Assembly (NCBI GenBank): GCA_005883305.1
Contig: VBAC01000001.1
Location: 2,232,001 to 2,296,000, forward strand
From: Alphaproteobacteria bacterium
Lineage (GTDB): Bacteria; Pseudomonadota; Alphaproteobacteria; Sphingomonadales; Sphingomonadaceae
DNA length: 64,000 nucleotides
Reading direction: 5' to 3'
The notes beneath the pieces are model-generated. The model saw only the letters and a list, made by a program, of their open reading frames with translations, was not told where the DNA came from and did no database searches. Position numbers and translations under genes: made by a program. The first letter of the stretch is position 1; the number at the start of each line of letters is the position of its first letter. Below, in pieces: positions 1 through 64,000 of the stretch.

Positions 1-323
1 TCTTCTCGCGCTACTTCCCCGAAATCATCCCGGCGGCGATCGAGCGCTACCGGCGCGAGAGCCGGCGCTTGCTGGAGGTGCTCGACCACCGCCTGTCGGG
101 CCACGAATATCTCGCCGGCGACTATTCGATCGCCGACATCGCCAATTTCTGCTGGGCGCAGACCCACGACTGGCCGGGAGTGTCGATCGAGGGCCTCCCG
201 CACCTCCAGCGCTGGATCGACCTGATCGCCGTCCGCCCCGCCGTCCAGCGCGGGCTCCAGATTCCGCCGCGCCCGCAAGACGCCGAAGCGCTGGTCGAGA
301 AGGCCAGGACGATGCTCGCCTGA
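1..323 (+). CDS. Glutathione S-transferase family protein, C-terminal part (5' end outside window)
   Basis: The frame is open from base 3 with no start codon before an internal TTG at 69, so the gene begins upstream of the window. The roughly 106 visible residues are the all-helical GST C-terminal domain: the segment [19 protein letters not shown] is the N-capping/ADI motif of this domain, followed by a helix with [20 protein letters not shown], which resembles the YfcG/GstB-like bacterial GSTs that act as disulfide-bond or glutathione-dependent reductases. The glutathione-binding thioredoxin-like half is not visible, so substrate and subclass cannot be judged. The stop lies 11 bases before the aldehyde dehydrogenase start, and a GAAGGA ribosome site sits over the stop, so the two are probably co-transcribed. 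Confidence 0.85.
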
Positions 324-334
324 AGGACGATTCC

Positions 335-1843
335 ATGAACGAGATGACCGGCATTTCCGCCCAGCCCGCTTATTCCGACGGGGTCGCGGCCTTGCTGAAG
401 CGCAGGCCGCAATTGTTCATCGACGGTGCCTGGGTCGATTCGAGCCACGGCGCAACGATCGCGGTCTACGACCCCTCGACGGGCCGCGAGATCGCGCGGA
501 TCGTCGATGCCTCCGACGCGGATTGCGACCGGGCGGTGGCGGCGGCGCGCGCCGCGTTCGACGACGGCCGCTGGTCCGGCCTTCCGCCGGCGAAGCGCGA
601 GCGGGCGATCATGCGGCTCGCCGATCTGATCGAGGCCAACATGGCCGAGCTCGCCGAGCTGGAATCGATCGACAACGGCAAGCCGAAGATCGCGTCGGGC
701 GGCTACGATCTGCCGAGGTGCGTCGAGACCCTGCGCTACTGCGCCGGCTGGGCGACGCGGATTTCGGGCGAGCATGTCGAGCCCGCTTCCTTCCCCACCG
801 GATCGGTCCACGCCTATGTCCGGCGCGAGCCGGTCGGCGTTTGCGTTCAGATCGTGCCGTGGAACTTCCCGCTGATGATGGCCGTGCAGAAGATCGGCCC
901 GGCGCTGGCGGCGGGCTGCACTTTGGTCCTCAAGCCGGCCGAGCAGACGCCGCTGACCGCGCTCCGCCTCGCCGATCTGGTGGCCGAGGCGGGCATTCCG
1001 GCGGGCGTGTTCAACCTCGTCACCGGCATGGGCGAGACGGCGGGCGACCGGCTGGTGCGCTCGCCCGACGTCGACAAAATCGCCTTCACCGGATCGACCG
1101 AGGTTGGCAAGATCATCAACCGCGCCGCGACCGACACTCTGAAGCGAGTCACGCTCGAGCTCGGCGGCAAATCGCCGGTGATCGTCCTGCCCGACGTGGA
1201 CGTGGCGGGGGCCGCGGCCGGCGCCGCCCGCTCGATCTTCGCCAATTCGGGCCAGGTGTGCATCGCCGGCTCGCGGCTCTACGCGCACCGCGACATTTTC
1301 GACGCCCTGATCGAGGGGGTCGCGAAGGCGGCGGCCCAGTTCAAGGTCGGCCCAAGCCTCGCCCCCGACACGATCATGGGGCCGCTCGTCTCGACCGAGC
1401 AGCAGGAGCGGGTGATGGATTATATCGAACAGGGCAGGAAGGCCGGCGCCTCGGTCTTCCACGGCGGCGACGCGCCGGGGAGCGAGGGCTATTTCGTCAA
1501 TCCGACGATCCTCGTCGACGTGAAGCCGGAGATGAGCGTGGTTCGCGAGGAGATTTTCGGGCCGGTGCTCGCCGCCCAGCGCTACGACGACCTCGACGAG
1601 GTCGCCAAGGCGGCCAACGACACCAGCTACGGCCTCGCCGCCTCGATCTGGACCCGCGACGTCTCGGCGATGCACAGGCTCGCCGCCAGGCTTCGCGCCG
1701 GAATGGTGTGGGGCAACGCCCCCTCGCTCGCCGACGTCACCCTGCCCTTCGGCGGCTACAAGCAATCGGGCTTCGGCCGCGAAAGCGGGCGCTACGGGAT
1801 CGAGGCCTATACCGAGCTCAAGACGGTGGCGATCGCGCTCTGA
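335..1843 (+). CDS. NAD(P)+-dependent aldehyde dehydrogenase
   Basis: A full-length (502 aa) member of the ALDH superfamily that oxidises an aldehyde to the carboxylic acid in the cytoplasm. Visible landmarks: PWNFP at about residues 175-179, the cofactor-binding Lys at 200 (VLKPAEQTP), the FTGSTEVG coenzyme loop at 251-258, the general base Glu at 275 in LELGGKSP, and the catalytic Cys at 309 in NSGQVCIAG. All key residues are intact. The length and the GQVCIAGSR context fit the broad class that includes PuuC, betaine-aldehyde and phenylacetaldehyde dehydrogenases; the substrate cannot be read from sequence. The ATG is preceded by GAAGGA. It follows a GST gene closely, which suggests detoxification or catabolism of a reactive aldehyde, but that is inference. 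Confidence 0.93.
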   Translation: MNEMTGISAQPAYSDGVAALLKRRPQLFIDGAWVDSSHGATIAVYDPSTGREIARIVDASDADCDRAVAAARAAFDDGRWSGLPPAKRERAIMRLADLIEANMAELAELESIDNGKPKIASGGYDLPRCVETLRYCAGWATRISGEHVEPASFPTGSVHAYVRREPVGVCVQIVPWNFPLMMAVQKIGPALAAGCTLVLKPAEQTPLTALRLADLVAEAGIPAGVFNLVTGMGETAGDRLVRSPDVDKIAFTGSTEVGKIINRAATDTLKRVTLELGGKSPVIVLPDVDVAGAAAGAARSIFANSGQVCIAGSRLYAHRDIFDALIEGVAKAAAQFKVGPSLAPDTIMGPLVSTEQQERVMDYIEQGRKAGASVFHGGDAPGSEGYFVNPTILVDVKPEMSVVREEIFGPVLAAQRYDDLDEVAKAANDTSYGLAASIWTRDVSAMHRLAARLRAGMVWGNAPSLADVTLPFGGYKQSGFGRESGRYGIEAYTELKTVAIAL

Positions 1844-1862
1844 GGTGGCGATCGCGCTCTGA
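1825..1862 (+). repeat. Perfect 19-bp tandem duplication across the ALDH stop codon
   Basis: The 19 bases ending at the ALDH stop codon (1825-1843, ending GCGCTCTGA) are repeated exactly at 1844-1862. The duplication leaves the ALDH reading frame untouched because it begins after the stop, and it supplies a second in-line copy of the last codons plus stop. It looks like a recent slippage or short-repeat duplication. Confidence 0.95.
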
Positions 1863-1873
1863 GCACGCCCCTT

Positions 1874-1904
1874 CCGTCACCCTGAACTTGTTTCAGCATG
1901 ACGG
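1874..1904. repeat. Short palindromic dispersed repeat (CCGTCA...TGACGG)
   Basis: An imperfect inverted repeat, CCGTCA at 1874 and TGACGG ending at 1904, enclosing CCCTGAACTTGTTTCAGC. This word is a familiar dispersed intergenic repeat in sphingomonad genomes (from general knowledge, not checked here). It lies between two genes in the same direction and has no T-run. Confidence 0.5.
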
Positions 1905-1983
1905 CTGAGGACAGCCAAGCCTTGATCCCCTAGCCCGGCCCCGCTTATGGCTGCGACGGGGCGACGGACAAGAAGGAACCACC

Positions 1984-2997
1984 ATGCGCGTGACCCGCCC
2001 CCTGCTCGGCCTTGCCGCCCTCGGCCTCGCCGCGACATCCGCGGCGCAGAACGCCCCGCCGCAGCCCAGCCCACAGCCGGGCCTGTCCGGGCTCGAGAAT
2101 ACGGTCGGCGAGCTGCGCGACGAGCAGCCCGCAGCCGCGCCGCCCTCGCGTGAAGCGGAGCCTCCCGCGGTGCCCGTGCCGACGATGCCGGCGCCGGCCG
2201 CTCCGGAACGGGCCGCTCCGGCGACACCTGCGCCGCGCGCCCGGCCCGCCTTCGTCGAGCCGCTGAGCCCGGAGCAGCGGGCGACGCTCGACGCCGCCGT
2301 GCGGCGCGGCCGGCTTCTGGGGGCGATCGCCCGCGCCGGGATCCTCGCCACCCAGGACATGCTGAGCAGGGTCTCCGACCCCGCGGGCGCCGGCATATCG
2401 GGCTGGCTCGCCGAGGCCGAAGGCAATGCCGTCACGGTCACCTTCTATGCCGACGGCGACGGCGGAGCGCCGCCGGCCGCGGTCTACAAGGTCACCATCC
2501 TCGGCGGGCGGCCGACGGCGCGCGAGGTCTTCCTCGCCGGCAACCATCCGCCGCTGACTGGCCACCTCGCCCGAATGGCGGCGGCGCGCCGGGCCACCGA
2601 GGGGCTCGATCACCGCGCCTGCGGCGGCCAGGATTTCAACGTGCTCGTCGTTCCGCCCTCGGCTCCGGACGCGCCGATCGACGTCTACCAGATCAGCCCG
2701 CAGACCAGCCGGGGCCACTTTCCGATCGGCGGCCATTTCAAATCGACCATCGCCGCCGACGGCAGCGTCGTCGCCTCGCGCGGCTTCACCAATGCCTGCC
2801 TCGACGTCGCCGCGGCGGAGCCCGCCGCCGGGCAACAGCCCGCGCCGATCGCGGTCAACCACCTGCTCGATCCGCTGCCCACCGAGATTCACGTCTTCCT
2901 GGCGATCTGGATCGGCCATCCGCTGGCCGTCGTCGCGGGCGATCCCCAGCGCCTGTTCGCGGTTACTCCAGAGGGGATCGGAGAGGTTCCGCGCTGA
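1984..2997 (+). CDS. Exported hypothetical protein with proline/alanine-rich linker
   Basis: 337 aa, not recognised. The N-terminus has a Sec-type signal peptide (MRVTRPLLGLAALGLAATSAAQ). Residues about 23-90 are a low-complexity Pro/Ala/Glu linker, typical of a periplasmic spacer. The rest is a soluble alpha/beta-looking domain with two cysteines (in HRACGGQDF and TNACLDV) that could form a disulfide. The ATG is preceded by AGAAGGA at good spacing, so the start is well supported. It stands alone between the ALDH gene and the Crp/Fnr cluster. A periplasmic or envelope location is the only thing that can be inferred. Confidence 0.8.
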   Translation: MRVTRPLLGLAALGLAATSAAQNAPPQPSPQPGLSGLENTVGELRDEQPAAAPPSREAEPPAVPVPTMPAPAAPERAAPATPAPRARPAFVEPLSPEQRATLDAAVRRGRLLGAIARAGILATQDMLSRVSDPAGAGISGWLAEAEGNAVTVTFYADGDGGAPPAAVYKVTILGGRPTAREVFLAGNHPPLTGHLARMAAARRATEGLDHRACGGQDFNVLVVPPSAPDAPIDVYQISPQTSRGHFPIGGHFKSTIAADGSVVASRGFTNACLDVAAAEPAAGQQPAPIAVNHLLDPLPTEIHVFLAIWIGHPLAVVAGDPQRLFAVTPEGIGEVPR

Positions 2998-3109
2998 TTT
3001 TTGCGCGCGCGCCATCTTGCGAAGAATCCGGAGAAAACATAGCTATAGCATAACATAGATGAGCGATCCGCTCGTCGATGGCCGTTACCAGTGGTGAAAA
3101 GCAGGGGCG

Positions 3110-3838
3110 GTGGAATTGGCTGGCGCGTTACAACGACATCTGGAAGCGTTCACCCGGCTTTCGGAGCAGGACCGCGCGTTGCTGGATGCGTTGGTCCGCA
3201 ACAACATCCGGCAGGCCGGGGCGCGGCGCGACCTCATCCGCGAAGGCGAGCGGCCGCGCGGCGTGATCGTCATCGTCGAGGGCTGGGCCTCCTGCTACAA
3301 GCAGCTGCCGGACGGACGGCGCCAGATCGTCTCCTTCCTCGTCCCCGGCGATCTCGGCGACGCGAACGTCTTCATCCTTCGCGAAATGGATCATTCGATC
3401 GGCGCGATCACCGACCTCGTCTATGCCGAGATCCCGCCCGCCGAATTCGAGGCGGCGATGGCCCAGAGCCCGCAGATCGCCCGTGCCATCTGGTGGCACG
3501 AGCTGGTCACCGCCAGCATCCACCGCGAGTGGACGACCAATGTCGGCCAGCGTACGGCCTATGAGCGGATCGCGCACCTTTTGTGCGAAGTGGTCGTCAA
3601 GCTCGAGGCGGTCGGGCTCGCCGCGGAGGGAAGCTGCTTCCTGCCGCTGACCCAGTCCGACCTCGCCGAGGCCACCGGCCTCACCTCGGTTCACGTCAAC
3701 CGGACGCTTCAGGAATTGCGCCGCGACGGCCTGATCTCCCTCCAGAGCCGCCGCCTCACGATCCCAGATTTCGCCTCTCTGGCGCGCGCCGGGGGCTTCA
3801 ACCGCGCCTATCTGCACCTCGAACGCGAAGCGGCCTGA
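3110..3838 (+). CDS. Crp/Fnr family transcriptional regulator (first paralogue)
   Basis: 242 aa from a GTG start (GGGG motif 5 bases upstream; no in-frame ATG is available). An N-terminal cyclic-nucleotide-binding-like beta roll spans roughly residues 30-140, and a winged helix-turn-helix spans about 160-225, with the recognition region LTQSDLAEATGLTSVHVNRT at 181-198. There is no Fnr-type N-terminal cysteine cluster, so it is not an oxygen-sensing Fe-S Fnr. It shares the SIHREW...NVG motif with the other two paralogues at 3896 and 5523, and belongs to the FixK-like group common in sphingomonads. The ligand and targets are unknown. Confidence 0.9.
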   Translation: MELAGALQRHLEAFTRLSEQDRALLDALVRNNIRQAGARRDLIREGERPRGVIVIVEGWASCYKQLPDGRRQIVSFLVPGDLGDANVFILREMDHSIGAITDLVYAEIPPAEFEAAMAQSPQIARAIWWHELVTASIHREWTTNVGQRTAYERIAHLLCEVVVKLEAVGLAAEGSCFLPLTQSDLAEATGLTSVHVNRTLQELRRDGLISLQSRRLTIPDFASLARAGGFNRAYLHLEREAA

Positions 3839-3895
3839 GGGAGCGATCCGGCGCGTGCCGCGTTCCCTTCCCCGAGCCGCGGCAACGAAAGCGCG

Positions 3896-4615
3896 ATGAT
3901 CGAAGCCTTTCTCATGAAATTGCGGGCTCGGGACGACGTCTCGGCCGAGGAGGAGCGCGCGCTTCGCGCGGCGATCGGCGAGGTCCGCGAAATCGGCCCC
4001 GACAAGACGATCATCCGCGCCGGCGACGAGATCAGCGAGAGCACCCTGCTGATCGAGGGGCTGCTCTGCCGCTACAAGGACCTGCGCGACGGACAGCGGC
4101 AGATCATGGAGCTCCACGTGCCCGGCGATTTCGCCGACCTCCACAGCCTCACGCTGAAGCGGCTCGACCACAATGTGATGACCCTGACTCGCTGCCGCCT
4201 GGCGATGGCGCCGCACGAGGGCCTGCGCAAGATCACCGCCGATTACCCCCACCTCACCCGCGTCCTGTGGTTTTCGACCAACCTCGACGCCGCGATCCAC
4301 CGCGAATGGATGCTCTCGCTCGGCCGCCGCTCGGCGCTGTCGCGCACGGCGCATTTCTTCTGCGAGATGCGCATCCGCCTGGGCCTGGTCGGCCTCGCCG
4401 ACGACGACGGCTATCCGCTCAACCTGACCCAGGTCGACCTCGCCGAGTGCCTCGGCCTGACGTCCGTTCACATCAACCGCACGCTGAAGGAGCTGCGCGA
4501 GCGCCGTCTCGTCGAGTTCCGCGGCGGGCGGGTTTCCATTCACGATCTCGCGGGGCTGGAGCGCGTGGCCGAATTCGATCCCGCCTATCTCCATCTCGAG
4601 CGGCGGGGCCGGTAA
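3896..4615 (+). CDS. Crp/Fnr family transcriptional regulator (second paralogue)
   Basis: 239 aa from ATG. It has the same architecture as its neighbours: a cyclic-nucleotide-like sensor roll (about residues 25-140), the AIHREWMLSLGRRSA motif at the dimer helix, and a C-terminal winged HTH (LTQVDLAECLGLTSVHINRT, about 177-196). It has no cysteine ligands for an Fe-S cluster. It starts 57 bases after the first paralogue and ends 18 bases before a DUF6894 gene, with an AAGGAG site in that gap, so the three form one transcription unit. Side-by-side paralogues with near-identical recognition helices may share target sites; that is inference. Confidence 0.9.
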   Translation: MIEAFLMKLRARDDVSAEEERALRAAIGEVREIGPDKTIIRAGDEISESTLLIEGLLCRYKDLRDGQRQIMELHVPGDFADLHSLTLKRLDHNVMTLTRCRLAMAPHEGLRKITADYPHLTRVLWFSTNLDAAIHREWMLSLGRRSALSRTAHFFCEMRIRLGLVGLADDDGYPLNLTQVDLAECLGLTSVHINRTLKELRERRLVEFRGGRVSIHDLAGLERVAEFDPAYLHLERRGR

Positions 4616-4633
4616 GGAGTCGCGGAAGGCACG

Positions 4634-4876
4634 ATGCCCCATTACTACTTCCACGTTCACAACAGCATCGGCTTCGTCGAGGACGAGGAAGGCCGCGATC
4701 TGCCCGACCGGGACGTCGCCCGCCAGGAGGCGATCAAGGGCATTCGCTCGATCCTCAGCGAGGATGTGCTCGGCGGATTCATCGATCTGGCCGGCCGGAT
4801 CGAGGTGGTCGAGGAAGGCAGCGGCGATCCCGCGCTGACCGTGCCGTTCGACGAGGCGGTGGACGTTCGGACGTAG
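4634..4876 (+). CDS. DUF6894 family small protein (first copy)
   Basis: 80 aa, cytoplasmic, no signal peptide. The start MPHYYFHVHNSIGFVEDEEG, followed by LPD and an Ala/Ile-rich helix, is the DUF6894 signature: a small alpha/beta protein in which an aromatic strand is followed by an acidic turn. The function is unknown. It follows the second Crp/Fnr gene by 18 bases with AAGGAG upstream and is probably co-transcribed. A second copy lies at 5021-5266 on the opposite strand beside the third Crp/Fnr gene, so the two families are paired twice in 3 kb. Confidence 0.8.
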   Translation: MPHYYFHVHNSIGFVEDEEGRDLPDRDVARQEAIKGIRSILSEDVLGGFIDLAGRIEVVEEGSGDPALTVPFDEAVDVRT

Positions 4877-4899
4877 ATCGGATTCGCTTATGCTGAACC

Positions 4900-4998
4900 G
4901 CTCATCCTGAGGAGGGACTGAGCTTGGCGAAGGCCCGTCTCGAAGGACCGTCCTTCGAGACGCCGTTTCGACAAGCTCAACGGCTCCTCAGGATGAGC
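4900..4998. repeat. Palindromic dispersed repeat, family D (GCTCATCCTGAGGAG type)
   Basis: The outer arms GCTCATCCTGAGGAG (4900-4914) and CTCCTCAGGATGAGC (4984-4998) are perfect inverted repeats. Inside are further nested inverted words (TGAGCTTG/CAAGCTCA and GTCTCGAAGGAC/GTCCTTCGAGAC). The whole would fold as one long cruciform or RNA hairpin. It lies between convergent DUF6894 genes. Such elements are widespread in alphaproteobacterial intergenic DNA (general knowledge). Confidence 0.8.
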
Positions 4999-5020
4999 GC
5001 AGCGGGGGAGTCAGATCTGT

Positions 5021-5266
5021 TCAGTGCGCCGGCACGATCACCACCGCGTCCGCGAACGGGAGCGAGTGGACGATCGCGCCCCCCTCATTCTCCACGTCCA
5101 ACCGCATGTTGAAGGGGATTCGTCCCTCGAGCGCTTCGGCGCTGAGGATCGAGCGTGCGGCGACCAACGTCTTGGCGACGATCGCCGCGATGTCGGGCAG
5201 CTCGCAGCCTTCCGGATCGAGAAGGATGTCCTCGCCGTCGCGGAGGTGAAAGAAATAATGGGCCAT
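5021..5266 (-). CDS. DUF6894 family small protein (second copy)
   Basis: 81 aa. It begins MAHYFFHLRDGEDILLDPEG and continues with LPD, matching the first copy at 4634 in length and motif order, so the two are paralogues. There is no signal peptide or membrane segment. The ribosome site GAGGAA lies just upstream of the ATG. It is divergent from the third Crp/Fnr gene, and the two leaders share a conserved 45-base motif in inverted orientation (see 5285-5511). The function is unknown; the repeated pairing with Crp/Fnr genes suggests regulation by them, or participation in the same stress response. Confidence 0.8.
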   Translation of the reverse strand: MAHYFFHLRDGEDILLDPEGCELPDIAAIVAKTLVAARSILSAEALEGRIPFNMRLDVENEGGAIVHSLPFADAVVIVPAH

Positions 5267-5284
5267 GCGCTTCCTCGCGTGCCA

Positions 5285-5511
5285 GGCGGGAGCGCAAAAT
5301 CGGTCTCTCAGCCGCCGAGGCCTGGAAATCCCGCTCGGCGATGCCGCCTCATAAACCCAAATCCGTGATCGCTCAACGGTTTATGATGCAGATTGGCTAC
5401 GCGAAACCATCATAGGATAAGATTGTCGCGCGAAAATGTGTTAAGGATGTAAAATCGTCGGGCGGATATTCCGGGCTCCGACGGCTGAGAGACCCCCTTG
5501 CTCGCGCTCCC
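5285..5511. promoter_or_regulatory. Divergent intergenic region with matching leader motifs in inverted orientation
   Basis: Between DUF6894 (minus) and Crp/Fnr (plus) lie long imperfect inverted repeats. In the transcribed direction of each gene the order is GG(A/C)xxCGxCGGCTGAGAGACC, 6-8 variable bases, GCGCTCCCGCC, then the start codon 8-20 bases later. The 13-base core CGGCTGAGAGACC is exact on both sides (5302-5314 as its complement, and 5482-5494). The roughly 150 bases between the arms are AT-richer than the flanks and probably hold both promoters. The arms could be a shared 5' UTR control element, a pair of operators, or the ends of a small mobile element. Confidence 0.6.
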
Positions 5512-5522
5512 GCCCTCGCTCG

Positions 5523-6290
5523 ATGCGGAGATGCGCCATTACCACCGATCCAACATTGAGGCTGATGCTGCGCAAGTTCGAGCGCCGGGCCTCCCTCGAC
5601 GAGGGGGACCGCCAGGCCCTGCTCGATCTTCCGCACAGGGTCCAGACCGTCGAGCCCGCGAGCTACATCCTTCGCGAGGGCGACCGGCCCGACCGCGCCT
5701 GCCTGATCCTTTCCGGCTTCGCCTATCGCCACAAGGTGACGGTCGACGGTTCGCGGCAGATCGTCAGCGTCCATGTCCCGGGCGATTTCGTCGATCTCGA
5801 AGGCGCATTGCTCAACGTCGCCGATCACAACGTCCAGGCGCTGACCCGCTGCGAGCTGGCCTTCGTTCCGCGCGACGCCCTGCGCGCCTTGATCCTCACC
5901 CATCCGAGAGTCGCCATGGCGATGTGGATCGATACCCTGATCGACAGCTCGATCTTCCGCGAATGGGTGGTCAATGTCGGCCGCCGCGACGCCCGCTCGC
6001 GAATCGCCCACCTGCTGTGCGAGTTCGCCCGGCGGATGGAGGTGGCGGGCCTCGCCGACGAATATCGCTACGAGCTGCCGATGACCCAGGAGCAGATCGC
6101 CGATTGCACCGGCCTCACCCCGGTCCACGTCAACCGGGTGCTCAAGACGCTCGACCGCGAGGGGCTGATCCGGCGCGACCGCCGCTTCGTCGCCATCCCC
6201 GATTGGGGGGCGCTCCGCCAGGTCGCCGGCTTCAGCGAAATCTACCTCCACCTCGACCAGGTCCAGCGCGACATCGCCCGGCCAAGCTGA
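5523..6290 (+). CDS. Crp/Fnr family transcriptional regulator (third paralogue)
   Basis: 255 aa as drawn from the first in-frame ATG. An ATG at 5565 (MLRKFERRASLDEGDRQALL) aligns better with how the other two paralogues begin, and neither start has a strong ribosome site. Sensor roll at roughly residues 35-150, SIFREWVVNVGRRDA motif, and C-terminal winged HTH (MTQEQIADCTGLTPVHVNRV). It has no Fe-S cysteine cluster. It is divergent from the second DUF6894 gene across the region with the shared leader motif. The role is presumably a stress or oxygen/nitrogen-type regulon, as for other FixK-like proteins, but the ligand cannot be inferred. Confidence 0.88.
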   Translation: MRRCAITTDPTLRLMLRKFERRASLDEGDRQALLDLPHRVQTVEPASYILREGDRPDRACLILSGFAYRHKVTVDGSRQIVSVHVPGDFVDLEGALLNVADHNVQALTRCELAFVPRDALRALILTHPRVAMAMWIDTLIDSSIFREWVVNVGRRDARSRIAHLLCEFARRMEVAGLADEYRYELPMTQEQIADCTGLTPVHVNRVLKTLDREGLIRRDRRFVAIPDWGALRQVAGFSEIYLHLDQVQRDIARPS

Positions 6291-6298
6291 GCCCGGCC

Positions 6299-6392
6299 CG
6301 TCATTGCGAGCGGAGCGAAGCAATCCAGTGCTGGGCCCGAGGTCCGCTGGATTGCTTCGGCCCCCGGCTTTCGCCGGGGTCCTCGCAATGAC
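6299..6392. repeat. Palindromic dispersed repeat, family B (GTCATTGCGAGC...GCAATGACG), interrupted
   Basis: The left arm reads CGTCATTGCGAGCGGAGCGA then AGCAATCCAG. The right arm is its complement, but it is split by an 18-base family-A-like hairpin CCCCGGCTTTCGCCGGGG inside the TTGCTTCG...TCGCAATGACG arm. It lies between the third Crp/Fnr gene and the M13 peptidase gene. Three other family B copies occur in the window, at 9775, 55131 and 61627. Confidence 0.85.
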
Positions 6393-6537
6393 GGCGGGCG
6401 CCCGCAAAATCGCAAGAACGATCAAGCGTTTCGTCAAAAAGCGCTTGCCAAAAGCGCGGCCAGCCGGAACGGAGCGGCGGGGACTCAATTCGGGAGCGGC
6501 GGGGCAATCCCCGTCACGCCGCATGGGAGAATCGTTC

Positions 6538-8583
6538 ATGAATCGCAATCGCTTGAAGCTGGCCGCGGCGCTCCTGCTCGCGGCCGCCGCGCCGGTGTTG
6601 GCGCAGGGCTCCACCAACGCCGCGCAGCGGCCGAGCGCCGCCTCGCGCTACGCGCCCTGGGGCGTCGACCTTTCCGCGCGCGATCCTTCGATCAAGCCCG
6701 GCGACGATTTCTGGCGCTACGCCAACAACACCTGGTTCCAGGGCAACCCGATCCCCGCCGACCGCTCCGCGTGGGGCGTCGGCACCGTATTGTCCGAGGA
6801 CGTCGAGGCGCAGCTTCGCGACATCGTCGAGACCGCCAATCGCGGCACCGACCCGACCAGCCGCCAGGTCGCCGCGATGTACGCCAGCTACATGGACGAG
6901 GCGGGGATCGAGCAGCGCGGCGCGGCGGTTCTCCGCCCCTATCTCGACCAGATCGCGGCCGCCCAGACCCGCGACGACCTTCTGCGGCTGTTCGCCAAGC
7001 CCGGCTTCCCCTCGCCGGTCGGAGTCGGAATCACCCCCGATCCGGCCGATCCGACCCATTATGTCGTCGGCGCCGGCCAGGGCGGGCTCGGCATGCCGAA
7101 CCGCGATTATTACCTGCGCGAGGGCGCCCAGTTCGACGCCTATCGCGCCGCCTACCGCAATTATGTAATCACCATGCAGCGGCTCGCCGGAATCCCCGAT
7201 CCGGAAGCCAAGGCCGACGCGATCATCGCGCTCGAGCGGCGGATCGCAGAGGCGCACTGGACGCCGGAGCGCAACCGCGACGTCACCCAGTCGATCAACC
7301 CGATGACTCCGGCCCAGCTCCAGGAGCTCGCGCCGCAGTTCAACTGGCCCGTCACTCTCGCCTCTCAAGGGCTCACCAACGTCCAGAAGATTATCGTTCG
7401 CCAGCCTTCGGCGATTCAGGCCGAGGGCCAGCTGTTCGCCGAAGTGCCGCTGCAGACCTGGAAGGACTGGCTCGCCTTCCACTTCATCCGCAGCTACGCG
7501 CAATATCTGCCGCGCGCGTTCGACGAGGCCGATTTCGAATTCTATTCGCACACCCTGCGCGGGCAGGAGCGGCAGCGCGATCGCTGGAAGCGCGGCCTGG
7601 GCGTGCTCAACGGAGCGCTCGGCGAGGCGGTCGGCAAAATCTATGTCGAGCGCCACTTCCCCGACACCAGCCGCCAGCAGATGACCGAGCTGGTCGGCGA
7701 TCTTCGCGCCGCGCTAGGCGATCGCCTGCGCGCCAACAGCTGGATGGACGAGGCGACCCGCACCGCCGCCATTGCCAAGCTCGACGCCTTCGATCCCAGA
7801 ATCGGCAATCCGGTGCGCTGGATCGATTATTCCTCGATCCGGATCGATCCGCACGACCTGCTCGGTAACGTATTGCGGGCGTCCGAATTCCAGTGGAATT
7901 TGCAGCTCTCGCGCTATCCGAACCCGGTCGACCGTTCGCTGTGGGCGATGACTCCGCAGACGATCAACGCCTATTACAGCCCGCTCACCAACCAGATCAC
8001 CTTCCCGGCCGCGATCCTGCAGCCGCCTTATTTCAATCCGACGGCCGACCCGGCGGTCAATTACGGCGCGATCGGCGCGGTGATCGGCCACGAAATCGGC
8101 CACGGATTCGACGATCAGGGCAGCCGCTTCGACCCCCAGGGGCGCCTGCGCAACTGGTGGTCGGACGCCGCCCGCGCGCGCTTCACCGAGCTGACCCGCC
8201 GCTTCGGCGAGCAGTACAACCAGTTCGAGGTGGCCGGCCAGCACGTCAACGGGCAGCTGACCATGGGCGAGAATATCGGCGATCTGGGCGGGCTCGAAAT
8301 GGCCTATGCCGCCTACCAGCGCTACCAGGCGCGGCACGGCCGGGCGCCGGTGATCGACGGCCTGACCGGCGATCAGCGCTTCTTCCTCGCCTTCGCCCAG
8401 GCCTGGCGCAACAACGTCCGCGAGGGCGCGCTTCGCCAGCAGGTGCTGACCGATCCGCACAGCCCGCCGCAATTCCGGGTCAACGGAGTCGTTCGCAACG
8501 TCGACGCTTGGTACCGGGCGTTTAACGTCCAGCCCGGCGACCAGCTCTATCTCCCGCCCGAGCAGCGGGTGCACATCTGGTAG
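6538..8583 (+). CDS. M13 family zinc metallopeptidase, exported
   Basis: 681 aa, the usual length for bacterial M13 (neprilysin/PepO) peptidases. The signal peptide MNRNRLKLAAALLLAAAAPV with an AQG cleavage region predicts a periplasmic enzyme. The N-terminal M13 domain begins at about residue 35 (PGDDFWRYANNTW). The catalytic domain carries the HEIGH zinc motif at 518-522 and the third zinc ligand in GENIGDLGG (Glu578). The C-terminal ADC/RVNG-V-RN region is conserved, so it should be active. The start was chosen because GGGAGA precedes this ATG and a signal peptide follows; longer frames run into the family B repeat. A strong terminator follows at 8608. Confidence 0.95.
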   Translation: MNRNRLKLAAALLLAAAAPVLAQGSTNAAQRPSAASRYAPWGVDLSARDPSIKPGDDFWRYANNTWFQGNPIPADRSAWGVGTVLSEDVEAQLRDIVETANRGTDPTSRQVAAMYASYMDEAGIEQRGAAVLRPYLDQIAAAQTRDDLLRLFAKPGFPSPVGVGITPDPADPTHYVVGAGQGGLGMPNRDYYLREGAQFDAYRAAYRNYVITMQRLAGIPDPEAKADAIIALERRIAEAHWTPERNRDVTQSINPMTPAQLQELAPQFNWPVTLASQGLTNVQKIIVRQPSAIQAEGQLFAEVPLQTWKDWLAFHFIRSYAQYLPRAFDEADFEFYSHTLRGQERQRDRWKRGLGVLNGALGEAVGKIYVERHFPDTSRQQMTELVGDLRAALGDRLRANSWMDEATRTAAIAKLDAFDPRIGNPVRWIDYSSIRIDPHDLLGNVLRASEFQWNLQLSRYPNPVDRSLWAMTPQTINAYYSPLTNQITFPAAILQPPYFNPTADPAVNYGAIGAVIGHEIGHGFDDQGSRFDPQGRLRNWWSDAARARFTELTRRFGEQYNQFEVAGQHVNGQLTMGENIGDLGGLEMAYAAYQRYQARHGRAPVIDGLTGDQRFFLAFAQAWRNNVREGALRQQVLTDPHSPPQFRVNGVVRNVDAWYRAFNVQPGDQLYLPPEQRVHIW

Positions 8584-8607
8584 CCGCCCGCGAATCGCGA
8601 CCTTTCG

Positions 8608-8639
8608 AAAGGGGCCGGGAAACCGGCCCCTTTGTTTTT
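8608..8639 (+). terminator. Rho-independent terminator after the M13 peptidase gene
   Basis: An 11-bp perfect stem, AAAGGGGCCGG / CCGGCCCCTTT, with a GAAA tetraloop is followed by GTTTTTG. It lies 25 bases after the peptidase stop. Confidence 0.9.
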
Positions 8640-8799
8640 GTCCGGCGCATCGCCCTTCCGTCGATCCGCGGCGGCGGTTGATCGAAGGGCGCGGCGGTTC
8701 GCCTAAGCGCGGTGCGCCTCCGCCGAAACGGAAATGAATCTCCCGGCGGCCGCGGCGAAGAAGGCTTCACCGTTCAACGCCAATCAAAGGGAAACCGCC

Positions 8800-9186
8800 A
8801 TGACCATCAAGTCCAAGACCCTCCTGATCGCCGCCGCCGTCGCTTCCATCGCCACCGGCACCGCCGCCGCCGCCCAGGGCCGCGACGTCACCATCCTCGC
8901 CCCGACGCTCCCCTCCGATGTGCTGGTGCAGGTGGTCCGCTACGGCGATCTCAACCTGTCGAGCCCGGCCGGCCAGGCCCGCCTCGAGGACCGCGTGCGC
9001 AGCGCCGTCGACAATGTCTGCCCGGCGGGCTTCGCGATCGACCTCAACGCCGCTTCGCAGTCCAGCGCCTGCAAGATCGCCGCCTATGGCGACGCCCGCA
9101 GCCAGATGGACCAGGCGATCGCCCGGGCCCGCTCCGGCCAGCTCGCCTCGGCCGGCGGCGCCCTGCGCATCGCCGCGCGCCGCTAA
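8800..9186 (+). CDS. UrcA family protein, exported
   Basis: 128 aa. A Sec signal peptide (MTIKSKTLLIAAAVASIATG, then TAAAAQ) is followed by the UrcA-family core: a V-V-Y-DL-L-S strand motif (VRYGDLNLSSPAGQARLEDR), a conserved VC pair (VDNVCPAG), and a second cysteine (SSACK) that could pair with it. UrcA proteins are small periplasmic proteins found mainly in sphingomonads and caulobacters; no function is established. The ATG at 8800 has AAAGGGAA upstream; a longer frame from 8734 lacks a ribosome site and would bury the signal peptide. A terminator follows immediately. Confidence 0.85.
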   Translation: MTIKSKTLLIAAAVASIATGTAAAAQGRDVTILAPTLPSDVLVQVVRYGDLNLSSPAGQARLEDRVRSAVDNVCPAGFAIDLNAASQSSACKIAAYGDARSQMDQAIARARSGQLASAGGALRIAARR

Positions 9187-9210
9187 GCTTCCCCCCGTCC
9201 CCCGGGGCCG

Positions 9211-9245
9211 GGCGGGCGTTCCCTTCGGGGAGCGCCCGCCTTTTT
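9211..9245. terminator. Strong hairpin with UUCG loop and T-run, shared by convergent genes
   Basis: The stem GGCGGGCGTTCCC / GGGAGCGCCCGCC (one G-U pair) with a TTCG tetraloop is followed by TTTTT. It terminates the UrcA gene on the plus strand. The minus-strand DUF3828 gene ends exactly at its T-run (9245), so the hairpin may work in both directions. Confidence 0.9.
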
Positions 9246-9718
9246 CATTCCCGCTCGCGCAGGAGGGCCGAAAGAGTCCAGCCGTCGCGGCCCCGCCCCC
9301 GGCCGTTGACCGCCTCGTCCAGATACCAGCGCCCGCCGTCGCGCACGAAGAAGAAGCGCGTCGAATCCGCGCGGTCGATGTTGGTCCAGTGCGCCTCGAT
9401 CACCCGGTGATCGGGGCCGAAATCATATTGGACGAAGCTGACGCGCGATATCGACCAATCCTGAGCGTTGACCCACCAATCGAAATCGAGCGCTCCCACC
9501 AGATCGTCGTGGCCGCGCTGCCATGAATCGTAGGATTCGAACAAAGCGCGCAGGCGATCCGAATAGGCGTAGGACGAATCGGGCGGCGGCGAATCCGGAT
9601 GAGCGCGATAAGCTTCGTAAACCTGCGCCACGAAGGCGCGCGGATCCTCGACGCCGGGTTGCGGGGCCGCGAATGCGGCGAGCATCAGAGCCGCCAGAAT
9701 CAGAAAGAGCTTGCCCAT
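9245..9718 (-). CDS. DUF3828 domain-containing exported protein
   Basis: 157 aa. The signal peptide MGKLFLILAALMLAAFAAPQ predicts export. The mature part has the DUF3828 layout: F(V)xxVYxxYR near the start, YSxxLRALFxxYD, a central W/D-rich strand region and a C-terminal FFFVRDGGRWYLDEA segment that resembles NTF2-like folds. The function is unknown. A good ribosome site (GGGAGGAA) supports the start. It is convergent with the UrcA gene across a shared terminator. Confidence 0.75.
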   Translation of the reverse strand: MGKLFLILAALMLAAFAAPQPGVEDPRAFVAQVYEAYRAHPDSPPPDSSYAYSDRLRALFESYDSWQRGHDDLVGALDFDWWVNAQDWSISRVSFVQYDFGPDHRVIEAHWTNIDRADSTRFFFVRDGGRWYLDEAVNGRGRGRDGWTLSALLRERE

Positions 9719-9774
9719 CGCATTCCTCCCCGGCGCGCAATGAGCGCGAGCGGGAGGCTGATTGCAAGCACCTC

Positions 9775-9858
9775 GTCATCGCGAGCGAAGCGAAGCGATC
9801 CAGTGCGGCATCACCGCTCCACTGGATTGCTTCGTCGCTTCACTCCTCGCAATGACGG
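9775..9858. repeat. Palindromic dispersed repeat, family B
   Basis: Arms GTCATCGCGAGCGAAGCGA (plus AGCGATCCAGT) and ACTGGATTGCTTCG ... TCGCAATGACGG form an imperfect inverted repeat of about 84 bases. It lies between the DUF3828 and DUF2171 genes. Confidence 0.85.
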
Positions 9859-9867
9859 ATCGGGCGG

Positions 9868-10119
9868 TCAGTCGTTCTCTTCCTCGGCGAACAATTCGGT
9901 CGCGACGTCGGCATTGGCGGAAAGGCGCACCTGATCGCCATCGACCGCTGCGACGAGGCCGAGCGAGATGTAATGATGGTGGCCCTCGTGGCTGCCCTGG
10001 CCGCTGTCGGCCTTGGTCAGCTTGATCCGGTCGCCATCGACCTTGTCGACCGTGCCGACGCGGACGCCGTCGGCGCCGATCACTTCCATATGCTCGCGAA
10101 TGTCGTCCCTGGCAGCCAT
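9868..10119 (-). CDS. DUF2171 domain-containing protein
   Basis: 83 aa from the ATG preceded by AAGGAG. The whole protein is the DUF2171 domain: IREHMEVIGADGVRVGTVDKVDGDRIKL, then a Gly/His-rich loop, HHYISLGLVAAVDGDQVRL and an acidic tail. The VGTVDKVDGDRIKL part resembles a PRC-barrel-like beta fold, and homologues are often annotated as stress- or desiccation-associated, but no activity is known. It is cytoplasmic with no signal. A longer open frame continues upstream but has no ribosome site and no homologous sequence. Confidence 0.8.
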   Translation of the reverse strand: MAARDDIREHMEVIGADGVRVGTVDKVDGDRIKLTKADSGQGSHEGHHHYISLGLVAAVDGDQVRLSANADVATELFAEEEND

Positions 10120-10242
10120 GGCGCTTCTCCTTATCGAAACTGGGTGTGCCTGCTGAACCGCCCGGACGGGCCGACTGTTCCGGCTTGATCGCGCCGCCCT
10201 TTCCGGCGAACCATCGCGCCAACGCAACATGGGGTCACGATC

Positions 10243-11181
10243 ATGCGCCGCTTCGCCGCTCTCGCCGTCCTTTTCGCCACCGCCGCGGCGGCCCAGCCCG
10301 GCGCCTGGCGGCCCGCCCCCGTCACCGGGGCGACCGAGCCGTCCGAGGTCGTCGCGCATTCGGCGGCGACAGACTGGCGGCCGGTGGATCCCGAGAATCT
10401 GCTGGTGATGGAGCTGGCCGACGGGGCCAAGGTCTATATCGAGTTGGCGCCGGATTTCGCGCCGGTCCACGTCGCCAACATCCGCCGCTACGCCCGCGGC
10501 GGCTGGTGGAACGGAGCGACGATCTACCGGGTGCAGGACAATTATGTGACGCAGTGGGGCAATGGCGATGCCAGCGTGCCGCTGCCCCAGGGCGTGGTGG
10601 CCCGGCCCCCGGCCGAATATGAGCGCGGCAGCGAAGGCCTCGCCATCCGCCCGCTCGGCTTTCCCGACAGCTACGCACCGGCGGCCGGCCACGTTAACGG
10701 CTGGCCGGTCGCCTACGATCCGGAGCGCTCCAGCGCCTGGCTCACCCATTGCTATGCCAGCGTCGGCGTCGGCCGAGACCTGGCGCCCGACACCGGCACG
10801 GGCGGCGAGCTCTACGCGGTGATCGGCCACGCTCCGCGCCCGCTCGACCGCAACATCGCCAATGTCGGGCGGGTGATCGAGGGCATGGCCGCCCTCGCCG
10901 CCCGCCAGCGGGGCACCGGCAATCTCGGCTTCTACCAGGCCGAGCGCGGAGAGACTCCGGTCCCGATCCGGTCGGTGCGCGTGGCCGCGGACATGCCGGC
11001 CGCGGAGCGCCCGCAATTCGAGGCGATGCGCACAGACACGGAAACCTTTTCCGCTTACGTCCGCGGCCGGGCCAACCGGGGCGGGGCCTTCTTCAATGTG
11101 CCGGCGGGCGGCGTCGACATCTGCAACGTCAACGTGCCGGTCCGGCGGCGGCCTAGCGCAGCACCATCCGGTCGCCGCTGA
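10243..11181 (+). CDS. Cyclophilin-type peptidyl-prolyl isomerase, exported
   Basis: 312 aa. The signal peptide [20 protein letters not shown] directs it to the periplasm. The cyclophilin domain starts near residue 55 ([20 protein letters not shown]), with [20 protein letters not shown] at the usual substrate-entry helix, [11 protein letters not shown] in place of the canonical FMxQGGD strand, and [21 protein letters not shown] near the end. It is much longer than a minimal cyclophilin (about 165 aa) because of an insertion of around 60 residues between strands and a C-terminal extension of about 60 residues. It probably assists folding of outer-membrane or periplasmic proteins. The last 29 bases overlap the convergent protease gene. 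Confidence 0.85.
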
Positions 11182-11662
11182 TCTCCACGGTGCCGACGCG
11201 CTCGAGATAGGATTGGCCGAGCAGCGAGACCTGCAGCTGGTCGGCCACCGCGGCGCGCACGTCGCGCGCCTCGAGCGGGCCGATCGCCACCCGGTCGATC
11301 GTCACCGGGATCACCTCGATCACACCGCCCGCCCCGCGCGCCGAGGCGCGTGTCGAGGGCAAGGCGATGCCGGCCCGGCGCGCGTCGGCGCCGGTCAGGG
11401 CGACGACCGAGGCGCCGGTATCGACGAGGAAGCGGACCGAGGCTCCGTTGACCTGGGCGTCGACGTAGAAATGGCCGTCCGCGGCGCGGAGAATCTCGCG
11501 CCGGGCATAACCATTGCCCGCCCTGGGCGCGGGCGCCGGGGCGGCCGGCTGGAGCGCCCCCCGAGGCTCGGCCTCGGGCGCTTCGCCGGACAGGTTCGGC
11601 GCGATCAGCGCGACGCCGAGCGCGGCGACTCCGAGCCAGAGCAGATTGCTTCCCGCGGACAT
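11153..11662 (-). CDS. Retropepsin-like (clan AA) aspartic protease, TIGR02281-type, membrane-anchored
   Basis: 169 aa. One N-terminal hydrophobic segment (LLWLGVAALGVALIAPNL) acts as signal anchor, followed by a Pro/Ala linker to about residue 50. The catalytic strand-turn FLVDTGASVVALTG carries the single DTG of a retropepsin monomer, and [15 protein letters not shown] is the matching psi-loop/flap end. Proteins of this type are presumed to work as dimers in the periplasm; substrates are unknown. Its 3' end overlaps the convergent cyclophilin gene by 29 bases. Confidence 0.85.
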   Translation of the reverse strand: MSAGSNLLWLGVAALGVALIAPNLSGEAPEAEPRGALQPAAPAPAPRAGNGYARREILRAADGHFYVDAQVNGASVRFLVDTGASVVALTGADARRAGIALPSTRASARGAGGVIEVIPVTIDRVAIGPLEARDVRAAVADQLQVSLLGQSYLERVGTVEISGDRMVLR

Positions 11663-11716
11663 AGCCCGCTCATAGCGCCTGGCCGGCCAATGCCCGGTTA
11701 ACGCGGGCGAAAAGAC

Positions 11717-11747
11717 GGCGCCCGCCGGATATTATCCGACGGGCGCC
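11717..11747 (-). terminator. GC-rich hairpin, possible terminator of the zinc-ribbon gene
   Basis: GGCGCCCG and CGGGCGCC arms enclose a second short stem (CGGAT/ATCCG). Read on the minus strand the hairpin is followed by GTCTTTTC, a weak T-run. It sits between two minus-strand genes and may end the upstream one. Confidence 0.4.
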
Positions 11748-11838
11748 AACGCCTCTCCTGGCTGATTGGCACTTCGAGCGCAGGCGGGGCGCGCTTCCGC
11801 CGCCATTGGCCGGGCAGCGGAGAGGGATTCCTGCCTGA

Positions 11839-12099
11839 TCAGGCCGCGTGCGATTCCGGGATATACCGGCGGCGCACGGTGCGAACGATCTGCCCGCCGG
11901 CGACCAGAGGCGCGCTCTCGAGCGGCAGCGCAGTGCCGCAGAAGGCGCATTCGGCCATCATCCGGCCGATATACCAGTGCGTACGCCCGCAACCCGGGCA
12001 ATGGTTCGTCTGATCGTCGCGATAGCAGATGTGATACCCGCGCATCGCCACCGGGGGGACGAGGCTCCCGCCCCGCGCTTCCAGAACATTCGTCGCCAT
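11839..12099 (-). CDS. Small zinc-ribbon protein of unknown function
   Basis: 86 aa. Two CxxC knuckles (CPGCGRTHW at about 33-41 and CAFCG further on) separated by 14-16 residues with an aromatic HWYIGRMMAE spacer make a zinc ribbon; an extra Cys occurs in HICYRDD. There is no signal peptide. The ATG at 12099 was chosen over one 24 bases upstream because GGAAGGAG stands 8 bases before it. The role could be nucleic-acid or protein binding; nothing nearby indicates which. Confidence 0.7.
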   Translation of the reverse strand: MATNVLEARGGSLVPPVAMRGYHICYRDDQTNHCPGCGRTHWYIGRMMAECAFCGTALPLESAPLVAGGQIVRTVRRRYIPESHAA

Positions 12100-12228
12100 T
12101 ACATCGGCTCCTTCCAAACCCACTTGCGCGCATCAACGCCGGTCGTCGGGAGGAAGTTGCAATGGAAAGGACGGCGCGCGCATTTTGCCGCGGCTGCCCT
12201 TCCCGATTTCGCAAGCCGGTCGAACGGC

Positions 12229-12588
12229 TTATTCGGACTGCGGAGCCCCGCTCGGAGCCGCTGCCGTCTCTGCCGGAGCGCCCGCGGGCGCTTCGCCCGG
12301 CGTGGTCTGCGATGCCGCGACCGGAGCCGCGCCGCCGACCGGAATCATCGTGATGTGTAGCGGATTGGGACGAAGATCGTTGAGCGAGCCGTTGCTCGCG
12401 TCGACCACGCCGCCGACGATCCCGCCGAAGATGGCGTTGCCGGCGAGCGCGGTGCCGCCGCCGGCGCGCATGCGGCTGTGCACCTCGGCTTCGGCCGGCT
12501 GGTAGCCGTCCATCGTCGCGGTGACGACGAAGTCGTCCTTGCGCTTCAGCCGCAAGGCCGCAGCGGTCTTTACCGAAACTTTGTCAAT
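12229..12588 (-). pseudogene. PEGA-like lipoprotein remnant, 5' end missing
   Basis: The open frame begins with no ATG or usable ribosome site: a stop codon at 12589-12591 is followed by IDKVSVKTAALRLKRKDDF. The TTG at 12555 is the only conventional start. The segment LRLKRKDDFVVTATMDGYQP followed by a Gly/Ala hydrophobic stretch and LNDLRPNPLHITMIPVGG matches the C-terminal half of exported sphingomonad PEGA-type proteins, in which the lysine-rich strand is normally preceded by a signal peptide, a lipobox and the first half of the PEGA barrel. Those parts are absent here, and the sequence runs straight into the control region of the sugar-transferase operon. I infer a gene truncated from its 5' end; a short functional protein from TTG cannot be excluded. 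Confidence 0.55.
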
Positions 12589-12613
12589 TTATCCGACAGT
12601 GCCGGCATGTCGG
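12580..12613 (+). promoter_or_regulatory. Candidate operator upstream of the XrtA-type operon
   Basis: Overlapping dyads sit 38-71 bases before the sugar-transferase start: TGTC-N9-GACA (12582-12598) and CCGACA-N9-TGTCGG (12593-12613), sharing the central CCGACA. The left part, TTTGTCAATTTATCCGACA, is the only AT-rich island in the neighbourhood. By position it is a candidate binding site for the response regulator PrsR encoded downstream. That link is inference; no consensus was compared. Confidence 0.4.
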
Positions 12614-12650
12614 AGAGGCTTACACCCAGGCTGCGGCGGGCAGGCCGGCG

Positions 12651-14000
12651 ATGATCCGGCTGTTCAAGCATTATGTGCCCTTCGCGGTCCTGCTGCTGGG
12701 AGCGATCGACTTCGCCTTGCTCCTGTTCGGCGCGGAGGCCGGGTGGGCGCTTCGTTTCTGGCAGGTTTCGGGGACGTTCGACCTGCAATCCGCGCCGCTT
12801 CCCAGCATGATCGCCTTCGCCGCGGCGCTCCAGACGGCGATGGTCGCCGTCGGAGTCTACGGGATCGAGGCGATCCGATCGGTGCGCTTCGCGACGGCGC
12901 GTCTGCTCGTCGCGGTCGCGCTCGGCATTTTGCTGCTTTCGGTTCTTTTCTTTCTTTTTCCGCCGGTCAGCTTCTGGCGATCGAGCCTGCTCTACGCGAC
13001 GGCCTTCGCGCTGCTGGGGATGATCGCCGTGCGCACGGCGCTTCGCGACACGCTCGGCAGCGAGCGGTTCAAGCGGCGGGTGATGGTGCTTGGAACGGGC
13101 GTGCGCGCCAAGCGGATCGAGGCCCTGGCGGCGCGGACCGGCGCGGGCTTCGCGGTGGTCGGCGTAGTCGACATGAACGACAGCGCAGGTCTCCCCGCCC
13201 AGGCGCTCCGCCTCAGCGCGGGCGAGCTGGTCCTCGCTCTGGAGGAGCGGCGCAATGCCCTGCCGCTCGGCGATCTGCTCAAGATCAAGACGACCGGGGT
13301 CCAGGTCCACGATTTCTCTTCGTTCATCGAACGCGAGACCGGCCGCGTCGACCTCGACAGCCTCAACCCTTCCTGGCTGATCTTCTCCGACGGCTTCTCG
13401 GCCGGGCGGCGCCTGTCGACCATCGCCAAGCGGCTGTTCGACGTCGTGGCCAGCGGGCTTCTGCTCGTGCTCACCTTGCCGCTCGTCGCGCTGACGGCGC
13501 TCGCGGTGAAGATCGAGAGCGTCGGCCCGGCCTTCTTCCGCCAGCGCCGCGTGGGCCTCTACGGCCAGCCGTTCGACGTCATCAAGCTGCGCTCGATGCG
13601 CGAGGACGCCGAAGTGGGCGGCAAGGCCGTCTGGGCGCAGAAGGACGATCCCAGGGTCACCCGGGTCGGGCGAATCATCCGCAAGCTTCGAATCGACGAG
13701 CTGCCCCAGGCCTGGTCGGTGCTGAAGGGGGACATGAGCTTCGTCGGGCCCCGCCCCGAGCGGCCCCAGTTCGTCGCCGACCTCGAGGCGCGGCTGCCTT
13801 ATTATGCCGAGCGCCATGTGGTGAAGCCCGGCATCACCGGCTGGGCGCAGATCAACTATCCCTATGGCGCGAGCGTCGAGGATGCGCGCGAGAAGCTCGA
13901 GTTCGACCTTTATTACGCCAAGAATTACTCGCCCTTCCTCGATCTCCTGATCCTGCTCCAGACCGCGCGCGTCGTGATCTGGCCGGAGGGCGCGCGATGA
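12651..14000 (+). CDS. XrtA/PEP-CTERM-system sugar transferase (TIGR03013 family)
   Basis: 449 aa polyisoprenyl-phosphate hexose-1-phosphate transferase, which starts exopolysaccharide repeat units on the inner membrane. The first 130 residues hold four hydrophobic segments; a Rossmann-like region follows (VMVLGTGVRAKRIEAL). The linker with LEERRNALPL...LKIKTTGVQVHDFSSFIERE and SLNPSWLIFSDGF is specific to the exosortase-associated TIGR03013 group and distinguishes it from ordinary WcaJ/EpsL enzymes. The C-terminal bacterial sugar transferase domain (about 255-449) starts KRLFDVVASG and includes FRQRRVG, KLRSM, DELPQ and FVGPRPERP. The stop overlaps the prsK start (ATGA). The candidate operator at 12580 lies upstream. 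Confidence 0.93.
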   Translation: MIRLFKHYVPFAVLLLGAIDFALLLFGAEAGWALRFWQVSGTFDLQSAPLPSMIAFAAALQTAMVAVGVYGIEAIRSVRFATARLLVAVALGILLLSVLFFLFPPVSFWRSSLLYATAFALLGMIAVRTALRDTLGSERFKRRVMVLGTGVRAKRIEALAARTGAGFAVVGVVDMNDSAGLPAQALRLSAGELVLALEERRNALPLGDLLKIKTTGVQVHDFSSFIERETGRVDLDSLNPSWLIFSDGFSAGRRLSTIAKRLFDVVASGLLLVLTLPLVALTALAVKIESVGPAFFRQRRVGLYGQPFDVIKLRSMREDAEVGGKAVWAQKDDPRVTRVGRIIRKLRIDELPQAWSVLKGDMSFVGPRPERPQFVADLEARLPYYAERHVVKPGITGWAQINYPYGASVEDAREKLEFDLYYAKNYSPFLDLLILLQTARVVIWPEGAR

Positions 14001-16065
14001 CCGGCTTCGTCGCCCTGTGGAGCCATTTGCTCGCCGCGGCGCTCTACGGCGCGCTGGCCGTCTATCAGCTGCGCCGCTGGCACGGCGATCCGCTGAGCCG
14101 CCCGCTCGTCACCGCCTTCGCGGCCATGGCGGTGTGGACGATATTCCTCGCTCTGCTCGGCCCCTACACCTATCTCGCCCAGCTCGCCGAGAGCGGCCGA
14201 AACCTCGCCTTCCTGGCCTTCATGTACGGCCTGCTCACGGCCGCCGAAGACCATCGCGGGCAGCGGGCGGTCAAGGGGCTGTTCGCCGCCGTGGCCGCAG
14301 TCGTGGGCCTTCAAATCGTGGTCGGCGGAGTGATGCCCGAATTCGAGCGCGCGCCGCTGATCTTCGAGATGCTGGCTTCGTCGAGCCAGGCCATCGGGCT
14401 GATCATCGCCGCCGGAGCGCTCGTACTCGTCCACAATCTTTACGGCCAGGCGGCCCCCGGCTCGCGGCCGGCGCTGAGCCTGGCGATGCTCGCGCTGGCG
14501 GGCATGTGGGCCTACGATCTCCACCTCTACACCATCGCCTTCTTCTCCCGCTCGCCGGCCGGCGACCTCTTCGCGCTTCGCGGCATCGTCCTTTCCGCCC
14601 TCGCGGCTTTGTTCGCGATGGCCGCGCGCAACGCTACCTGGAAAATCCAGATTTCCCGCGCCGCGACCTTCCAGTCGGTCTCGCTGATCGCCATCCTCGT
14701 CTACCTCGTCGCGATGATGCTCGCCGCCCGGGCGATGGAGATCGTCGGCGGAGATTGGGTCCGGATCGGCCAGGTCGGGGTGGTCTTCGTCACCACGCTG
14801 ACGGCGCTCGTTCTCCTTCCTTCGGCCAAGCTTCGGGCCTGGACCCGGGTCGTGCTGCTCAAGCATCTGTTCGAGCATCGCTACGATTACCGCCAGGAAT
14901 GGCTGCGCTTCACCGACACGGTCGGGCGCCAGAGCGGCGCGAGCCTCGAGGAACGCGCGGTCAAGGCGATCGCGGACATTGCGGGCGCGCCGGCCGGGCT
15001 GCTGATCGCCTGCGACGAGGGCTATCGCCTGTCGAGCGCGGGCAGCTGGAACTGGACCCAGCCGGTCGCGACCGCGGAAGACGCCGAGCCGCTGCTGCGT
15101 CACATCGAGAAGAGCGGCTACGTCCTGGAATTCGAGTCCATCCGCGGCGGCTGGCTCGCCCACGGCGAATTGCGCGTGCCGGTTCCCGCCTGGCTCGCCG
15201 GAATCGAGAGCGCATGGGCCGGCGTTCCGCTGATCCACGGCGGGCGGCTCGCCGGGCTCGTCATCCTCGCCTGCCCCGCCGTGCGCCGGGCGCTCGACTG
15301 GGAGGATTTCGACCTGTTCCGCAACGCCGGAATCCAGGCGGCCTCCTACATCGCCGAGGCGCGAAGCCAGCAGGCGCTCGCCGACGCCCGGCGCTTCGAC
15401 GAGTTCAATCGCCGATTCGCCTTCATCCTCCACGACATCAAGAATCTCGTCAGCCAACTGAGCCTCGTCGCCCGCAACGCAGAGCGGCACGCGGAGAACC
15501 CCGAATTCCGCGCGGACATGATCGCCACGCTGCAAAGCTCCGTCAGGAAGATGAACGACATGCTCGCCCGTTTGTCCCCGGGCGCGGCCCGCGGCGCGGA
15601 GCCCGCCCGGCCGGTTGCCGTCCGCCCCTTGATCGAGGCGATCGCCGCGGCGAAGAGCCGGCTCCATCCGGTCCGCTTCGCCGGCGAATCGGAGCTGATC
15701 GCTCTGACCGACGCGGCCGCGCTCGAACAGGCGATCGGTCATCTCGTGCAGAACGGGATCGAAGCCAGCCCGGCCGGGGAGCCGGTCGAGATCCGGCTCT
15801 ACGAGAGCGGCGGCGATGTCGCCATCGACATCGTCGACCGCGGCCACGGGATGTCTCCCGCCTTCGTCCGCGACCGGCTGTTCCAGCCGTTCGTGTCGAC
15901 CAAGGAATCGGGCTTCGGAATCGGCGCCTTCGAGGCCCGCGAGCTGATCCACGCGATGGGCGGCCGCCTCGACGTCGAGAGCGCCGAGCAGCACGGCACC
16001 TGCTTCACCCTCTATCTTCCGGCGGCCGAGGATCGGGCCGCCTTTGTCTATGAACGGATGCGCGC

Positions 16066-16069
<4 letters not shown>
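13997..16069 (+). CDS. prsK: PEP-CTERM/XrtA-system histidine kinase PrsK
   Basis: 690 aa membrane kinase. The first ~290 residues contain about eight hydrophobic segments, the PrsK-type sensor region. A GAF-like domain follows (about 310-450; SLEERAVKAIADIAGAPAGL). The dimerisation/phosphoacceptor helix is FILHDIKNLVSQLSLVARNA with His479, and the ATP-binding domain shows the N-box (HLVQNGIEAS), G1 (DRGHGMS), F-box (LFQPFVSTK) and G2 (GFGIGAFEA). All catalytic motifs are intact. It overlaps the sugar-transferase gene upstream and prsR downstream by ATGA, which implies translational coupling. It probably phosphorylates PrsR; the stimulus is unknown. Confidence 0.93.
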
Positions 16070-17445
<1,376 letters not shown>

Positions 17446-17450
17446 GCGGG

Positions 17451-19481
17451 ATGACCTGGCGCCTTCGCCCCACCGAGTCATCCCGGCGAAAGCCGGGACC
17501 CACGAACACCGCCTTCATCGATCAGGCGAAGGCGCCTTCGCGTTCGTTCTCCTGCCTTCGTTCATGGGTCCCGGCCTCCGCCGGGATGACTCCTCTGTTG
17601 GTCGCGCTGGCCTTGCTCGCCGCCTGCTCCGGCAAAAGCGGAGACGCCTATCAGCGCGGCCTCGCGGCGTTCAACGCGGGCGACGTGCGCACCGCCCGGG
17701 TCGAGTTCCTCAACGCGATCGAGGCCGATCCCGGCAATCGCGCGGCGCGGATCATGCAGGCGCAGGTCGATCTCGCGCTGGGCGACGGAATCGCCGCCGA
17801 ATCCGAGGTGACGCGGGCGCGCCAGGCCGGCGCCCCGGTCGGCGAGACCGCCCATCTCCTCGCCCATGCCAAGCTGCTCCAGGGCGACGCCCAGGCCGCG
17901 CTGACGGAGACCCCGCTCGCGGCGCCCGCGCACCAGGCCTATGCCGCGCGAATCGAGGGCCGCGCCTACATGGCGGCCGGCGACGACGACAATGCTCGCG
18001 GGGCATTCGACCGCGCTCTCGCGCTCGCACCCAACGACAGCGACGTCTGGGCGGACATCGCCCGCTTCCGGCGCGGCAGCGGCGATCTCGCCGGCGCCCT
18101 CGAGGCGGCCGACCGCGCCGTCGCCGCGCGCCCGTCAAACGTCGAGGCGCTGGTGCTCCACGGCACCCTGACGCGCAGCCAATATGGCCTTGCCGCGGCA
18201 ATCCCCTGGTTCGACCAGGCCCTTTCGGTCGACCATGGCAATGTCGAGGCCTTGCTCGCGCGCGCCGCGACTCTCGGCGATCTCGGGCGGATGAGCGAGA
18301 TGCTGGCCGACGCCCGCGCGGTCCACCGGCTGACCGGGGGCCACCGCACCGCTTATTATCTGGAGGCGGTGCTCGCCGCGCGCGCACGCAACTTCCAGCT
18401 CGCCAAGAGCCTGTGGGCCCGCACCGGCGGCGAGTTCGACACTATTCCCGCCGGCCGGCTGCTGCTTTCGGCGATCGACTTCGAGACCGGCAACGAGGAG
18501 CAGGCGGCGCGCCGCCTCATCGCCTTGGTGAACGAGCAGCCGCGCAACCGCCGGGCGCGCCGCCTGCTTGCGGCCGCCCAGTGGCGGATGGGAGATTCGC
18601 AAAGCGTGGCGAACACGCTCCGCCCGATCGCCGACATGCCGGACGCGGACAGCTACAGCCTTTCGCTGATGGGCCGGGCGATGACCCGGCTCGGCGACAA
18701 CCAGGCCGGAGCGCTCTATCTCGCCCGCGCGGCGCGGCCGCAGCCCGGCTCGCTCGCCTCGCTCGAAACGCTGAGCGAGGGCGAGTTCGCCGCCGTGCGC
18801 TCGGCGGCCCTCGAAAACCCGACGAACGGCCCCGCCCAGGTGCGCCTGATCGCCGCGCTCCTCGCGCGGCGCGATATCGGCGAGGCGGTCAGCCGCGCCC
18901 GGCACCTGCGGGACGCCAATCCCGGCGTGCCCGAAGTCCACATCCTGCTCGGCGACGCGCTCGGCATCGGCGGGAATTTCGAAGAGGCCGCGCAGGCGTA
19001 TCGGCTCGCGGCCAATCTGGCCTTCACCGAGAATGTCGCCTTGCGGCTGATCGACGCGCTCGAGCGCTCCGGGCAGATCGACGCGGCGGACAACGTACTG
19101 AACCTGTTCGTCGAGCAGAATCCGCGCAGCGTCGCCGGCCTCATCCTGCTCGGCGGGCGGGCGATGCAGCGGCAGGACTGGGCCTTCGCGATCAATGTCT
19201 ACGAGAGCCTTCGCCGGCGGATCGGCGACAACGACGCGACGATCCTCAACAACCTCGCCTGGGCCTATGCGGAAAGCGGCGAGGCGGTTCGCGGGGTCCC
19301 GCTCGCCCGGCGCGCCTGGGCGCTCGACCGCGACAATCCGGCAACGGCCGACACGCTCGGCTGGCTCCTGTTCAAGAACGGCCACCGCGCCGAAGGCCTT
19401 GCGCTCCTGCAACGCGCGGCGCGCGGCGCCCCGAGCGACGCGGACGTGCAGCGGCGCTTGTCGCAGGCGCGCGCCGGCTAG
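17451..19481 (+). CDS. prsT: PEP-CTERM-system TPR-repeat lipoprotein PrsT, leader altered by a repeat insertion
   Basis: 676 aa from the ATG at 17451, which has AGGGG 8 bases upstream and lies 5 bases after the prsR stop. An alternative ATG at 17586 (631 aa) gives a neat lipoprotein signal, TPLLVALALLAAC, but it has no basic residues before the hydrophobic core and no ribosome site. Between the two starts lies a family-A palindrome (17475-17592). Removing it would rejoin MTWRLRP to PLLVALALLAAC, a textbook lipoprotein signal. The mature protein is a run of TPR-like helix pairs (AxxxxxxGDxxxAxxxxxxAL motifs repeated about a dozen times). It is probably anchored at the inner face of the outer membrane and helps polysaccharide export. 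The stop overlaps the convergent M16 gene by 4 bases. Confidence 0.82.
   Translation: MTWRLRPTESSRRKPGPTNTAFIDQAKAPSRSFSCLRSWVPASAGMTPLLVALALLAACSGKSGDAYQRGLAAFNAGDVRTARVEFLNAIEADPGNRAARIMQAQVDLALGDGIAAESEVTRARQAGAPVGETAHLLAHAKLLQGDAQAALTETPLAAPAHQAYAARIEGRAYMAAGDDDNARGAFDRALALAPNDSDVWADIARFRRGSGDLAGALEAADRAVAARPSNVEALVLHGTLTRSQYGLAAAIPWFDQALSVDHGNVEALLARAATLGDLGRMSEMLADARAVHRLTGGHRTAYYLEAVLAARARNFQLAKSLWARTGGEFDTIPAGRLLLSAIDFETGNEEQAARRLIALVNEQPRNRRARRLLAAAQWRMGDSQSVANTLRPIADMPDADSYSLSLMGRAMTRLGDNQAGALYLARAARPQPGSLASLETLSEGEFAAVRSAALENPTNGPAQVRLIAALLARRDIGEAVSRARHLRDANPGVPEVHILLGDALGIGGNFEEAAQAYRLAANLAFTENVALRLIDALERSGQIDAADNVLNLFVEQNPRSVAGLILLGGRAMQRQDWAFAINVYESLRRRIGDNDATILNNLAWAYAESGEAVRGVPLARRAWALDRDNPATADTLGWLLFKNGHRAEGLALLQRAARGAPSDADVQRRLSQARAG
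17475..17592. repeat. Family-A palindromic repeat inside the prsT leader
   Basis: The left arm GAGTCATCCCGGCGAAAGCC and right arm GGCCTCCGCCGGGATGACTC are the ends of an inverted repeat with arms of about 33 bases (three mismatches), total 118 bases. It lies wholly within the open reading frame that links the prsT ribosome site with its lipobox, and its right end contributes the downstream candidate ATG (GGGATGAC). Copies of similar size occur at 48663 and, enlarged, at 59293. Confidence 0.9.
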
Positions 19482-22294
19482 CGCAGAGCCGCCCGGTCCA
19501 GATTGAGCTCGGTCAGCGGTATCACGGTCACGTTCGGCTGGGTGCGGCGAAGCGCTTCGAGGAACTTCGACGAGTCGCCGACGATGACGATCGTCGCGCC
19601 TTCCGGCCGAAGCAGGTCGGCGGCCACGCCCTGCGCCCCGGCCGGAGTCACCGCCAGAACCGAGGCCTGGTAGCGCAGGATCTCGGCCGGATCGACGCCG
19701 CGGATGACGTAGGAGCTGACCAGCTGGGCAAGGCCCGAGGTCGTCTCCACGTCGCGTCCGAAATCGCCGGTCAGCGAGGCGCGCCGGGCGTTCAGCTCGG
19801 CCGCCGGCACCGGCTCCGCGCCGAGCCGGCGCATCTCGCCGAGTATGAGCCCGAGCACCTCCGCCGCCGCGTCGTTGCGGGTCTGGGTCGAGGCGACGAA
19901 CGGCCCGGCCTCCCGACGTGCGTCGATGCTGCTGCCGGAGCCGTAGGAAAGGCCCCGGCGGATCCGGATCTCCTGGTTGAGCCGGGCGCTGTAGCCTCCG
20001 CCGAGCACGGCGTTGACGACTAAAGCGCGGTAGAAGCGCGGGTCGCGCCTGGCGATGCCGTCGCGGGCGACGGCCACCGCCGCCTGGCCTGCGCCGGGCA
20101 TGTCGACGACCAGCACGCCGGTGCGCGGCGCGGGGCGCGGCGAAGAGACGTGCGCCGCCGGCGCCCCACCGGAGCGCCAGCCGCCGAAATGAAGCTCGGC
20201 CAGGCGCAGCGCCTCGGCGGGCGCGATGTCGCCGGCGAAGACCAAGGTGGCGTTGTCCGGCCGCCACTGGGCGCGGTAGGCGGCCTCGATGTCGGCGCGG
20301 GTGATCGCCGCGAGCGAGGCTTCGGTGCCGCCTGCCGGATGGCCGTAATCGGAAAGGCCGTAGAGCGCCCGAGCGGTCGCCATGCCGGCGAGATCGCCCG
20401 GATCGCGCATCACGACTCGCACCGCGTCGGCGGCGATCGCCCGCTGCCGCTCGAGCTCCTCGGCGGGCAAGGTCGCGTTGCGCGCGACGTCGGCCATCAG
20501 GGCGGTTGCGCGGTCGGCATTGGCGGTGCGCACGGTGAGGCCGAGCGATGAGCCGTCCCAGCCGGCGCCGCCGCCGAGCGAAGAGCCGAGCGCCTCGACC
20601 TGGGCGTCGATCTCGGTCGCCGAGCGGCTCGCCGTGCCCTCGGTCATCACCGACGCGGCGAGCGAGGCGGTGCCGGCCCGGCCTTCCGAATCGCGAGACG
20701 CGCCGCCTGGGGCGACGAGCGAGATGGTCACCAGCGGCAGCGAACGGCTGGGGACGGTGATCACTGTCAGCCCGTTGGCGAGACGCTGGGTGACCGGCGC
20801 GGGAACCGCGGGAGCCACGTCCGGCGCGGGTGCCGGAGGCGCCGCGCGCTCGGCTTCGGGGGCGGGCTGAACGACCGCGATATGCTCGGGCCGGCTCAGC
20901 GGCGCCGCCTGGACGGTGGCCGCGGTGGCGATGGCGTCGCCGCGGGCGGTGCCGCGCGATTCCTCGGGCAAATAGCGAAGGGAGGCGCTGCGCTCGTCGC
21001 GAAGCCAGGTCCGCGCCGCGCGCTGGATGTCGGCGGGGGTGACCGCCGCGATCTGCGCCAGACGGCGGTCCGCCGCAGCGGCGTCGCCCTCGACGATCAC
21101 CGCCTCGGCGATCGCCGAGGCCTGGCCGTCGGCCGTCTCGCGCTCGCGGATCGCGGCGGTGAGCAGCTCGTTCTTGGCCTCCGTGAGCTCGGCTTCGGTG
21201 ACCGGCGTGTCGCGGAAGCGGGCGACCTCGCGGCGCAGCGCCGCCTCGCCATCCTCGGCCGTCCGGCCGCTGGCGAGAATGGCGTAGACCGCGATATTGC
21301 CGCGCCCCTGCTTCGAATCGACATAGGAGCTGGCCTGGGAAGCGACCTGGTCCCGGTAGACGAGGCTCTGGTGCAGCCGCGAGCTTTCGCCGGTGGACAG
21401 AATGCCGTCGAGCACCTCGATCGCAGCCGAATCCGGATGCGCCGCTGGCGGGACGGGATAGGAAATCATCACCGCGGGAAGCGGGGTGTTCGCCTCGTAG
21501 ACCGTATAATGGCGCGCCTGGGTCCGCACCGGCTCCTCGGCCGTCACGCGCGGGATCGTCCCCGCCGGCCGGGCGATCGGGGCGAAATAGCGGTCGACCC
21601 AGCGGTCGAGCTCGGCCTGATCGAAATTGCCGGCGACGACGAGCACGGCATTGTCGGGCCGGTAGTAGGTGGCGTGAAAGGCGCGCACGTCGTCGATCGT
21701 CGCCGCGTCGAGATCCTCGATCGACCCGATTCCGGGCCGGCCGTAGGGCAACACATCGTAGCTGATCTGCGGGAAATAGAGGTAGAACATCTTGCCGTAG
21801 GGCTGGGCGAGGACGCGGCTGCGATATTCCTCCTTCACCACGTCGCGCTCGGAGGCGAAGTAGCTCTGCTCGACGACGAGGCTGCCCATCCGCTCGGCCT
21901 CGGCCCAGAGAAGCCGCTCGAGATGGTTGGCCGGGACGACCTCGTAATAATTGGTGTAGTCGTCGTTGGTCGAGGCGTTGTTGAAGCCGCCGACATCCTC
22001 GGTCAGCCGGTCGAACTGCTCGGGCACGAGGTTCCGGCTGGCCTTGAACATCATGTGCTCGAACAGGTGGGCGAAGCCCGAGCGCCCGCGCGGATCGTCG
22101 CGCGAGCCGACGTCGTACCAGACCTGCACCGAGACCTGCGAGCTCGCTGGATCGCGGACCGAATAGACGCGAAGCCCGTTGGGCAAGGTGCGGCTGACAT
22201 AGCGAAGGGCGGGCACCGACGTGGAGTCTTCGGCCAGCGCCGGCGCGGCCAGGCCAAGCAGCACGACCAGCGCCGCGCGGAACATCATCTTCAT
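19478..22294 (-). CDS. M16 family zinc metallopeptidase (two-domain pitrilysin-like), exported
   Basis: 938 aa. The signal peptide MKMMFRAALVVLLGLAAPAL predicts a periplasmic or outer-membrane location. The N-terminal M16 domain holds the inverted zinc motif HLFEH at 76-80 and a distal glutamate in the WAEAERMGSL helix; the segment GGFNNASTNDDYTNYYEVVP is the conserved substrate strand. The second M16 half (from about 505, RLANGLTVITVPSRSLPLVT) lacks HxxEH, as is normal for the inactive partner domain. A Pro/Ala linker joins the halves. The start has GGGAGG upstream. The 3' end overlaps prsT convergently by 4 bases (CTAG). Confidence 0.94.
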   Translation of the reverse strand: MKMMFRAALVVLLGLAAPALAEDSTSVPALRYVSRTLPNGLRVYSVRDPASSQVSVQVWYDVGSRDDPRGRSGFAHLFEHMMFKASRNLVPEQFDRLTEDVGGFNNASTNDDYTNYYEVVPANHLERLLWAEAERMGSLVVEQSYFASERDVVKEEYRSRVLAQPYGKMFYLYFPQISYDVLPYGRPGIGSIEDLDAATIDDVRAFHATYYRPDNAVLVVAGNFDQAELDRWVDRYFAPIARPAGTIPRVTAEEPVRTQARHYTVYEANTPLPAVMISYPVPPAAHPDSAAIEVLDGILSTGESSRLHQSLVYRDQVASQASSYVDSKQGRGNIAVYAILASGRTAEDGEAALRREVARFRDTPVTEAELTEAKNELLTAAIRERETADGQASAIAEAVIVEGDAAAADRRLAQIAAVTPADIQRAARTWLRDERSASLRYLPEESRGTARGDAIATAATVQAAPLSRPEHIAVVQPAPEAERAAPPAPAPDVAPAVPAPVTQRLANGLTVITVPSRSLPLVTISLVAPGGASRDSEGRAGTASLAASVMTEGTASRSATEIDAQVEALGSSLGGGAGWDGSSLGLTVRTANADRATALMADVARNATLPAEELERQRAIAADAVRVVMRDPGDLAGMATARALYGLSDYGHPAGGTEASLAAITRADIEAAYRAQWRPDNATLVFAGDIAPAEALRLAELHFGGWRSGGAPAAHVSSPRPAPRTGVLVVDMPGAGQAAVAVARDGIARRDPRFYRALVVNAVLGGGYSARLNQEIRIRRGLSYGSGSSIDARREAGPFVASTQTRNDAAAEVLGLILGEMRRLGAEPVPAAELNARRASLTGDFGRDVETTSGLAQLVSSYVIRGVDPAEILRYQASVLAVTPAGAQGVAADLLRPEGATIVIVGDSSKFLEALRRTQPNVTVIPLTELNLDRAALR

Positions 22295-22345
22295 TTCAAA
22301 CGCCTCCCGAGCCCGCCGCATTGCTGGGCCGGGGCGCGGGCGGCG

Positions 22346-24118
22346 TCAAGCTTGCAGCGCCTCGGCCATCTCCGCGAGCTCCAGCCAGCGGATCTCGGCG
22401 GCGTCCTTCTCCGCCCGGGCCTTGTCGATCGCCTCGGTGAGCTGTGCGAAGCGGCCGGGATCGCGGGCGTAGAGATCGGGATCGGACAGGATGTCCTCGT
22501 CGCGGGCGATCTCCGCCTCGAGCGCGTCGATCCGCGCCGGCAAGAGGTCGTAGTCGCGCTGGTCCTTGTAGGTGAGCTTGGTCGGCTTGCGCTCGTCCCG
22601 CGCCGCCGCCCTGGGCGACGCGACCTTGGGGTTGTGGACGTGCGGGCGCCTTTTGCGTTCCCAATCCTCGTAGCCGCCGGCGACGATGTCGACCTTGCCC
22701 GACCCGTCGAGCCCGAGCGTGATGGTCACCGTCCGGTCGAGGAAGTCGCGGTCGTGGCTGACGATCAGCACCGTGCCGTCATAATCGGCGATCACCTCCT
22801 GAAGCAGGTCGAGCGTCTCCATGTCGAGGTCGTTGGTCGGCTCGTCGAGCACGAGGAGGTTGGAGGCCCGGGCGAATTCGCGCGCCAGGAGCAGCCGCGA
22901 GCGCTCCCCGCCCGAAAGCGAGCCGATTTTCGCGTCGACCAAAGTCGGCTCGAACAGGAACTCCTTGAGATAGCCCTGGACGTGCTTCTTCGTGCCCCGA
23001 ACCTCGATCCAGTCGCCGCCATCGGCCAGCACGTCGCGAACGCTCTTGGCGGGATCCAGCAATCGCCGCTGCTGGTCGATCATGATCCCCGAGAGCGTCT
23101 TCGCCCGCGTGACCCGGCCCTCGTCGGGCGCGATGTCGCCGGTGAGCAATTTGAGCAGGGTCGTCTTGCCGGTGCCGTTGGCCCCGACGACGCCGATCCG
23201 GTCGCCGCGCTGGATGCGCAGCGAGAAATCCTTGACGATCGTGCGGTCGCCGAAGCGCTTCACGACATGATCGGCCTCGATCACCATCTTGGTGCGGACC
23301 TCGTCATTGGCGAGGCCGAGCTTCGCCGTCCCTGCAGGCCCCAGCATCGCCGCCCGCGCCGCGCGCATCTCTCCCAATTTGGCCAGCCGCCCCTGGTTGC
23401 GCTTGCGCCGCGCGGTGACCCCGCGCTGCAGCCAGTGAAGCTCGAGCTTCAGCTTCGCGTCGAGCTTGTCCGCCGCCCGCGCCTCCTCGGCATAGACCGC
23501 CTCCGTCCACGCCTCGAAGCCGCCATAGCCGACCTCGGCGCGGCGGATCTGGCCGCGGTCGAGCCAGAGCGACGAGCGCGTGAGGCGCTTGAGGAACGTG
23601 CGGTCGTGGCTGATGACGATGAACGCGCCGGTGTAGCGCGACAGCCAGTCCTCCAGCCATTCGATGCCGGCGAGATCGAGATGGTTGGTCGGCTCGTCGA
23701 GCAGAAGCACGTCGGGATCGGCCGCGATCGCCCGCGCGATCGCCGCCCGGCGCCGCTCTCCCCCCGAGGCCGTCGCCGCCTCGCGGCCGAGGTCGAGCCC
23801 GATCTGGTCGGCGATCGCCTCGACCTCGTGCAAAGCCGCGCCGCCCGCCAGCGCAAAGTCGCGCAAGGTCGGACAAGCGGCAACGTCCGGATCCTGCTCC
23901 AGCAGCACCACCCTGGTGCCGGGCTGGATCGTGCGGCGGCCCTCGTCGGTCTCGATCATGTCGGCCAGGCATTTGAGCAGGGTGGTCTTGCCCGCCCCGT
24001 TGCGGCCGATCAAAGCCAGCCGGTCGCGCGCGCCGACAAAGATGTCGAGTCCGCGAAACAGCCAGCCCGATCCCTGGATCAGGCCGAGATTTTCGTAAGC
24101 GAGGACGGGGGCTGCCAT
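22346..24118 (-). CDS. uup: ABC-F family ATPase, Uup-like
   Basis: 590 aa soluble protein with two ABC cassettes and no membrane segments. Cassette 1: Walker A GRNGAGKTT, signature SGGERRRAAIARAI, Walker B LLLDEPTNHLDL. A linker rich in Arg/Lys follows (the ABC-F P-site linker, about 235-275). Cassette 2: Walker A GANGTGKTT, signature LSGGERSRLLLA, Walker B LVLDEPTNDLDM. The C-terminus ends in a charged coiled-coil of about 70 residues, which points to Uup rather than EttA. Members act on the ribosome or on branched DNA intermediates. It lies 51 bases upstream of the M16 gene on the same strand and may share its transcript. Confidence 0.9.
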   Translation of the reverse strand: MAAPVLAYENLGLIQGSGWLFRGLDIFVGARDRLALIGRNGAGKTTLLKCLADMIETDEGRRTIQPGTRVVLLEQDPDVAACPTLRDFALAGGAALHEVEAIADQIGLDLGREAATASGGERRRAAIARAIAADPDVLLLDEPTNHLDLAGIEWLEDWLSRYTGAFIVISHDRTFLKRLTRSSLWLDRGQIRRAEVGYGGFEAWTEAVYAEEARAADKLDAKLKLELHWLQRGVTARRKRNQGRLAKLGEMRAARAAMLGPAGTAKLGLANDEVRTKMVIEADHVVKRFGDRTIVKDFSLRIQRGDRIGVVGANGTGKTTLLKLLTGDIAPDEGRVTRAKTLSGIMIDQQRRLLDPAKSVRDVLADGGDWIEVRGTKKHVQGYLKEFLFEPTLVDAKIGSLSGGERSRLLLAREFARASNLLVLDEPTNDLDMETLDLLQEVIADYDGTVLIVSHDRDFLDRTVTITLGLDGSGKVDIVAGGYEDWERKRRPHVHNPKVASPRAAARDERKPTKLTYKDQRDYDLLPARIDALEAEIARDEDILSDPDLYARDPGRFAQLTEAIDKARAEKDAAEIRWLELAEMAEALQA

Positions 24119-24183
24119 GATGCGGGCGATCTAGGGACGAAGAGACGCCGCGTCACTAGCCTCCAACCCGACCAGCTTGAATC

Positions 24184-24290
24184 GTTCCCCGGCGAAGGCC
24201 GGGGCCCAGGAGCCGGAGGCTTTTCCGCGAGGCTTTCGCGTACGAAACCCGGCGAGCGCCGGGCCTGGACCCCGGCCTTCGCCGGGGAAC
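24184..24290. repeat. Family-A palindromic repeat (GTTCCCCGGCGAAGGCC type)
   Basis: Arms GTTCCCCGGCGAAGGCCGGG and CCCGGCCTTCGCCGGGGAAC are perfect inverted repeats, with an internal hairpin AACCCGGCGAGCGCCGGGCC. It occupies most of the 246-base gap between the Uup gene and the DedA gene. Confidence 0.88.
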
Positions 24291-24364
24291 AGCATGTGCG
24301 ACCCCAGTCGAGTTCCACTCCGGCCTCAGATCTCGCGCCCCTGCGGAAGAAGGGACATCAGAAC

Positions 24365-24964
24365 TCAACCCAAACGCCGACGCCGCTTCACCAGCCACAC
24401 CAGGCCGCCCTCGACGACGAGAAGGACTGCGACCGCGCAGATCGTCGCGACGAAGGGGTTCCAGCCGAAAGCGTGAAGGCCGTAGCCCAGGGTGATGAAG
24501 CCGCCGACCCAGATCAGGCTCCCAGCCAACACCGCCAGGGCGAAGGTCCCCAGCGGCAGCGCCAGTATGCCCGCTGGCAAAGAGAGATAGACGCGGACCA
24601 CCGGGACGGTCTGGCCGATGAAGGTCGCGACGAAGGCGTTGCGGCTGTAGCGCCGGGCGAGCGACAGATAGAGATCTTCCTTGAGCCACACATAGCGGCC
24701 GTAGCGCTTGACCATCCGGTGAGTCCGCTCCTCTCCGAGCGCGAAGCCCAGCCCGTACCAGCACACCGCTCCGAGCGTCGAGCCGAGGGTGGTCACGACG
24801 ATCAGCAAAGGCAGGTCGATCGGCCGCTGCGCCAGCGCGCCGCCGAGGAAGATGAACAGGCCATAGGAGGGCACCACGGGCACAAGTCGCTCGAGCAGTG
24901 CGAGCACGGCGGCGCCGATCATCCCGTAGGCAAGGATATCGAGGATCGGGACGAGGTCGGACAT
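24365..24964 (-). CDS. DedA family (SNARE-associated/VTT domain) membrane protein
   Basis: 199 aa integral membrane protein with about five hydrophobic segments. The VTT/DedA core shows the re-entrant motif region (LERLVPVVPSYGLFIFLGGA) and the second conserved loop FIGQTVPVVRVYLSLPAG, with Gly/Pro/Arg positions typical of DedA proteins. Some members move undecaprenyl phosphate or other lipids across the inner membrane; which lipid applies here is unknown. The glutamate of the first re-entrant motif is kept. It ends with a basic tail (KRRRRLG). It stands alone. Confidence 0.88.
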   Translation of the reverse strand: MSDLVPILDILAYGMIGAAVLALLERLVPVVPSYGLFIFLGGALAQRPIDLPLLIVVTTLGSTLGAVCWYGLGFALGEERTHRMVKRYGRYVWLKEDLYLSLARRYSRNAFVATFIGQTVPVVRVYLSLPAGILALPLGTFALAVLAGSLIWVGGFITLGYGLHAFGWNPFVATICAVAVLLVVEGGLVWLVKRRRRLG

Positions 24965-25246
24965 TCGGACCCGCGGGCTGGAGTGAGACGCTGGCCTATG
25001 CCTAGCACAGGCAGCCTATGCAAAAACATAACGCCAGGTTTTTCTTGTGGATTCCCCCGCTCGGCCGCTTACCGCCGGTCTGACTTCTTATGCCTCGTCG
25101 AAGCGGAAGAACAGCGGGTCGCTCCGGCGCGGGTATAGCAAGGCGCTGACGATCATCCGCGGATTCCGCCAAATCACCCATCAGGACGGTAGGCGGCGCC
25201 CACCAATTCCATTAGCATCCAAACGTCAAAGCGAAGGGGAACGGAC

Positions 25247-25621
25247 ATGCCGGTAATCGGAATGGGCGGCTATTTCTTCCGGGCGAAGGATCCGCCGAAG
25301 CTGAAGGCCTGGTATCGTGAGCATCTCGGCGTCGGGGGAGGGTGCGGCACGGACGAGAAGGGCGAGTCGAACGAGTGGGTCTGGCACACAGGGGCCGGGC
25401 CGATGGTGTTCGAGCCGTTCAAGCAGGACAGCGATTATTTCGCGGCCGACCGGACCGCGATGATCAACCTTCGCGTGAGCGATCTCGACGGCCTGCTCGC
25501 CGGTCTGCGCGCGGCGGACATCGCGATCGAGCGCGAGGAGACCATGGAAGGCGTCGGGCGCTTCGCCCGAATCCACGATCCGGAAGGCAATCCGATCGAA
25601 TTGTGGGAGCCGGAGGGCTGA
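25247..25621 (+). CDS. VOC (glyoxalase/bleomycin-resistance) family protein
   Basis: 124 aa single VOC domain. Motifs: GYFFRAKDPPKLKAWYREHL at the first beta-alpha unit, MINLRVSDLDGLLAGL at the second, and a C-terminal FARIHDPEGNPIELWEP, where the Glu in IELWEP is a usual metal ligand. The fold dimerises to bind a metal and a small substrate, so it could be a lyase, dioxygenase or binding protein; none can be chosen. GAAGGGGAA precedes the ATG. The 282 bases before it (from 24965) hold no gene I can support. Confidence 0.85.
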   Translation: MPVIGMGGYFFRAKDPPKLKAWYREHLGVGGGCGTDEKGESNEWVWHTGAGPMVFEPFKQDSDYFAADRTAMINLRVSDLDGLLAGLRAADIAIEREETMEGVGRFARIHDPEGNPIELWEPEG

Positions 25622-25768
25622 GGGACGGGGCCGCCCCGCCCGGGGTGGCGATGCCGTTTCGCGGGGGCGGGAGCTTAACGAACCCCCGCGCGCGCATTCA
25701 TGGCCTATTCAATGCGTTGGGCCTATCCGCTTGCTTATCCTTACGGAAACGTCGAGTTCGTGAACGTG

Positions 25769-26053
25769 ATGCGTTGGTTGACCCTGCTTGGCCTTTTGTC
25801 CGCCCCCGCGGCGGGGCAGAATACGCGCGGACTGAGCCGGGAGCAGAACCACGCCTATCGCGCCATGCAGCAGGGCCAGATCCTCTCGCTGCCCGAGATC
25901 CGCGCCCGAATCCATGTGCCGAACGCCGAATATATCGGCGCCGAGATGCTCGGGCCCACCGTCTATCGGCTCAAATATATGCGCGGGGCCAACGTCATCT
26001 GGATCGACGTCGACGCGGCCACCGGGCGGATCGTCGCCCGTTTCGGCATGTGA
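25769..26053 (+). CDS. PepSY-like small exported protein upstream of a two-component system
   Basis: 94 aa from ATG 25769, giving a clean signal peptide (MRWLTLLGLLSAPAAGQ); an earlier ATG at 25700 would place 23 extra residues before it. The mature part, MQQGQILSLPEIRARI ... VYRLKYMRGANVIWIDVDAA then GRIVARF, matches the PepSY pattern: a helix, then a two-strand hairpin ending in a (V/I)D(A/V)xTGxI(V/L) motif. PepSY proteins often sit beside PhoP/PhoQ-like systems, and this one is directly upstream of such a pair. An inhibitory or sensory periplasmic role toward the kinase is inference. Confidence 0.7.
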   Translation: MRWLTLLGLLSAPAAGQNTRGLSREQNHAYRAMQQGQILSLPEIRARIHVPNAEYIGAEMLGPTVYRLKYMRGANVIWIDVDAATGRIVARFGM

Positions 26054-26156
26054 CTCTTGGCGCTGGCGTCACGCGGCTGCTATTCCCATATCAGATACGA
26101 AACAATCTGCCGTCCGCGGGGGTTCAGCGGCACGGTAAAGCGCGAAGGGAATTCGA

Positions 26157-26822
26157 ATGCGTGTCCTGATCGTCGAGGACGAACCGAATCTGGGCCGCCA
26201 GCTGCGCGCGACTCTGGAAGGCGCCGGCTATGCGATCGATCTCGCCACCGACGGCGAGGACGGCCATTATCTCGGCTCGACCGAGACCTATGACGCCATC
26301 ATCCTCGATCTCGGCCTTCCCGAGGTCGACGGCCTGACCGTGCTCGACCGCTGGCGCAAGGAGGGGATCAAGGTTCCCGTCCTCGTGCTCACCGCGCGCG
26401 ACAGCTGGTCGGACAAGGTCGCCGGATTGGACGCCGGCGCCGACGATTATCTCGCCAAGCCCTTCCAGACCGAGGAGCTGATCGCCCGGCTGCGCGCGCT
26501 CATCCGCCGCGCCTCGGGCAACGCCTCCTCGGAGCTCACCGCCGGCGACGTCCGCCTCGACACCCGCTCGGGCAAGGTCACGCTCGACGGCGAGCCGGTG
26601 AAGCTCACCGCCCAGGAGTATAAATTGCTCTCCTACCTGATGCACCACAAGGGCAAGGTGGTCAGCCGCACCGAGCTGATCGAGCATATCTACGATCAGG
26701 ATTTCGACCGCGATTCGAACACGATCGAGGTGTTCGTCACCCGCATCCGCAAGAAGCTCGGCCCCGACGTCATCACCACCATCCGCGGCCTCGGCTACAG
26801 CCTCGAGGATCCGCGCGCTTAA
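26157..26822 (+). CDS. OmpR/PhoP-family response regulator
   Basis: 221 aa. Receiver domain (1-115) with the acidic pair in LIVEDEPN, phospho-acceptor Asp51 in IILDLGLP, Thr in VLTARD and Lys in LAKPF. The C-terminal winged-helix domain (about 125-221) has the OmpR alpha-loop and recognition helix (SRTELIEHIYDQ then NTIEVFVTRIRKKLG). GAAGGGAA precedes the ATG. It is followed after 12 bases by the kinase gene, and preceded by a PepSY-like exported protein, the usual context of PhoP-like envelope-stress or cation-responsive systems in alphaproteobacteria. Confidence 0.93.
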   Translation: MRVLIVEDEPNLGRQLRATLEGAGYAIDLATDGEDGHYLGSTETYDAIILDLGLPEVDGLTVLDRWRKEGIKVPVLVLTARDSWSDKVAGLDAGADDYLAKPFQTEELIARLRALIRRASGNASSELTAGDVRLDTRSGKVTLDGEPVKLTAQEYKLLSYLMHHKGKVVSRTELIEHIYDQDFDRDSNTIEVFVTRIRKKLGPDVITTIRGLGYSLEDPRA

Positions 26823-26834
26823 GGGGCGCGGCCG

Positions 26835-28217
26835 ATGAAGCTGCCGCGCCTTTTTTCCCGCCGGACCGCCGATCGGCCGGCCAGGCGGCGCTCAGGCTCG
26901 CTGACCCAGCGGATGATCGTCATCTCGACGGTCTGGATCGCGGTCCTGCTCGGCCTCGGCGGGTTTGGCCTCGACCGGGTGCTGACCGCGGCGATCACCA
27001 GCAATTTCGACGCCCAGCTCGATTATGTGCTGACCGCAATGATCTCCTCTTCCGAGATCGGCCCCGAAGGCGAGGTCCTGTTCAACCGCGCGCCCGCCGA
27101 CCAGCGCTTCCTCGAAGCCTATTCGGGCCTCTATTTCCAGATCACCGGCGAAGGCTTCGAGCCCTATCTCTCCCGATCCTTGTGGGACCGGCGGCTCGTC
27201 GTTCAACCGCACAGCGACACCGAAGTGCACTTCTACGACAGCGACGAATTTCCGTCCGAACGGCTGCGCGTGATCGAGCGCGACGTTCGCCTTCCGGGCT
27301 CGCCCGTGAAGTGGCGCTTCCAGGTCGCGCAGAATCGCGACGTGATCGACCAGCAGATCGGAATCCTCAGGCGGACGATGGTCCGCTCGTTCGGGATTCT
27401 CGGCCTCGGCTTGATCGTTCTGGTCGCGCTTCAGGCGATTTACGGCCTGTGGCCGCTGCGCCGCGTGCGCCGGGCGATCGCGGCCATCCGGTCCGGGCAG
27501 AAATCGCGGATCGAGGAGCGGCTGCCGCGCGAGATCGAGCCGCTGACCGAGGAGCTGAACGTGCTTCTCGCCCATAACGAGACCCAGGCGGAGGAGGCGC
27601 GGCGGCACGCCGGCAATCTCGCCCACGCGCTCAAGACGCCGCTGACGGTGATCACCAACGCCGCAACCGCGCGAAGCCCCGATCTCGCCGACACGGTCTG
27701 CCGCGAGGCGACGACGATGCGCCGGCAGATTGACCATCACCTCGCCCGCGCCCGGGCGATCGGGCGGCGCGCCTCGGCCCACGCGCGGGCGCCCGTCTGG
27801 GAGTCGCTGGAGGCGGTCGAGCGCGCGGTCTCTCGACTCTACGGGCACGTCACCATCGACCTCGTCGGCGATCGCGGCGCGATGGTCCGGATCGAGCGCC
27901 AGGACCTCGACGAAATGCTCGGCAATCTGATCGAGAACGCGGCCAAATATGGCGGCGGACGGGTGTTCGTCACCGTCGCGACGACTCCCGACTGCGTCGA
28001 GATCGAGGTCGAGGACGACGGCCGCGGTATTCCGGAGGCCGAGCGGGAGCCGATTTTCGACCGCGGCGCCCGCCTCGACACCGGCAAGCCCGGCACCGGC
28101 CTCGGCCTGGCCATCGTCCGCGACGTCGCCCAGATCTACGGCGGTTCGATCCATCTCGAGGAGAGCGAGGATCTGGGCGGCCTCCTGGCGCGGCTGAGGC
28201 TCCCGCTGGCGCCGTGA
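26835..28217 (+). CDS. PhoQ-like sensor histidine kinase
   Basis: 460 aa. Two transmembrane segments (about 28-48 and 185-205) flank a periplasmic sensor of about 135 residues. A HAMP-like stretch with PLRRVRRAIAAIRSG follows; the H-box is NLAHALKTPLTVI with His264, a PhoQ-type ALKTPL sequence. The ATPase domain has the N-box (LIENAAKYG), G1 (DDGRGIP), F-box (IFDRGAR) and G2 (GTGLGLAIV), all intact. It is cognate with the regulator 12 bases upstream. Its 3' end abuts the AbrB/VapC promoter at 28221. Confidence 0.93.
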   Translation: MKLPRLFSRRTADRPARRRSGSLTQRMIVISTVWIAVLLGLGGFGLDRVLTAAITSNFDAQLDYVLTAMISSSEIGPEGEVLFNRAPADQRFLEAYSGLYFQITGEGFEPYLSRSLWDRRLVVQPHSDTEVHFYDSDEFPSERLRVIERDVRLPGSPVKWRFQVAQNRDVIDQQIGILRRTMVRSFGILGLGLIVLVALQAIYGLWPLRRVRRAIAAIRSGQKSRIEERLPREIEPLTEELNVLLAHNETQAEEARRHAGNLAHALKTPLTVITNAATARSPDLADTVCREATTMRRQIDHHLARARAIGRRASAHARAPVWESLEAVERAVSRLYGHVTIDLVGDRGAMVRIERQDLDEMLGNLIENAAKYGGGRVFVTVATTPDCVEIEVEDDGRGIPEAEREPIFDRGARLDTGKPGTGLGLAIVRDVAQIYGGSIHLEESEDLGGLLARLRLPLAP

Positions 28218-28220
28218 TCG

Positions 28221-28251
28221 TTGCAATGATCGTCAGTAAGACGTATCTTAC
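28221..28251 (+). promoter_or_regulatory. Promoter with overlapping operator for the AbrB/VapC operon
   Basis: TTGCAA (28221-28226), a 17-base spacer and TATCTT (28244-28249) form a good sigma-70-type promoter. The -10 overlaps an inverted repeat GTAAGA-N4-TCTTAC (28236-28251), the kind of dyad bound by AbrB-fold antitoxins. Initiation would be expected at or within two bases of the antitoxin ATG at 28256, so the message may be leaderless. No ribosome site is present between them. Confidence 0.65.
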
Positions 28252-28255
28252 CCTG

Positions 28256-28540
28256 ATGAACGCACAGACCAAAATGTCGGCCAAGGGCCAGGTCGTCATC
28301 CCCAAAGCGGTGCGGGACCGGCTTCAGTGGGATGCGGGCGCCGAGTTGGAGGTCATCGAAACCGCCAGCGGCGTCCTGCTGCGCCGGCCGGAGAGGAAGC
28401 GCGAGCGCATCACCATAGAGGAGTTCAGGAAACGCGTCCCTCCTTATAACGGGCCTCGCATCTCGCTCGATGACATGGAGGACGCCGTTCTGGAGGAGGC
28501 GGCGGCGCGCTATCGCGCCAAGACGTCGCGCGGAAAGTGA
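28256..28540 (+). CDS. AbrB/MazE-fold antitoxin of a VapBC pair
   Basis: 94 aa from the ATG after the operator. The N-terminal swapped-hairpin DNA-binding domain is typical: KMSAKGQVVIPKAVRDRLQW, then LEVIETASGVLLRR. The C-terminal part (about 50-94, with ISLDDMEDAVLEEAAARYRA) is the helical toxin-neutralising tail. The stop overlaps the toxin start (GTGA), which couples their translation. It is expected to repress its own promoter through the GTAAGA/TCTTAC dyad. Longer starts in the same frame would run across the promoter and are unlikely. Confidence 0.85.
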   Translation: MNAQTKMSAKGQVVIPKAVRDRLQWDAGAELEVIETASGVLLRRPERKRERITIEEFRKRVPPYNGPRISLDDMEDAVLEEAAARYRAKTSRGK

Positions 28541-28926
28541 AGGCAGTCGACGCCAACGTCATTCTCCGCTTCCTCCTGTTGGATGATGCGGTGCAAAGCC
28601 CCTTGGCCGAAAAATGCATAAAGCAGGGCGTCTTCGTCTCGGACGGAGTCCTTATGGAAACCGAGTGGGCGCTGAGGCGACGCTCCGGGTGGGACCGAAG
28701 GCAAGTCAATGATGCGCTCGCGGCGCTGCTGGCGTTGGACATGGTCGCGGTGGCGCAACCCGAGCGTCTCGCCTGGGCACTTGACCGGCATGGTCGTGGG
28801 GCCGATTGGGCCGACATGCTTCATCTGATTGCGGCTCGCGGCAATGATTCCTTTGTGACCTTCGACACTGGAATTCCAAAAGAGGCCGGCATCCAGTCGC
28901 CAGTGCCCGTAGAGCTGTTGAAATGA
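28537..28926 (+). CDS. vapC: VapC-type PIN-domain toxin (ribonuclease)
   Basis: 129 aa from a GTG that overlaps the antitoxin stop. The PIN-domain acidic residues are present: Asp5 in AVDANVILR, Glu in METEWAL, Asp in ADWADMLH and Asp in VTFDTGIPK, so the Mg2+-dependent RNase site looks intact. VapC toxins cut tRNA or rRNA and stop translation until restrained by the antitoxin. Its stop overlaps the start of the polyprenyl synthase gene (ATGA), which is unusual: a toxin gene directly coupled to what is normally an essential gene. Confidence 0.88.
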   Translation: MKAVDANVILRFLLLDDAVQSPLAEKCIKQGVFVSDGVLMETEWALRRRSGWDRRQVNDALAALLALDMVAVAQPERLAWALDRHGRGADWADMLHLIAARGNDSFVTFDTGIPKEAGIQSPVPVELLK

Positions 28927-29936
28927 GCGCCACGATCCACCCGATCGGCGCCGCCCGGGCGCCGTCGCTCGAGCCGATGGTTCAGCTGGTCGCCGCCGAC
29001 CTCAATCACGTCAATGCCGTGATCCTCGATCGGATGCAGAGCGAGGTCGCGCTGATTCCGGAGCTGGCCGGGCACCTCATCGCCGGCGGCGGCAAGCGGA
29101 TGCGGCCGATGCTGACTCTGGCCTGCGCGCGGCTGCTCGATTATCCGGGCGCCCGCCACCACAAGCTCGCCGCGGCGGTCGAGTTCATCCATACCGCGAC
29201 CCTGCTCCACGACGACGTCGTCGACGGCTCGGGCCTCCGTCGCGGGCGGCGCACCGCCAACATCATTTGGGGCAATCCGGCCTCCGTCCTGGTCGGCGAC
29301 TTCCTGTTCTCGCGAAGCTTCGAGCTGATGGTCGAGGACGGCAGCCTCAAGGTGCTCAAGATCCTCAGCCGGGCCTCGAGCGTGATCGCCGAGGGCGAGG
29401 TCAGCCAGCTCACCGCCCAGCGGCGGATCGAGACGAGCGAGGACCAGTATCTTTCGATCATCGCGGCCAAGACCGCGGCTCTGTTCGCCGCCGCCTGCCG
29501 GATCGCGGCGGTGGTCGCCGAGCGTGGCGAGGCCGACGAGCTGTCGCTCGACGCCTATGGCCGCAATCTCGGAATCGCCTTTCAGCTGGTCGACGACGCG
29601 ATCGACTATGCCTCCGATGCCGAGACCATGGGCAAGGGCGTCGGAGACGATTTTCGCGACGGCAAGGTAACGCTGCCGGTGATCCTCGCCTTCGCGCGCG
29701 GCACCGGCGCCGAGCGCGCCTTCTGGCGCGACGCGATGAGCGGCGCTCGCGCGAGCGACTCCGACCTGGTCGAGGCGATCCGCCTCCTGAGGACCAGCGG
29801 CGCGCTGGACGACACGATCGAGCGGGCCCGGATGTTCGGCCAGCGGGCGATCGACGCGCTCGCCTCCTTCCCCGCGGGGCGCGCGCGGTCGGCGCTCGCC
29901 GAGGCGGTCGAATTCGCGATCGCCCGCGCTTATTGA
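28923..29936 (+). CDS. ispB: Polyprenyl diphosphate synthase (octaprenyl/decaprenyl type)
   Basis: 337 aa trans-type prenyltransferase that builds the ubiquinone side chain. The first aspartate-rich motif is LLHDDVVDGSGLRRGR and the second is FQLVDDAIDYASD; GGGKRMRP binds isopentenyl diphosphate. All essential residues are present. The length fits IspB/DdsA; the chain length made cannot be read with certainty, though C10 units (ubiquinone-10) are usual in sphingomonads. The ATG overlaps the vapC stop and no independent ribosome site is visible, so its expression probably depends on upstream translation. The stop overlaps the next small gene. Confidence 0.9.
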   Translation: MSATIHPIGAARAPSLEPMVQLVAADLNHVNAVILDRMQSEVALIPELAGHLIAGGGKRMRPMLTLACARLLDYPGARHHKLAAAVEFIHTATLLHDDVVDGSGLRRGRRTANIIWGNPASVLVGDFLFSRSFELMVEDGSLKVLKILSRASSVIAEGEVSQLTAQRRIETSEDQYLSIIAAKTAALFAAACRIAAVVAERGEADELSLDAYGRNLGIAFQLVDDAIDYASDAETMGKGVGDDFRDGKVTLPVILAFARGTGAERAFWRDAMSGARASDSDLVEAIRLLRTSGALDDTIERARMFGQRAIDALASFPAGRARSALAEAVEFAIARAY

Positions 29937-30124
29937 TGGCCATGCGCCGGCCGCGGAAAGGCGATCTCGACCGAATCGGCCCGTTCCATCCCTATCTGGT
30001 CTACGCGGCGATCCTCGCGCTCGACCTCCTCGGCCTGCTGCTGATCCTGGCCGTGCTGGCCTGGGCCGGCGACCGGGCCGAGGACTTGATCTGGCCCGGC
30101 GGCAGCGAGTGGATCGACTTCTAG
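29936..30124 (+). CDS. Small single-span membrane protein, unknown
   Basis: 62 aa. The ATG overlaps the ispB stop (TGATG) and a second Met follows two codons later. A basic N-terminus (MRRPRKGDLDR) precedes one hydrophobic helix (YAAILALDLLGLLLILAVLA) and a short acidic tail. Its last 16 bases overlap the hrpB start in another frame. It is too short and featureless to name; the tight overlaps on both sides argue that it is translated. Confidence 0.55.
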   Translation: MAMRRPRKGDLDRIGPFHPYLVYAAILALDLLGLLLILAVLAWAGDRAEDLIWPGGSEWIDF

Positions 30125-32598
30125 GCCTTCCCATCGAAGCGGTGCTGCCGGCGCTGCGCGACTCGCTCCGCAAGGGCAGCAACGCCGTGCTCGTCGCCCC
30201 GCCCGGCGCTGGCAAGACCACTGCGGTCGCCCCCGCCTTGCTCGGCGAGCCGTGGTGCGCCGGAGAAATCCTGCTCCTCTCGCCGCGCCGCCTGGCCGCG
30301 CGCGCGGCCGCCGAGCGAATGGCCGAGCTCGCCGGCGAGAAGCCCGGCGGGACGATCGGCTACGCGACCCGTCTCGACACGAGGCGCTCCGCCCGCACGC
30401 GGATCACCGTGCTGACCGAAGGCATCTTCCTCAAGCGCGTCCAGGACGATCCGGAGCTCCGCGGCATATCCGCCGTGCTGTTCGACGAGGTGCACGAGCG
30501 GAGCCTCGACAGCGACTTCGGCCTCGCTTTGGCGCTCGATGCCCAGGCGGGCCTTCGCCCCGATCTGCGCCTCGTCGCCATGTCGGCGACGCTCGACGGA
30601 GCGCGCTTCGCTGCGTTGATGGGCGGCGCCCCGGCGATCGAGAGCGAAGGCCGGGCGCATCCGATCGCGCTGATTCATCTCGGCCGAGCGGCGGAGCGGC
30701 GGATCGAGGACGAGATGGCCGGTGCGATCCGCCGCGCGCTCGGCGAGACCGAGGGCGGCGTTCTCGCCTTTCTTCCCGGAGTGGCCGAGATCGAGCGCAC
30801 GGCCGAACGTCTCGGCGCGCTCCCGTCCGGGGTCGCGCTGCATCGCCTGCACGGCTCGCTCGATCCCGCCGAGCAGCGCGCGGCGATCGCCCCGGCGCCG
30901 GCCGGCGTGCGCAAGCTGGTCCTCGCCACCTCGATCGCCGAGACCAGCCTGACGCTCGACGGAGTCCGGGTGGTGGTCGATTCGGGGCTTGCGCGACGGC
31001 CGCGCTACGCCCGATCGGCTGGGCTGACCCGGCTGGTGACCGAGCGCGCGAGCCAGGCGGCGGTCGCGCAGCGCGCCGGCCGCGCCGGCCGCCAGGGGCC
31101 AGGCGCCGTCTATCGGCTGTGGGAGGAAGCGGCGACTCAGAGCCTGCCCCGCTTCGATCCCCCCGAAATCCTCGAGGCGGACCTCTCGGCCCTGCTGCTC
31201 GATTGCGCGATCTGGGGCGTTGCCGACCCGCGCGCTCTGGCCTGGCTCGATCCGCCGCCGGTCGCAGCGCTCGACGAGGCGCGCAAGCGGCTGACGGCGC
31301 TCGGCGCGCTTGAGGACGGCCGGGCAACCACCCACGGCCGCGCCATCGCCGCCCTGCCCCTGCCGCCGCGGCTGGCGCACATGCTGATCGAGGCGGCGCA
31401 GCGGGGCTGGGCCGAGACCGCCGCCGAGGTCGCGGTGCTGCTTTCCGAGCGCGGGCTCGGCGGGCAGGACGCGGATCTGGAGCTCAGGCTCCGGCGCTGG
31501 CGGGGGGAGAAGGGGCAAAGGGCGGTGGCGGCGCGAGGGTTGGCCAAGCGCTGGCGCTCCCTCCTTCGTGCTCCGGCGAAGGCCGGAGCGCCGGCCGATA
31601 ATCCCGCCACGCTCCGGCCTTCGCCGGAGCACGATGTGGGGGCGTGCATTGCATTGGCGTTTCCGGACAGATTGGCCAAGCGCCGCGATTCCACCGGCGC
31701 GGACTGGATCAGCGTCGGCGGCCGAGCGTTCCGGCTCGATCCCGCCTCGCCGCTCGCGCGCGAAGCCTGGCTGGCAGTGGCCGAGGTCGCCGGAGCCGCC
31801 GGCGGTGCGCGCATCCTCTCTGCGTCCGCGATCGACCAGGCTACGGTGGAGGCTCTGTTCGCGGATCGGATCGCGACCGGAACCGAGGTGCGCTTCGATC
31901 CGGCGAGCGGCGGCGTTCGCGCCTCCCACGGGCGGCGGCTGGGCGCGGTGCTGCTGTCCGGCGGCCAGGACAGCCGGGCGGATCCCGAGGCGATCGAGAC
32001 GGCGCTGCTCGAGGGGGTGCGCGAGCACGGACTGCGCTTGCTGCCGTGGAGCGAGGCCGCGATATCCCTGCGCCGCCGTGCCGCCTTCGCTCGACGGATC
32101 AATCCTTCTCTCCCCGATTTCTCCGACGAGGCGCTGCTGGCCACGCTCGATCAATGGTTGCCGCCTTTGCTCGCCGGCAAGCGCCGTCTCGAGGACGTGG
32201 CGGTGGACTTGCCGCTCGGCTGGAGCGAGCGCCGGGCGATCGACCGTCTCGCGCCGAGCCATTTCGAGACCCCTGCCGGCAGCCGCCACCAAATCGACTA
32301 TGAGGCCGAGGCGGGGCCGACGGCGACCGTTCGGGTGCAGGCGCTGTTCGGTCTCGATAGCCATCCCAAAGCGGGCGACGTGCCGCTGGTGCTCGCGCTT
32401 ACGTCCCCGGCGGGCCGCCCGATCCAGACGACCCGCGATTTGCCCGGCTTCTGGCGCGGCAGCTGGGCGGCGGTGGCGAAGGAGATGCGCGGGCGCTACC
32501 CCAAGCATCCCTGGCCCGACGATCCCGCCGCCGCCGATCCGACGCTCAAGACGAAGAAAGCAATGGCGCGTTCAGGAAAGGCGGGACAACAAGGTTGA
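30109..32598 (+). CDS. hrpB: ATP-dependent RNA helicase HrpB, with an in-frame palindromic insertion
   Basis: 829 aa from a GTG start. DEAH/RHA helicase core: Walker A PPGAGKT (31-37), DEVH box 126-129, SAT motif (VAMSATLDG), and motif VI QRAGRAGRQGPG. The HrpB-type C-terminal region follows, ending at the conserved LPGFWRGSWAAVAKEMRGRY and the PKHPWPDDP motif near the end. Residues about 487-509 (31567-31633) are encoded by a perfect 24-base inverted repeat that is foreign to the family and sits between the RWRSL helix and the CIALAFPDRLAKRR motif; the frame is kept. The function (RNA remodelling, non-essential in other bacteria) is probably unaffected because the site is a variable loop. 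It overlaps the upstream small gene. Confidence 0.92.
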   Translation: MDRLLGLPIEAVLPALRDSLRKGSNAVLVAPPGAGKTTAVAPALLGEPWCAGEILLLSPRRLAARAAAERMAELAGEKPGGTIGYATRLDTRRSARTRITVLTEGIFLKRVQDDPELRGISAVLFDEVHERSLDSDFGLALALDAQAGLRPDLRLVAMSATLDGARFAALMGGAPAIESEGRAHPIALIHLGRAAERRIEDEMAGAIRRALGETEGGVLAFLPGVAEIERTAERLGALPSGVALHRLHGSLDPAEQRAAIAPAPAGVRKLVLATSIAETSLTLDGVRVVVDSGLARRPRYARSAGLTRLVTERASQAAVAQRAGRAGRQGPGAVYRLWEEAATQSLPRFDPPEILEADLSALLLDCAIWGVADPRALAWLDPPPVAALDEARKRLTALGALEDGRATTHGRAIAALPLPPRLAHMLIEAAQRGWAETAAEVAVLLSERGLGGQDADLELRLRRWRGEKGQRAVAARGLAKRWRSLLRAPAKAGAPADNPATLRPSPEHDVGACIALAFPDRLAKRRDSTGADWISVGGRAFRLDPASPLAREAWLAVAEVAGAAGGARILSASAIDQATVEALFADRIATGTEVRFDPASGGVRASHGRRLGAVLLSGGQDSRADPEAIETALLEGVREHGLRLLPWSEAAISLRRRAAFARRINPSLPDFSDEALLATLDQWLPPLLAGKRRLEDVAVDLPLGWSERRAIDRLAPSHFETPAGSRHQIDYEAEAGPTATVRVQALFGLDSHPKAGDVPLVLALTSPAGRPIQTTRDLPGFWRGSWAAVAKEMRGRYPKHPWPDDPAAADPTLKTKKAMARSGKAGQQG
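31567..31633. repeat. Family-A-like palindrome within the hrpB coding sequence
   Basis: Arms CGTGCTCCGGCGAAGGCCGG (continuing AGCG) and its exact complement at 31610-31633 are 24 bases each, perfect, with a 19-base spacer. The core words GGCGAAGGCCGG/CCGGCCTTCGCC are those of the intergenic family-A repeats, so this is an intragenic copy translated as about 22 residues. Confidence 0.92.
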
Positions 32599-32964
32599 GT
32601 GCTTCGCCTCGCTCTTCTCGCCGTTTTGGTCGCGGCCCCAGTGCCGGCGGCGGCGCAGGAGGAGTTGGCCGGGCGCCGCTCGGAGCTCACCGTCTACGGC
32701 GCCGATGCCTGCCCGGCCTCGTCCGACGACGAGATCGTGGTCTGCCACCGCCGCCCCGAGGAGGAACGCTACCGCATTCCCGCGCCGCTTCGCCGGAGCA
32801 GCCGCAACCCGGAGCACGCATGGGGCAGCCGGGTCGAAACGCTCGACGAGGTCTCGCGCGCCACGCGGCCCGGCAGCTGCTCGCCGGTCGGCAGCTTCGG
32901 CCAGACCGGCTGCCGCGAGCAAATGCTCCGCGAATGGTACGTGAGCCGCCGGCGCGGCAGCTGA
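32599..32964 (+). CDS. Exported hypothetical protein
   Basis: 121 aa from a GTG directly after the hrpB stop. Signal peptide MLRLALLAVLVAAPVPAAAQ. The mature part contains SSDDEIVVCHRRPEEERYRI, where the DEIVVC-R-P-EERYRIP pattern recurs in sphingomonad exported proteins, and three further cysteines near the end (GSCSPVG, TGCREQ). A disulfide-bonded periplasmic protein is likely. The function is unknown. It is probably read through from hrpB. Confidence 0.65.
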   Translation: MLRLALLAVLVAAPVPAAAQEELAGRRSELTVYGADACPASSDDEIVVCHRRPEEERYRIPAPLRRSSRNPEHAWGSRVETLDEVSRATRPGSCSPVGSFGQTGCREQMLREWYVSRRRGS

Positions 32965-33037
32965 TATCGTCGTCAAGTCGCTGAATTCATTGCTGCTACA
33001 AATTTAGCAATTCCGATCAATCCCTTTTCCGTCTTAG

Positions 33038-33046
33038 TGATATAAT
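33038..33046 (+). promoter_or_regulatory. Extended -10 promoter for the small exported protein at 33111
   Basis: TGATATAAT is a consensus extended -10 (TGnTATAAT) in the only AT-rich stretch of this region (32965-33050). No good -35 is visible, as expected for extended -10 promoters. It lies about 65 bases before the start of the next gene. Confidence 0.55.
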
Positions 33047-33110
33047 ACAGTTCGCGTGCGGTTGCGAGGGGGCCGGCGCACGTGAAACGTCACTTGAGAA
33101 GAGGATGGTC

Positions 33111-33371
33111 ATGCGTAAGATATTGATCGGCAGTCTCGCTTTCGCGCTGCTTCCGGCCGCCGTGCCGGCCCGGGCCGGGACGGCGAGCCCGAACGCCGCC
33201 GGCGCTTCGCCCCCAACGTCCCAGCAAGCGCCCGCTCGCGAGGCGGCGCCCGATCCCAACCGCCAGGTTTGCGTGACGGAGCGGCTGAGCGGGTCGCGCA
33301 TGCCGCGGCGCGTCTGCCGGACGGCGCGCGAATGGGAATTGCTTCAGAACGACGGTTCCGAGGACCGTTGA
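33111..33371 (+). CDS. Small exported hypothetical protein
   Basis: 86 aa from the ATG at 33111 (a second ATG at 33105 is in frame; GAAGAGG precedes both). Signal peptide MRKILIGSLAFALLPAAVPA with ARAG cleavage. The mature part is a Pro/Ala-rich spacer followed by the motif VCVTERLSGSRMPRRVCRT and a Trp-Glu end; the two cysteines 15 residues apart could pair. This C-x-R-x(3)-GSR-x-xRRVC pattern is frequent in short sphingomonad exported proteins of unknown role. It has its own promoter and a terminator pair downstream. Confidence 0.65.
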   Translation: MRKILIGSLAFALLPAAVPARAGTASPNAAGASPPTSQQAPAREAAPDPNRQVCVTERLSGSRMPRRVCRTAREWELLQNDGSEDR

Positions 33372-33377
33372 CCGATC

Positions 33378-33440
33378 GCCTCACGGCAGGGTGAGGCGCC
33401 GGGAGGGGTGGATCCGCAACCGCCCCTCCCGGATATTTCT
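33378..33440. terminator. Two hairpins between convergent genes, likely terminator
   Basis: The first hairpin is GCCTCAC/GTGAGGC (33379-33398). The second is CCGGGAGGGG (33399-33408) with CCCCTCCCGG (33423-33432), followed by ATATTTCT. They lie between the plus-strand exported protein and the minus-strand TetR gene and could serve both. Confidence 0.6.
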
Positions 33441-33446
33441 ATCCGC

Positions 33447-34094
33447 TCAGCGATCGTTGGTGGGGTGGCCGACCAGCGCCTTGACGAGGTCCAGCGCCCG
33501 GTCGGCGTGGCTGCGCAGCTCCTCGCGCGAATAGCCGGCTCTCGCCCGGCCCGACAGCTCGTAATGGTTGGCGACGAGGATCATCGCCAGCGTCCGAGGA
33601 TCGACGGTGGCGGGGATTTCGCCATCCTCGGCGCCTTTCTCGATTCGGCGCAGGAAGGCGCGCTCGAGCGACTCCATCGATCCGCGAACCACCGCTGAAA
33701 TCTCCGGGCATTCCGAAGCTTCGGGCATCGCCGTCGACATCATGAAGCAGCCGCTTCCGTCGCCCTTGCCGCGCAGGAACTTGTCGATCGAGCGCTCGGT
33801 CACCTCGTAGAGCGATTCGAACAGGCCGGGCATCGCAAAGGCGGCGGCGAACTCGGCGCGCACCTCGGCGAGGTAATTGTCGAGCGCCGCGAGATAGAGC
33901 GCCTTCTTGTCCCCGAACGCGCCGTAAAGGCTCGGCTTGTGAAGGCCCGTGGCCGCCGAGAGCTGGTCCATCGAAGTGCCGGTGAAGCCGTATTTCCAGA
34001 ACGTGTCGCGCACCCGCTGCAGCACCTCGTCGGTGTTGAAGCTGCGCGGCCGTCCCCGGGGCGGGGCGCTTCGTTCGGCGGCTTTCTGTACCAT
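33447..34094 (-). CDS. TetR/AcrR family transcriptional regulator
   Basis: 215 aa. N-terminal HTH: GRPRSFNTDEVLQRVRDTFW then YGFTGTSMDQLSAATGLHKPSLYGAFGDKK, the canonical TetR DNA-binding domain; a helical ligand domain follows. The YGAFGDKKALYLAALDNYL sequence is like the AcrR-type subgroup that controls efflux or reductase genes. It is divergent from a small exported gene at 34168, and a near-perfect 21-base palindrome lies between them (34125-34145), with a matching half-site over its own start codon, so it probably represses both genes. Confidence 0.9.
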   Translation of the reverse strand: MVQKAAERSAPPRGRPRSFNTDEVLQRVRDTFWKYGFTGTSMDQLSAATGLHKPSLYGAFGDKKALYLAALDNYLAEVRAEFAAAFAMPGLFESLYEVTERSIDKFLRGKGDGSGCFMMSTAMPEASECPEISAVVRGSMESLERAFLRRIEKGAEDGEIPATVDPRTLAMILVANHYELSGRARAGYSREELRSHADRALDLVKALVGHPTNDR

Positions 34095-34121
34095 ACGTTA
34101 AATAATCCTTGCGGCCCGCAT

Positions 34122-34149
34122 TTGTATACTATACGGTATGGTATATAAA
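34122..34149 (+). promoter_or_regulatory. TetR-type operator within the promoter of the exported gene
   Basis: TATACTATAC-G-GTATGGTATA (34125-34145) is a palindrome with one mismatch. It is flanked by TTGTAT (34122-34127) and TATAAA (34144-34149) at 16-base spacing, a plausible -35/-10 pair for the plus-strand gene, so a bound TetR dimer would block the polymerase. A further ACCATAC half-site lies at 34090-34096 beside the tetR start. Confidence 0.7.
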
Positions 34150-34167
34150 TAGCAGAAGGAGGTTGCA

Positions 34168-34491
34168 ATGACCAGATCGATTTTTCTCACGGCGCTGCCG
34201 CTCGCGGCCGCCCTGGCATCGGTCCCGGCGGCAGCGGTTTCGGACTCCGACGGCCGCGCCGTCGCGCAGTGCCGGGCGGAGCTGCTCGGCCGGTTCGACG
34301 AAGGCGCGATCCGTTCGTACCGGATCGGCGAGATCGCCGGGTCCGCGCGAAGCACGCGGGTCACCTTCTACGTCGATGCGGACCGGCGCTACAGGTTCGA
34401 ATGCGCCGCGGACCGGGCCGGGCGGATCGTCGCCGCCTCGTTCGATCCCGCGCGCGGAAACGACCGCCAGCTCGCCGCCGGCAACCGCTGA
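34168..34491 (+). CDS. Small exported protein controlled by the divergent TetR regulator
   Basis: 107 aa. Signal peptide MTRSIFLTALPLAAALASVP and AAA cleavage region. The mature part has two cysteines (AQCRAEL and FECAADR) about 50 residues apart and strands such as STRVTFYVDADRRYRFEC. It is not recognised beyond being a sphingomonad-style periplasmic protein. AGAAGGAGG, an excellent ribosome site, precedes the ATG, and the promoter overlaps a TetR operator; expression is probably inducible and strong. Confidence 0.75.
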   Translation: MTRSIFLTALPLAAALASVPAAAVSDSDGRAVAQCRAELLGRFDEGAIRSYRIGEIAGSARSTRVTFYVDADRRYRFECAADRAGRIVAASFDPARGNDRQLAAGNR

Positions 34492-34513
34492 CAACCCGCG
34501 GCGGCTGGGCGCC

Positions 34514-36856
34514 TTAGGCGCTCAGCCGTTGCTGGAGGCCGTGGACCAGCTCGCTGGCCTTCTCGAAGTTCATCGGCCGGCCGAACAGATAGCCCTGGAT
34601 CTGGTGGCAGCCGAGCTCGCGCATGCGGGTGAAATCGTCGGCGGTCTCCACGCCCTCCGCGGTGACCGTCATCCGGAAGCTCTTGGCGAGTTGGACGATC
34701 GACTGGATGATCGCCACAGTTTCCTTGTTGTCGGCGGATTCGCGGACGAAGCTGCCGTCGATCTTGAGCTTGTGGAAGACGGCCTTGTTGAGATAGCCGA
34801 GCGAGGAATAGCCGGTCCCGAAATCGTCGAGCGCAATTCCGACGCCCAAGGCGCGGAGCCGCTTCAGCACGTCGACCGCGTTGGCCGAATCGCCGAGGAA
34901 GATCGATTCCGTCACTTCGAGCTCGAGCCGGTCGGGCTTCAGCCGGTATTTGCGCACCGCCTCGTGGATCGTGTTCGGCAAGGCCGGGTAGATGAGCTGC
35001 TTGGCCGACACGTTGATCGCCACCGAGACGTGGTCCGGCCAGCTCGAAGCGGCGCGGCAGGCCTCCTCGACCACCCATTCGCCGAGCTCCATGATCAGGC
35101 CCGATTCCTCGGCGAGCGGGATGAACATGTTGGGCGGCACGATTCCGCGGGTCGGATGGTGCCAGCGGATCAGCGCCTCGAAGCCGGTCAGGCTCTGGTC
35201 GGCGGCGCTGATCAGCGGCTGGTAGAGCAGGCGGAACTGCTTGGCCTTGATTCCGGCGCGCATGTCCTGCTCGAGCCGGATACGGTCCTCGGCCTCGCTT
35301 TGCATGTCGGCGTTGAACATGCAGCAGGTGCCGCGGCCCTGGTTCTTCGCCTGGTAGAGCGCGAGATCGGCCTTCTGGATCAAATCGTCGACGCTCTGGC
35401 CGTCCACCGGCCCGAACGCGCAGCCGATCGAGACGCCGATGCGGATCTCCGCCTTGTCGATGTGGAAGGGCTCGGCGATCGCCGCGATCAGGCGGTCGGC
35501 CAAGGTTTCCACCAGGCGGCGGCTGGCGGCGTCCTTGATGACGATGGCGAACTCGTCGCCGCCCATCCGGCCGACATGGCCGATCCCGCCCGCTTCCTTG
35601 ACCAGCCGCTGGGCGACGCTCTTGAGCACGATGTCGCCCTTGGGATGGCCGAACGTGTCGTTGACCGGCTTGAAGCCGTCGAGATCGAGGAACATGATCG
35701 CGCACGGCGCCTCGCCTTCGGCGGAGCCCGACAGCGCCTCGCCGAGAAGCTGGCGCACGCGGCCGCGATTGGGCAGGCCCGAGAGCACGTCCATGTTGGC
35801 GAGGTTGGTCAGCCGCTCCTGGGTGCGGCGGACGTCGGTCACGTCCTGGCCGACTCCGCGAAAGCCCTGGAAGGTGCCGGCCATGTCGACGATCGGATCG
35901 CCCGACAGGCTGATCCAGCGCGAGCCGCGGCGGGTCTGGAGCTCCATCTCGAGATTGGCGAAGGGCTGGCGGGAAAGGAGGATCCGGCCCAGAGCGCTGG
36001 TTCCGCCGAGCGAGGCGGGCAGCGAATGGCCGATCATCTGCGTGCTCGATCGGCCGAGAAGGGCGGTCATCCGGGTGGAGATGTAGACCACCCTGTTCTC
36101 GGCATCGACCTGCCACAGCCAGCCGACCCCGCGATGCTCGTACTCGTTGAGCAGGAGGCGGATCGATTCCGCCTGGGCGCGGGCGCGGGCGAGCACCTTG
36201 AGCTGGCCGAAGATCCAGCGGGTCAGCCGGGCGATCCCGAAGGCGCTCGTGCCGGCGACCAGCATGAAGGCGAGCGCGAGCTTGGGCTCGAGGGTCCAGC
36301 TTCCGAAATAATAAGCGAGGCAGAAGGCGCCGACCAGAGTGGCGATCCAGGCCAAAGCCGCGGCCGGCAAGGCGGCGAGCGCGACGGCCGCGCCCATCAT
36401 CGCCGCCATCGCCCCGCCGATGACCACCTGCACATGCGCGGGCTGGGTGGCGAAGGCGTAGGTGGGAAGGGACGACCACAGGCCGGCAAGCCCGACCGCT
36501 TCGCCGATCGCGAACCATCGCGCGCCGGGCTTGGCCGTGCGGCTGTTGCCCCAGGCGGCGATTTCCAGCGCCCGGCGGCACGAGGCCCAGTTGACGAAGG
36601 CCACCAGCGCCGCCCAGCAAACGATCAGCTTGAGATCGACCGAGCGGTACATCGCCCAGGCGGTGAGCAGCGCCGCGGCCACGGCCGAAACGGCGAAGAA
36701 GGGGGCGAACAGGGCGCGCGCCTCGACCTGCCCGTTGCGCAGGTGGGTGTCGCGCAGCTGCTCGTTGTCGAGGTCGAGGGCGACCGAATCCGTCGCCTCC
36801 AACTCATGGTCGGCCGCTGGCAGCTCCGGATCCGGGGAAACAGGCGCGTGGTACAT
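34514..36856 (-). CDS. Membrane PAS-GGDEF-EAL protein (c-di-GMP turnover)
   Basis: 780 aa. About six hydrophobic segments (45-215) form a membrane sensor. A PAS domain follows (about 240-345, GWLWQVDAENRVVYIS), then GGDEF (432-436 MGGDEF, intact A-site) and EAL (FEALIRWHHP, Glu560) with the phosphodiesterase residues NVSAKQ, EVTES, DDFGTGYSS and EGVET all present. No RxxD inhibitory site precedes GGDEF. Both activities are possible; GGDEF may instead act as a GTP-binding regulator of the phosphodiesterase. The gene lies 130 bases downstream of the M1 peptidase gene on the same strand. Confidence 0.92.
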   Translation of the reverse strand: MYHAPVSPDPELPAADHELEATDSVALDLDNEQLRDTHLRNGQVEARALFAPFFAVSAVAAALLTAWAMYRSVDLKLIVCWAALVAFVNWASCRRALEIAAWGNSRTAKPGARWFAIGEAVGLAGLWSSLPTYAFATQPAHVQVVIGGAMAAMMGAAVALAALPAAALAWIATLVGAFCLAYYFGSWTLEPKLALAFMLVAGTSAFGIARLTRWIFGQLKVLARARAQAESIRLLLNEYEHRGVGWLWQVDAENRVVYISTRMTALLGRSSTQMIGHSLPASLGGTSALGRILLSRQPFANLEMELQTRRGSRWISLSGDPIVDMAGTFQGFRGVGQDVTDVRRTQERLTNLANMDVLSGLPNRGRVRQLLGEALSGSAEGEAPCAIMFLDLDGFKPVNDTFGHPKGDIVLKSVAQRLVKEAGGIGHVGRMGGDEFAIVIKDAASRRLVETLADRLIAAIAEPFHIDKAEIRIGVSIGCAFGPVDGQSVDDLIQKADLALYQAKNQGRGTCCMFNADMQSEAEDRIRLEQDMRAGIKAKQFRLLYQPLISAADQSLTGFEALIRWHHPTRGIVPPNMFIPLAEESGLIMELGEWVVEEACRAASSWPDHVSVAINVSAKQLIYPALPNTIHEAVRKYRLKPDRLELEVTESIFLGDSANAVDVLKRLRALGVGIALDDFGTGYSSLGYLNKAVFHKLKIDGSFVRESADNKETVAIIQSIVQLAKSFRMTVTAEGVETADDFTRMRELGCHQIQGYLFGRPMNFEKASELVHGLQQRLSA

Positions 36857-36986
36857 TGAAATCCATCGGCTCGAGAGGTGTGGAATCTCCCTAATCCGAT
36901 AGGCTTGATGGAAGGTTAAATTCGGCGCGGAAATCGCCCTTCGTTTCCGCCCCTAAAACATTCGTGAAACAAGGTCTTTCTTAGCC

Positions 36987-38867
36987 TTAACGGCCGAACA
37001 GGCGGTCGATCGGCCCTTGGCTCACGCTGTGATAGGTCGGCCGGGCGCGCGCATAGATCCGCTCGGCGATCGGCCGGCCCCACCCTCCTTGGCGGACCAG
37101 CGTCTGATACAGCGGCTGGACGAACTTGCGCCGCCCCTGGCCGAGCAGAAACCGCTCCGCGGCCGGGATCGCGGGCTCGTAGCGATTGCCGAGCGCGAGC
37201 TGAAGCCAGGCGAAAAGCACCTCGCTGTTGCCGCTTTCCGAGAGATGGAAAGCGTCATCCATCTCCGCCAGGCGCGCCGCCGGAAGCTGGCGGGGCAGGG
37301 CCTTGAGGAAGCGGACTCGCTCCGCCCAGTTCCAGGCGGCATAAGGCACGGCGCGCGCAGCTCCGCCGGCGTTGAACGCGCTCGCCGCGGCATCGACCGC
37401 GGCGAAAGCCGCGGGATCGGGCCGGGCCGCATTTTCGGGAAGGCCGGGCTGATAGACCCAGCGGTCGAGATCGAGCCGCCGCTCCAGCGCAGAGTCGCCG
37501 CGGATCAGGTTGGCGCGCAGATCGGCGAGGAAGCGCGCCGAAGTCATCGGCTCGAAGGCGTGGCGGTCGAAATAGGAGCGGAGATAGGAATCCCATCGCT
37601 CCCGCCCGACGGTCCGTTCCAGCGTGCGCAGGAAGATCGATCCCTTGTCGTAGACGATGCCGCTGCTGCCGCCGTCGGGATCCTCGTCCGGCGCGTGGAG
37701 GGCCGTCGCCGGAGAGGTCGGGCCGAGCTCGCGCAGGGCGGCCTGCATCTCGTCCCACGAAAGCGATTCCTCCTGGCCGGCGCGGGCGCGGCCGTAGAGC
37801 GCCTCCATGATCCGGTTCTCGAAATAGGAGGTGAAGCCTTCGTTCAGCCAGGAATCGGGCCAGACCGCGTTGGTGACGAGATTGCCCGACCAGCTGTGCG
37901 CCAGCTCGTGCGCGACCAGAGCGACGAGGCTCCGGTCGCCGGCGATGAAGGTCGGCGTCAGGAAGGTGAGCGTCGGATTCTCCATACCACCATAGGGGAA
38001 GGAGGGCGGCAGAACGATCACGTCGTAGCGGCCCCAGCGATAGGGGCCGTAGAGCCGCTCCGCCGCCTCGACCATGCGCTCGGTGTCGACCAGCTCGGCC
38101 GCGGCCCGGTCGAGCATCGCCGGCTCGGTCCACACGCCCGTGCGCGGCCCGAGCGCGCGGAAAGCGATGTCGCCGGCCGCGATCGCGATCAGATAGGGGG
38201 CGACCGGATGAGTCATCCGGAATCGATAGGCGCGGCGGCCGCGGCCCGCCGGCTCGCCCTCCGGAGTCAGCCGTTCGCCGGACATCACCACCTTCAACGG
38301 CTCGGGAGCGGTGATCCGCGCTTCCCAGGTCTGGCGGATGCCGGGGCTGTCCTGAGTCGGGATCCAGCTTCGGTTGAGGATCGCCTGTCCCTGGCTGAAC
38401 AGATAGGGATGGCGGCGCCCGGCGGTCTGCTCCGGAGTCAGCCATTGCAGCGCTTCGGCCCCGGGGGCGGAGCGATAGCGAATGACGATCCGCCGCGCCG
38501 CTCCGATCTCCACGGTCAGCGGCTGCCCCCGCCGCGCGTCGCCGGCGCCCAGCGCGTGGTGCAGCGCCCGGCCGCGCTGATCGGCGATCCCCTGAATCTC
38601 CAGCCCTTTGGAATCGAGGACGATCTCCCGCGCGCCGGGCGCGGCGGCGATATCGAGCGTTGCGGTGCCCGCCATGCGATGCGCCTCGAAATCGGCGTCG
38701 AGGTCGAGCGCGACATGGGTGACCCGCGCCACCTCGGGCCTCGCGAAGCTCGCCGAGTCCCGAGCCTCCGGCGTTGTCAGGATCGGCGCCACCTGGCGCG
38801 CCGGCGGCGTCGCGGGGCTCATGGCTCCGCATAGAACCAGCAGGGCGGCGAAGGCAAAAACACGCAT
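36987..38867 (-). CDS. M1 family aminopeptidase with LTA4 hydrolase-like C-terminal domain, exported
   Basis: 626 aa. Signal peptide MRVFAFAALLVLCGAMSPAT. The N-terminal saddle domain leads to the exopeptidase motif GGMEN (293-297) and the zinc site HELAH-x18-E (320-324, Glu343); Tyr of the catalytic pair is expected near YDKGSIF. The last ~140 residues (LTA4H C-terminal helical domain: NWAERVRFLKALPRQLPAARL) place it with leukotriene-A4-hydrolase-like aminopeptidases rather than PepN. The ATG has GGAG upstream. It probably degrades peptides in the periplasm. Confidence 0.92.
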   Translation of the reverse strand: MRVFAFAALLVLCGAMSPATPPARQVAPILTTPEARDSASFARPEVARVTHVALDLDADFEAHRMAGTATLDIAAAPGAREIVLDSKGLEIQGIADQRGRALHHALGAGDARRGQPLTVEIGAARRIVIRYRSAPGAEALQWLTPEQTAGRRHPYLFSQGQAILNRSWIPTQDSPGIRQTWEARITAPEPLKVVMSGERLTPEGEPAGRGRRAYRFRMTHPVAPYLIAIAAGDIAFRALGPRTGVWTEPAMLDRAAAELVDTERMVEAAERLYGPYRWGRYDVIVLPPSFPYGGMENPTLTFLTPTFIAGDRSLVALVAHELAHSWSGNLVTNAVWPDSWLNEGFTSYFENRIMEALYGRARAGQEESLSWDEMQAALRELGPTSPATALHAPDEDPDGGSSGIVYDKGSIFLRTLERTVGRERWDSYLRSYFDRHAFEPMTSARFLADLRANLIRGDSALERRLDLDRWVYQPGLPENAARPDPAAFAAVDAAASAFNAGGAARAVPYAAWNWAERVRFLKALPRQLPAARLAEMDDAFHLSESGNSEVLFAWLQLALGNRYEPAIPAAERFLLGQGRRKFVQPLYQTLVRQGGWGRPIAERIYARARPTYHSVSQGPIDRLFGR

Positions 38868-38916
38868 CGAAGGGCTCCGGAGACGGGAGGGTGCGGACCT
38901 GGGCTGTATCGACACG

Positions 38917-39020
38917 CTCCCTCTCCCATGGGGAGAGGGCTGGGGTGAGGGGTTCGGGCGTGGTCGAACAATCACCGACGCCGTAAACCCCCACCCTACC
39001 CTCCCCCTCAGGGGGAGGGA
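38917..39020. repeat. Palindromic dispersed repeat, family C (CTCCCTCTCCC...GGGGGAGGG)
   Basis: CTCCCTCTCCCATGGGGAGA and, 75 bases on, CCCTCCCCCTCAGGGGGAGG form paired hairpins, each self-complementary. The spacer contains CTGGGGTGAGGGG and CCCCCACCCTACC, which pair with each other. It fills the gap between the M1 and S9 peptidase genes. Confidence 0.75.
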
Positions 39021-39080
39021 TTAGACAGCCGAATATCGATACGACCTAGCCCAAACGCCCTCCCGCGCAAGTCTTTCCGG

Positions 39081-41021
39081 TCACCGCGTCCCGCCCAGCA
39101 GATTGGCCTGCCAGAACAGCAACCCGACCCAGAATTGATAATCCTGGTTCTCCTTCTTGGCGAAGCCGTGGCCCTCGTTCTGGCCGATCAGATGCCAGGC
39201 CGGGCGTCCCGCGGCGCGGACCGCGGCGACCATCTGGTCGGCCTCGGACTGCGGAACGCGCGGATCGTTGGCGCCGGTCACCACCATCAGCGGGATTCGA
39301 AGCTCGGAGACCCGGCTCAGCGGGCTGATCCGGGTCAGCGCCGCGCGCTGGGCCGGATCGCGCTCGTCGCCATATTCGACCCGGCGAAGGTCGCGGCGAT
39401 AGGCCTGCGTGTTTTCGAGGAACGTGACCCAGTTCGAAATGGCGACGACGCAATTGGCGGCGCGAAGCCGGTCGCCGAAGCGGATCGCCGAGGCGTAGCA
39501 CATATAGCCGCCATAGGAGCCGCCGGTGACCGCGAAGCGGCTCCGGTCGAGCGCCGGATCGGCCTGCAGAAGGTCGAGGAAGGCGCCGATGTCCTTGACC
39601 GAATTCTCCCTCAGCGCCGGGCCGTTGTCGAGGCTGACGAAGCGCTTGCCGTAGCCGGTCGAGCCGCGCACGTTGGGGTAGAAGACGGCGATTCCGAGCT
39701 CGTTGATCAGATAGTTGTTGCGGCCGAGGAAGCCCGGGCGCGACTGGCCCTCGGGGCCGCCGTGGATGTTGACGATCAGCGGCCGGCGGCCCGGGAAGCG
39801 CGCGGGATCGGGCCGGTAGAGGAAGCCCGAAATCCGCTCGCCGTCGAAGCTGCGCGCCTGCACCAGCTCGGGCTCGACATTGCGCTCCGGATCGAGCCCG
39901 CCGGTCTCGCTTCTGGTCCAGCGGGTCACCGCGAGCGTCTGCGGATCGACCGAATAGGCGTCCGAAGGGCTTCGCGCCGAGCTCAGGCTGAAGCCGATCG
40001 CGCCCCAGGGAGCGATTTCGAGGCCGCCGATCGTCCCGGCCGGTAGCGCGCCGACGAGCCGGGCGCGCCGGGTCGCGGTGTCGAGCAGCCGAAGCCGGCT
40101 GATCCCGGCCTCGTTGGTGGTGAAGGCGATCAGGCGCCCGTCGGGGGAGATGTCGAAATTCTCGACGTCCCAGTCGATGTCGCCCACGACGGCGGTGAAC
40201 CGGCCGGTCGCCGGGTCGATCGTGCCCAGGCGCTGGAAATCGGAGCCCTCGTCGGAGGTGACCCACAGCGTCCCGTCGCGCGCGAAGCCCGCGCCGCCAT
40301 AGGCGATATCGCGAGCGGGATCGCCGATCGGCGTCATGACGCCGCTCGCGACGTCCATCAGATAGAGATTCGATTTGGTGACGGAGATATAGTTGAAGAC
40401 CGCCGCCCGCCTTCCGTCCGGAGCGAAATCGGCGATCTGCCAGCCGCCGCCATGGACCTCCGCGACGAGGCGGTTGGTCGCCGGATCGCGCGGGTCGATC
40501 ACGTAGAGATCGGAATCGGCGCCGTTGCGGCGGGTCGAGCTGTAGCCGATCCAGCGCCCGTCATGGCTCCAGGCGCCCATCTCGTTGCGGCTGCGGCCGT
40601 CGGTGAGCAGCCTCAGCTGGCCGTTCTGAAGCGTGTAGAGCTGGAAGAATTCGCTCCCGCCGACATCCTTCTGCACCGCGAGCACGTCGCCGGCGGGCGA
40701 CCAGCTGCCGCCGACCGGCTCGGCCTCGAAGCTCAATTGCTCGCGCGCGCCCATCGGCATCGCGACCCGGTGAAGCTGGGCGGTGCTGCCGAACCGCGTG
40801 GTGATCAGCATCGAACGGTCGCTCGGGCTCCAGCCGGAAAAGCCGGCGGTGCGGTATTCCATATAAGGCCGGGTGCGCGCGGCGAGCTCGGCCGGGACGG
40901 GAGGAATGCCGTCCGCGGTCAGCGCCGCCGGCTTTTCCACGGCCGGAGGGGCGGCGGCCTGCTGGCCCAGGGCCGCTCCCAGCGGAGTCAACAAAAGAGC
41001 TGCGGCGAGCCTGAAACGCAT
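39081..41021 (-). CDS. S9 family serine peptidase (prolyl oligopeptidase-like), exported (first copy)
   Basis: 646 aa. Signal peptide MRFRLAAALLLTPLGAALGQ. A seven-bladed beta-propeller (about 50-380) is followed by an alpha/beta hydrolase domain with the nucleophile in GGSYGGYMCYASA (Ser502), the acid in TGANDPRVP and the base in NEGHGFAKKEN. The family is dipeptidyl-peptidase/acylaminoacyl-peptidase-like. GAGAGGAA precedes this ATG; longer frames pass through unrelated sequence. It is divergent from the NUDIX-DUF47 gene with a 56-base gap. A second S9 gene lies at 59485. Confidence 0.93.
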   Translation of the reverse strand: MRFRLAAALLLTPLGAALGQQAAAPPAVEKPAALTADGIPPVPAELAARTRPYMEYRTAGFSGWSPSDRSMLITTRFGSTAQLHRVAMPMGAREQLSFEAEPVGGSWSPAGDVLAVQKDVGGSEFFQLYTLQNGQLRLLTDGRSRNEMGAWSHDGRWIGYSSTRRNGADSDLYVIDPRDPATNRLVAEVHGGGWQIADFAPDGRRAAVFNYISVTKSNLYLMDVASGVMTPIGDPARDIAYGGAGFARDGTLWVTSDEGSDFQRLGTIDPATGRFTAVVGDIDWDVENFDISPDGRLIAFTTNEAGISRLRLLDTATRRARLVGALPAGTIGGLEIAPWGAIGFSLSSARSPSDAYSVDPQTLAVTRWTRSETGGLDPERNVEPELVQARSFDGERISGFLYRPDPARFPGRRPLIVNIHGGPEGQSRPGFLGRNNYLINELGIAVFYPNVRGSTGYGKRFVSLDNGPALRENSVKDIGAFLDLLQADPALDRSRFAVTGGSYGGYMCYASAIRFGDRLRAANCVVAISNWVTFLENTQAYRRDLRRVEYGDERDPAQRAALTRISPLSRVSELRIPLMVVTGANDPRVPQSEADQMVAAVRAAGRPAWHLIGQNEGHGFAKKENQDYQFWVGLLFWQANLLGGTR

Positions 41022-41077
41022 GGAAATTCCTCTCCCGATGGTTATTCGGTTGATAGGGGGCGTGCGCAGCGCCCGCA

Positions 41078-42208
41078 ATGGCCGGAGCGTTCGGATTGAT
41101 CACCCAATATGGAGCGCTGCCCTACCGGATCGACGAGGAGGGGCGGATCGAGATCCTGCTCATCACGTCGAAGGAGCGGATGCGCTGGGTGATCCCCAAG
41201 GGCAATCCGATCCCCTTCTTCCTCAACTACGAATGCGCCGCGCGCGAAGCGTTCGAGGAGGCCGGCGTGGAAGGCAAGATCGCCGTCAATTCGATCGGCG
41301 CCTTCCGCTACGACAAGAGGCGTGGCGGCCGCGCGGCCCGCGCCAGCGTCACCGTCTTCCCTTTGCTCGTCACCCGCGAGGCGCATCGCTGGCCCGAGCG
41401 CGGCCAGCGCGTCCTTCGCTGGTTCAAGCCGCAAGACGCGGCCGACGCGGTCGAGGAGCCGGAGCTCAAGGCGCTGATCCGGTCGTTCAGCGCGGAAGAG
41501 GGTCACTATCCGCGCGCCTCACTGGTTGTTATGGGCGTCAACCGATTCTCCTGGGGGTACAGGATGCTGAGCTTCATCCGAACGATCATGCCGAAGGAGG
41601 ACCGCTTCTTCGACATGTTCGAGCGCCACGCGCATATTCTCGTCGCCGGGGCCGACGCCCTGGCCAAGATGGTCTCCGGCAACGAGCCGATCGCCGAGGC
41701 CTGCAAGCATATCGCGGCGCACGAAAATGCCGCCGACGAGGTCACTCGCGACGTGCTCGTCGCGGTGCGCCGCTCGTTCATCACCCCCTTCGACCGGAGC
41801 GCGATCACCGCGCTCGCCTCCTCGATGGACGATGCGATCGACGAGATGTGGCAGACGGCCAAGGCGGTCACGCTCTACGAGGTCGAAAGCTTCGAGCCGC
41901 AGATGCGCGAGATGAGCGACGCCGCGGTGGAGGCCGCCCGGCTGGTGCTGGAGGCGGTCCCCTTGATGCGCAACATCGGCAAGAATGCCGGCCGGCTTCA
42001 CGAGATCACCGAGTCGATCGTCCATCTCGAGGGCAAGGCCGACGGCCTCTACAGCGCCGGATTGAAGGCGCTGTTCCAGCAGCACGGCGCCGAGCGGCCG
42101 ATGGCCTTCTTCGTCGGCCGCGAGGTCTACCGCCATCTCGAGCGCGTGCTCGACGGCTTCGAGGACGTCGCCGACGAGATCCAGGGCATCGTGATCGACC
42201 ACGCCTGA
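41078..42208 (+). CDS. NUDIX hydrolase domain joined in frame to a DUF47/PhoU-like domain
   Basis: 376 aa with no stop between two complete domains. Residues 1-150 are a NUDIX domain (box core PKGNPIPFF...AAREAFEEAGVEG; the first Glu of the consensus is a Phe, as in some diphosphoinositol-polyphosphate-phosphohydrolase-like groups) followed by a WFKPQDAADAVEEPEL end. Residues 163-376 are DUF47, starting MLSFIRTIMPKEDRFFDMFE and containing FITPFDRSAITALASSMDDA, the typical DUF47 metal-binding E/D-rich helices. An internal ATG at 41564 with GGGGGTACAGG upstream could additionally give a separate 214-aa DUF47 protein. The next gene, PiT, starts one base into the stop (TGATG); DUF47-PiT is a standard phosphate-uptake pair. 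Whether the fusion is real or an undetected frameshift joins two genes cannot be settled here. Confidence 0.85.
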   Translation: MAGAFGLITQYGALPYRIDEEGRIEILLITSKERMRWVIPKGNPIPFFLNYECAAREAFEEAGVEGKIAVNSIGAFRYDKRRGGRAARASVTVFPLLVTREAHRWPERGQRVLRWFKPQDAADAVEEPELKALIRSFSAEEGHYPRASLVVMGVNRFSWGYRMLSFIRTIMPKEDRFFDMFERHAHILVAGADALAKMVSGNEPIAEACKHIAAHENAADEVTRDVLVAVRRSFITPFDRSAITALASSMDDAIDEMWQTAKAVTLYEVESFEPQMREMSDAAVEAARLVLEAVPLMRNIGKNAGRLHEITESIVHLEGKADGLYSAGLKALFQQHGAERPMAFFVGREVYRHLERVLDGFEDVADEIQGIVIDHA

Positions 42209-43209
42209 TGGACGGGACGCTCGCCTTCCCGCTGCTGGTCGCGCTGATCGGCGTCGCCTTGCTGTTCGATTTCCTGAACGGCCTTCACGACGCCGCCAAT
42301 TCGATCGCCACCGTGGTCTCGACCCGAGTCCTGTCTCCGCAGCTCGCCGTCGCCTGGGCCGCCTTCTTCAACTTCATCGCCTTCCTCTTCTTCGGCCTCC
42401 ACGTCGCCGAGACGATCGGCAAGGGAATCATCGAGGCCGACATCGTCACGCCCGGAGTGATCTTCGCGGCCCTGATCGGCGCGATCTTCTGGAACGTCAT
42501 GACCTGGCTGCTCGGCATTCCCTCCTCGTCGAGCCACGCCTTGATCGGCGGACTGCTCGGCGCGGGAGTGACCAAGGCGGGCGTCGGCGCGGTCGTCTGG
42601 TCCGGGGTGATCAAGACGACGCTCGGTATCTTCATGGCCCCGATATTGGGAATGGTCACCGCCGTCCTGCTGATGACCATCGTCGCCTGGCTGTTCCGGC
42701 GGATGGCGGCGAACCGCGCCGACCGAGTCTTCCGCCGCACCCAGCTGTTCACTTCGGCGCTCTACTCGCTCGGCCACGGCGGCAACGATGCGCAGAAGAC
42801 GATGGGGATCATCGCCGTCCTGCTCTACTCGCAGGGCCTGCTGCAGGGCGAGTTCCACGTGCCTCCCTGGGTGGTGATCGCCTGCCAGGCGGCGATGGGC
42901 CTCGGCACCTTGATGGGCGGCTGGCGGATCGTCCACACGATGGGCTCCAAGATCACCCGAATCACCCCGCGCGAGGGCGCCTGCGCCGAGTTCGGCGGCT
43001 CGATCATGCTGTTCGGAGCGACCTGGCTCGGAATCCCCGTCTCGACCACCCACACCATCACCGGCTGCATCATGGGCGTCGGCGCGGCGCGGCGGGTCTC
43101 GGCGGTGCGCTGGGGAGTCGCCGGCAACATCATCATCGCCTGGTTCATCACCATTCCCGCGGCAGCGGCGATCGCGGCCCTGACCTTCTGGCTGACCGAG
43201 GTCTTCTAG
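42208..43209 (+). CDS. pit: PiT-family inorganic phosphate transporter
   Basis: 333 aa membrane protein with about ten hydrophobic segments and the duplicated PiT signatures: GLHDAANSIATVVSTRVLSP in the first half and SLGHGGNDAQKTMGIIAVLL in the second, together with IPSSSSHALIGGLLGAG and IPVSTTHTITGCIMGVG. It takes up phosphate (or metal-phosphate) with protons. The start overlaps the stop of the NUDIX-DUF47 gene, the usual arrangement for DUF47, which modulates the transporter. PhoU-like domains upstream suggest phosphate-status control. Confidence 0.94.
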   Translation: MDGTLAFPLLVALIGVALLFDFLNGLHDAANSIATVVSTRVLSPQLAVAWAAFFNFIAFLFFGLHVAETIGKGIIEADIVTPGVIFAALIGAIFWNVMTWLLGIPSSSSHALIGGLLGAGVTKAGVGAVVWSGVIKTTLGIFMAPILGMVTAVLLMTIVAWLFRRMAANRADRVFRRTQLFTSALYSLGHGGNDAQKTMGIIAVLLYSQGLLQGEFHVPPWVVIACQAAMGLGTLMGGWRIVHTMGSKITRITPREGACAEFGGSIMLFGATWLGIPVSTTHTITGCIMGVGAARRVSAVRWGVAGNIIIAWFITIPAAAAIAALTFWLTEVF

Positions 43210-43213
43210 GGCC

Positions 43214-44593
43214 TCAGCACTCCACCACGTTGACCGCGAGCCCGCCGAGGCTGGTCTCCTTGTAGCGCTCGTTCATGTCGAGGCCGGTCTTGCGCATCGT
43301 CTCGATCACCTGGTCGAGGCTGACGCGGTGAGAGCCGTCGCCGACCAAAGCGAGGCGCGAGGCCTCGATCGCCTTGACCGCGCCGACCGCGTTGCGCTCG
43401 ATGCACGGCACCTGGACGAGCCCGCCGACCGGGTCGCAGGTGAGGCCGAGATTGTGCTCCATGCCGATCTCCGCCGCATTCTCGACCTGTCCGGGCGTGC
43501 CGCCGAGCGCGGCGGTGAGCCCTGCGGCGGCCATCGAGCAGGCCACTCCGACCTCGCCCTGGCAGCCCACCTCGGCGCCGGAAATGGACGCGTTTTCCTT
43601 GAACAGCGAGCCGATCGCCGCGGCGGTGAGCAGAAAGATCCGCGTGCCCTCGTCGGTCGCGCGCGGGGTGAAGCGCTGGTAGTAGCGAAGCACCGCCGGC
43701 ACGATCCCGGCGGCGCCGTTGGTCGGCGCGGTGACGACCTTGCCGCCGGCTGCATTCTCCTCGTTGACCGCCAGCGCCCACAAATTGACCCAGTCGATCA
43801 CCGTCAGCGGGTCCTGCAGTGCGCGCTCTGCCCGCTCCGTCAGCAGCTTGTGCAGCCCCGGGGCGCGCCGCTTGACGCCGAGGCCGCCCGGCAGGATTCC
43901 GGCTTGGCCGATACCGCGGTCGATGCAGGCGGACATTGCGGCGGAGATTTCGTCGAGCCGGGCGTCGATCTCCGTGTCGCTCATCCCGGCCCGCTCGTTG
44001 GCGCGGGCGACGTCGGCGATGCTCATGGCGCGCTCGGCGGCGAAGGCCAGCAGCTGCTCGGCCGAGCTGAACCGGCAGGGCACGTCCCACGCCCCTTCCG
44101 GCGGCGCGTTGCGCGCGACCGCGGCCTCGTCGACCACGGCCCCTCCGCCGACCGAATAGGAGATCCTGCTGTCCAGCACGGCACCCTCGCTGTCGCGGGC
44201 CGTGAAGCGCATGCCGTTCGAATGGTGAGGCAGGCGCTCGCGCTGGAGGAAGCGGACGTCGGCGGCCTCGTCGAAGGCGATGTCGCGGGTTCCGCCGAGC
44301 TTCAGGCGGCCGCTGTCGCGGATCCCGCGCACCGTCTCGTCCGCCGCGTCGGGATCGATCCGGTCCGGCCGATGGCCCGTAAACCCGAGCAGGATCGCCC
44401 GGTCGGTAGCGTGGCCCTTGCCGGTCAGCGCCAGCGAGCCGTAGAGATCGACCTCGACCCGCGCCGTCCGCTCGATCAGGCCCGCGTCACGCAGCCCCTC
44501 GACAAAGCGGCAGGCAGCGGTCATCGGGCCCATCGTGTGCGAGCTTGAAGGACCGACCCCGATCTTGAAGAGGTCGAAGACGCTGCAGACCAA
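43214..44593 (-). CDS. sdaA: L-serine ammonia-lyase (iron-sulfur, single-chain)
   Basis: 459 aa from a TTG start with AGGAGAG 5 bases upstream; the sequence VCSVFDLFKIGVGPSSSHTM is the canonical beginning of the enzyme. It deaminates L-serine to pyruvate using a [4Fe-4S] cluster; the three cluster cysteines lie in CQGEVGVACSMAAAG and TCDPVGGLVQVPCIERN, and SSSHTMGP is the substrate loop. Single-chain SdaA type rather than the two-subunit form. The gene is divergent from the PabB-PabC gene and convergent with pit. Confidence 0.94.
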   Translation of the reverse strand: MVCSVFDLFKIGVGPSSSHTMGPMTAACRFVEGLRDAGLIERTARVEVDLYGSLALTGKGHATDRAILLGFTGHRPDRIDPDAADETVRGIRDSGRLKLGGTRDIAFDEAADVRFLQRERLPHHSNGMRFTARDSEGAVLDSRISYSVGGGAVVDEAAVARNAPPEGAWDVPCRFSSAEQLLAFAAERAMSIADVARANERAGMSDTEIDARLDEISAAMSACIDRGIGQAGILPGGLGVKRRAPGLHKLLTERAERALQDPLTVIDWVNLWALAVNEENAAGGKVVTAPTNGAAGIVPAVLRYYQRFTPRATDEGTRIFLLTAAAIGSLFKENASISGAEVGCQGEVGVACSMAAAGLTAALGGTPGQVENAAEIGMEHNLGLTCDPVGGLVQVPCIERNAVGAVKAIEASRLALVGDGSHRVSLDQVIETMRKTGLDMNERYKETSLGGLAVNVVEC

Positions 44594-44635
44594 GATTTCT
44601 CTCCTGTGGGCGGCAAATGGGCCTGTGGCGCGCGC

Positions 44636-46351
<1,716 letters not shown>

Positions 46352-46367
46352 GCGCCAGAAAGCGCCG

Positions 46368-46859
46368 ATGAACATGAATCGACGCGCGTTCCTGGCCTCG
46401 GGCGCCGCGGCCATGGCCGTGGCCGTCGCCGCCACCTTGCCCGGCCGGGGCGCCGAGGCCCAGGCCGGGCGTTTTCCCGTCCGCCTGACCGATGCCGAGT
46501 GGCGCCGGCGCCTCAGCCCGCGCCAATATGCGGTCCTTCGTCAGGCGGCGACCGAGCGGGCGGGATCGAGCGCTCTCAACGCCGAGCACCGCCGCGGCAC
46601 CTTCCGCTGCGCCGGCTGCGCCCATCCGCTCTTCTCCTCGACGACCAAATTCGACAGCGGCACCGGCTGGCCGAGCTTCTTCCGGCCGCTCGCCGGAGCG
46701 GTCGTCACCCGCGAGGATCGCGGGCTCGGCATGGCCCGCACCGAAGTGCTCTGCGCCCGCTGCGGCGGCCATCTCGGCCACGTCTTCAACGACGGCCCGC
46801 GCCCGACCGGCCTGCGCTACTGCATGAACGGCGATGCTATGATCTTCAGCGCGGCGTAG
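46368..46859 (+). CDS. msrB: Peptide-methionine (R)-S-oxide reductase MsrB, Tat-exported
   Basis: 163 aa. The N-terminus NRRAFLASGAAA is a twin-arginine signal (RRxFL), so this MsrB is predicted to be periplasmic, unlike cytoplasmic msrB. The catalytic domain has two CxxC zinc knuckles (CAGC and CARC), the GWPSFF motif, RTEVLCARCGGHLGHVFNDG and the active-site cysteine in RYCMN. It reduces methionine-R-sulfoxide in proteins after oxidative stress. It follows pabB-pabC by 16 bases and may be co-transcribed. Confidence 0.93.
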   Translation: MNMNRRAFLASGAAAMAVAVAATLPGRGAEAQAGRFPVRLTDAEWRRRLSPRQYAVLRQAATERAGSSALNAEHRRGTFRCAGCAHPLFSSTTKFDSGTGWPSFFRPLAGAVVTREDRGLGMARTEVLCARCGGHLGHVFNDGPRPTGLRYCMNGDAMIFSAA

Positions 46860-46865
46860 CGAAAA

Positions 46866-46985
46866 TCCTCCCCGGAACGGGGAGGGTAACCGTCCGAAGG
46901 ACGGTGGAGGGCTCGACAGACTCCGAGCCGGCCCCACCACCACGGCGCTTCGCGCCGCGGTCCCCCTCCCCGTTCCGGGGAGGAA
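46866..46985. repeat. Palindromic dispersed repeat, family C variant
   Basis: The arms ATCCTCCCCGGAACGGGGAG and CTCCCCGTTCCGGGGAGGAA are inverted, with internal self-complementary units CCGTCCGAAGGACGG and GGCGCTTCGCGCC. It lies between convergent msrB and pdeM genes, and could also act as a bidirectional terminator. Confidence 0.8.
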
Positions 46986-46988
46986 TAT

Positions 46989-47651
46989 TCAAGCCGCGAT
47001 CGGGAATCTCAACAGCCGGTCCTGCACCGGCACCAAGGCCTGCGCGCCGGTGCCCACGGCCCGAACGATCTCCGGATGATGGGCGTCGAGCCCCCCGGTA
47101 AGCGACCCGAATGCGGGAAGGATCAGCTTGGTCGCGGTGGCGACGAAGCAGCGGCGCGAGACCTGGCGGCCGCGATGCGTGATCCTGAGCTTAGGATGGA
47201 AATGGCCGCTCAACTCCGGGCGGGTCTCGGAAGGCTCCGCCTCGTGCCGAAGCACCAGTCCGTCGACCTCCGCCTCCTCGACGAGCGCGCCGCCACAATG
47301 GTCGACGAAACCCGAGTCGTGATTGCCGACGATCCAGGTCCAGCGAGTCGTCGAGGTGAGCGCGATCAGAGAGCGTCGCGCATCCCCGGGCAGGCGATCG
47401 CAGCCTTCGCGGTCGTGGAAGCTGTCGCCGAGGCACCAGATTTCCTCGGCCGCGGTCGCCGCGACGATCAGCGACAGATCGGCCAGCGTCGCCGCCGAAT
47501 CGTAGGGCGGAAGCATCTGCCCTCCTTTGGCGAACCAGCTCGCTTTCTCGAGATGGAGGTCGGCGACGAGCAAAGCCCGGCGCGCCGGCCAGAAGAGCGC
47601 GCCCTGGGACAGCGCCATCAATTCGTGGCCACAGAACGAAAAGCGAACCAT
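46989..47651 (-). CDS. pdeM: Ligase-associated DNA-damage-response endonuclease PdeM
   Basis: 220 aa metallophosphoesterase. Metal-site motifs in order: VADLHLEKASWF, CLGDSFHDREGC, VGNHDSGF, SGHFHPKLRI, as in the PdeM family. PdeM is usually next to an Lhr-type helicase, a beta-CASP exonuclease and an ATP-dependent DNA ligase and is thought to act in DNA end processing. Here the helicase and exonuclease are 4-7 kb away (51630-55076) and no ligase is visible. A 44-codon frame lies just upstream. No strong ribosome site precedes the ATG. Confidence 0.88.
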   Translation of the reverse strand: MVRFSFCGHELMALSQGALFWPARRALLVADLHLEKASWFAKGGQMLPPYDSAATLADLSLIVAATAAEEIWCLGDSFHDREGCDRLPGDARRSLIALTSTTRWTWIVGNHDSGFVDHCGGALVEEAEVDGLVLRHEAEPSETRPELSGHFHPKLRITHRGRQVSRRCFVATATKLILPAFGSLTGGLDAHHPEIVRAVGTGAQALVPVQDRLLRFPIAA

Positions 47652-47691
47652 CGGCCGGCTATAAGGCCGCTCCGGCGCCGGTTTCAAGCGT

Positions 47692-47826
47692 TCAGAAGTG
47701 CAGGGTGATGAGCGAGAGGAAGGACGAAGCGTCCGCCCGGGTGGTCCAGAAGAGCAGGCCGCCGGCAAGGAAACCCTGGCCTACCAGCGCGAACGGGCTT
47801 TGCAGCTTCTTCCAGAACCTGGTCAC
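47692..47826 (-). CDS. Possible 44-residue single-span membrane protein upstream of pdeM
   Basis: Too short for routine calling. GTG start with GAGGA 6 bases upstream; the product is V/MTRFWKKLQSPFALVGQG then a hydrophobic stretch (FLAGGLLFW) and TTRADASSFLSLITLHF. A basic N-terminus and one membrane-like segment resemble the anchor of NapC/NirT-type cytochromes, of which it could be a remnant. The stop is 40 bases before pdeM. It has no homology evidence available here. Confidence 0.4.
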   Translation of the reverse strand: MTRFWKKLQSPFALVGQGFLAGGLLFWTTRADASSFLSLITLHF

Positions 47827-48013
47827 GTCTTTCCTCGCTCTTCATCCGGTCCGCCCTCGGGCGGCCGGCTCCTTATCGGGCACGCTGCGCGGCGCACCTC
47901 GTGAATTCGACCATCGCGGCCTGAAGATAAACAGACTGTGAATCGGTTCGACGAGACGCGCGATTCGCACGACGAGGGGCCGGCGCCGAACGAATCCGGC
48001 GCCGGAACCAGGT

Positions 48014-48502
48014 TTACGCGGCGGTCGCCAGCTCGCCTTCCTTTTCGTTGCGATCGGACGAAGCCTCGATCGTCGCCGGCTGGGCGCCGCCGATGTCGAT
48101 CTTGCGCGGCTTCATCGCCTCGGGCACCTCGCGCTGCAACTCGATCCGCAGCAGGCCGTCGGCGAGGTCGGCGCCGGTTACCTGGACGAAATCGGCGAGC
48201 TCGAAGCGCCGCTCGAACGCCCGGGTGGCGATGCCGATGTGCAGGTAATTGCCGTCGCGGCCCCGCTCCTCGGACTTGCGGCCGCTGATCGTCAGCATGT
48301 TCTGGTGGGCGACGATCTCGATCTCGTCGCGCTTGAACCCGGCTACGGCGAGGGTGATCCGGTAGCTGTCGTCACCGAGCTTTTCGATGTCGAACGGCGG
48401 ATAATTGTCCTGCTCGGCGCGGCTCGAATCCTCGAGGAAGTCGAACAGGCGGTCGAAGCCGACGGTGGAGCGCCGGTAGGGGGTGAAGTCATAGCCTCTC
48501 AT
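48014..48502 (-). CDS. Small heat-shock protein, Hsp20/IbpA family
   Basis: 162 aa. The alpha-crystallin domain (about 38-130) contains PPFDIEKLGDDSYRITLAVA, GFKRDEIEIVAHQNMLTISG and the A-x-x-x-n-GVL-like region ADGLLRIELQREVPE; the N- and C-terminal arms are short. It is a cytoplasmic holdase. The leader folds as a ROSE-like thermometer over the ribosome site (48503-48592) and is preceded by a sigma-32-like promoter at 48601-48628, so it should be induced by heat at both levels. Confidence 0.93.
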   Translation of the reverse strand: MRGYDFTPYRRSTVGFDRLFDFLEDSSRAEQDNYPPFDIEKLGDDSYRITLAVAGFKRDEIEIVAHQNMLTISGRKSEERGRDGNYLHIGIATRAFERRFELADFVQVTGADLADGLLRIELQREVPEAMKPRKIDIGGAQPATIEASSDRNEKEGELATAA

Positions 48503-48592
48503 CTCATGTCCTCCTTAAAGCGACATTTGCGATGGGCCGCCGCGAAGGGCCGGCCCCTCGGGTGAATGACCGGAAGCCGAAGCCTTCCGGCC
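48503..48592 (-). ncRNA. ROSE-like RNA thermometer in the hsp20 leader
   Basis: Read on the minus strand, AUGUC-G-CU pairs with AGGACAU (48506-48526), masking the AGGAGGA ribosome site; seven pairs with one bulged G match the ROSE hallmark UYGCU opposite AGGA. The loop is UUAAGG. Upstream stems CCGGAAG/CTTCCGG (48570-48590) and a GGGCCGGCCC palindrome complete the multi-stem leader. The family is known from alphaproteobacterial small heat-shock genes; folding energy was not computed. Confidence 0.75.
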
Positions 48593-48600
48593 GAGCGGAA

Positions 48601-48628
48601 ATTTAGGAAGGGCAGAAGGCGGTTCAAG
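48601..48628 (-). promoter_or_regulatory. Sigma-32 (RpoH)-type promoter for hsp20
   Basis: On the minus strand, CTTG (complement of 48625-48628) is followed after 17 bases by CCTAAAT (complement of 48601-48607), close to the alphaproteobacterial heat-shock pattern CTTG-N17-CYTATNT. A second copy of CTTGAACCGCC lies just upstream, a direct repeat. Confidence 0.6.
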
Positions 48629-48662
48629 AGGTTGGCGGTTCAAGGGGATTGCTCTCAATTCA

Positions 48663-48781
48663 GAGTCATTCCGGCGAAAGCCGGAACCTATGAACACGGT
48701 ATTGGCGGTAGAGCCGCTGACCTTCGCGAACCCTCAAAAAAGGCTCCGGTTCATGGGCCCCGGCCTCCGCCGGGGTGACTC
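48663..48781. repeat. Family-A palindromic repeat
   Basis: Arms GAGTCATTCCGGCGAAAGCC and GGCCTCCGCCGGGGTGACTC are inverted with mismatches; 119 bases, the same size and end sequence as the prsT copy at 17475. It lies in the 310-base gap between hsp20 and the M19 gene; the rest of that gap is the hsp20 promoter and leader. Confidence 0.85.
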
Positions 48782-48812
48782 TTTTGGTTTTCTCCGGCGC
48801 CCAGCCTAGATG

Positions 48813-50006
48813 TCAGCGCGTCGCGCCAGCCTGGACCTGGCGCATCACCCGCAGCAGATTGCCGCCCATCACCTTGGCGATGTCGGCCTCGCTCAGACCC
48901 TCGCGGCGCAGCCGGGCGCTGATCCGGGGGAGGGAGGCGATGTCTTCCATGCCGATCACCCCGCCGCCGCCGTCCCAGTCCGCGCCGAGCCCGACATGGT
49001 CGACTCCCATCACCCGGATCGCGTGCAGCATCGAGCGCATGTAGGCGTCGAAATCGGCGGTGGTGTAGGGGCGCCGGGCGTTCAGCGCGGCGAGATCGGC
49101 GGTGAGCCGGCGGCGCTGCGCGGCGTCGAGATTGCCCCACTCCTTCTGCCGGTCCTGAAGCGCCTCGCGCTCGTCGGACAGGTCGTTCTCCACCAGGAAC
49201 ACGCTGTTGATCATCATCAGCCCGCCGGCCTCGGCGAGCCGCCGCATCCTTGCATCGTCGAGATTGCGGCGATGTTCGTGGATCGCCCGCGGGCCGGAAT
49301 GGGAGAGGATGATCGGCACCCGGGAGAGCGCCAGCATCTGATCGAACGTCTCGTCCGAGCTGTGGCTGCCGTCGATAATCATCCCCAGCCGGTTCATCTC
49401 CGCGACCCATTGCCGCCCGAGCGGCGAAAGGCCGTGCCAGCGCGCCTCGCCGGTGGCGCTGTCGGCGAGCTGGTTGGTGCGGCTGTGAACCGGCCCGGCC
49501 ATGCGCACGCCGAGCCGGTAGAAGGTGGTGAGAAGCGACAGATCCTCGCCGAGCGGCCAGCTGTTCTCGATGCTCTGGAACGCGAAGTGGCGCCCCTGCG
49601 CGACGAGGCGCTCGGCCTCGTCCGGAGTCGTCGCGAGGCCGATCCGGCCGGCATTGGCGGCCATGGTGCGTTGGATCGCCATCGCCCGCATCAGCGCCGC
49701 GTCGCGCGCCTCGGCATAGCCTTCGCTCGTCAGCGCCCCCTGCGGCGTGTAAATGACGAAGAAGCCGCCATCGAGGCCCCCCGAGTCCATCCGCGGCAGA
49801 TCGATCTGGCTGTTGTCCTCCTCGTAGCGATGCCTTTGAGCGAAATCCCAGCCGCGCACTTCGAAATAGGTCGGCGTGTCGAGATGCGTGTCGATAACCA
49901 TCATCCGCTGGTGAGCGGCGCGGTCGGCGGCGCTGATGTCTGGCTGCTGCGCCGAGGCGGGAATGGCGAGGAGCATGGCGAAAGCGGGGAATGACAGCAT
50001 GCGCAT
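48813..50006 (-). CDS. Membrane dipeptidase (M19 family), exported
   Basis: 397 aa. Signal peptide MRMLSFPAFAMLLAIPASAQ. M19 renal-dipeptidase-like TIM barrel with metal ligands in VIDTHLDTP, the bridging Glu region of HFAFQSIENS, LIIDGSHSS-type motif (GMIIDGSHSSDETF) and PIILSHSGPRA; VGLGADWDGGGG closes the barrel. It cleaves dipeptides, possibly cell-wall D-Ala-D-Ala products, in the periplasm. The start has GGAGCC upstream; a Met three codons later is the alternative. Confidence 0.92.
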   Translation of the reverse strand: MRMLSFPAFAMLLAIPASAQQPDISAADRAAHQRMMVIDTHLDTPTYFEVRGWDFAQRHRYEEDNSQIDLPRMDSGGLDGGFFVIYTPQGALTSEGYAEARDAALMRAMAIQRTMAANAGRIGLATTPDEAERLVAQGRHFAFQSIENSWPLGEDLSLLTTFYRLGVRMAGPVHSRTNQLADSATGEARWHGLSPLGRQWVAEMNRLGMIIDGSHSSDETFDQMLALSRVPIILSHSGPRAIHEHRRNLDDARMRRLAEAGGLMMINSVFLVENDLSDEREALQDRQKEWGNLDAAQRRRLTADLAALNARRPYTTADFDAYMRSMLHAIRVMGVDHVGLGADWDGGGGVIGMEDIASLPRISARLRREGLSEADIAKVMGGNLLRVMRQVQAGATR

Positions 50007-50035
50007 AAGTTCGGCTCCGGCTAGCGAGCCCGACC

Positions 50036-50257
50036 CTAAGGCTTCGCGAGCAGCCGGTCGAGGTCCCGCCGCAAGGCCTCCGCGCTATGATCGAGCACCT
50101 GCTGCAGCAGTGCGGATTTGAGCTCGCCGATCGTGCCCTGAGGAGCGCCGCAGTCGTTGCAGCGAATCGGATCGGCGTCCGAGGGCTCGCCGGCCGGCGG
50201 AAGGCTGTAATTGGCGCTGCCGCAGGCTTCGCAGTGGATTTCGACCGAAACGTCCAT
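50036..50257 (-). CDS. Small zinc-ribbon protein, unknown
   Basis: 73 aa from the ATG preceded by GGGAG. Two knuckles, CEACGSANYSL and CNDCGAPQG, make a zinc ribbon in the first half; the second half is a charged helix (LKSALLQQVLDHSAEALRRD). It is cytoplasmic. An upstream ATG would add 24 residues of unrelated composition. It lies 29 bases before the M19 gene and on the same strand, so the two are probably one transcript. Confidence 0.7.
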   Translation of the reverse strand: MDVSVEIHCEACGSANYSLPPAGEPSDADPIRCNDCGAPQGTIGELKSALLQQVLDHSAEALRRDLDRLLAKP

Positions 50258-50400
50258 CTCGCGACTCCCGAAGCCCAAAGAACCCTCAAGGGCCGGTCCG
50301 GCCATGGCAGACTCGAACCCGCCCGACAATGTGGACGCGCGCGCCGCCTTATGTTAGGCCAGCGCCCGACTGTCTAATTCTTGGCTGTGGGGATCATCGG

Positions 50401-51633
50401 GTGGCAAAGCCTTCTTGGGCCAGCTTTTTTTCGCGTAGCGCCAGCTCAAGCCTGGAGCATGTGTGGGATTCCCTCTGGAGTGAGTGGACCGCGAGCCTGC
50501 CCCAGCGGCAAGCCGGCATCCGCCTCGTCCAGTTCGCCGCGCAGGGCGCCCAGCCCTCCGTCGAGGCGCTGATTCGCGGCGAATCGGTCCAGCCGCTGTT
50601 CCTGACGCTCGACCGTCCGTCCCTTTCGATGTTCATCCCGGTCCCGTCGGTCGCCGACGATCTGCGCGAAGACTCGGCGCGCAGCGACCATGCCGCGACG
50701 CTTTCGGCCGATACCCCGCTCGACGCGCCAGGCCTCGATGCGCCGCAACGGAGCGGCACGGTCTCGTTCGCCGGGGGCGCGACGGCGACGTTCGGCGCGC
50801 AAAGCCAGATCATCGCCGATCCGGCGGCCAATTTCGCGGTCCTGTACAGCGAGGACTTCCAGTCGGCGCTGGTCATGAACACGCTCAACAAGACTCTGCT
50901 CGAGGGCGGACCCGGCAATTTCCCGGAACTGAGCCGCGGGCCGGACGACGTGCTCGAGCTGACCGGCGATTTTTCCGCCGGCTTCGCGCTGCCGTCCCAG
51001 CCCGGCGACATCGATGCCGTCCTTCTTAGCCCCGGGCACGACTACAATTTGATTTCGAGCGACGACAATGTCGGCGCCGGCGAGACGATGACGATCAACG
51101 GCGTGCCGCTCGGCGCCGGCAATCAGGTGATCTTCGACGGCAGCGCCGAGACCGACGGAAGCTTCGTCTTCCTGGGCGGCCAGGCCGGCGACACGTTCAT
51201 CGGCGGAGCCGGCGACGACCAGATACTGGGCTTGGGCGGCGCCGATACGCTGGCCGGCGGCGGCGGCGCGGACACGTTCGTCTACTTCGGCGCCAGCCAG
51301 TCGACCGGGGATCATTACGACACGCTGGGCGATTTCAACGCTTCCGAGGATCGGATCGACCTCCCCGGCTCGGTCGCCGGCTTCGGCGCGCCGGTCACCA
51401 GCGGCGCTCTCTCGCATGCGAGCTTCGGCGCCGATCTTTCCGGCGCCATGGCCGGTCTCGGCGCCGCAAACGCGGCCTGGTTCACCCCGGACAGCGGCGA
51501 TCTCGCCGGAACGATCTTCCTCGTCGTCGACGCCAACGGAATCGCCGGCTACCAGGAAGGCGAGGATTACGTCTTCGCCGTCGGCGGCTCTCCGCTCGCG
51601 GACCTCACCGGCCACACCGACATCTTCGTCTAA
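50401..51633 (+). CDS. RTX-type calcium-binding protein, probably type I secreted
   Basis: 410 aa from GTG 50401 (GGGG 8 bases upstream); the frame is open further upstream to 50329 but without a ribosome site. There is no N-terminal signal peptide. Residues about 265-295 hold three RTX nonapeptides (GGAGDDQILGLGGADTLAGG, then GGADTF), followed by the typical post-RTX domain (FNASEDRIDLPG...) with a hydrophobic C-terminal DIFV, consistent with a type I secretion signal. The N-terminal 250 residues are unfamiliar: S/T/D-rich, with beta-like segments. No TolC, ABC or membrane-fusion partner is in the window. It converges with the helicase gene, overlapping its stop by 4 bases. Confidence 0.8.
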   Translation: MAKPSWASFFSRSASSSLEHVWDSLWSEWTASLPQRQAGIRLVQFAAQGAQPSVEALIRGESVQPLFLTLDRPSLSMFIPVPSVADDLREDSARSDHAATLSADTPLDAPGLDAPQRSGTVSFAGGATATFGAQSQIIADPAANFAVLYSEDFQSALVMNTLNKTLLEGGPGNFPELSRGPDDVLELTGDFSAGFALPSQPGDIDAVLLSPGHDYNLISSDDNVGAGETMTINGVPLGAGNQVIFDGSAETDGSFVFLGGQAGDTFIGGAGDDQILGLGGADTLAGGGGADTFVYFGASQSTGDHYDTLGDFNASEDRIDLPGSVAGFGAPVTSGALSHASFGADLSGAMAGLGAANAAWFTPDSGDLAGTIFLVVDANGIAGYQEGEDYVFAVGGSPLADLTGHTDIFV

Positions 51634-54068
51634 AGCCGGTCTACCCGCATCGCGATCTCGGCGAGGCTTTCCGCCTCGATCAGCAGGCTGTCGTCGACCG
51701 TTCCGGTCGCGGTCCGCTCGCGGCCGATGATCACCAGCACCGGCACGGCCATCGGCGACACGCGGTCGAGCGCGACGTGGACCATCGTCCCCTGCGCGCG
51801 GTCGAGCAGCGAGGCGAGGCGGCCGACGTCGGTCATCCGGGTCCGCGCGTCGTTCCACGCGGCCTTGAGCAGCAGATGGTCCGGCTCATAGCGGCGCAGC
51901 ACGTCGTATATGAGGTCGGTCGAGAAGCTGACCTGGCGGCCCGACTTGCGCTTTCCCGGATGGTGCCGCTCGACCAGTCCGCCGATCACTGCCACCTCGC
52001 GGAAGGCGCGCTTCAAGAGGCTCGAATTCTGAACCCATTCGACGAATTCGTGCTCGAGAATGTCCGACGAGAAGAGGGCGGCGGGATCGGGGATCGGATC
52101 GAGCCCGTAGCAGGCGAGCGCATAATCGTTGGACACGAAACCGAGCGGCCTAAGCCCCGCGCTCTCCATCCGCCGCGTGATCAGCATGCCGAGAGACTGG
52201 TGCGCGTTCCAGCCTTCGAAGCTGTAGGCGACCATGTAGTGGCGATGCTCGTGGGGGAAGGTTTCGACCAGAAGCTCATCCGGAGCCGGTAGCTTCGAGC
52301 GGTAATCCTGGACCTGCAGCCAATCGCGCACGTCGTCCGGGAAGCGCGGCCATTGCTCGCGGTCGTGGAGGAAGTGGCGGACCCGCTCGGCGAGGTTGGT
52401 GCTCATCGCCATTCGCGCGCCGAGATAGGTGGGGATTCGCGCGGACTTGGACGAGGCGCGAACGATCAGGTCCATTCCGTCGATCCGCTCAACCTCGAGC
52501 ACCAGGCCGGCGAAGAAGAAAGTGTCGCCAGGAGAAAGCGTGGCGGCGAAATTGTCCTCGACCGTGCCGAGCTTTCGCCCGCCCTTGAAGCGCACGTCGT
52601 AGAGCGGGACGTCGACGATGATGCCGGCGTTCATCCGGTGCTGCTGGACAAACCGCGGGTGGCTTACCCGCCATGTTCCGTCAGCTTCCCGAGTCAATCG
52701 CCGGAACTTGTCGTAGGCGCGCAGGGAATAGCCGCCGCTTTCGATGAACGAGAGCACCTGGCCGAACAGCTCCTCCGACAGCCCGGCATAAGGCGCGGCG
52801 CCGCGCACTTCGTCGAGCATCGCCGCCTCTCCGAATGGCGCGGCGCAGGCGCAGGCCATGACGTGCTGGGCGAGCACGTCGAGCGCTCCGGGGCGGAACA
52901 GCTCGGCGTCGAGCTCGCCCTCGTCGATCGCGTCGAGGGCGGCGCGCGCCTCGAGATATTCGAAGCGGTTGCCGGGCACGAGGATCGCCTGCGAAGGCTC
53001 GTCGAGCCGGTGGTTGGCGCGCCCGATCCGCTGGAGCAGGCGAGACGAGCCCTTGGGGGCGCCCATCTGGATGACGAGATCGACGTCGCCCCAGTCGACT
53101 CCGAGATCGAGGCTGGCGGTGCAGACCAGGCCGCGCAGCCGCCCGGAGGCGACCGCCGCCTCGACCTTGCGCCGAGCCTCGATCGACAGCGAGCCGTGAT
53201 GGATGCCGATCGGCAGGGTCCGCTCGTTGACCGCCCAGAGGTCCTGAAAGATCAGCTCGGCGAGGCTTCGCGTGTTGCAGAAGATGAGGCTGGTCTTGTG
53301 CCGCTCGATCTCCTTCATCACCTGCTGCGCCGCCCAGCGGCCGCTATGGCCGGACCAGGGGATCTTCTCGTCCTCGGGCAGCATGATCGCGATCTCGGCC
53401 TCGGCGCCGGGATCGCCGCGGACCAGATCGACCATCTCCGGGTCGCCGTGCGGCGCGAGCCAGCCCTGGAACGCCTCGGGATCGGCAACCGTGGCCGAGA
53501 GGCCGACCCGCCTGAGGTTCGGCGCGATTGCCTGGAGGCGCGACAGCGAAAGGCTGAGAAGATCGCCGCGCTTGCCCGTCGCGAAGGCGTGGATTTCGTC
53601 GACGACGACGCAGGACAACGACTCGAACAAGGTGAAGCTGTCGGGATGGCTGAGCAGCAGGCTCAGCGATTCCGGCGTGGTCAGAAGGATCTGGGGCGGC
53701 CGAACGCGCTGGCGCGCCTTGCGGTCGGCGGGCGTGTCGCCGGTCCGGGTCTCGACCCGGATCGGCAGGCCCATCTCGGCGATCGGCGTCAGCAGGTTGC
53801 GCTGCACGTCCACCGCCAGCGCCTTGAGCGGCGAGATGTAGAGCGTGTGCAGCCCGTCGGTCGGGGCCTCGATCAACTCGGCAAGCGTCGGCAGGAAGCC
53901 GGCCAGAGTCTTGCCCGCCCCGGTCGGCGCGACGAGCAAGGCGCTCCGCCCGGCCCGCGCCGCTTCGAGCATCTCGCGCTGGTGCCGCCGAACCTCCCAG
54001 CCCTTGGCGGAGAACCAGTCGGTAATAACATTCGGCAGAAGCTGGGAACCGTCGGGCATCGAAGCCAT
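51630..54068 (-). CDS. Ligase-associated DEXH-box DNA helicase (Lhr-like)
   Basis: 812 aa, the size of the ligase-associated Lhr core family. Walker A APTGAGKT (47-54), motif II VVDEIHAF (DEIH 157-160), SAT-like GLSATVADPEAF, SLIFCNTRS and motif VI-like QRIGRANHR; then the Lhr-type winged-helix and C-terminal region. ATPase/translocase on DNA, thought to work with PdeM, a beta-CASP exonuclease and an ATP-dependent ligase. It begins 9 bases from the divergent exonuclease start, so each promoter must lie within the other gene. The start at 54068 is the more upstream of two close Met codons. Confidence 0.93.
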   Translation of the reverse strand: MASMPDGSQLLPNVITDWFSAKGWEVRRHQREMLEAARAGRSALLVAPTGAGKTLAGFLPTLAELIEAPTDGLHTLYISPLKALAVDVQRNLLTPIAEMGLPIRVETRTGDTPADRKARQRVRPPQILLTTPESLSLLLSHPDSFTLFESLSCVVVDEIHAFATGKRGDLLSLSLSRLQAIAPNLRRVGLSATVADPEAFQGWLAPHGDPEMVDLVRGDPGAEAEIAIMLPEDEKIPWSGHSGRWAAQQVMKEIERHKTSLIFCNTRSLAELIFQDLWAVNERTLPIGIHHGSLSIEARRKVEAAVASGRLRGLVCTASLDLGVDWGDVDLVIQMGAPKGSSRLLQRIGRANHRLDEPSQAILVPGNRFEYLEARAALDAIDEGELDAELFRPGALDVLAQHVMACACAAPFGEAAMLDEVRGAAPYAGLSEELFGQVLSFIESGGYSLRAYDKFRRLTREADGTWRVSHPRFVQQHRMNAGIIVDVPLYDVRFKGGRKLGTVEDNFAATLSPGDTFFFAGLVLEVERIDGMDLIVRASSKSARIPTYLGARMAMSTNLAERVRHFLHDREQWPRFPDDVRDWLQVQDYRSKLPAPDELLVETFPHEHRHYMVAYSFEGWNAHQSLGMLITRRMESAGLRPLGFVSNDYALACYGLDPIPDPAALFSSDILEHEFVEWVQNSSLLKRAFREVAVIGGLVERHHPGKRKSGRQVSFSTDLIYDVLRRYEPDHLLLKAAWNDARTRMTDVGRLASLLDRAQGTMVHVALDRVSPMAVPVLVIIGRERTATGTVDDSLLIEAESLAEIAMRVDRL

Positions 54069-54077
54069 ATAGCTTCC

Positions 54078-55076
54078 ATGCCCCGTCTCGGTTCCTGGGT
54101 GAAGCCTTTCCCCGAAGGCATGTACGTGAAGCCGGCCGACGCGTGGATCGATCCCTCGCAGCCCAAGCCGCGGGCGCTGGTCACTCACGGCCACGGCGAT
54201 CATGCGCGCGGCGGCCACGGCCAGGTCTTCGCCACCGCCGAGACGCTGGCGATCATGGAATGCCGCTACGGGCCTCAGCAAGGCACGGAGGTCGCTTATG
54301 GCGAGACGATTCGCCTCGGCGAGGTGGACGTCTCCTTCGTCCCCGCCGGCCACGTCCTCGGCTCCGCCCAGATCGTGCTCGAGCATTCGGGCGAAAAGAT
54401 CGTCGTCTCCGGCGACTACAAGCGCCGGCCGGATCCGACCTGCGCCCCGTTCGAGCCGGTCCCCTGCGACGTGTTCGTCACCGAGGCGACGTTCGGCCTT
54501 CCGGTCTTCCGCCATCCCGCGACGGGCGGCGAGGTCGACCGGCTGCTCCAGCGGCTGCACGACAATCCGGACCGCTGCATCCTCGTCGGCGCCTATGCGC
54601 TGGGCAAGGCGCAGCGGCTGATCGCCGAGCTGCGCTGCCGCGGCCATCACGATCCGATCTACATCCACGGCGCCCTGGAGCGTTTGTGCGAGCTCTACAT
54701 GCGGTTCGGCGTGCCGCTGGGCGAGCTTCGCCCCGCCACGGGCGCGTCAAAGGAGGAGCTGCGCGGCAAGATCGTGCTGGCGCCGCCGGGCTGCCTCAAC
54801 GACCGCTGGTCGCGCCGCCTGCCCGATCCGATCACCGCCATGGCCTCGGGCTGGATGCGCGTTCGCCAGCGCGCCCGCCAGCGCCTCGTCGAGATGCCGC
54901 TGATCGTCTCCGACCATGCCGATTGGGACGAGCTGACCCAGACCATCCAGGAGCTTGCCCCGCGCGAGGTGTGGATCACCCACGGCCGCGAGGAAGCGCT
55001 GATGCACTGGTGCATGACCCGCCAGATCAAGGCCCGGGAGCTCAACCTCGTCGGCTATGAGGACGAGGACGATTGA
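54078..55076 (+). CDS. Ligase-associated DNA-damage-response exonuclease (beta-CASP)
   Basis: 332 aa metallo-beta-lactamase/beta-CASP nuclease. Zinc-binding THGHGDHARGGH (about 37-48), GHVLGSAQIV, SGDYKRR, TEATFG and, in the C-terminal beta-CASP part, DHADWDEL and THGREEAL. It is divergent from the helicase gene (9-base gap). In the usual cluster an ATP-dependent ligase follows; here a family B repeat and unrelated genes follow instead. Confidence 0.9.
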   Translation: MPRLGSWVKPFPEGMYVKPADAWIDPSQPKPRALVTHGHGDHARGGHGQVFATAETLAIMECRYGPQQGTEVAYGETIRLGEVDVSFVPAGHVLGSAQIVLEHSGEKIVVSGDYKRRPDPTCAPFEPVPCDVFVTEATFGLPVFRHPATGGEVDRLLQRLHDNPDRCILVGAYALGKAQRLIAELRCRGHHDPIYIHGALERLCELYMRFGVPLGELRPATGASKEELRGKIVLAPPGCLNDRWSRRLPDPITAMASGWMRVRQRARQRLVEMPLIVSDHADWDELTQTIQELAPREVWITHGREEALMHWCMTRQIKARELNLVGYEDEDD

Positions 55077-55130
55077 TCGCCGCAGGGTGGCAGTCGTAGA
55101 GCATTGTCGCTTGGCCGGAACCGCCTCTTC

Positions 55131-55214
55131 GTCATTGCGAGCGTAGCGAAGCAATCCAGTGCGGCCTCTGAGTCCCGCTGGATTGCTTCGTCGCTACGCT
55201 CCTCGCAATGACGG
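55131..55214. repeat. Palindromic dispersed repeat, family B
   Basis: CGTCATTGCGAGCGTAGCGA...CAATCCAG and CTGGATTGCTTCGTCGCTAC...TCGCAATGACGG form a long inverted repeat. It lies between the exonuclease gene and the small membrane gene at 55273; the rest of this roughly 200-base gap holds nothing else I can identify. Confidence 0.88.
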
Positions 55215-55272
55215 CCCAACGGACGCGCCCAGCTTGGGCATGCCGCGCGGCTGTAAGGCCGATGAGCGAACG

Positions 55273-55518
55273 TCAGGCGAACTGTAGCAATAGCGCCAGC
55301 GCCAGGGCGGCAATCACCAGCAGGCCCCAGCGCACCTGACGCTCGAGCTCCATGCTCTCGGTGCGCGAGACGACGATCGCGCTGAGCGGCATCAGCACAA
55401 AGGCGAGACCGGCCGAGAACAATATCCCCATCCAGATGCTGGCGGTCATCGCCGCGGCGATCGCCAGCGCGGCCCAGGCCAGGCAGAAGATCAGCGGCTC
55501 GGCGTGAAGCCGCGGCAT
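55273..55518 (-). CDS. Small membrane protein coupled to the phosphomannomutase gene
   Basis: 81 aa. The ATG overlaps the stop of the phosphomannomutase/phosphoglucomutase gene (TGATG). Two to three hydrophobic segments: CLAWAALAIAAAMTASIWMG, LFSAGLAFVLMPLSAIVV and a C-terminal LLVIAALALALLLQFA. No recognisable domain. It is co-transcribed with the upstream sugar-phosphate mutase, so a role in envelope polysaccharide is possible but unproven. Confidence 0.7.
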   Translation of the reverse strand: MPRLHAEPLIFCLAWAALAIAAAMTASIWMGILFSAGLAFVLMPLSAIVVSRTESMELERQVRWGLLVIAALALALLLQFA

Positions 55519-56900
55519 CAATGGCCCGCCTGCGGCCCGCGCTCGACGCCGGAGAGCGCCAGCTGCTCGTCGATTTGCGCCACGAGCCGGTCGAGCCCCG
55601 CCTGGTCCTTCGCCTCGGCCCGCGCGACGAGCACGTCCTGGGTGTTGGAGGCGCGAAGAAGCCACCAGCCGTCGTCGGTGTTGACCCGTGCGCCGTCGGT
55701 GCGGTTGACCTCCGCGCCGGACGCGGCGAGCCGATCGAGCACTTCATCGACCACCGCGAACTTGCGGGTCTCGTCGACCTGGAAACGCATCTCCGGCGTG
55801 TTCACCAGCGCCGGCATGGCCGATCTGAGCGCGGTCAGCGAGCCGCCGAGCCTGCTCACCGCGCGGATCAGCCGCACCGCGGCGTAGAGCGCGTCGTCGA
55901 AGCCGTAATAATCGTGGGCGAAGAAGATGTGCCCGCTCATCTCGCCGGCGAGCGGAGCGCCGGTCTCCTTCATCTTCGACTTGATCAGGCTGTGCCCGGT
56001 CTTCCACATGAGCGGCGTTCCGCCGAGCTCGGCGATCCGGTCGTAGAGCGCCTGGCTCGCCTTGACGTCGGCGATGATCGTCGCGCCCGGCACGTCGGCC
56101 AGCACGGGCTCGGCGAGGATCGAAAGCAGCTGGTCTCCCCAGACCACCCGCCCCTCGCCGTCGACCGCCCCGATCCGGTCGCCGTCGCCGTCGAAGGCAA
56201 TGCCGAAATCGAGGTTCTTTTCGGCGACCAGCCGCTTGAGGTCGGCGAGATTGGCCTCCTCGGTCGGATCTGGATGGTGGTGGGGAAAGCGGCTGTCGAC
56301 TTCCGTGTAGAGCAGATGATGCTCGCCCGGCAGCTTGGCGGCGAGCTTCTCCAGCGCCGGCCCGGCCGCGCCGTTGCCGGCGTCCCAGCCGATCCGGAAG
56401 GCGCCGCCGTCGAAGCCCTGGACGAGCCGGTCGACGTAGAGGTCGAGCATTTCGGCGTCGCTCACCGTGCCCGTGCCTTCATCCCAGTCCGCGTCCAGCG
56501 CATCGCGGCCGAGCTGCTGGATCGCCTCGCCGTAGAAGGGCCGGCCGCGGATCACCATCTTGAAGCCGTTATAATCGGCCGGGTTGTGGCTGCCGGTGAT
56601 CATGATCCCGCCGTCCACCTCGAGCACGGCCTCGGCGAAGTAGAGCATCGGCGTCGGCCCCAGCCCGATCCGCACGACATCGGCGCCGCTCTCGGTGAGG
56701 CCGCGGACCAGCGCTTGCTCGAGCATCGGCGAGCTTTCGCGCCCGTCGCGCCCCACCGCGACCCGAGCGCCGCCGCTACGGCGCACGAGCGTTCCGAAGC
56801 CGCGGCCGATCGCGTAGGCGTCGGCCTCCCCAAGCGTCTTTCCGACGATTCCGCGAATGTCGTATTCGCGCAGCGAGCTGGCGTGGAATTGGTGGCTCAT
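55518..56900 (-). CDS. Phosphomannomutase/phosphoglucomutase
   Basis: 460 aa alpha-D-phosphohexomutase of the AlgC/ManB group. Motifs in order: the active-site serine in [12 protein letters not shown], metal-binding [11 protein letters not shown], sugar-binding GEMSGHIFF, and phosphate-binding RASNTQD near the end. It interconverts mannose- or glucose-1- and 6-phosphates and feeds nucleotide-sugar synthesis for exopolysaccharide. AAGGA precedes this ATG ([17 protein letters not shown]). The stop overlaps the small membrane gene. Confidence 0.93.
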
Positions 56901-56907
56901 TTCGTCC

Positions 56908-57171
56908 TTATCGTTTCTTGAGTTCGCCGAGCAGCGCATCGCGCGCCGCATTGACTCGGGTGGCGAGGCCCTGCGACCCGCCCGCGTCCGGATGGACCTT
57001 GGCGATCAGCCGGCGGTGCGCCGCCCGGATGTCGTCGGAGCTCGCCCCTTCGGTCAATCCAAGCAAAGTGCGCGCCTCGGCGGGGCGCATCGGCGCGCTT
57101 TGCACCGTCTGCCGCCGCCACCAGAGATAGACGAGGCCCGCGAGGACCAGGCCGACGATCAGCTTGCCCAT
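56908..57171 (-). CDS. Membrane-anchored J-domain protein
   Basis: 87 aa. One N-terminal membrane segment ([17 protein letters not shown]) followed by a J domain with the diagnostic KVHPDAGG (HPD) loop, RTLLGL at helix I and AARDALL at helix IV. Such small proteins activate DnaK at the membrane. The ATG shares one base with the MipZ stop (TGATG), so the genes are translationally coupled. Confidence 0.85.
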
Positions 57172-57962
57172 CACCCGGCCATCGCCTGGCGGGGCGCCTC
57201 GTCGCCCGGCTCCGGCAAGGCGAATCCGGCGACCATCTCGCGCAGCTCCTGGCGCGCCGCGATATGCGACATGGCGACGTCCTCGATCTCGTTGAGGTCG
57301 AGCAGGGTCAGCCCTTTCGGGAACAGCTCGCGGTAGATGACCCGCTCGCCGAGGCCGGGGATGATTCGAAAACCGACCCGGCGCGACAATTCGCCCAGAG
57401 CCTCGCCGACCCGGCGCTTGTTGCGCGCCTCGATATGCTGGACCCGGTTGCGCAGGACGACCCAATCGACGCTCGCGCCGTGGGCCTTGGCGCGCTGCGT
57501 GCGGCTGTTCCAGACCAGCTCGGCGTAGAAGCTCGGCCGCCGCACGCGGTAGGTCTCGGCGTCGACCTCGCCGATCAGGTCGAGATCGACGAAGCTGTCG
57601 TTGATCGGGGTGACCAAAGTGTCCGCGCGGATCATCGCCGCCCGGCTATGCGCGTCGTCGCGTCCCGGCGTGTCGATCACCACGAACTCGGCGCCGCCGG
57701 CGATCCGCTCGATCACCGCCTCGAGCGGCTCTCCCGCCTCCGGATCGAACGTCGCGTGGACCGGCATCGGCAGGTCCACGTTCTGCCGCCGCATCGTCGC
57801 TGCGCGGTTGTCGAGATAGCGGCCAAGGGTGCGCTGGCGGGTGTCGAGATCGAGCGCGGCGACCTTCCTGCCCTGCGCGGCGAGCGCCACCGCGGCGTGA
57901 ACCGCGGTGGTCGACTTGCCGGTGCCGCCCTTCTCGTTGGCGAAAGTGATGAAATGCGGCAC
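57171..57962 (-). CDS. mipZ: Division-plane positioning ATPase MipZ
   Basis: 263 aa from GTG 57962. The deviant Walker A is NEKGGTGKST (9-18), followed by ALDLDTRQRTLGRYLDNRA, a MipZ-specific insertion, and VIDTPGRDD as Walker B region. MipZ in Caulobacter and relatives binds ParB and inhibits FtsZ near the poles, so that the ring forms at mid-cell. The gene is divergent from panC (85-base gap). The start codon is GTG because no ATG is available in the frame at the right place. Confidence 0.85.
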   Translation of the reverse strand: MPHFITFANEKGGTGKSTTAVHAAVALAAQGRKVAALDLDTRQRTLGRYLDNRAATMRRQNVDLPMPVHATFDPEAGEPLEAVIERIAGGAEFVVIDTPGRDDAHSRAAMIRADTLVTPINDSFVDLDLIGEVDAETYRVRRPSFYAELVWNSRTQRAKAHGASVDWVVLRNRVQHIEARNKRRVGEALGELSRRVGFRIIPGLGERVIYRELFPKGLTLLDLNEIEDVAMSHIAARQELREMVAGFALPEPGDEAPRQAMAG

Positions 57963-58047
57963 GCTTCGGGCTACTCCGGACACTTGATCTTGCGGGTCGC
58001 GAGCCGCTACCAGCCCGCCTCCTTCCTCTATCGGAGGCCCTCCGGCC

Positions 58048-58893
58048 GTGCAAATCATCCGTGAGCCGGAGGCGCTCGAAAAGGCCCTGGCGGAGCTGCG
58101 CGAGGGCGGCGCGAGGATCGGCTTCGTGCCGACCATGGGCGCGCTCCACGCCGGCCATATGGCCCTGGTGGCCGAAGCGCGCGCGCGGGCCGACCACGTC
58201 GTCGCCTCGATCTTCGTCAATCCGACCCAATTCGCCCAGGGCGAGGATCTCGACGTCTATCCCCGGCGCGAGGCCGGCGATGCGGCGATGCTCGAGGCGG
58301 AAGGGGTGGCGATCCTCTGGGCTCCGGACGTTTCGACCATGTATCCCGACGGCCCCGCCGCCTCGCTTCGCGCGGGTAGCGCCGGCGAGGGCCTCGACGG
58401 CGACGCCCGGCCCGGTCATTTCGACGGCGTGGCGACGGTGGTCGCTCGCCTGTTCGGGCAGGTGCGTCCCGACGTCGCCCTGTTCGGCGAGAAGGATTAT
58501 CAGCAGCTCGCCGTGATCCGGCAAATGGTCGCCGAACAGGGCCTGCCGATCGAGATCGCCGGCGTTCCGACCCAGCGCGACGCCGACGGCCTCGCCCTCT
58601 CCTCGCGCAACGCCTATCTGACACCCGACGAGCGCCGCTCCGCCCGCGCCTTGCCGCGCGCGCTGGGTGACTCCGCCCGGGCGATCAAGGGCGGCGCCGC
58701 GGTCGCCGAGGCGCTCGACCGGGCCCGCCAGCGCCTCGCGGAGGCCGGCTTCGATCCGGTAGATTATGTCGCCCTGTGCGACGCCGAGACTTTGCGGCCG
58801 CTCGACCGCCTCGATCGCCCGGCGCGGCTGCTCGCGGCGGCGCGGATCGGCAATACGCGGCTGATCGACAATCTGCCGGTCAGCCCCGATTGA
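58048..58893 (+). CDS. panC: Pantoate-beta-alanine ligase
   Basis: 281 aa from GTG, full length. VPTMGALHAGHMALV binds ATP (HIGH-like HAGH), then VNPTQFAQGEDLDVYPR, and FGEKDYQQLAVIRQMV with the KDYQQ motif; the C-terminal domain (SSRNAYLTPDERR) carries KMSKS-like residues. It makes pantothenate from pantoate and beta-alanine with ATP. It stands opposite mipZ; panB and panD are not seen. Confidence 0.95.
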   Translation: MQIIREPEALEKALAELREGGARIGFVPTMGALHAGHMALVAEARARADHVVASIFVNPTQFAQGEDLDVYPRREAGDAAMLEAEGVAILWAPDVSTMYPDGPAASLRAGSAGEGLDGDARPGHFDGVATVVARLFGQVRPDVALFGEKDYQQLAVIRQMVAEQGLPIEIAGVPTQRDADGLALSSRNAYLTPDERRSARALPRALGDSARAIKGGAAVAEALDRARQRLAEAGFDPVDYVALCDAETLRPLDRLDRPARLLAAARIGNTRLIDNLPVSPD

Positions 58894-58983
58894 GATCGTA
58901 ACCGCGGCGTTAACCATTTGTTGACGCGCGCTGCCCCAGACAGTGCTCCTGACACGCAGCCTTCAAAAAAGGGGCACGACGTT

Positions 58984-59286
58984 ATGGGGCACAGTCTGAA
59001 ATCCGCCGCCTTCCTGGCCGAAAGCCGGATGATCGAAGCCGCGGCCGGCGACGTCAAAGCGCTCTACGAGCTCGGCATCGCCTATTCGACCGGAACCGGC
59101 GGAGTCACCGTCGACCTGATCGAAGCCCACAAATGGTTCAACCTCGCGGCGCTCAAGGGCAGCACGCTCGCCCAGGAATGCCGCGCCGAAATCGCCGAGG
59201 ACATGACCGCCTGCGAGATCGCCGAAGCGCAGCGCCAAGCCCGCGCCTGGCTCGGCGCCATCGCCGGCCAGCGCCGCGCCGCCTGA
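58984..59286 (+). CDS. Sel1-like repeat protein
   Basis: 100 aa with about two Sel1 helix pairs: AAAGDVKALYELGIAYSTGT then EAHKWFNLAALKGSTLAQEC, the A-x-L-G-x-x-Y and A-x-x-W-x-x-A-A patterns. It has no signal peptide. GGGG precedes the ATG, and the leader has TTGACG about 65 bases upstream as a possible -35. The 90-base gap before it follows the panC stop. Scaffold function is inferred from the fold only. Confidence 0.8.
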   Translation: MGHSLKSAAFLAESRMIEAAAGDVKALYELGIAYSTGTGGVTVDLIEAHKWFNLAALKGSTLAQECRAEIAEDMTACEIAEAQRQARAWLGAIAGQRRAA

Positions 59287-59292
59287 TCTTTC

Positions 59293-59485
59293 GAGTCATC
59301 CCGGCGAAGGGGCACCCCGCAAAGTACTACTTTGCGGGGACCCCGAAGGCCGGGACCCATGAACACCGCGGCATGTTCGCGAGCGCAGCCGTTCGTCCCA
59401 CTTTCGATCTCTTCGGTTCATGGGCCCCGGCCCCTTCGACTGCCTGCCAAGGCAGGCGCTCAGGACATGCTTCGCCGGGGTGACT
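59293..59485. repeat. Family-A palindromic repeat enlarged by two nested palindromes
   Basis: Outer ends GAGTCATCCCGGCGAAGG and GCTTCGCCGGGGTGACTC match the family-A copies, but the element is 193 bases instead of about 118. The left arm is split by CCCCGCAAAGTA-C-TACTTTGCGGGG (59315-59339, perfect 12-base arms), and the right arm by GCCTGCC-AA-GGCAGGC (59442-59457) with flanks. Its right end lies against the stop codon of the S9 peptidase gene. Confidence 0.9.
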
Positions 59486-61566
59486 CAATGGTTGGTCGAT
59501 GCCGCCCCCGCCGCCTGCTGCGGGGCCCCTTCCCGATAGCGCTCGAACCAGGCGAGGATCGCGCCGGCCTTGGCGCCGCTCTGCGAAGGCCGCGCGGCGA
59601 TGCTTCCGTGGCTCGCGCCGGGCACCTTCACCAAAGCCGTCGGCACGCCGCGAAGCTGAAGCGCCGTATAATATTGCTCGGCTTCGCTGACCGGCGTTCT
59701 GTAATCCTCGCTTCCGACCACCACCAAGGTCGGGGTCTGCACGTTGCCGACGAGCGACAAAGGCGAGCGCGCCCAGAAGCCTTGCGGATCTTCCCACGGA
59801 TAATTGCCGAACCAGTAGCGCGAGAAGAAGGGCGGCGAATCGCTGGTCAGAACGAAGCTCGCCCAGTCGATCACCGGCTTCTGGGTCGCCGCGGCGCGGA
59901 AGCGGTTGGTCTTGCCGACGATCCAGGCGGTGAGCACCCCGCCCCCGGAGCCGCCGGTGACGAACAGATGGTCCGGGTCGGCGAAGCCCTGGGCGATCGC
60001 CGAGTCGACCGCGCTCATCAAATCGTCGTAATCCTGGCCGGGATAAGCGTGGTGGATGAGGTTGGCGAAAGCCTCGCCATAGGAGGTCGATCCCCGCGGG
60101 TTGACCGAGAGCACGGCATAGCCGGCCGCCGCGTAGAGCTGGTCGTCGGTCGAGAAATGCGGGCCGTAGGCGGCGAACGGCCCGCCGTGAATCTCGAGGA
60201 TCAACGGGTAACGCTGCCCCTGCACGTAGTTGGGCGGAAGCGTGATCCAGGCGTCGATCGGCCTTTGATCGGCCGAAGAGGTGACGGCGATGTGGCGCAC
60301 CTCGCCCAGCCGCTTGTTGTCGAGCAGCTCGCCGTTGAGGCGGGTGAGCTGCCGCCGGGTGGCGCCGCGAACGATCACCACGTCGCTCGGCCGAGTCGCG
60401 CTTCCCGCGGAGATCGCCAGCGATCCGTCGCGCGCGACGCTGAAGCTTCCGCCGGTATAGGGCCGGTCGAAGTCGGAGCCGCTGAGACCTTCGGCGACCG
60501 TGCGCACCGAGCCGTCGAGGCCGACCCGCGCGACCTTCGTCTCGCCGCGGTCGTCATACTGGACGTAGATCGCGCGCCCGTCCGCGGACCAGGCGGGAGA
60601 GCCGACGCTTCGATCGAGCGATGAAGTGAGCGCGCGCGGGTTCGACCCGTCCGCGTTCATCACGTAGAGGACAGCATTGTCGTAGCCGCGATGCTCGCGG
60701 TCGTCGAAGCCGGTATAGGCGATCAGCCGCCCGTCGGGCGACACGGCCGGCTCGGCGTCCGGCCCGACCCGGCTGGTCAGCGCCCTGATCTCGTTCGAGG
60801 CGACGTCGAGCGCGTAGATCTCGGTGTTGACCGCCTCGCGCTCCCAATCCGCCGAGCGGTTGCCGCTGAACAGGATCGTCCGCCCGTCCGGGGTCCACGA
60901 GATCGGGCCGCCGTCATTATAGGGTCCGTAGGAAAGCTGGCGCGGCGCGCCCCCTTCCGAAGAGACGAGGAACAGCTGGTCGTATCCGGCGTGCAGATAG
61001 CCCTGGCCGTCGAAACGGTAGGTGACGGCGGTGATCACCTGCAGCGGATCGGCCCATTGCGCCCCTTCCGGCCGCGCCGGCGGCGGCGCGCCGAGCCGGG
61101 CGCCGTCGTCGGGGACGAACATCGCATAGGCGATCCGGCGCCCGTCGGGCGACCAGGCGATGCTCGAAGGCGCCTCGGGAAGGCCGGTGATCCGCACCGA
61201 TTCGCCCGACGCCATCCAGCGTACGAACATCTGCGATCGCCCGCCCTCGCCGGCAGCGATGTAGGCGAGGCGGGTGGAATCGGGAGACCAGCGCGGCTGA
61301 CTCGCCCCCGATGCGAGCGACACCTGGTCGCCGGTCCGGGTGTCGATCAGCCAGATCGAGGGGCGGAAGCGGTCGGTCATGATGTCGCCCGAGCGGCGGA
61401 CATAGGCGATCCAGCGCCCGTCCGGGCTGATCTGCGGATTGGCCGCGGCCTCGAGGTCGAACAGGTCGCGCGCGGTGAAATTGCGCTCGGGACCGGTGGG
61501 CACCTCCGCGGGGGCCAGAGCCGGCACGGCCAGAAGGATCGCCCAAGCCCAGAGATAGTCCCGCAT
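59485..61566 (-). CDS. S9 family serine peptidase (prolyl oligopeptidase-like), exported (second copy)
   Basis: 693 aa from ATG 61566 (an in-frame ATG at 61599 has a better ribosome site AAGGA and would add 11 residues before the signal peptide). Signal peptide MRDYLWAWAILLAVPALAPA. The propeller (about 35-430) has repeated SPDGRxIAY blades; the hydrolase domain has the nucleophile in GGSGGGVLTAWIV (Ser540), the acid in VGSEDYRTP and the base in GASHGS. The last residues STNH and the stop are encoded beside the family-A repeat (TGA shares bases with its GACTC end). Confidence 0.93.
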   Translation of the reverse strand: MRDYLWAWAILLAVPALAPAEVPTGPERNFTARDLFDLEAAANPQISPDGRWIAYVRRSGDIMTDRFRPSIWLIDTRTGDQVSLASGASQPRWSPDSTRLAYIAAGEGGRSQMFVRWMASGESVRITGLPEAPSSIAWSPDGRRIAYAMFVPDDGARLGAPPPARPEGAQWADPLQVITAVTYRFDGQGYLHAGYDQLFLVSSEGGAPRQLSYGPYNDGGPISWTPDGRTILFSGNRSADWEREAVNTEIYALDVASNEIRALTSRVGPDAEPAVSPDGRLIAYTGFDDREHRGYDNAVLYVMNADGSNPRALTSSLDRSVGSPAWSADGRAIYVQYDDRGETKVARVGLDGSVRTVAEGLSGSDFDRPYTGGSFSVARDGSLAISAGSATRPSDVVIVRGATRRQLTRLNGELLDNKRLGEVRHIAVTSSADQRPIDAWITLPPNYVQGQRYPLILEIHGGPFAAYGPHFSTDDQLYAAAGYAVLSVNPRGSTSYGEAFANLIHHAYPGQDYDDLMSAVDSAIAQGFADPDHLFVTGGSGGGVLTAWIVGKTNRFRAAATQKPVIDWASFVLTSDSPPFFSRYWFGNYPWEDPQGFWARSPLSLVGNVQTPTLVVVGSEDYRTPVSEAEQYYTALQLRGVPTALVKVPGASHGSIAARPSQSGAKAGAILAWFERYREGAPQQAAGAASTNH

Positions 61567-61626
61567 CGCCCGCCACTCCCCTGAGGAAACGGCGATCATA
61601 TCGGCTTCCTTGTCCGCCGCCACCCC

Positions 61627-61711
61627 GTCATTGCGAGCTGCGAAGCGGCGCGGCAATCCAGCGGGCGTCTGCGCCGTACTGGATTGCTTCGCTTCGCTCG
61701 CAATGACGGCG
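61627..61711. repeat. Palindromic dispersed repeat, family B
   Basis: CGTCATTGCGAGCTGCGAAG...GGCAATCCAG and CTGGATTGCTTCGCTTCGCT...CGCAATGACGG form an imperfect inverted repeat of 85 bases between the S9 gene and the FemAB-like gene. Confidence 0.88.
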
Positions 61712-61717
61712 GGGGAT

Positions 61718-62854
61718 TCATGCCCGGCGGAAGGGGGTCATTTCATCGAGCGCGGCGATCTCCCGCGCCACCGCGCGCCGCTCGGCCTCGAGGAAGCCGG
61801 CCACCGCGTCGCGAAGGCGCACGTCGCGGATATAATGGGCCGACCAGGTCGGCACCGGCCGGTAGCCGCGGGCGAGCTTGTGCTGCCCCTGCGCGCCGGC
61901 CTCCACGCGGGCGAGGCCGCGGACGATCGCCACGTCGATCGCCTGATAATAGCAAAGCTCGAAATGGAGGTTGGGGACCTCCTCGACGCAGCCCCAATAG
62001 CGTCCGTAAAGCACGTCGGCGCCGATCAGGTTGAGCGCTCCGGCGATCGGGCTCCCCTCGCGAAGCGCGAGGATCAGGAGCACCCGCTCTCCGAGCCGCT
62101 CCCCCAATAACGAGAAGAACCGGCGCGTCAGATAGGGCTGGCCCCATTTGCGCGCGCCGGTGTCCTGGTAGAAGGCCCAGAATATGTCCCAATGCGCCTC
62201 GGTCAGCCCGGCGCCGGTTAGATGGACGATGTCGAGGCCTTCGATCGCGGTGGCCCGCTCCTTGCGGATCTGCTTTCGCTTGCGCGAGGAAAGCTCGCCG
62301 AGGAAATCGTCGAACGAGCCGAAGCCCTGGTTGAGCCAGTGATACTGGCTGTCGGCGCGGATCAGCCAGCCGGCCTGCTCGAACAGGGAGACCTCCTCCG
62401 GCGCAATGAACGTCGCGTGGGCGGAGGAGAGGCGGTTGGAATCGACCACTTGCTCGGCCGCGCCGATCAGCGCCGGAGCAAGCCGCGCCTCGCGCGCCAG
62501 CAGTCGGCGGCCGGGCACGGGCGTGAACGGCACCGCGATCTGAAGCTTGGGATAATAATGCCCGCCGGCCCGCTCATAGGCGTCGGCCCAGCCATGATCG
62601 AACACATATTCGCCGAGCGAATGGCTCTTCACATAAGCCGGCATCACCGCCGCCGGCCGCGCGTCGGTGCCGTCGATCGAGATCGGCAGCGGCTGCCACC
62701 CGGTCTCCGCCGCCGCGCTCCCCGAATCCTCCAGCGCGGAGAGAAAGGCGTGGCTGAGGAACGGATCGTCCGCTCCGGCGCAGCGGTCCCAATCCGCCGC
62801 TTCGAAAGCCGCCACGCCGTCGCGCAACCGGGCGAAGACGGGCTCGCCGCTCAT
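61718..62854 (-). CDS. FemAB/GNAT-like protein (COG3146, putative peptidoglycan-related acyltransferase)
   Basis: 378 aa, soluble. The segments DPFLSHAFLSALEDSGSA, AYVKSHSLGEYVFDHGWADA, RKRKQIRKERATA and FELCYYQAIDVAI belong to the COG3146 group, distant GNAT/FemAB relatives whose activity is not established; peptidoglycan or amino-acid transfer has been proposed. The start overlaps the GDPD stop by ATGA, so the genes are coupled. Confidence 0.8.
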   Translation of the reverse strand: MSGEPVFARLRDGVAAFEAADWDRCAGADDPFLSHAFLSALEDSGSAAAETGWQPLPISIDGTDARPAAVMPAYVKSHSLGEYVFDHGWADAYERAGGHYYPKLQIAVPFTPVPGRRLLAREARLAPALIGAAEQVVDSNRLSSAHATFIAPEEVSLFEQAGWLIRADSQYHWLNQGFGSFDDFLGELSSRKRKQIRKERATAIEGLDIVHLTGAGLTEAHWDIFWAFYQDTGARKWGQPYLTRRFFSLLGERLGERVLLILALREGSPIAGALNLIGADVLYGRYWGCVEEVPNLHFELCYYQAIDVAIVRGLARVEAGAQGQHKLARGYRPVPTWSAHYIRDVRLRDAVAGFLEAERRAVAREIAALDEMTPFRRA

Positions 62855-63567
62855 CCCGGCAATGCCTCGTAGATTATCTGGTCAGCATGCCGCGCGGCCC
62901 GCGCGCGGTCGTCCGCGCTGCGCACTGTCCAGGTCAGCACCGGCAGGCCCCTGGCGGAGGCGGAGGGAAGATCGCGAATGTCATAAGCGAGGAAATCGGG
63001 ATTCGACCACCAGCGCGCAAGACGCCGCTTGAGGCGGCCGCGCGACGGCTTGCCGTTCTCCGTGACCACCAGGCCGCGCAGAACGTCCGGGTGGTGGCGC
63101 GCGAACCAATGGCCGACACGGGGGTTGAACGACATCACGGCGACCGGTCCTCCATAGGAGCGCAGGACACCGGCGACCCAATAGCAGAGCTGGTGATAGA
63201 GCGGCCTGCCGCTCTTGATCTCGATCAGCAGCGGGGCGCGTCCTGCGATGAGGTTCAGCGCTTCTTCGAGGGTGGGAATCGTCTCGTCCGAATTCTTCAG
63301 CCGAATCCGCTGCAATTCCCCGGCCACGAGACCGCAAATCGGACCGACGTCGCCGGTGAGCCGATCAAGGGTGGAGTCGTGGAAAACGATCGCTTCGCCG
63401 TCCGCGCTGGCCTGCACGTCGAGCTCGATCCCATGGTCCGCGGCGATCGCCGCCTCGAAGGCGGCGCGGCTGTTCTCGATGCGCCCGGGCCCGTGCAGGC
63501 CGCGATGCGCGAAGGGCTTCGCGATCAGGCTTTGGAGCCTAGCCTGCCTTGACGGCGACGATGGCAT
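62851..63567 (-). CDS. Glycerophosphodiester phosphodiesterase
   Basis: 238 aa from an internal Met at 63567; the frame is open 57 bases further, but the upstream sequence is not homologous in style. AHRGLHGPGRIENSRAAFEA is the HR/EN active-site motif, with GIELDVQASADGEAIVFHDS (E-x-D, H-D) supplying metal ligands and LLIEIKSGRP the third. It hydrolyses deacylated phospholipids to glycerol-3-phosphate. It overlaps the 3' end of the RidA gene and, by ATGA, the FemAB-like gene. Confidence 0.88.
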   Translation of the reverse strand: MPSSPSRQARLQSLIAKPFAHRGLHGPGRIENSRAAFEAAIAADHGIELDVQASADGEAIVFHDSTLDRLTGDVGPICGLVAGELQRIRLKNSDETIPTLEEALNLIAGRAPLLIEIKSGRPLYHQLCYWVAGVLRSYGGPVAVMSFNPRVGHWFARHHPDVLRGLVVTENGKPSRGRLKRRLARWWSNPDFLAYDIRDLPSASARGLPVLTWTVRSADDRARAARHADQIIYEALPG

Positions 63568-64000
63568 CGATCTCGACGGCAGCGCCGAGCGGGAGGACCG
63601 GGACTCCGACGGCGCTGCGCGCATGCCGCCCGGCCTCGCCGAACACCCGCTCCATCAGCTCGGAGGCGCCGTTGGCGACCTTGGGCTGGTCGGTGAAGCC
63701 GGCATCGGAGGCGACGAACGCCCCCAGCTTGACGATTCGCTCGACCCGGTCGAGCGATCCGAGCGCCTTCTTGATCTGGGCGATCAGCATCACCGCGCAG
63801 CGCTTCGCCGCTTCCTGGCCCTGCTCGAGCCCCTGGTCGAGGCCGAGCGTTCCGGTGATCAGCGAGCCGTCCTCGCGGAACGGCAGCTGGCCGGAAATGT
63901 AGAGCAATCCGGCGATCTCGACCGCCGGAACATAAGCGGCGACGGGGGCGGCGGGCTCCGGCAGGCGGATGTCGAGCTCGGCGAGGCGGTTGGAAACGGC
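63539..64000 (-). CDS. RidA family protein (5' end outside window)
   Basis: 154 residues visible. The frame stays open to the window edge (AVSNRLAELDIRLPEPAAPV at the start), so a few N-terminal residues are missing. RidA/YjgF fold with GLLYISGQLPFREDGSLITG, NGASELMERVFGEAG and, near the end, RSAVGVPVLPLGAAVEIDAI, where the Arg of GRHARSAVGV is the usual catalytic position. This subtype, starting VSNRLAEL, is a relative of the 2-iminobutanoate deaminases. It overlaps the GDPD start. Confidence 0.85.
   Translation of the reverse strand, partial: AVSNRLAELDIRLPEPAAPVAAYVPAVEIAGLLYISGQLPFREDGSLITGTLGLDQGLEQGQEAAKRCAVMLIAQIKKALGSLDRVERIVKLGAFVASDAGFTDQPKVANGASELMERVFGEAGRHARSAVGVPVLPLGAAVEIDAIVAVKAG

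Follow-up and report, generated by a model that had tools for sequence, protein, structure and literature searches.

The two motif copies that precede the divergent DUF6894 and Crp/Fnr genes in the window (the whole 64,000-nt stretch of sphingomonad DNA that was analysed) are parts of one structured leader RNA of about 75–85 nt. Each copy is probably a cis-regulatory leader RNA that works as a default-off translational switch set by a trans factor, a reading drawn from sequence to which we give a probability of about 0.82. Comparison of related genomes establishes the structure, location and distribution of the leader. A regular-expression scan of loci from these genomes yielded 27 distinct instances with the layout (+1 A) UC[AG]CC.. 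P1 .. CUGAGAGA, 2 to 14 nt, GCUCCCGCC, loop, GGAG(C), start codon. Its elements are a 5'-terminal hairpin (P1), the invariant CUGAGAGA and a GCUCCC strand that pairs with the Shine-Dalgarno sequence (SD) as hairpin P2.

The preliminary description placed two sequence blocks in the same order just 5' of the DUF6894 and Crp/Fnr genes, in opposite orientation, and this is confirmed: CGGCTGAGAGACC is exact at 5302–5314 (−) and 5482–5494 (+), and GCGCTCCCGCC at 5285–5295 (−) and 5504–5514 (+). The claimed block spacing of 6–8 nt holds on the DUF6894 side (6 nt) but not on the Crp side (9 nt), and the similarity described as a 45-base match is real but consists of exact blocks of 13 and 11 nt in a wider 58-nt arm. 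This arm is 71% complementary between the two sides, the likeness continuing upstream of both blocks, and the two sides differ in ways that preserve a hairpin, one reading GCCGAG...CTCGGC and the other GTCGGG...TCCGAC; this was the first sign of an RNA. Among the matches listed for the 3.03 Mb source genome, there was no further exact copy of the 13-mer. The covariance model scored the window copies at 61–62 bits (E about 1e-13), far above chance; both are among the 26 seeds of the scoring model, and independent support comes from other genomes. Both window leaders have a predicted fold of P1 plus P2. Their folding energies are no better than those of shuffled sequences (z 1.18 and −0.02), and because their thermodynamic stability is undistinctive, comparative evidence was used instead. 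The features of the divergent region are:

5021–5266, minus strand: DUF6894 gene, 81 aa (Pfam PF21834, E 6.4e-18)
5267–5276, minus strand: SD of the DUF6894 gene, which is the P2 3' strand (sequence and predicted fold)
5284–5342, minus strand: core of the DUF6894 leader RNA (covariance-model match, 60.8 bits; predicted +1 A at 5342)
5288–5295, minus strand: P2 anti-SD strand GCGCUCCC of the DUF6894 leader, pairing with the SD region GAGGAAGCGC at 5267–5276
5304–5311, minus strand: invariant single-stranded CUGAGAGA of the DUF6894 leader (conserved columns)
5312–5319, minus strand: P1 3' arm CUCGGCGG of the DUF6894 leader (P1 covariation, predicted fold)
5320–5325, minus strand: kissing strand CCAGGC in the P1 loop of the DUF6894 leader (perfect 6-bp complement to GCCUGG at 5282–5287; permutation tests)
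5334–5341, minus strand: P1 5' arm UCGCCGAG of the DUF6894 leader, pairing with 5312–5319 (P1 covariation, predicted fold)
5343–5453, no strand: divergent promoter region separating the predicted transcription starts (start-to-start gap of 79–136 nt in 11 divergent loci)
5454–5515, plus strand: core of the Crp/Fnr leader RNA (62.3 bits; predicted +1 A at 5454)
5455–5462, plus strand: P1 5' arm UCGUCGGG of the Crp/Fnr leader (P1 covariation, predicted fold)
5473–5476, plus strand: kissing strand GGGC of the Crp/Fnr leader, pairing with GCCC at 5512–5515 (permutation test)
5477–5484, plus strand: P1 3' arm UCCGACGG of the Crp/Fnr leader (P1 covariation, predicted fold)
5485–5492, plus strand: invariant CUGAGAGA of the Crp/Fnr leader (conserved columns)
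5504–5513, plus strand: P2 5' strand of the Crp/Fnr leader with anti-SD CUCCC, pairing with 5525–5536 (predicted fold)
5523–6290, plus strand: Crp/Fnr-family regulator gene (ORF from ATG 5523; Pfam HTH_Crp_2 9.3e-20, cNMP_binding 7.4e-16)
5527–5530, plus strand: SD GGAG of the Crp/Fnr gene, 7 nt 5' of AUU (5538–5540), aligned to the start codons of homologues

The first ATG of the Crp/Fnr ORF (5523) lacks an SD and is situated between the P2 arms. Translation of this gene may start at a rare AUU codon, since the start codons of homologues align with ATT 5538–5540, 7 nt past GGAG. The window holds three Crp/Fnr genes (3110, 3896 and 5523). Between two convergent DUF6894 genes, a 49-nt inverted repeat (4900–4998; 82% complementary, 1-nt spacer) is probably a terminator or a REP-like palindrome.

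The P1 helix is real, as judged from compensatory sequence change. The covariance model R1, composed of P1, CUGAGAGA and GCUCCCGCC, was built from 26 seeds, which carry both-sided changes at 7/7 P1 pairs (31 such cells versus 9.7 in shuffled controls; one alignment row, L037, was short of one G in this count), and the signal was lost once the partner was shifted by one column. Loci picked by a linear sequence pattern lacking P1 gave 68 both-sided cells versus 10.9 shuffled in 95 matches; this count used unaltered sequences aligned by R1, and the kissing, P2 and folding tests likewise used unaltered sequences. A perfect 7/7 P1 was found at the expected place in 73% of pattern sites and in 3.3% of random sites. 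The mean pairing of P1 in thermodynamic ensembles of the leaders was 0.51.

The bases directly after CUCCC complement the 3' portion of the P1 loop, and the two form a kissing loop or pseudoknot. The kissing pairs include CCAGGC x GCCUGG (DUF6894 side of the window), GUAAGC x GCUUAC, GCAGGC x GCUUGC, GUAGGC x GCCUGC, UUUGGGC x GCCCAAA and GAUGC x GCAUC; the Crp-side window leader has a kissing helix of 4 bp only. This diagonal was top-ranked in an unbiased scan of all registers. Kissing scores of true versus permuted partners were 12.23 versus 9.02 (sd 0.54) and 11.98 versus 10.38 (sd 0.36) in two sets, and held-out loci fetched afterwards gave 10.72 versus 9.00 (0/500 permutations). Compensatory change, as expected of a structured cis-regulatory leader RNA, is thus present in both P1 and the kissing helix. 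The kissing strand abuts the P1 3' arm and its partner abuts the anti-SD strand, an arrangement that would allow coaxial stacking of P1, the kissing helix and P2.

P2 appears to hide the ribosome-binding site in modelled folds. Thermodynamic ensembles of 133 leaders gave a median CUCC-GGAG pairing probability of 0.98, and the median unpaired probability of the SD was 0.003, compared with 0.31 when the upstream leader was shuffled. The base preceding GGAG is G in 49% of leaders versus 18% of controls (666 other GGAG starts from the same loci), and the base following it is C in 65% versus 35%, which lengthens the pairing to GGGAGC x GCUCCC; P2 often comprises 6–8 perfect G-C-rich pairs. Conservation of both CUCCC and the SD leaves P2 only slight independent covariation. 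RNAalifold proposed a tiny GCG-CUCC-CGC hairpin, but it showed zero both-sided change and was dropped in favour of P2.

The predicted transcription start lies at the 5' end of the leader. Relative to P1, there is a TTG at −36/−34 and a TA-rich box at −13/−9, and the A immediately 5' of P1 is 97–98% conserved in both sets and usually preceded by C. Together these fit a housekeeping promoter starting at that A, in which case P1 would form the mRNA 5' end and the leader would lie within the transcript. A search of the DNA between the divergent starts for a shared palindromic operator found a partial AACATAGATTTAG-like box only. At several divergent loci (L022, L025, L037, L216, L231 and L245), a TAAATCTATGTT-like box recurs some 30 nt 5' of the DUF6894 start site; its possible roles are operator and −35 element.

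The leader is widespread in the genus of the window and recurs across the class. A DNA search of 60 relatives returned matches to both leader stretches, again mostly adjoining start codons. R1 found three strong copies in the source genome and was present in 23/26 genomes of the genus, 84/199 of the family and 13/289 genomes spread over the class; in a phylum-wide sample it was present in 25/299, and the matching genomes listed were all Alphaproteobacteria. Copy number ranges from 1 to 9 per genome. The linear pattern CTGAGAGAC N2-11 GCGCTCCCGCC, which does not include P1, occurred in at least 120 stretches of named genomes, foremost Bradyrhizobium and also Methylobacterium, Microvirga, Rubellimicrobium, Phenylobacterium, Mesorhizobium, Pseudoroseomonas, Vineibacter, Afipia and Sphingomonadaceae, and nearly all of these matches score well with R1. 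Two matches labelled Chloroflexota and Betaproteobacteria, among the weakest (27–28 bits), are probably chance. Twelve IMG/VR contigs (L319–L330) also carry the pattern before DUF6894, Crp/Fnr-like or PDTFLG-type small genes, and these copies could be prophage cargo or host flank.

The preliminary description asked whether copies lie 5' of genes or at random, and 180/184 strict instances have a sense ORF just downstream (median distance to the start 21 nt), the fixed position and orientation upstream of start codons that are expected of a cis-regulatory leader RNA. The 142 downstream proteins scanned include about 30 Crp/Fnr regulators, 17 DUF6894 proteins, a few PhyR-like receivers, two ECF sigma factors and one HisKA_2 kinase; the remainder are mostly orphans of 40–110 aa, among them a sphingomonad MDLN family. 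An unannotated Bradyrhizobium family of 50–90 aa with a C-terminal PDTFLGRKTQEPFP stands behind the leader in 26 copies (L115, L118, L131, L142, L143, L153, L174, L187 and other loci). Divergent genes with two outward-facing leaders were found at 11 loci including the window (9 DUF6894/Crp and 2 receiver/Crp), with predicted starts 79–136 nt apart and unrelated intervening sequence; this recurrence makes the window one example of a conserved module. Crp/Fnr paralogues are strongly expanded in the genus of the window (e.g., G015 and G016): a first look gave as many as 24 candidates in a genome, some of them next to DUF6894 genes. In the source genome, two further DUF6894 genes (G000:C1 at about 463.36 kb and 471.2 kb; L318) have 13–14 nt of poly-C just upstream, and one of them also has a degenerate leader with an altered CUGAGAG and retained P1, P2 and kissing strands. 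Phase variation through these tracts is possible.

From these features we infer the start site, the off-state, the trans factor and the direction of control. Transcription from the housekeeping-type promoter would begin at the invariant A, and the leader RNA would form the 5'-terminal P1 plus P2, with GCUCCC capturing the SD. The P1 loop would kiss the first P2-loop bases, allowing P1, the kissing helix and P2 to stack end to end, with the invariant CUGAGAGA linker running across the stacked helices. By default the SD would be concealed and translation off; a trans-acting factor recognising the CUGAGAGA/kissing core would then shift the balance and set translation. In the window, the leaders would co-regulate the divergent DUF6894 and Crp/Fnr pair.

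Our first guess for the trans factor, held at somewhat below even odds, is a small signalling molecule, in which case the leader would be a riboswitch. The compact fold, the long-range helix and the invariant unpaired CUGAGAGA favour a small-molecule aptamer, but a downstream gene set as heterogeneous as this one is unusual for a metabolite riboswitch and counts against one. The fuller proposal, that a new riboswitch class across Alphaproteobacteria binds a global stress or second-messenger signal and exerts translational control of a scattered regulon, is tentative. A mixed regulon of regulators and stress-type genes would also fit control by an RNA-binding protein or a second messenger. The second guess, somewhat less probable than a small molecule, is a global RNA-binding protein that recognises P1 and CUGAGAGA and represses or activates translation of a stress and regulator regulon; a short invariant single-stranded motif beside a hairpin and several copies per genome before unrelated genes are what such a protein would call for, but the kissing helix points to a folded pocket more than to a linear protein site, and no candidate protein emerged. 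A trans-acting sRNA that freed the SD by pairing with CUGAGAGA or GCUCCC would likewise leave two short invariant stretches, yet it would make the P1 and kissing covariation superfluous, and there is no perfect 13-nt antisense partner because the exact 13-mer occurs in just two leaders among the genome matches listed. We consider it improbable.

An RNA thermometer, with P2 melting on heating like the ROSE elements of Bradyrhizobium, would account for an SD concealed in a short hairpin, but it leaves the invariant CUGAGAGA and the kissing helix unexplained, its P2 would have to melt what are often 6–8 perfect G-C-rich pairs, Rfam scans returned no ROSE match, and the downstream genes are not heat-shock chaperones; this reading is quite unlikely. 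A DNA-level operator for a transcription factor acting on both promoters is less likely still: the element is common to divergent promoters, but its place is 3' of the predicted +1, its sense orientation is fixed, and it shows hairpin and loop-loop covariation and SD complementarity. The inverted copies 227 bp apart in the window had also been read as the termini of a mobile element of about 227 bases, of MITE type. Most copies are single, however, all but a few lie in sense before ORFs, they have diverged across the class, and those that are paired flank divergent genes with unrelated promoter DNA between them; no flanking duplications are visible. Membership among MITEs or small mobile elements (paired terminal repeats, target duplications, gene-independent insertion) was rejected on this distribution, and we give it almost no weight. 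The other suggestion of the preliminary description, a common RNA-level control element, is upheld by the compensatory changes in P1, the loop-loop covariation, the SD sequestration and the constant site between the predicted start and the start codon.

The element appears to have escaped description. No match overlapping it was found with Rfam 15 (4227 families) at gathering and permissive thresholds. The searched passages of the B. japonicum sRNA/REP and start-site papers (PMC5082802, PMC4842269) and of the 5-, 26- and 50-genome RNA discovery papers (PMC6429828, PMC8632094, PMC11109978) contain no description of it, and no mention of DUF6894 was found in the literature searched, the coverage of which is incomplete. 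Within that incomplete coverage, we rate the element as a new family of cis-regulatory leader RNA. The occurrence of the same undescribed element before many regulator and small genes across Alphaproteobacteria makes it look like a new class of RNA gene switch. It adds a well-supported leader RNA family to this class of bacteria, and carriers of the leader include Bradyrhizobium, a nitrogen-fixing symbiont, and Methylobacterium, a genus of plant surfaces. Dozens of orphan genes (e.g., the PDTFLGRKTQEPFP small-protein family and DUF6894) would be joined in one post-transcriptional regulon, and the shared leader offers a first handle on the timing of synthesis of these uncharacterised proteins. 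If the riboswitch reading is true, its regulon would comprise Crp/Fnr regulators, DUF6894, PhyR-like receivers, ECF sigma factors and families of tiny uncharacterised proteins.

Several known systems resemble parts of this leader. The preQ1 and SAM-II riboswitch classes have pseudoknot or kissing folds that hide the SD, and SAM-II is also alphaproteobacterial. They share with our element a small leader, a hairpin loop paired to a downstream strand, SD control and a short invariant core, whereas the element has no sequence or covariance match to an Rfam class, other conserved nucleotides and many unrelated downstream genes. Comparative analysis also yielded the cis elements of Corbino et al. 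2005 (PMC1273637), a set of leader motifs from Alphaproteobacteria, but they have other genes and another structure, and those with Rfam models do not match the element. The TPP riboswitch (thi box) has the string CUGAGA in common with the element and nothing else; a match to RF00059 and downstream thiamine genes are both absent. ROSE and fourU thermometers, known in Bradyrhizobium, also place the SD in a 5' UTR hairpin, but they lack P1, the kissing helix and the invariant linker, and the element shows neither an Rfam ROSE match nor a heat-shock gene downstream. For the CcsR or CCUCCUCCC-motif stress RNAs of Alphaproteobacteria (RF02791), the sole score fell well short of the threshold and lay elsewhere in its locus. 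These RNAs share a C-rich anti-SD-like strand and a link to stress with the element, but the CcsR type are sRNAs, whereas the element described here is a leader.
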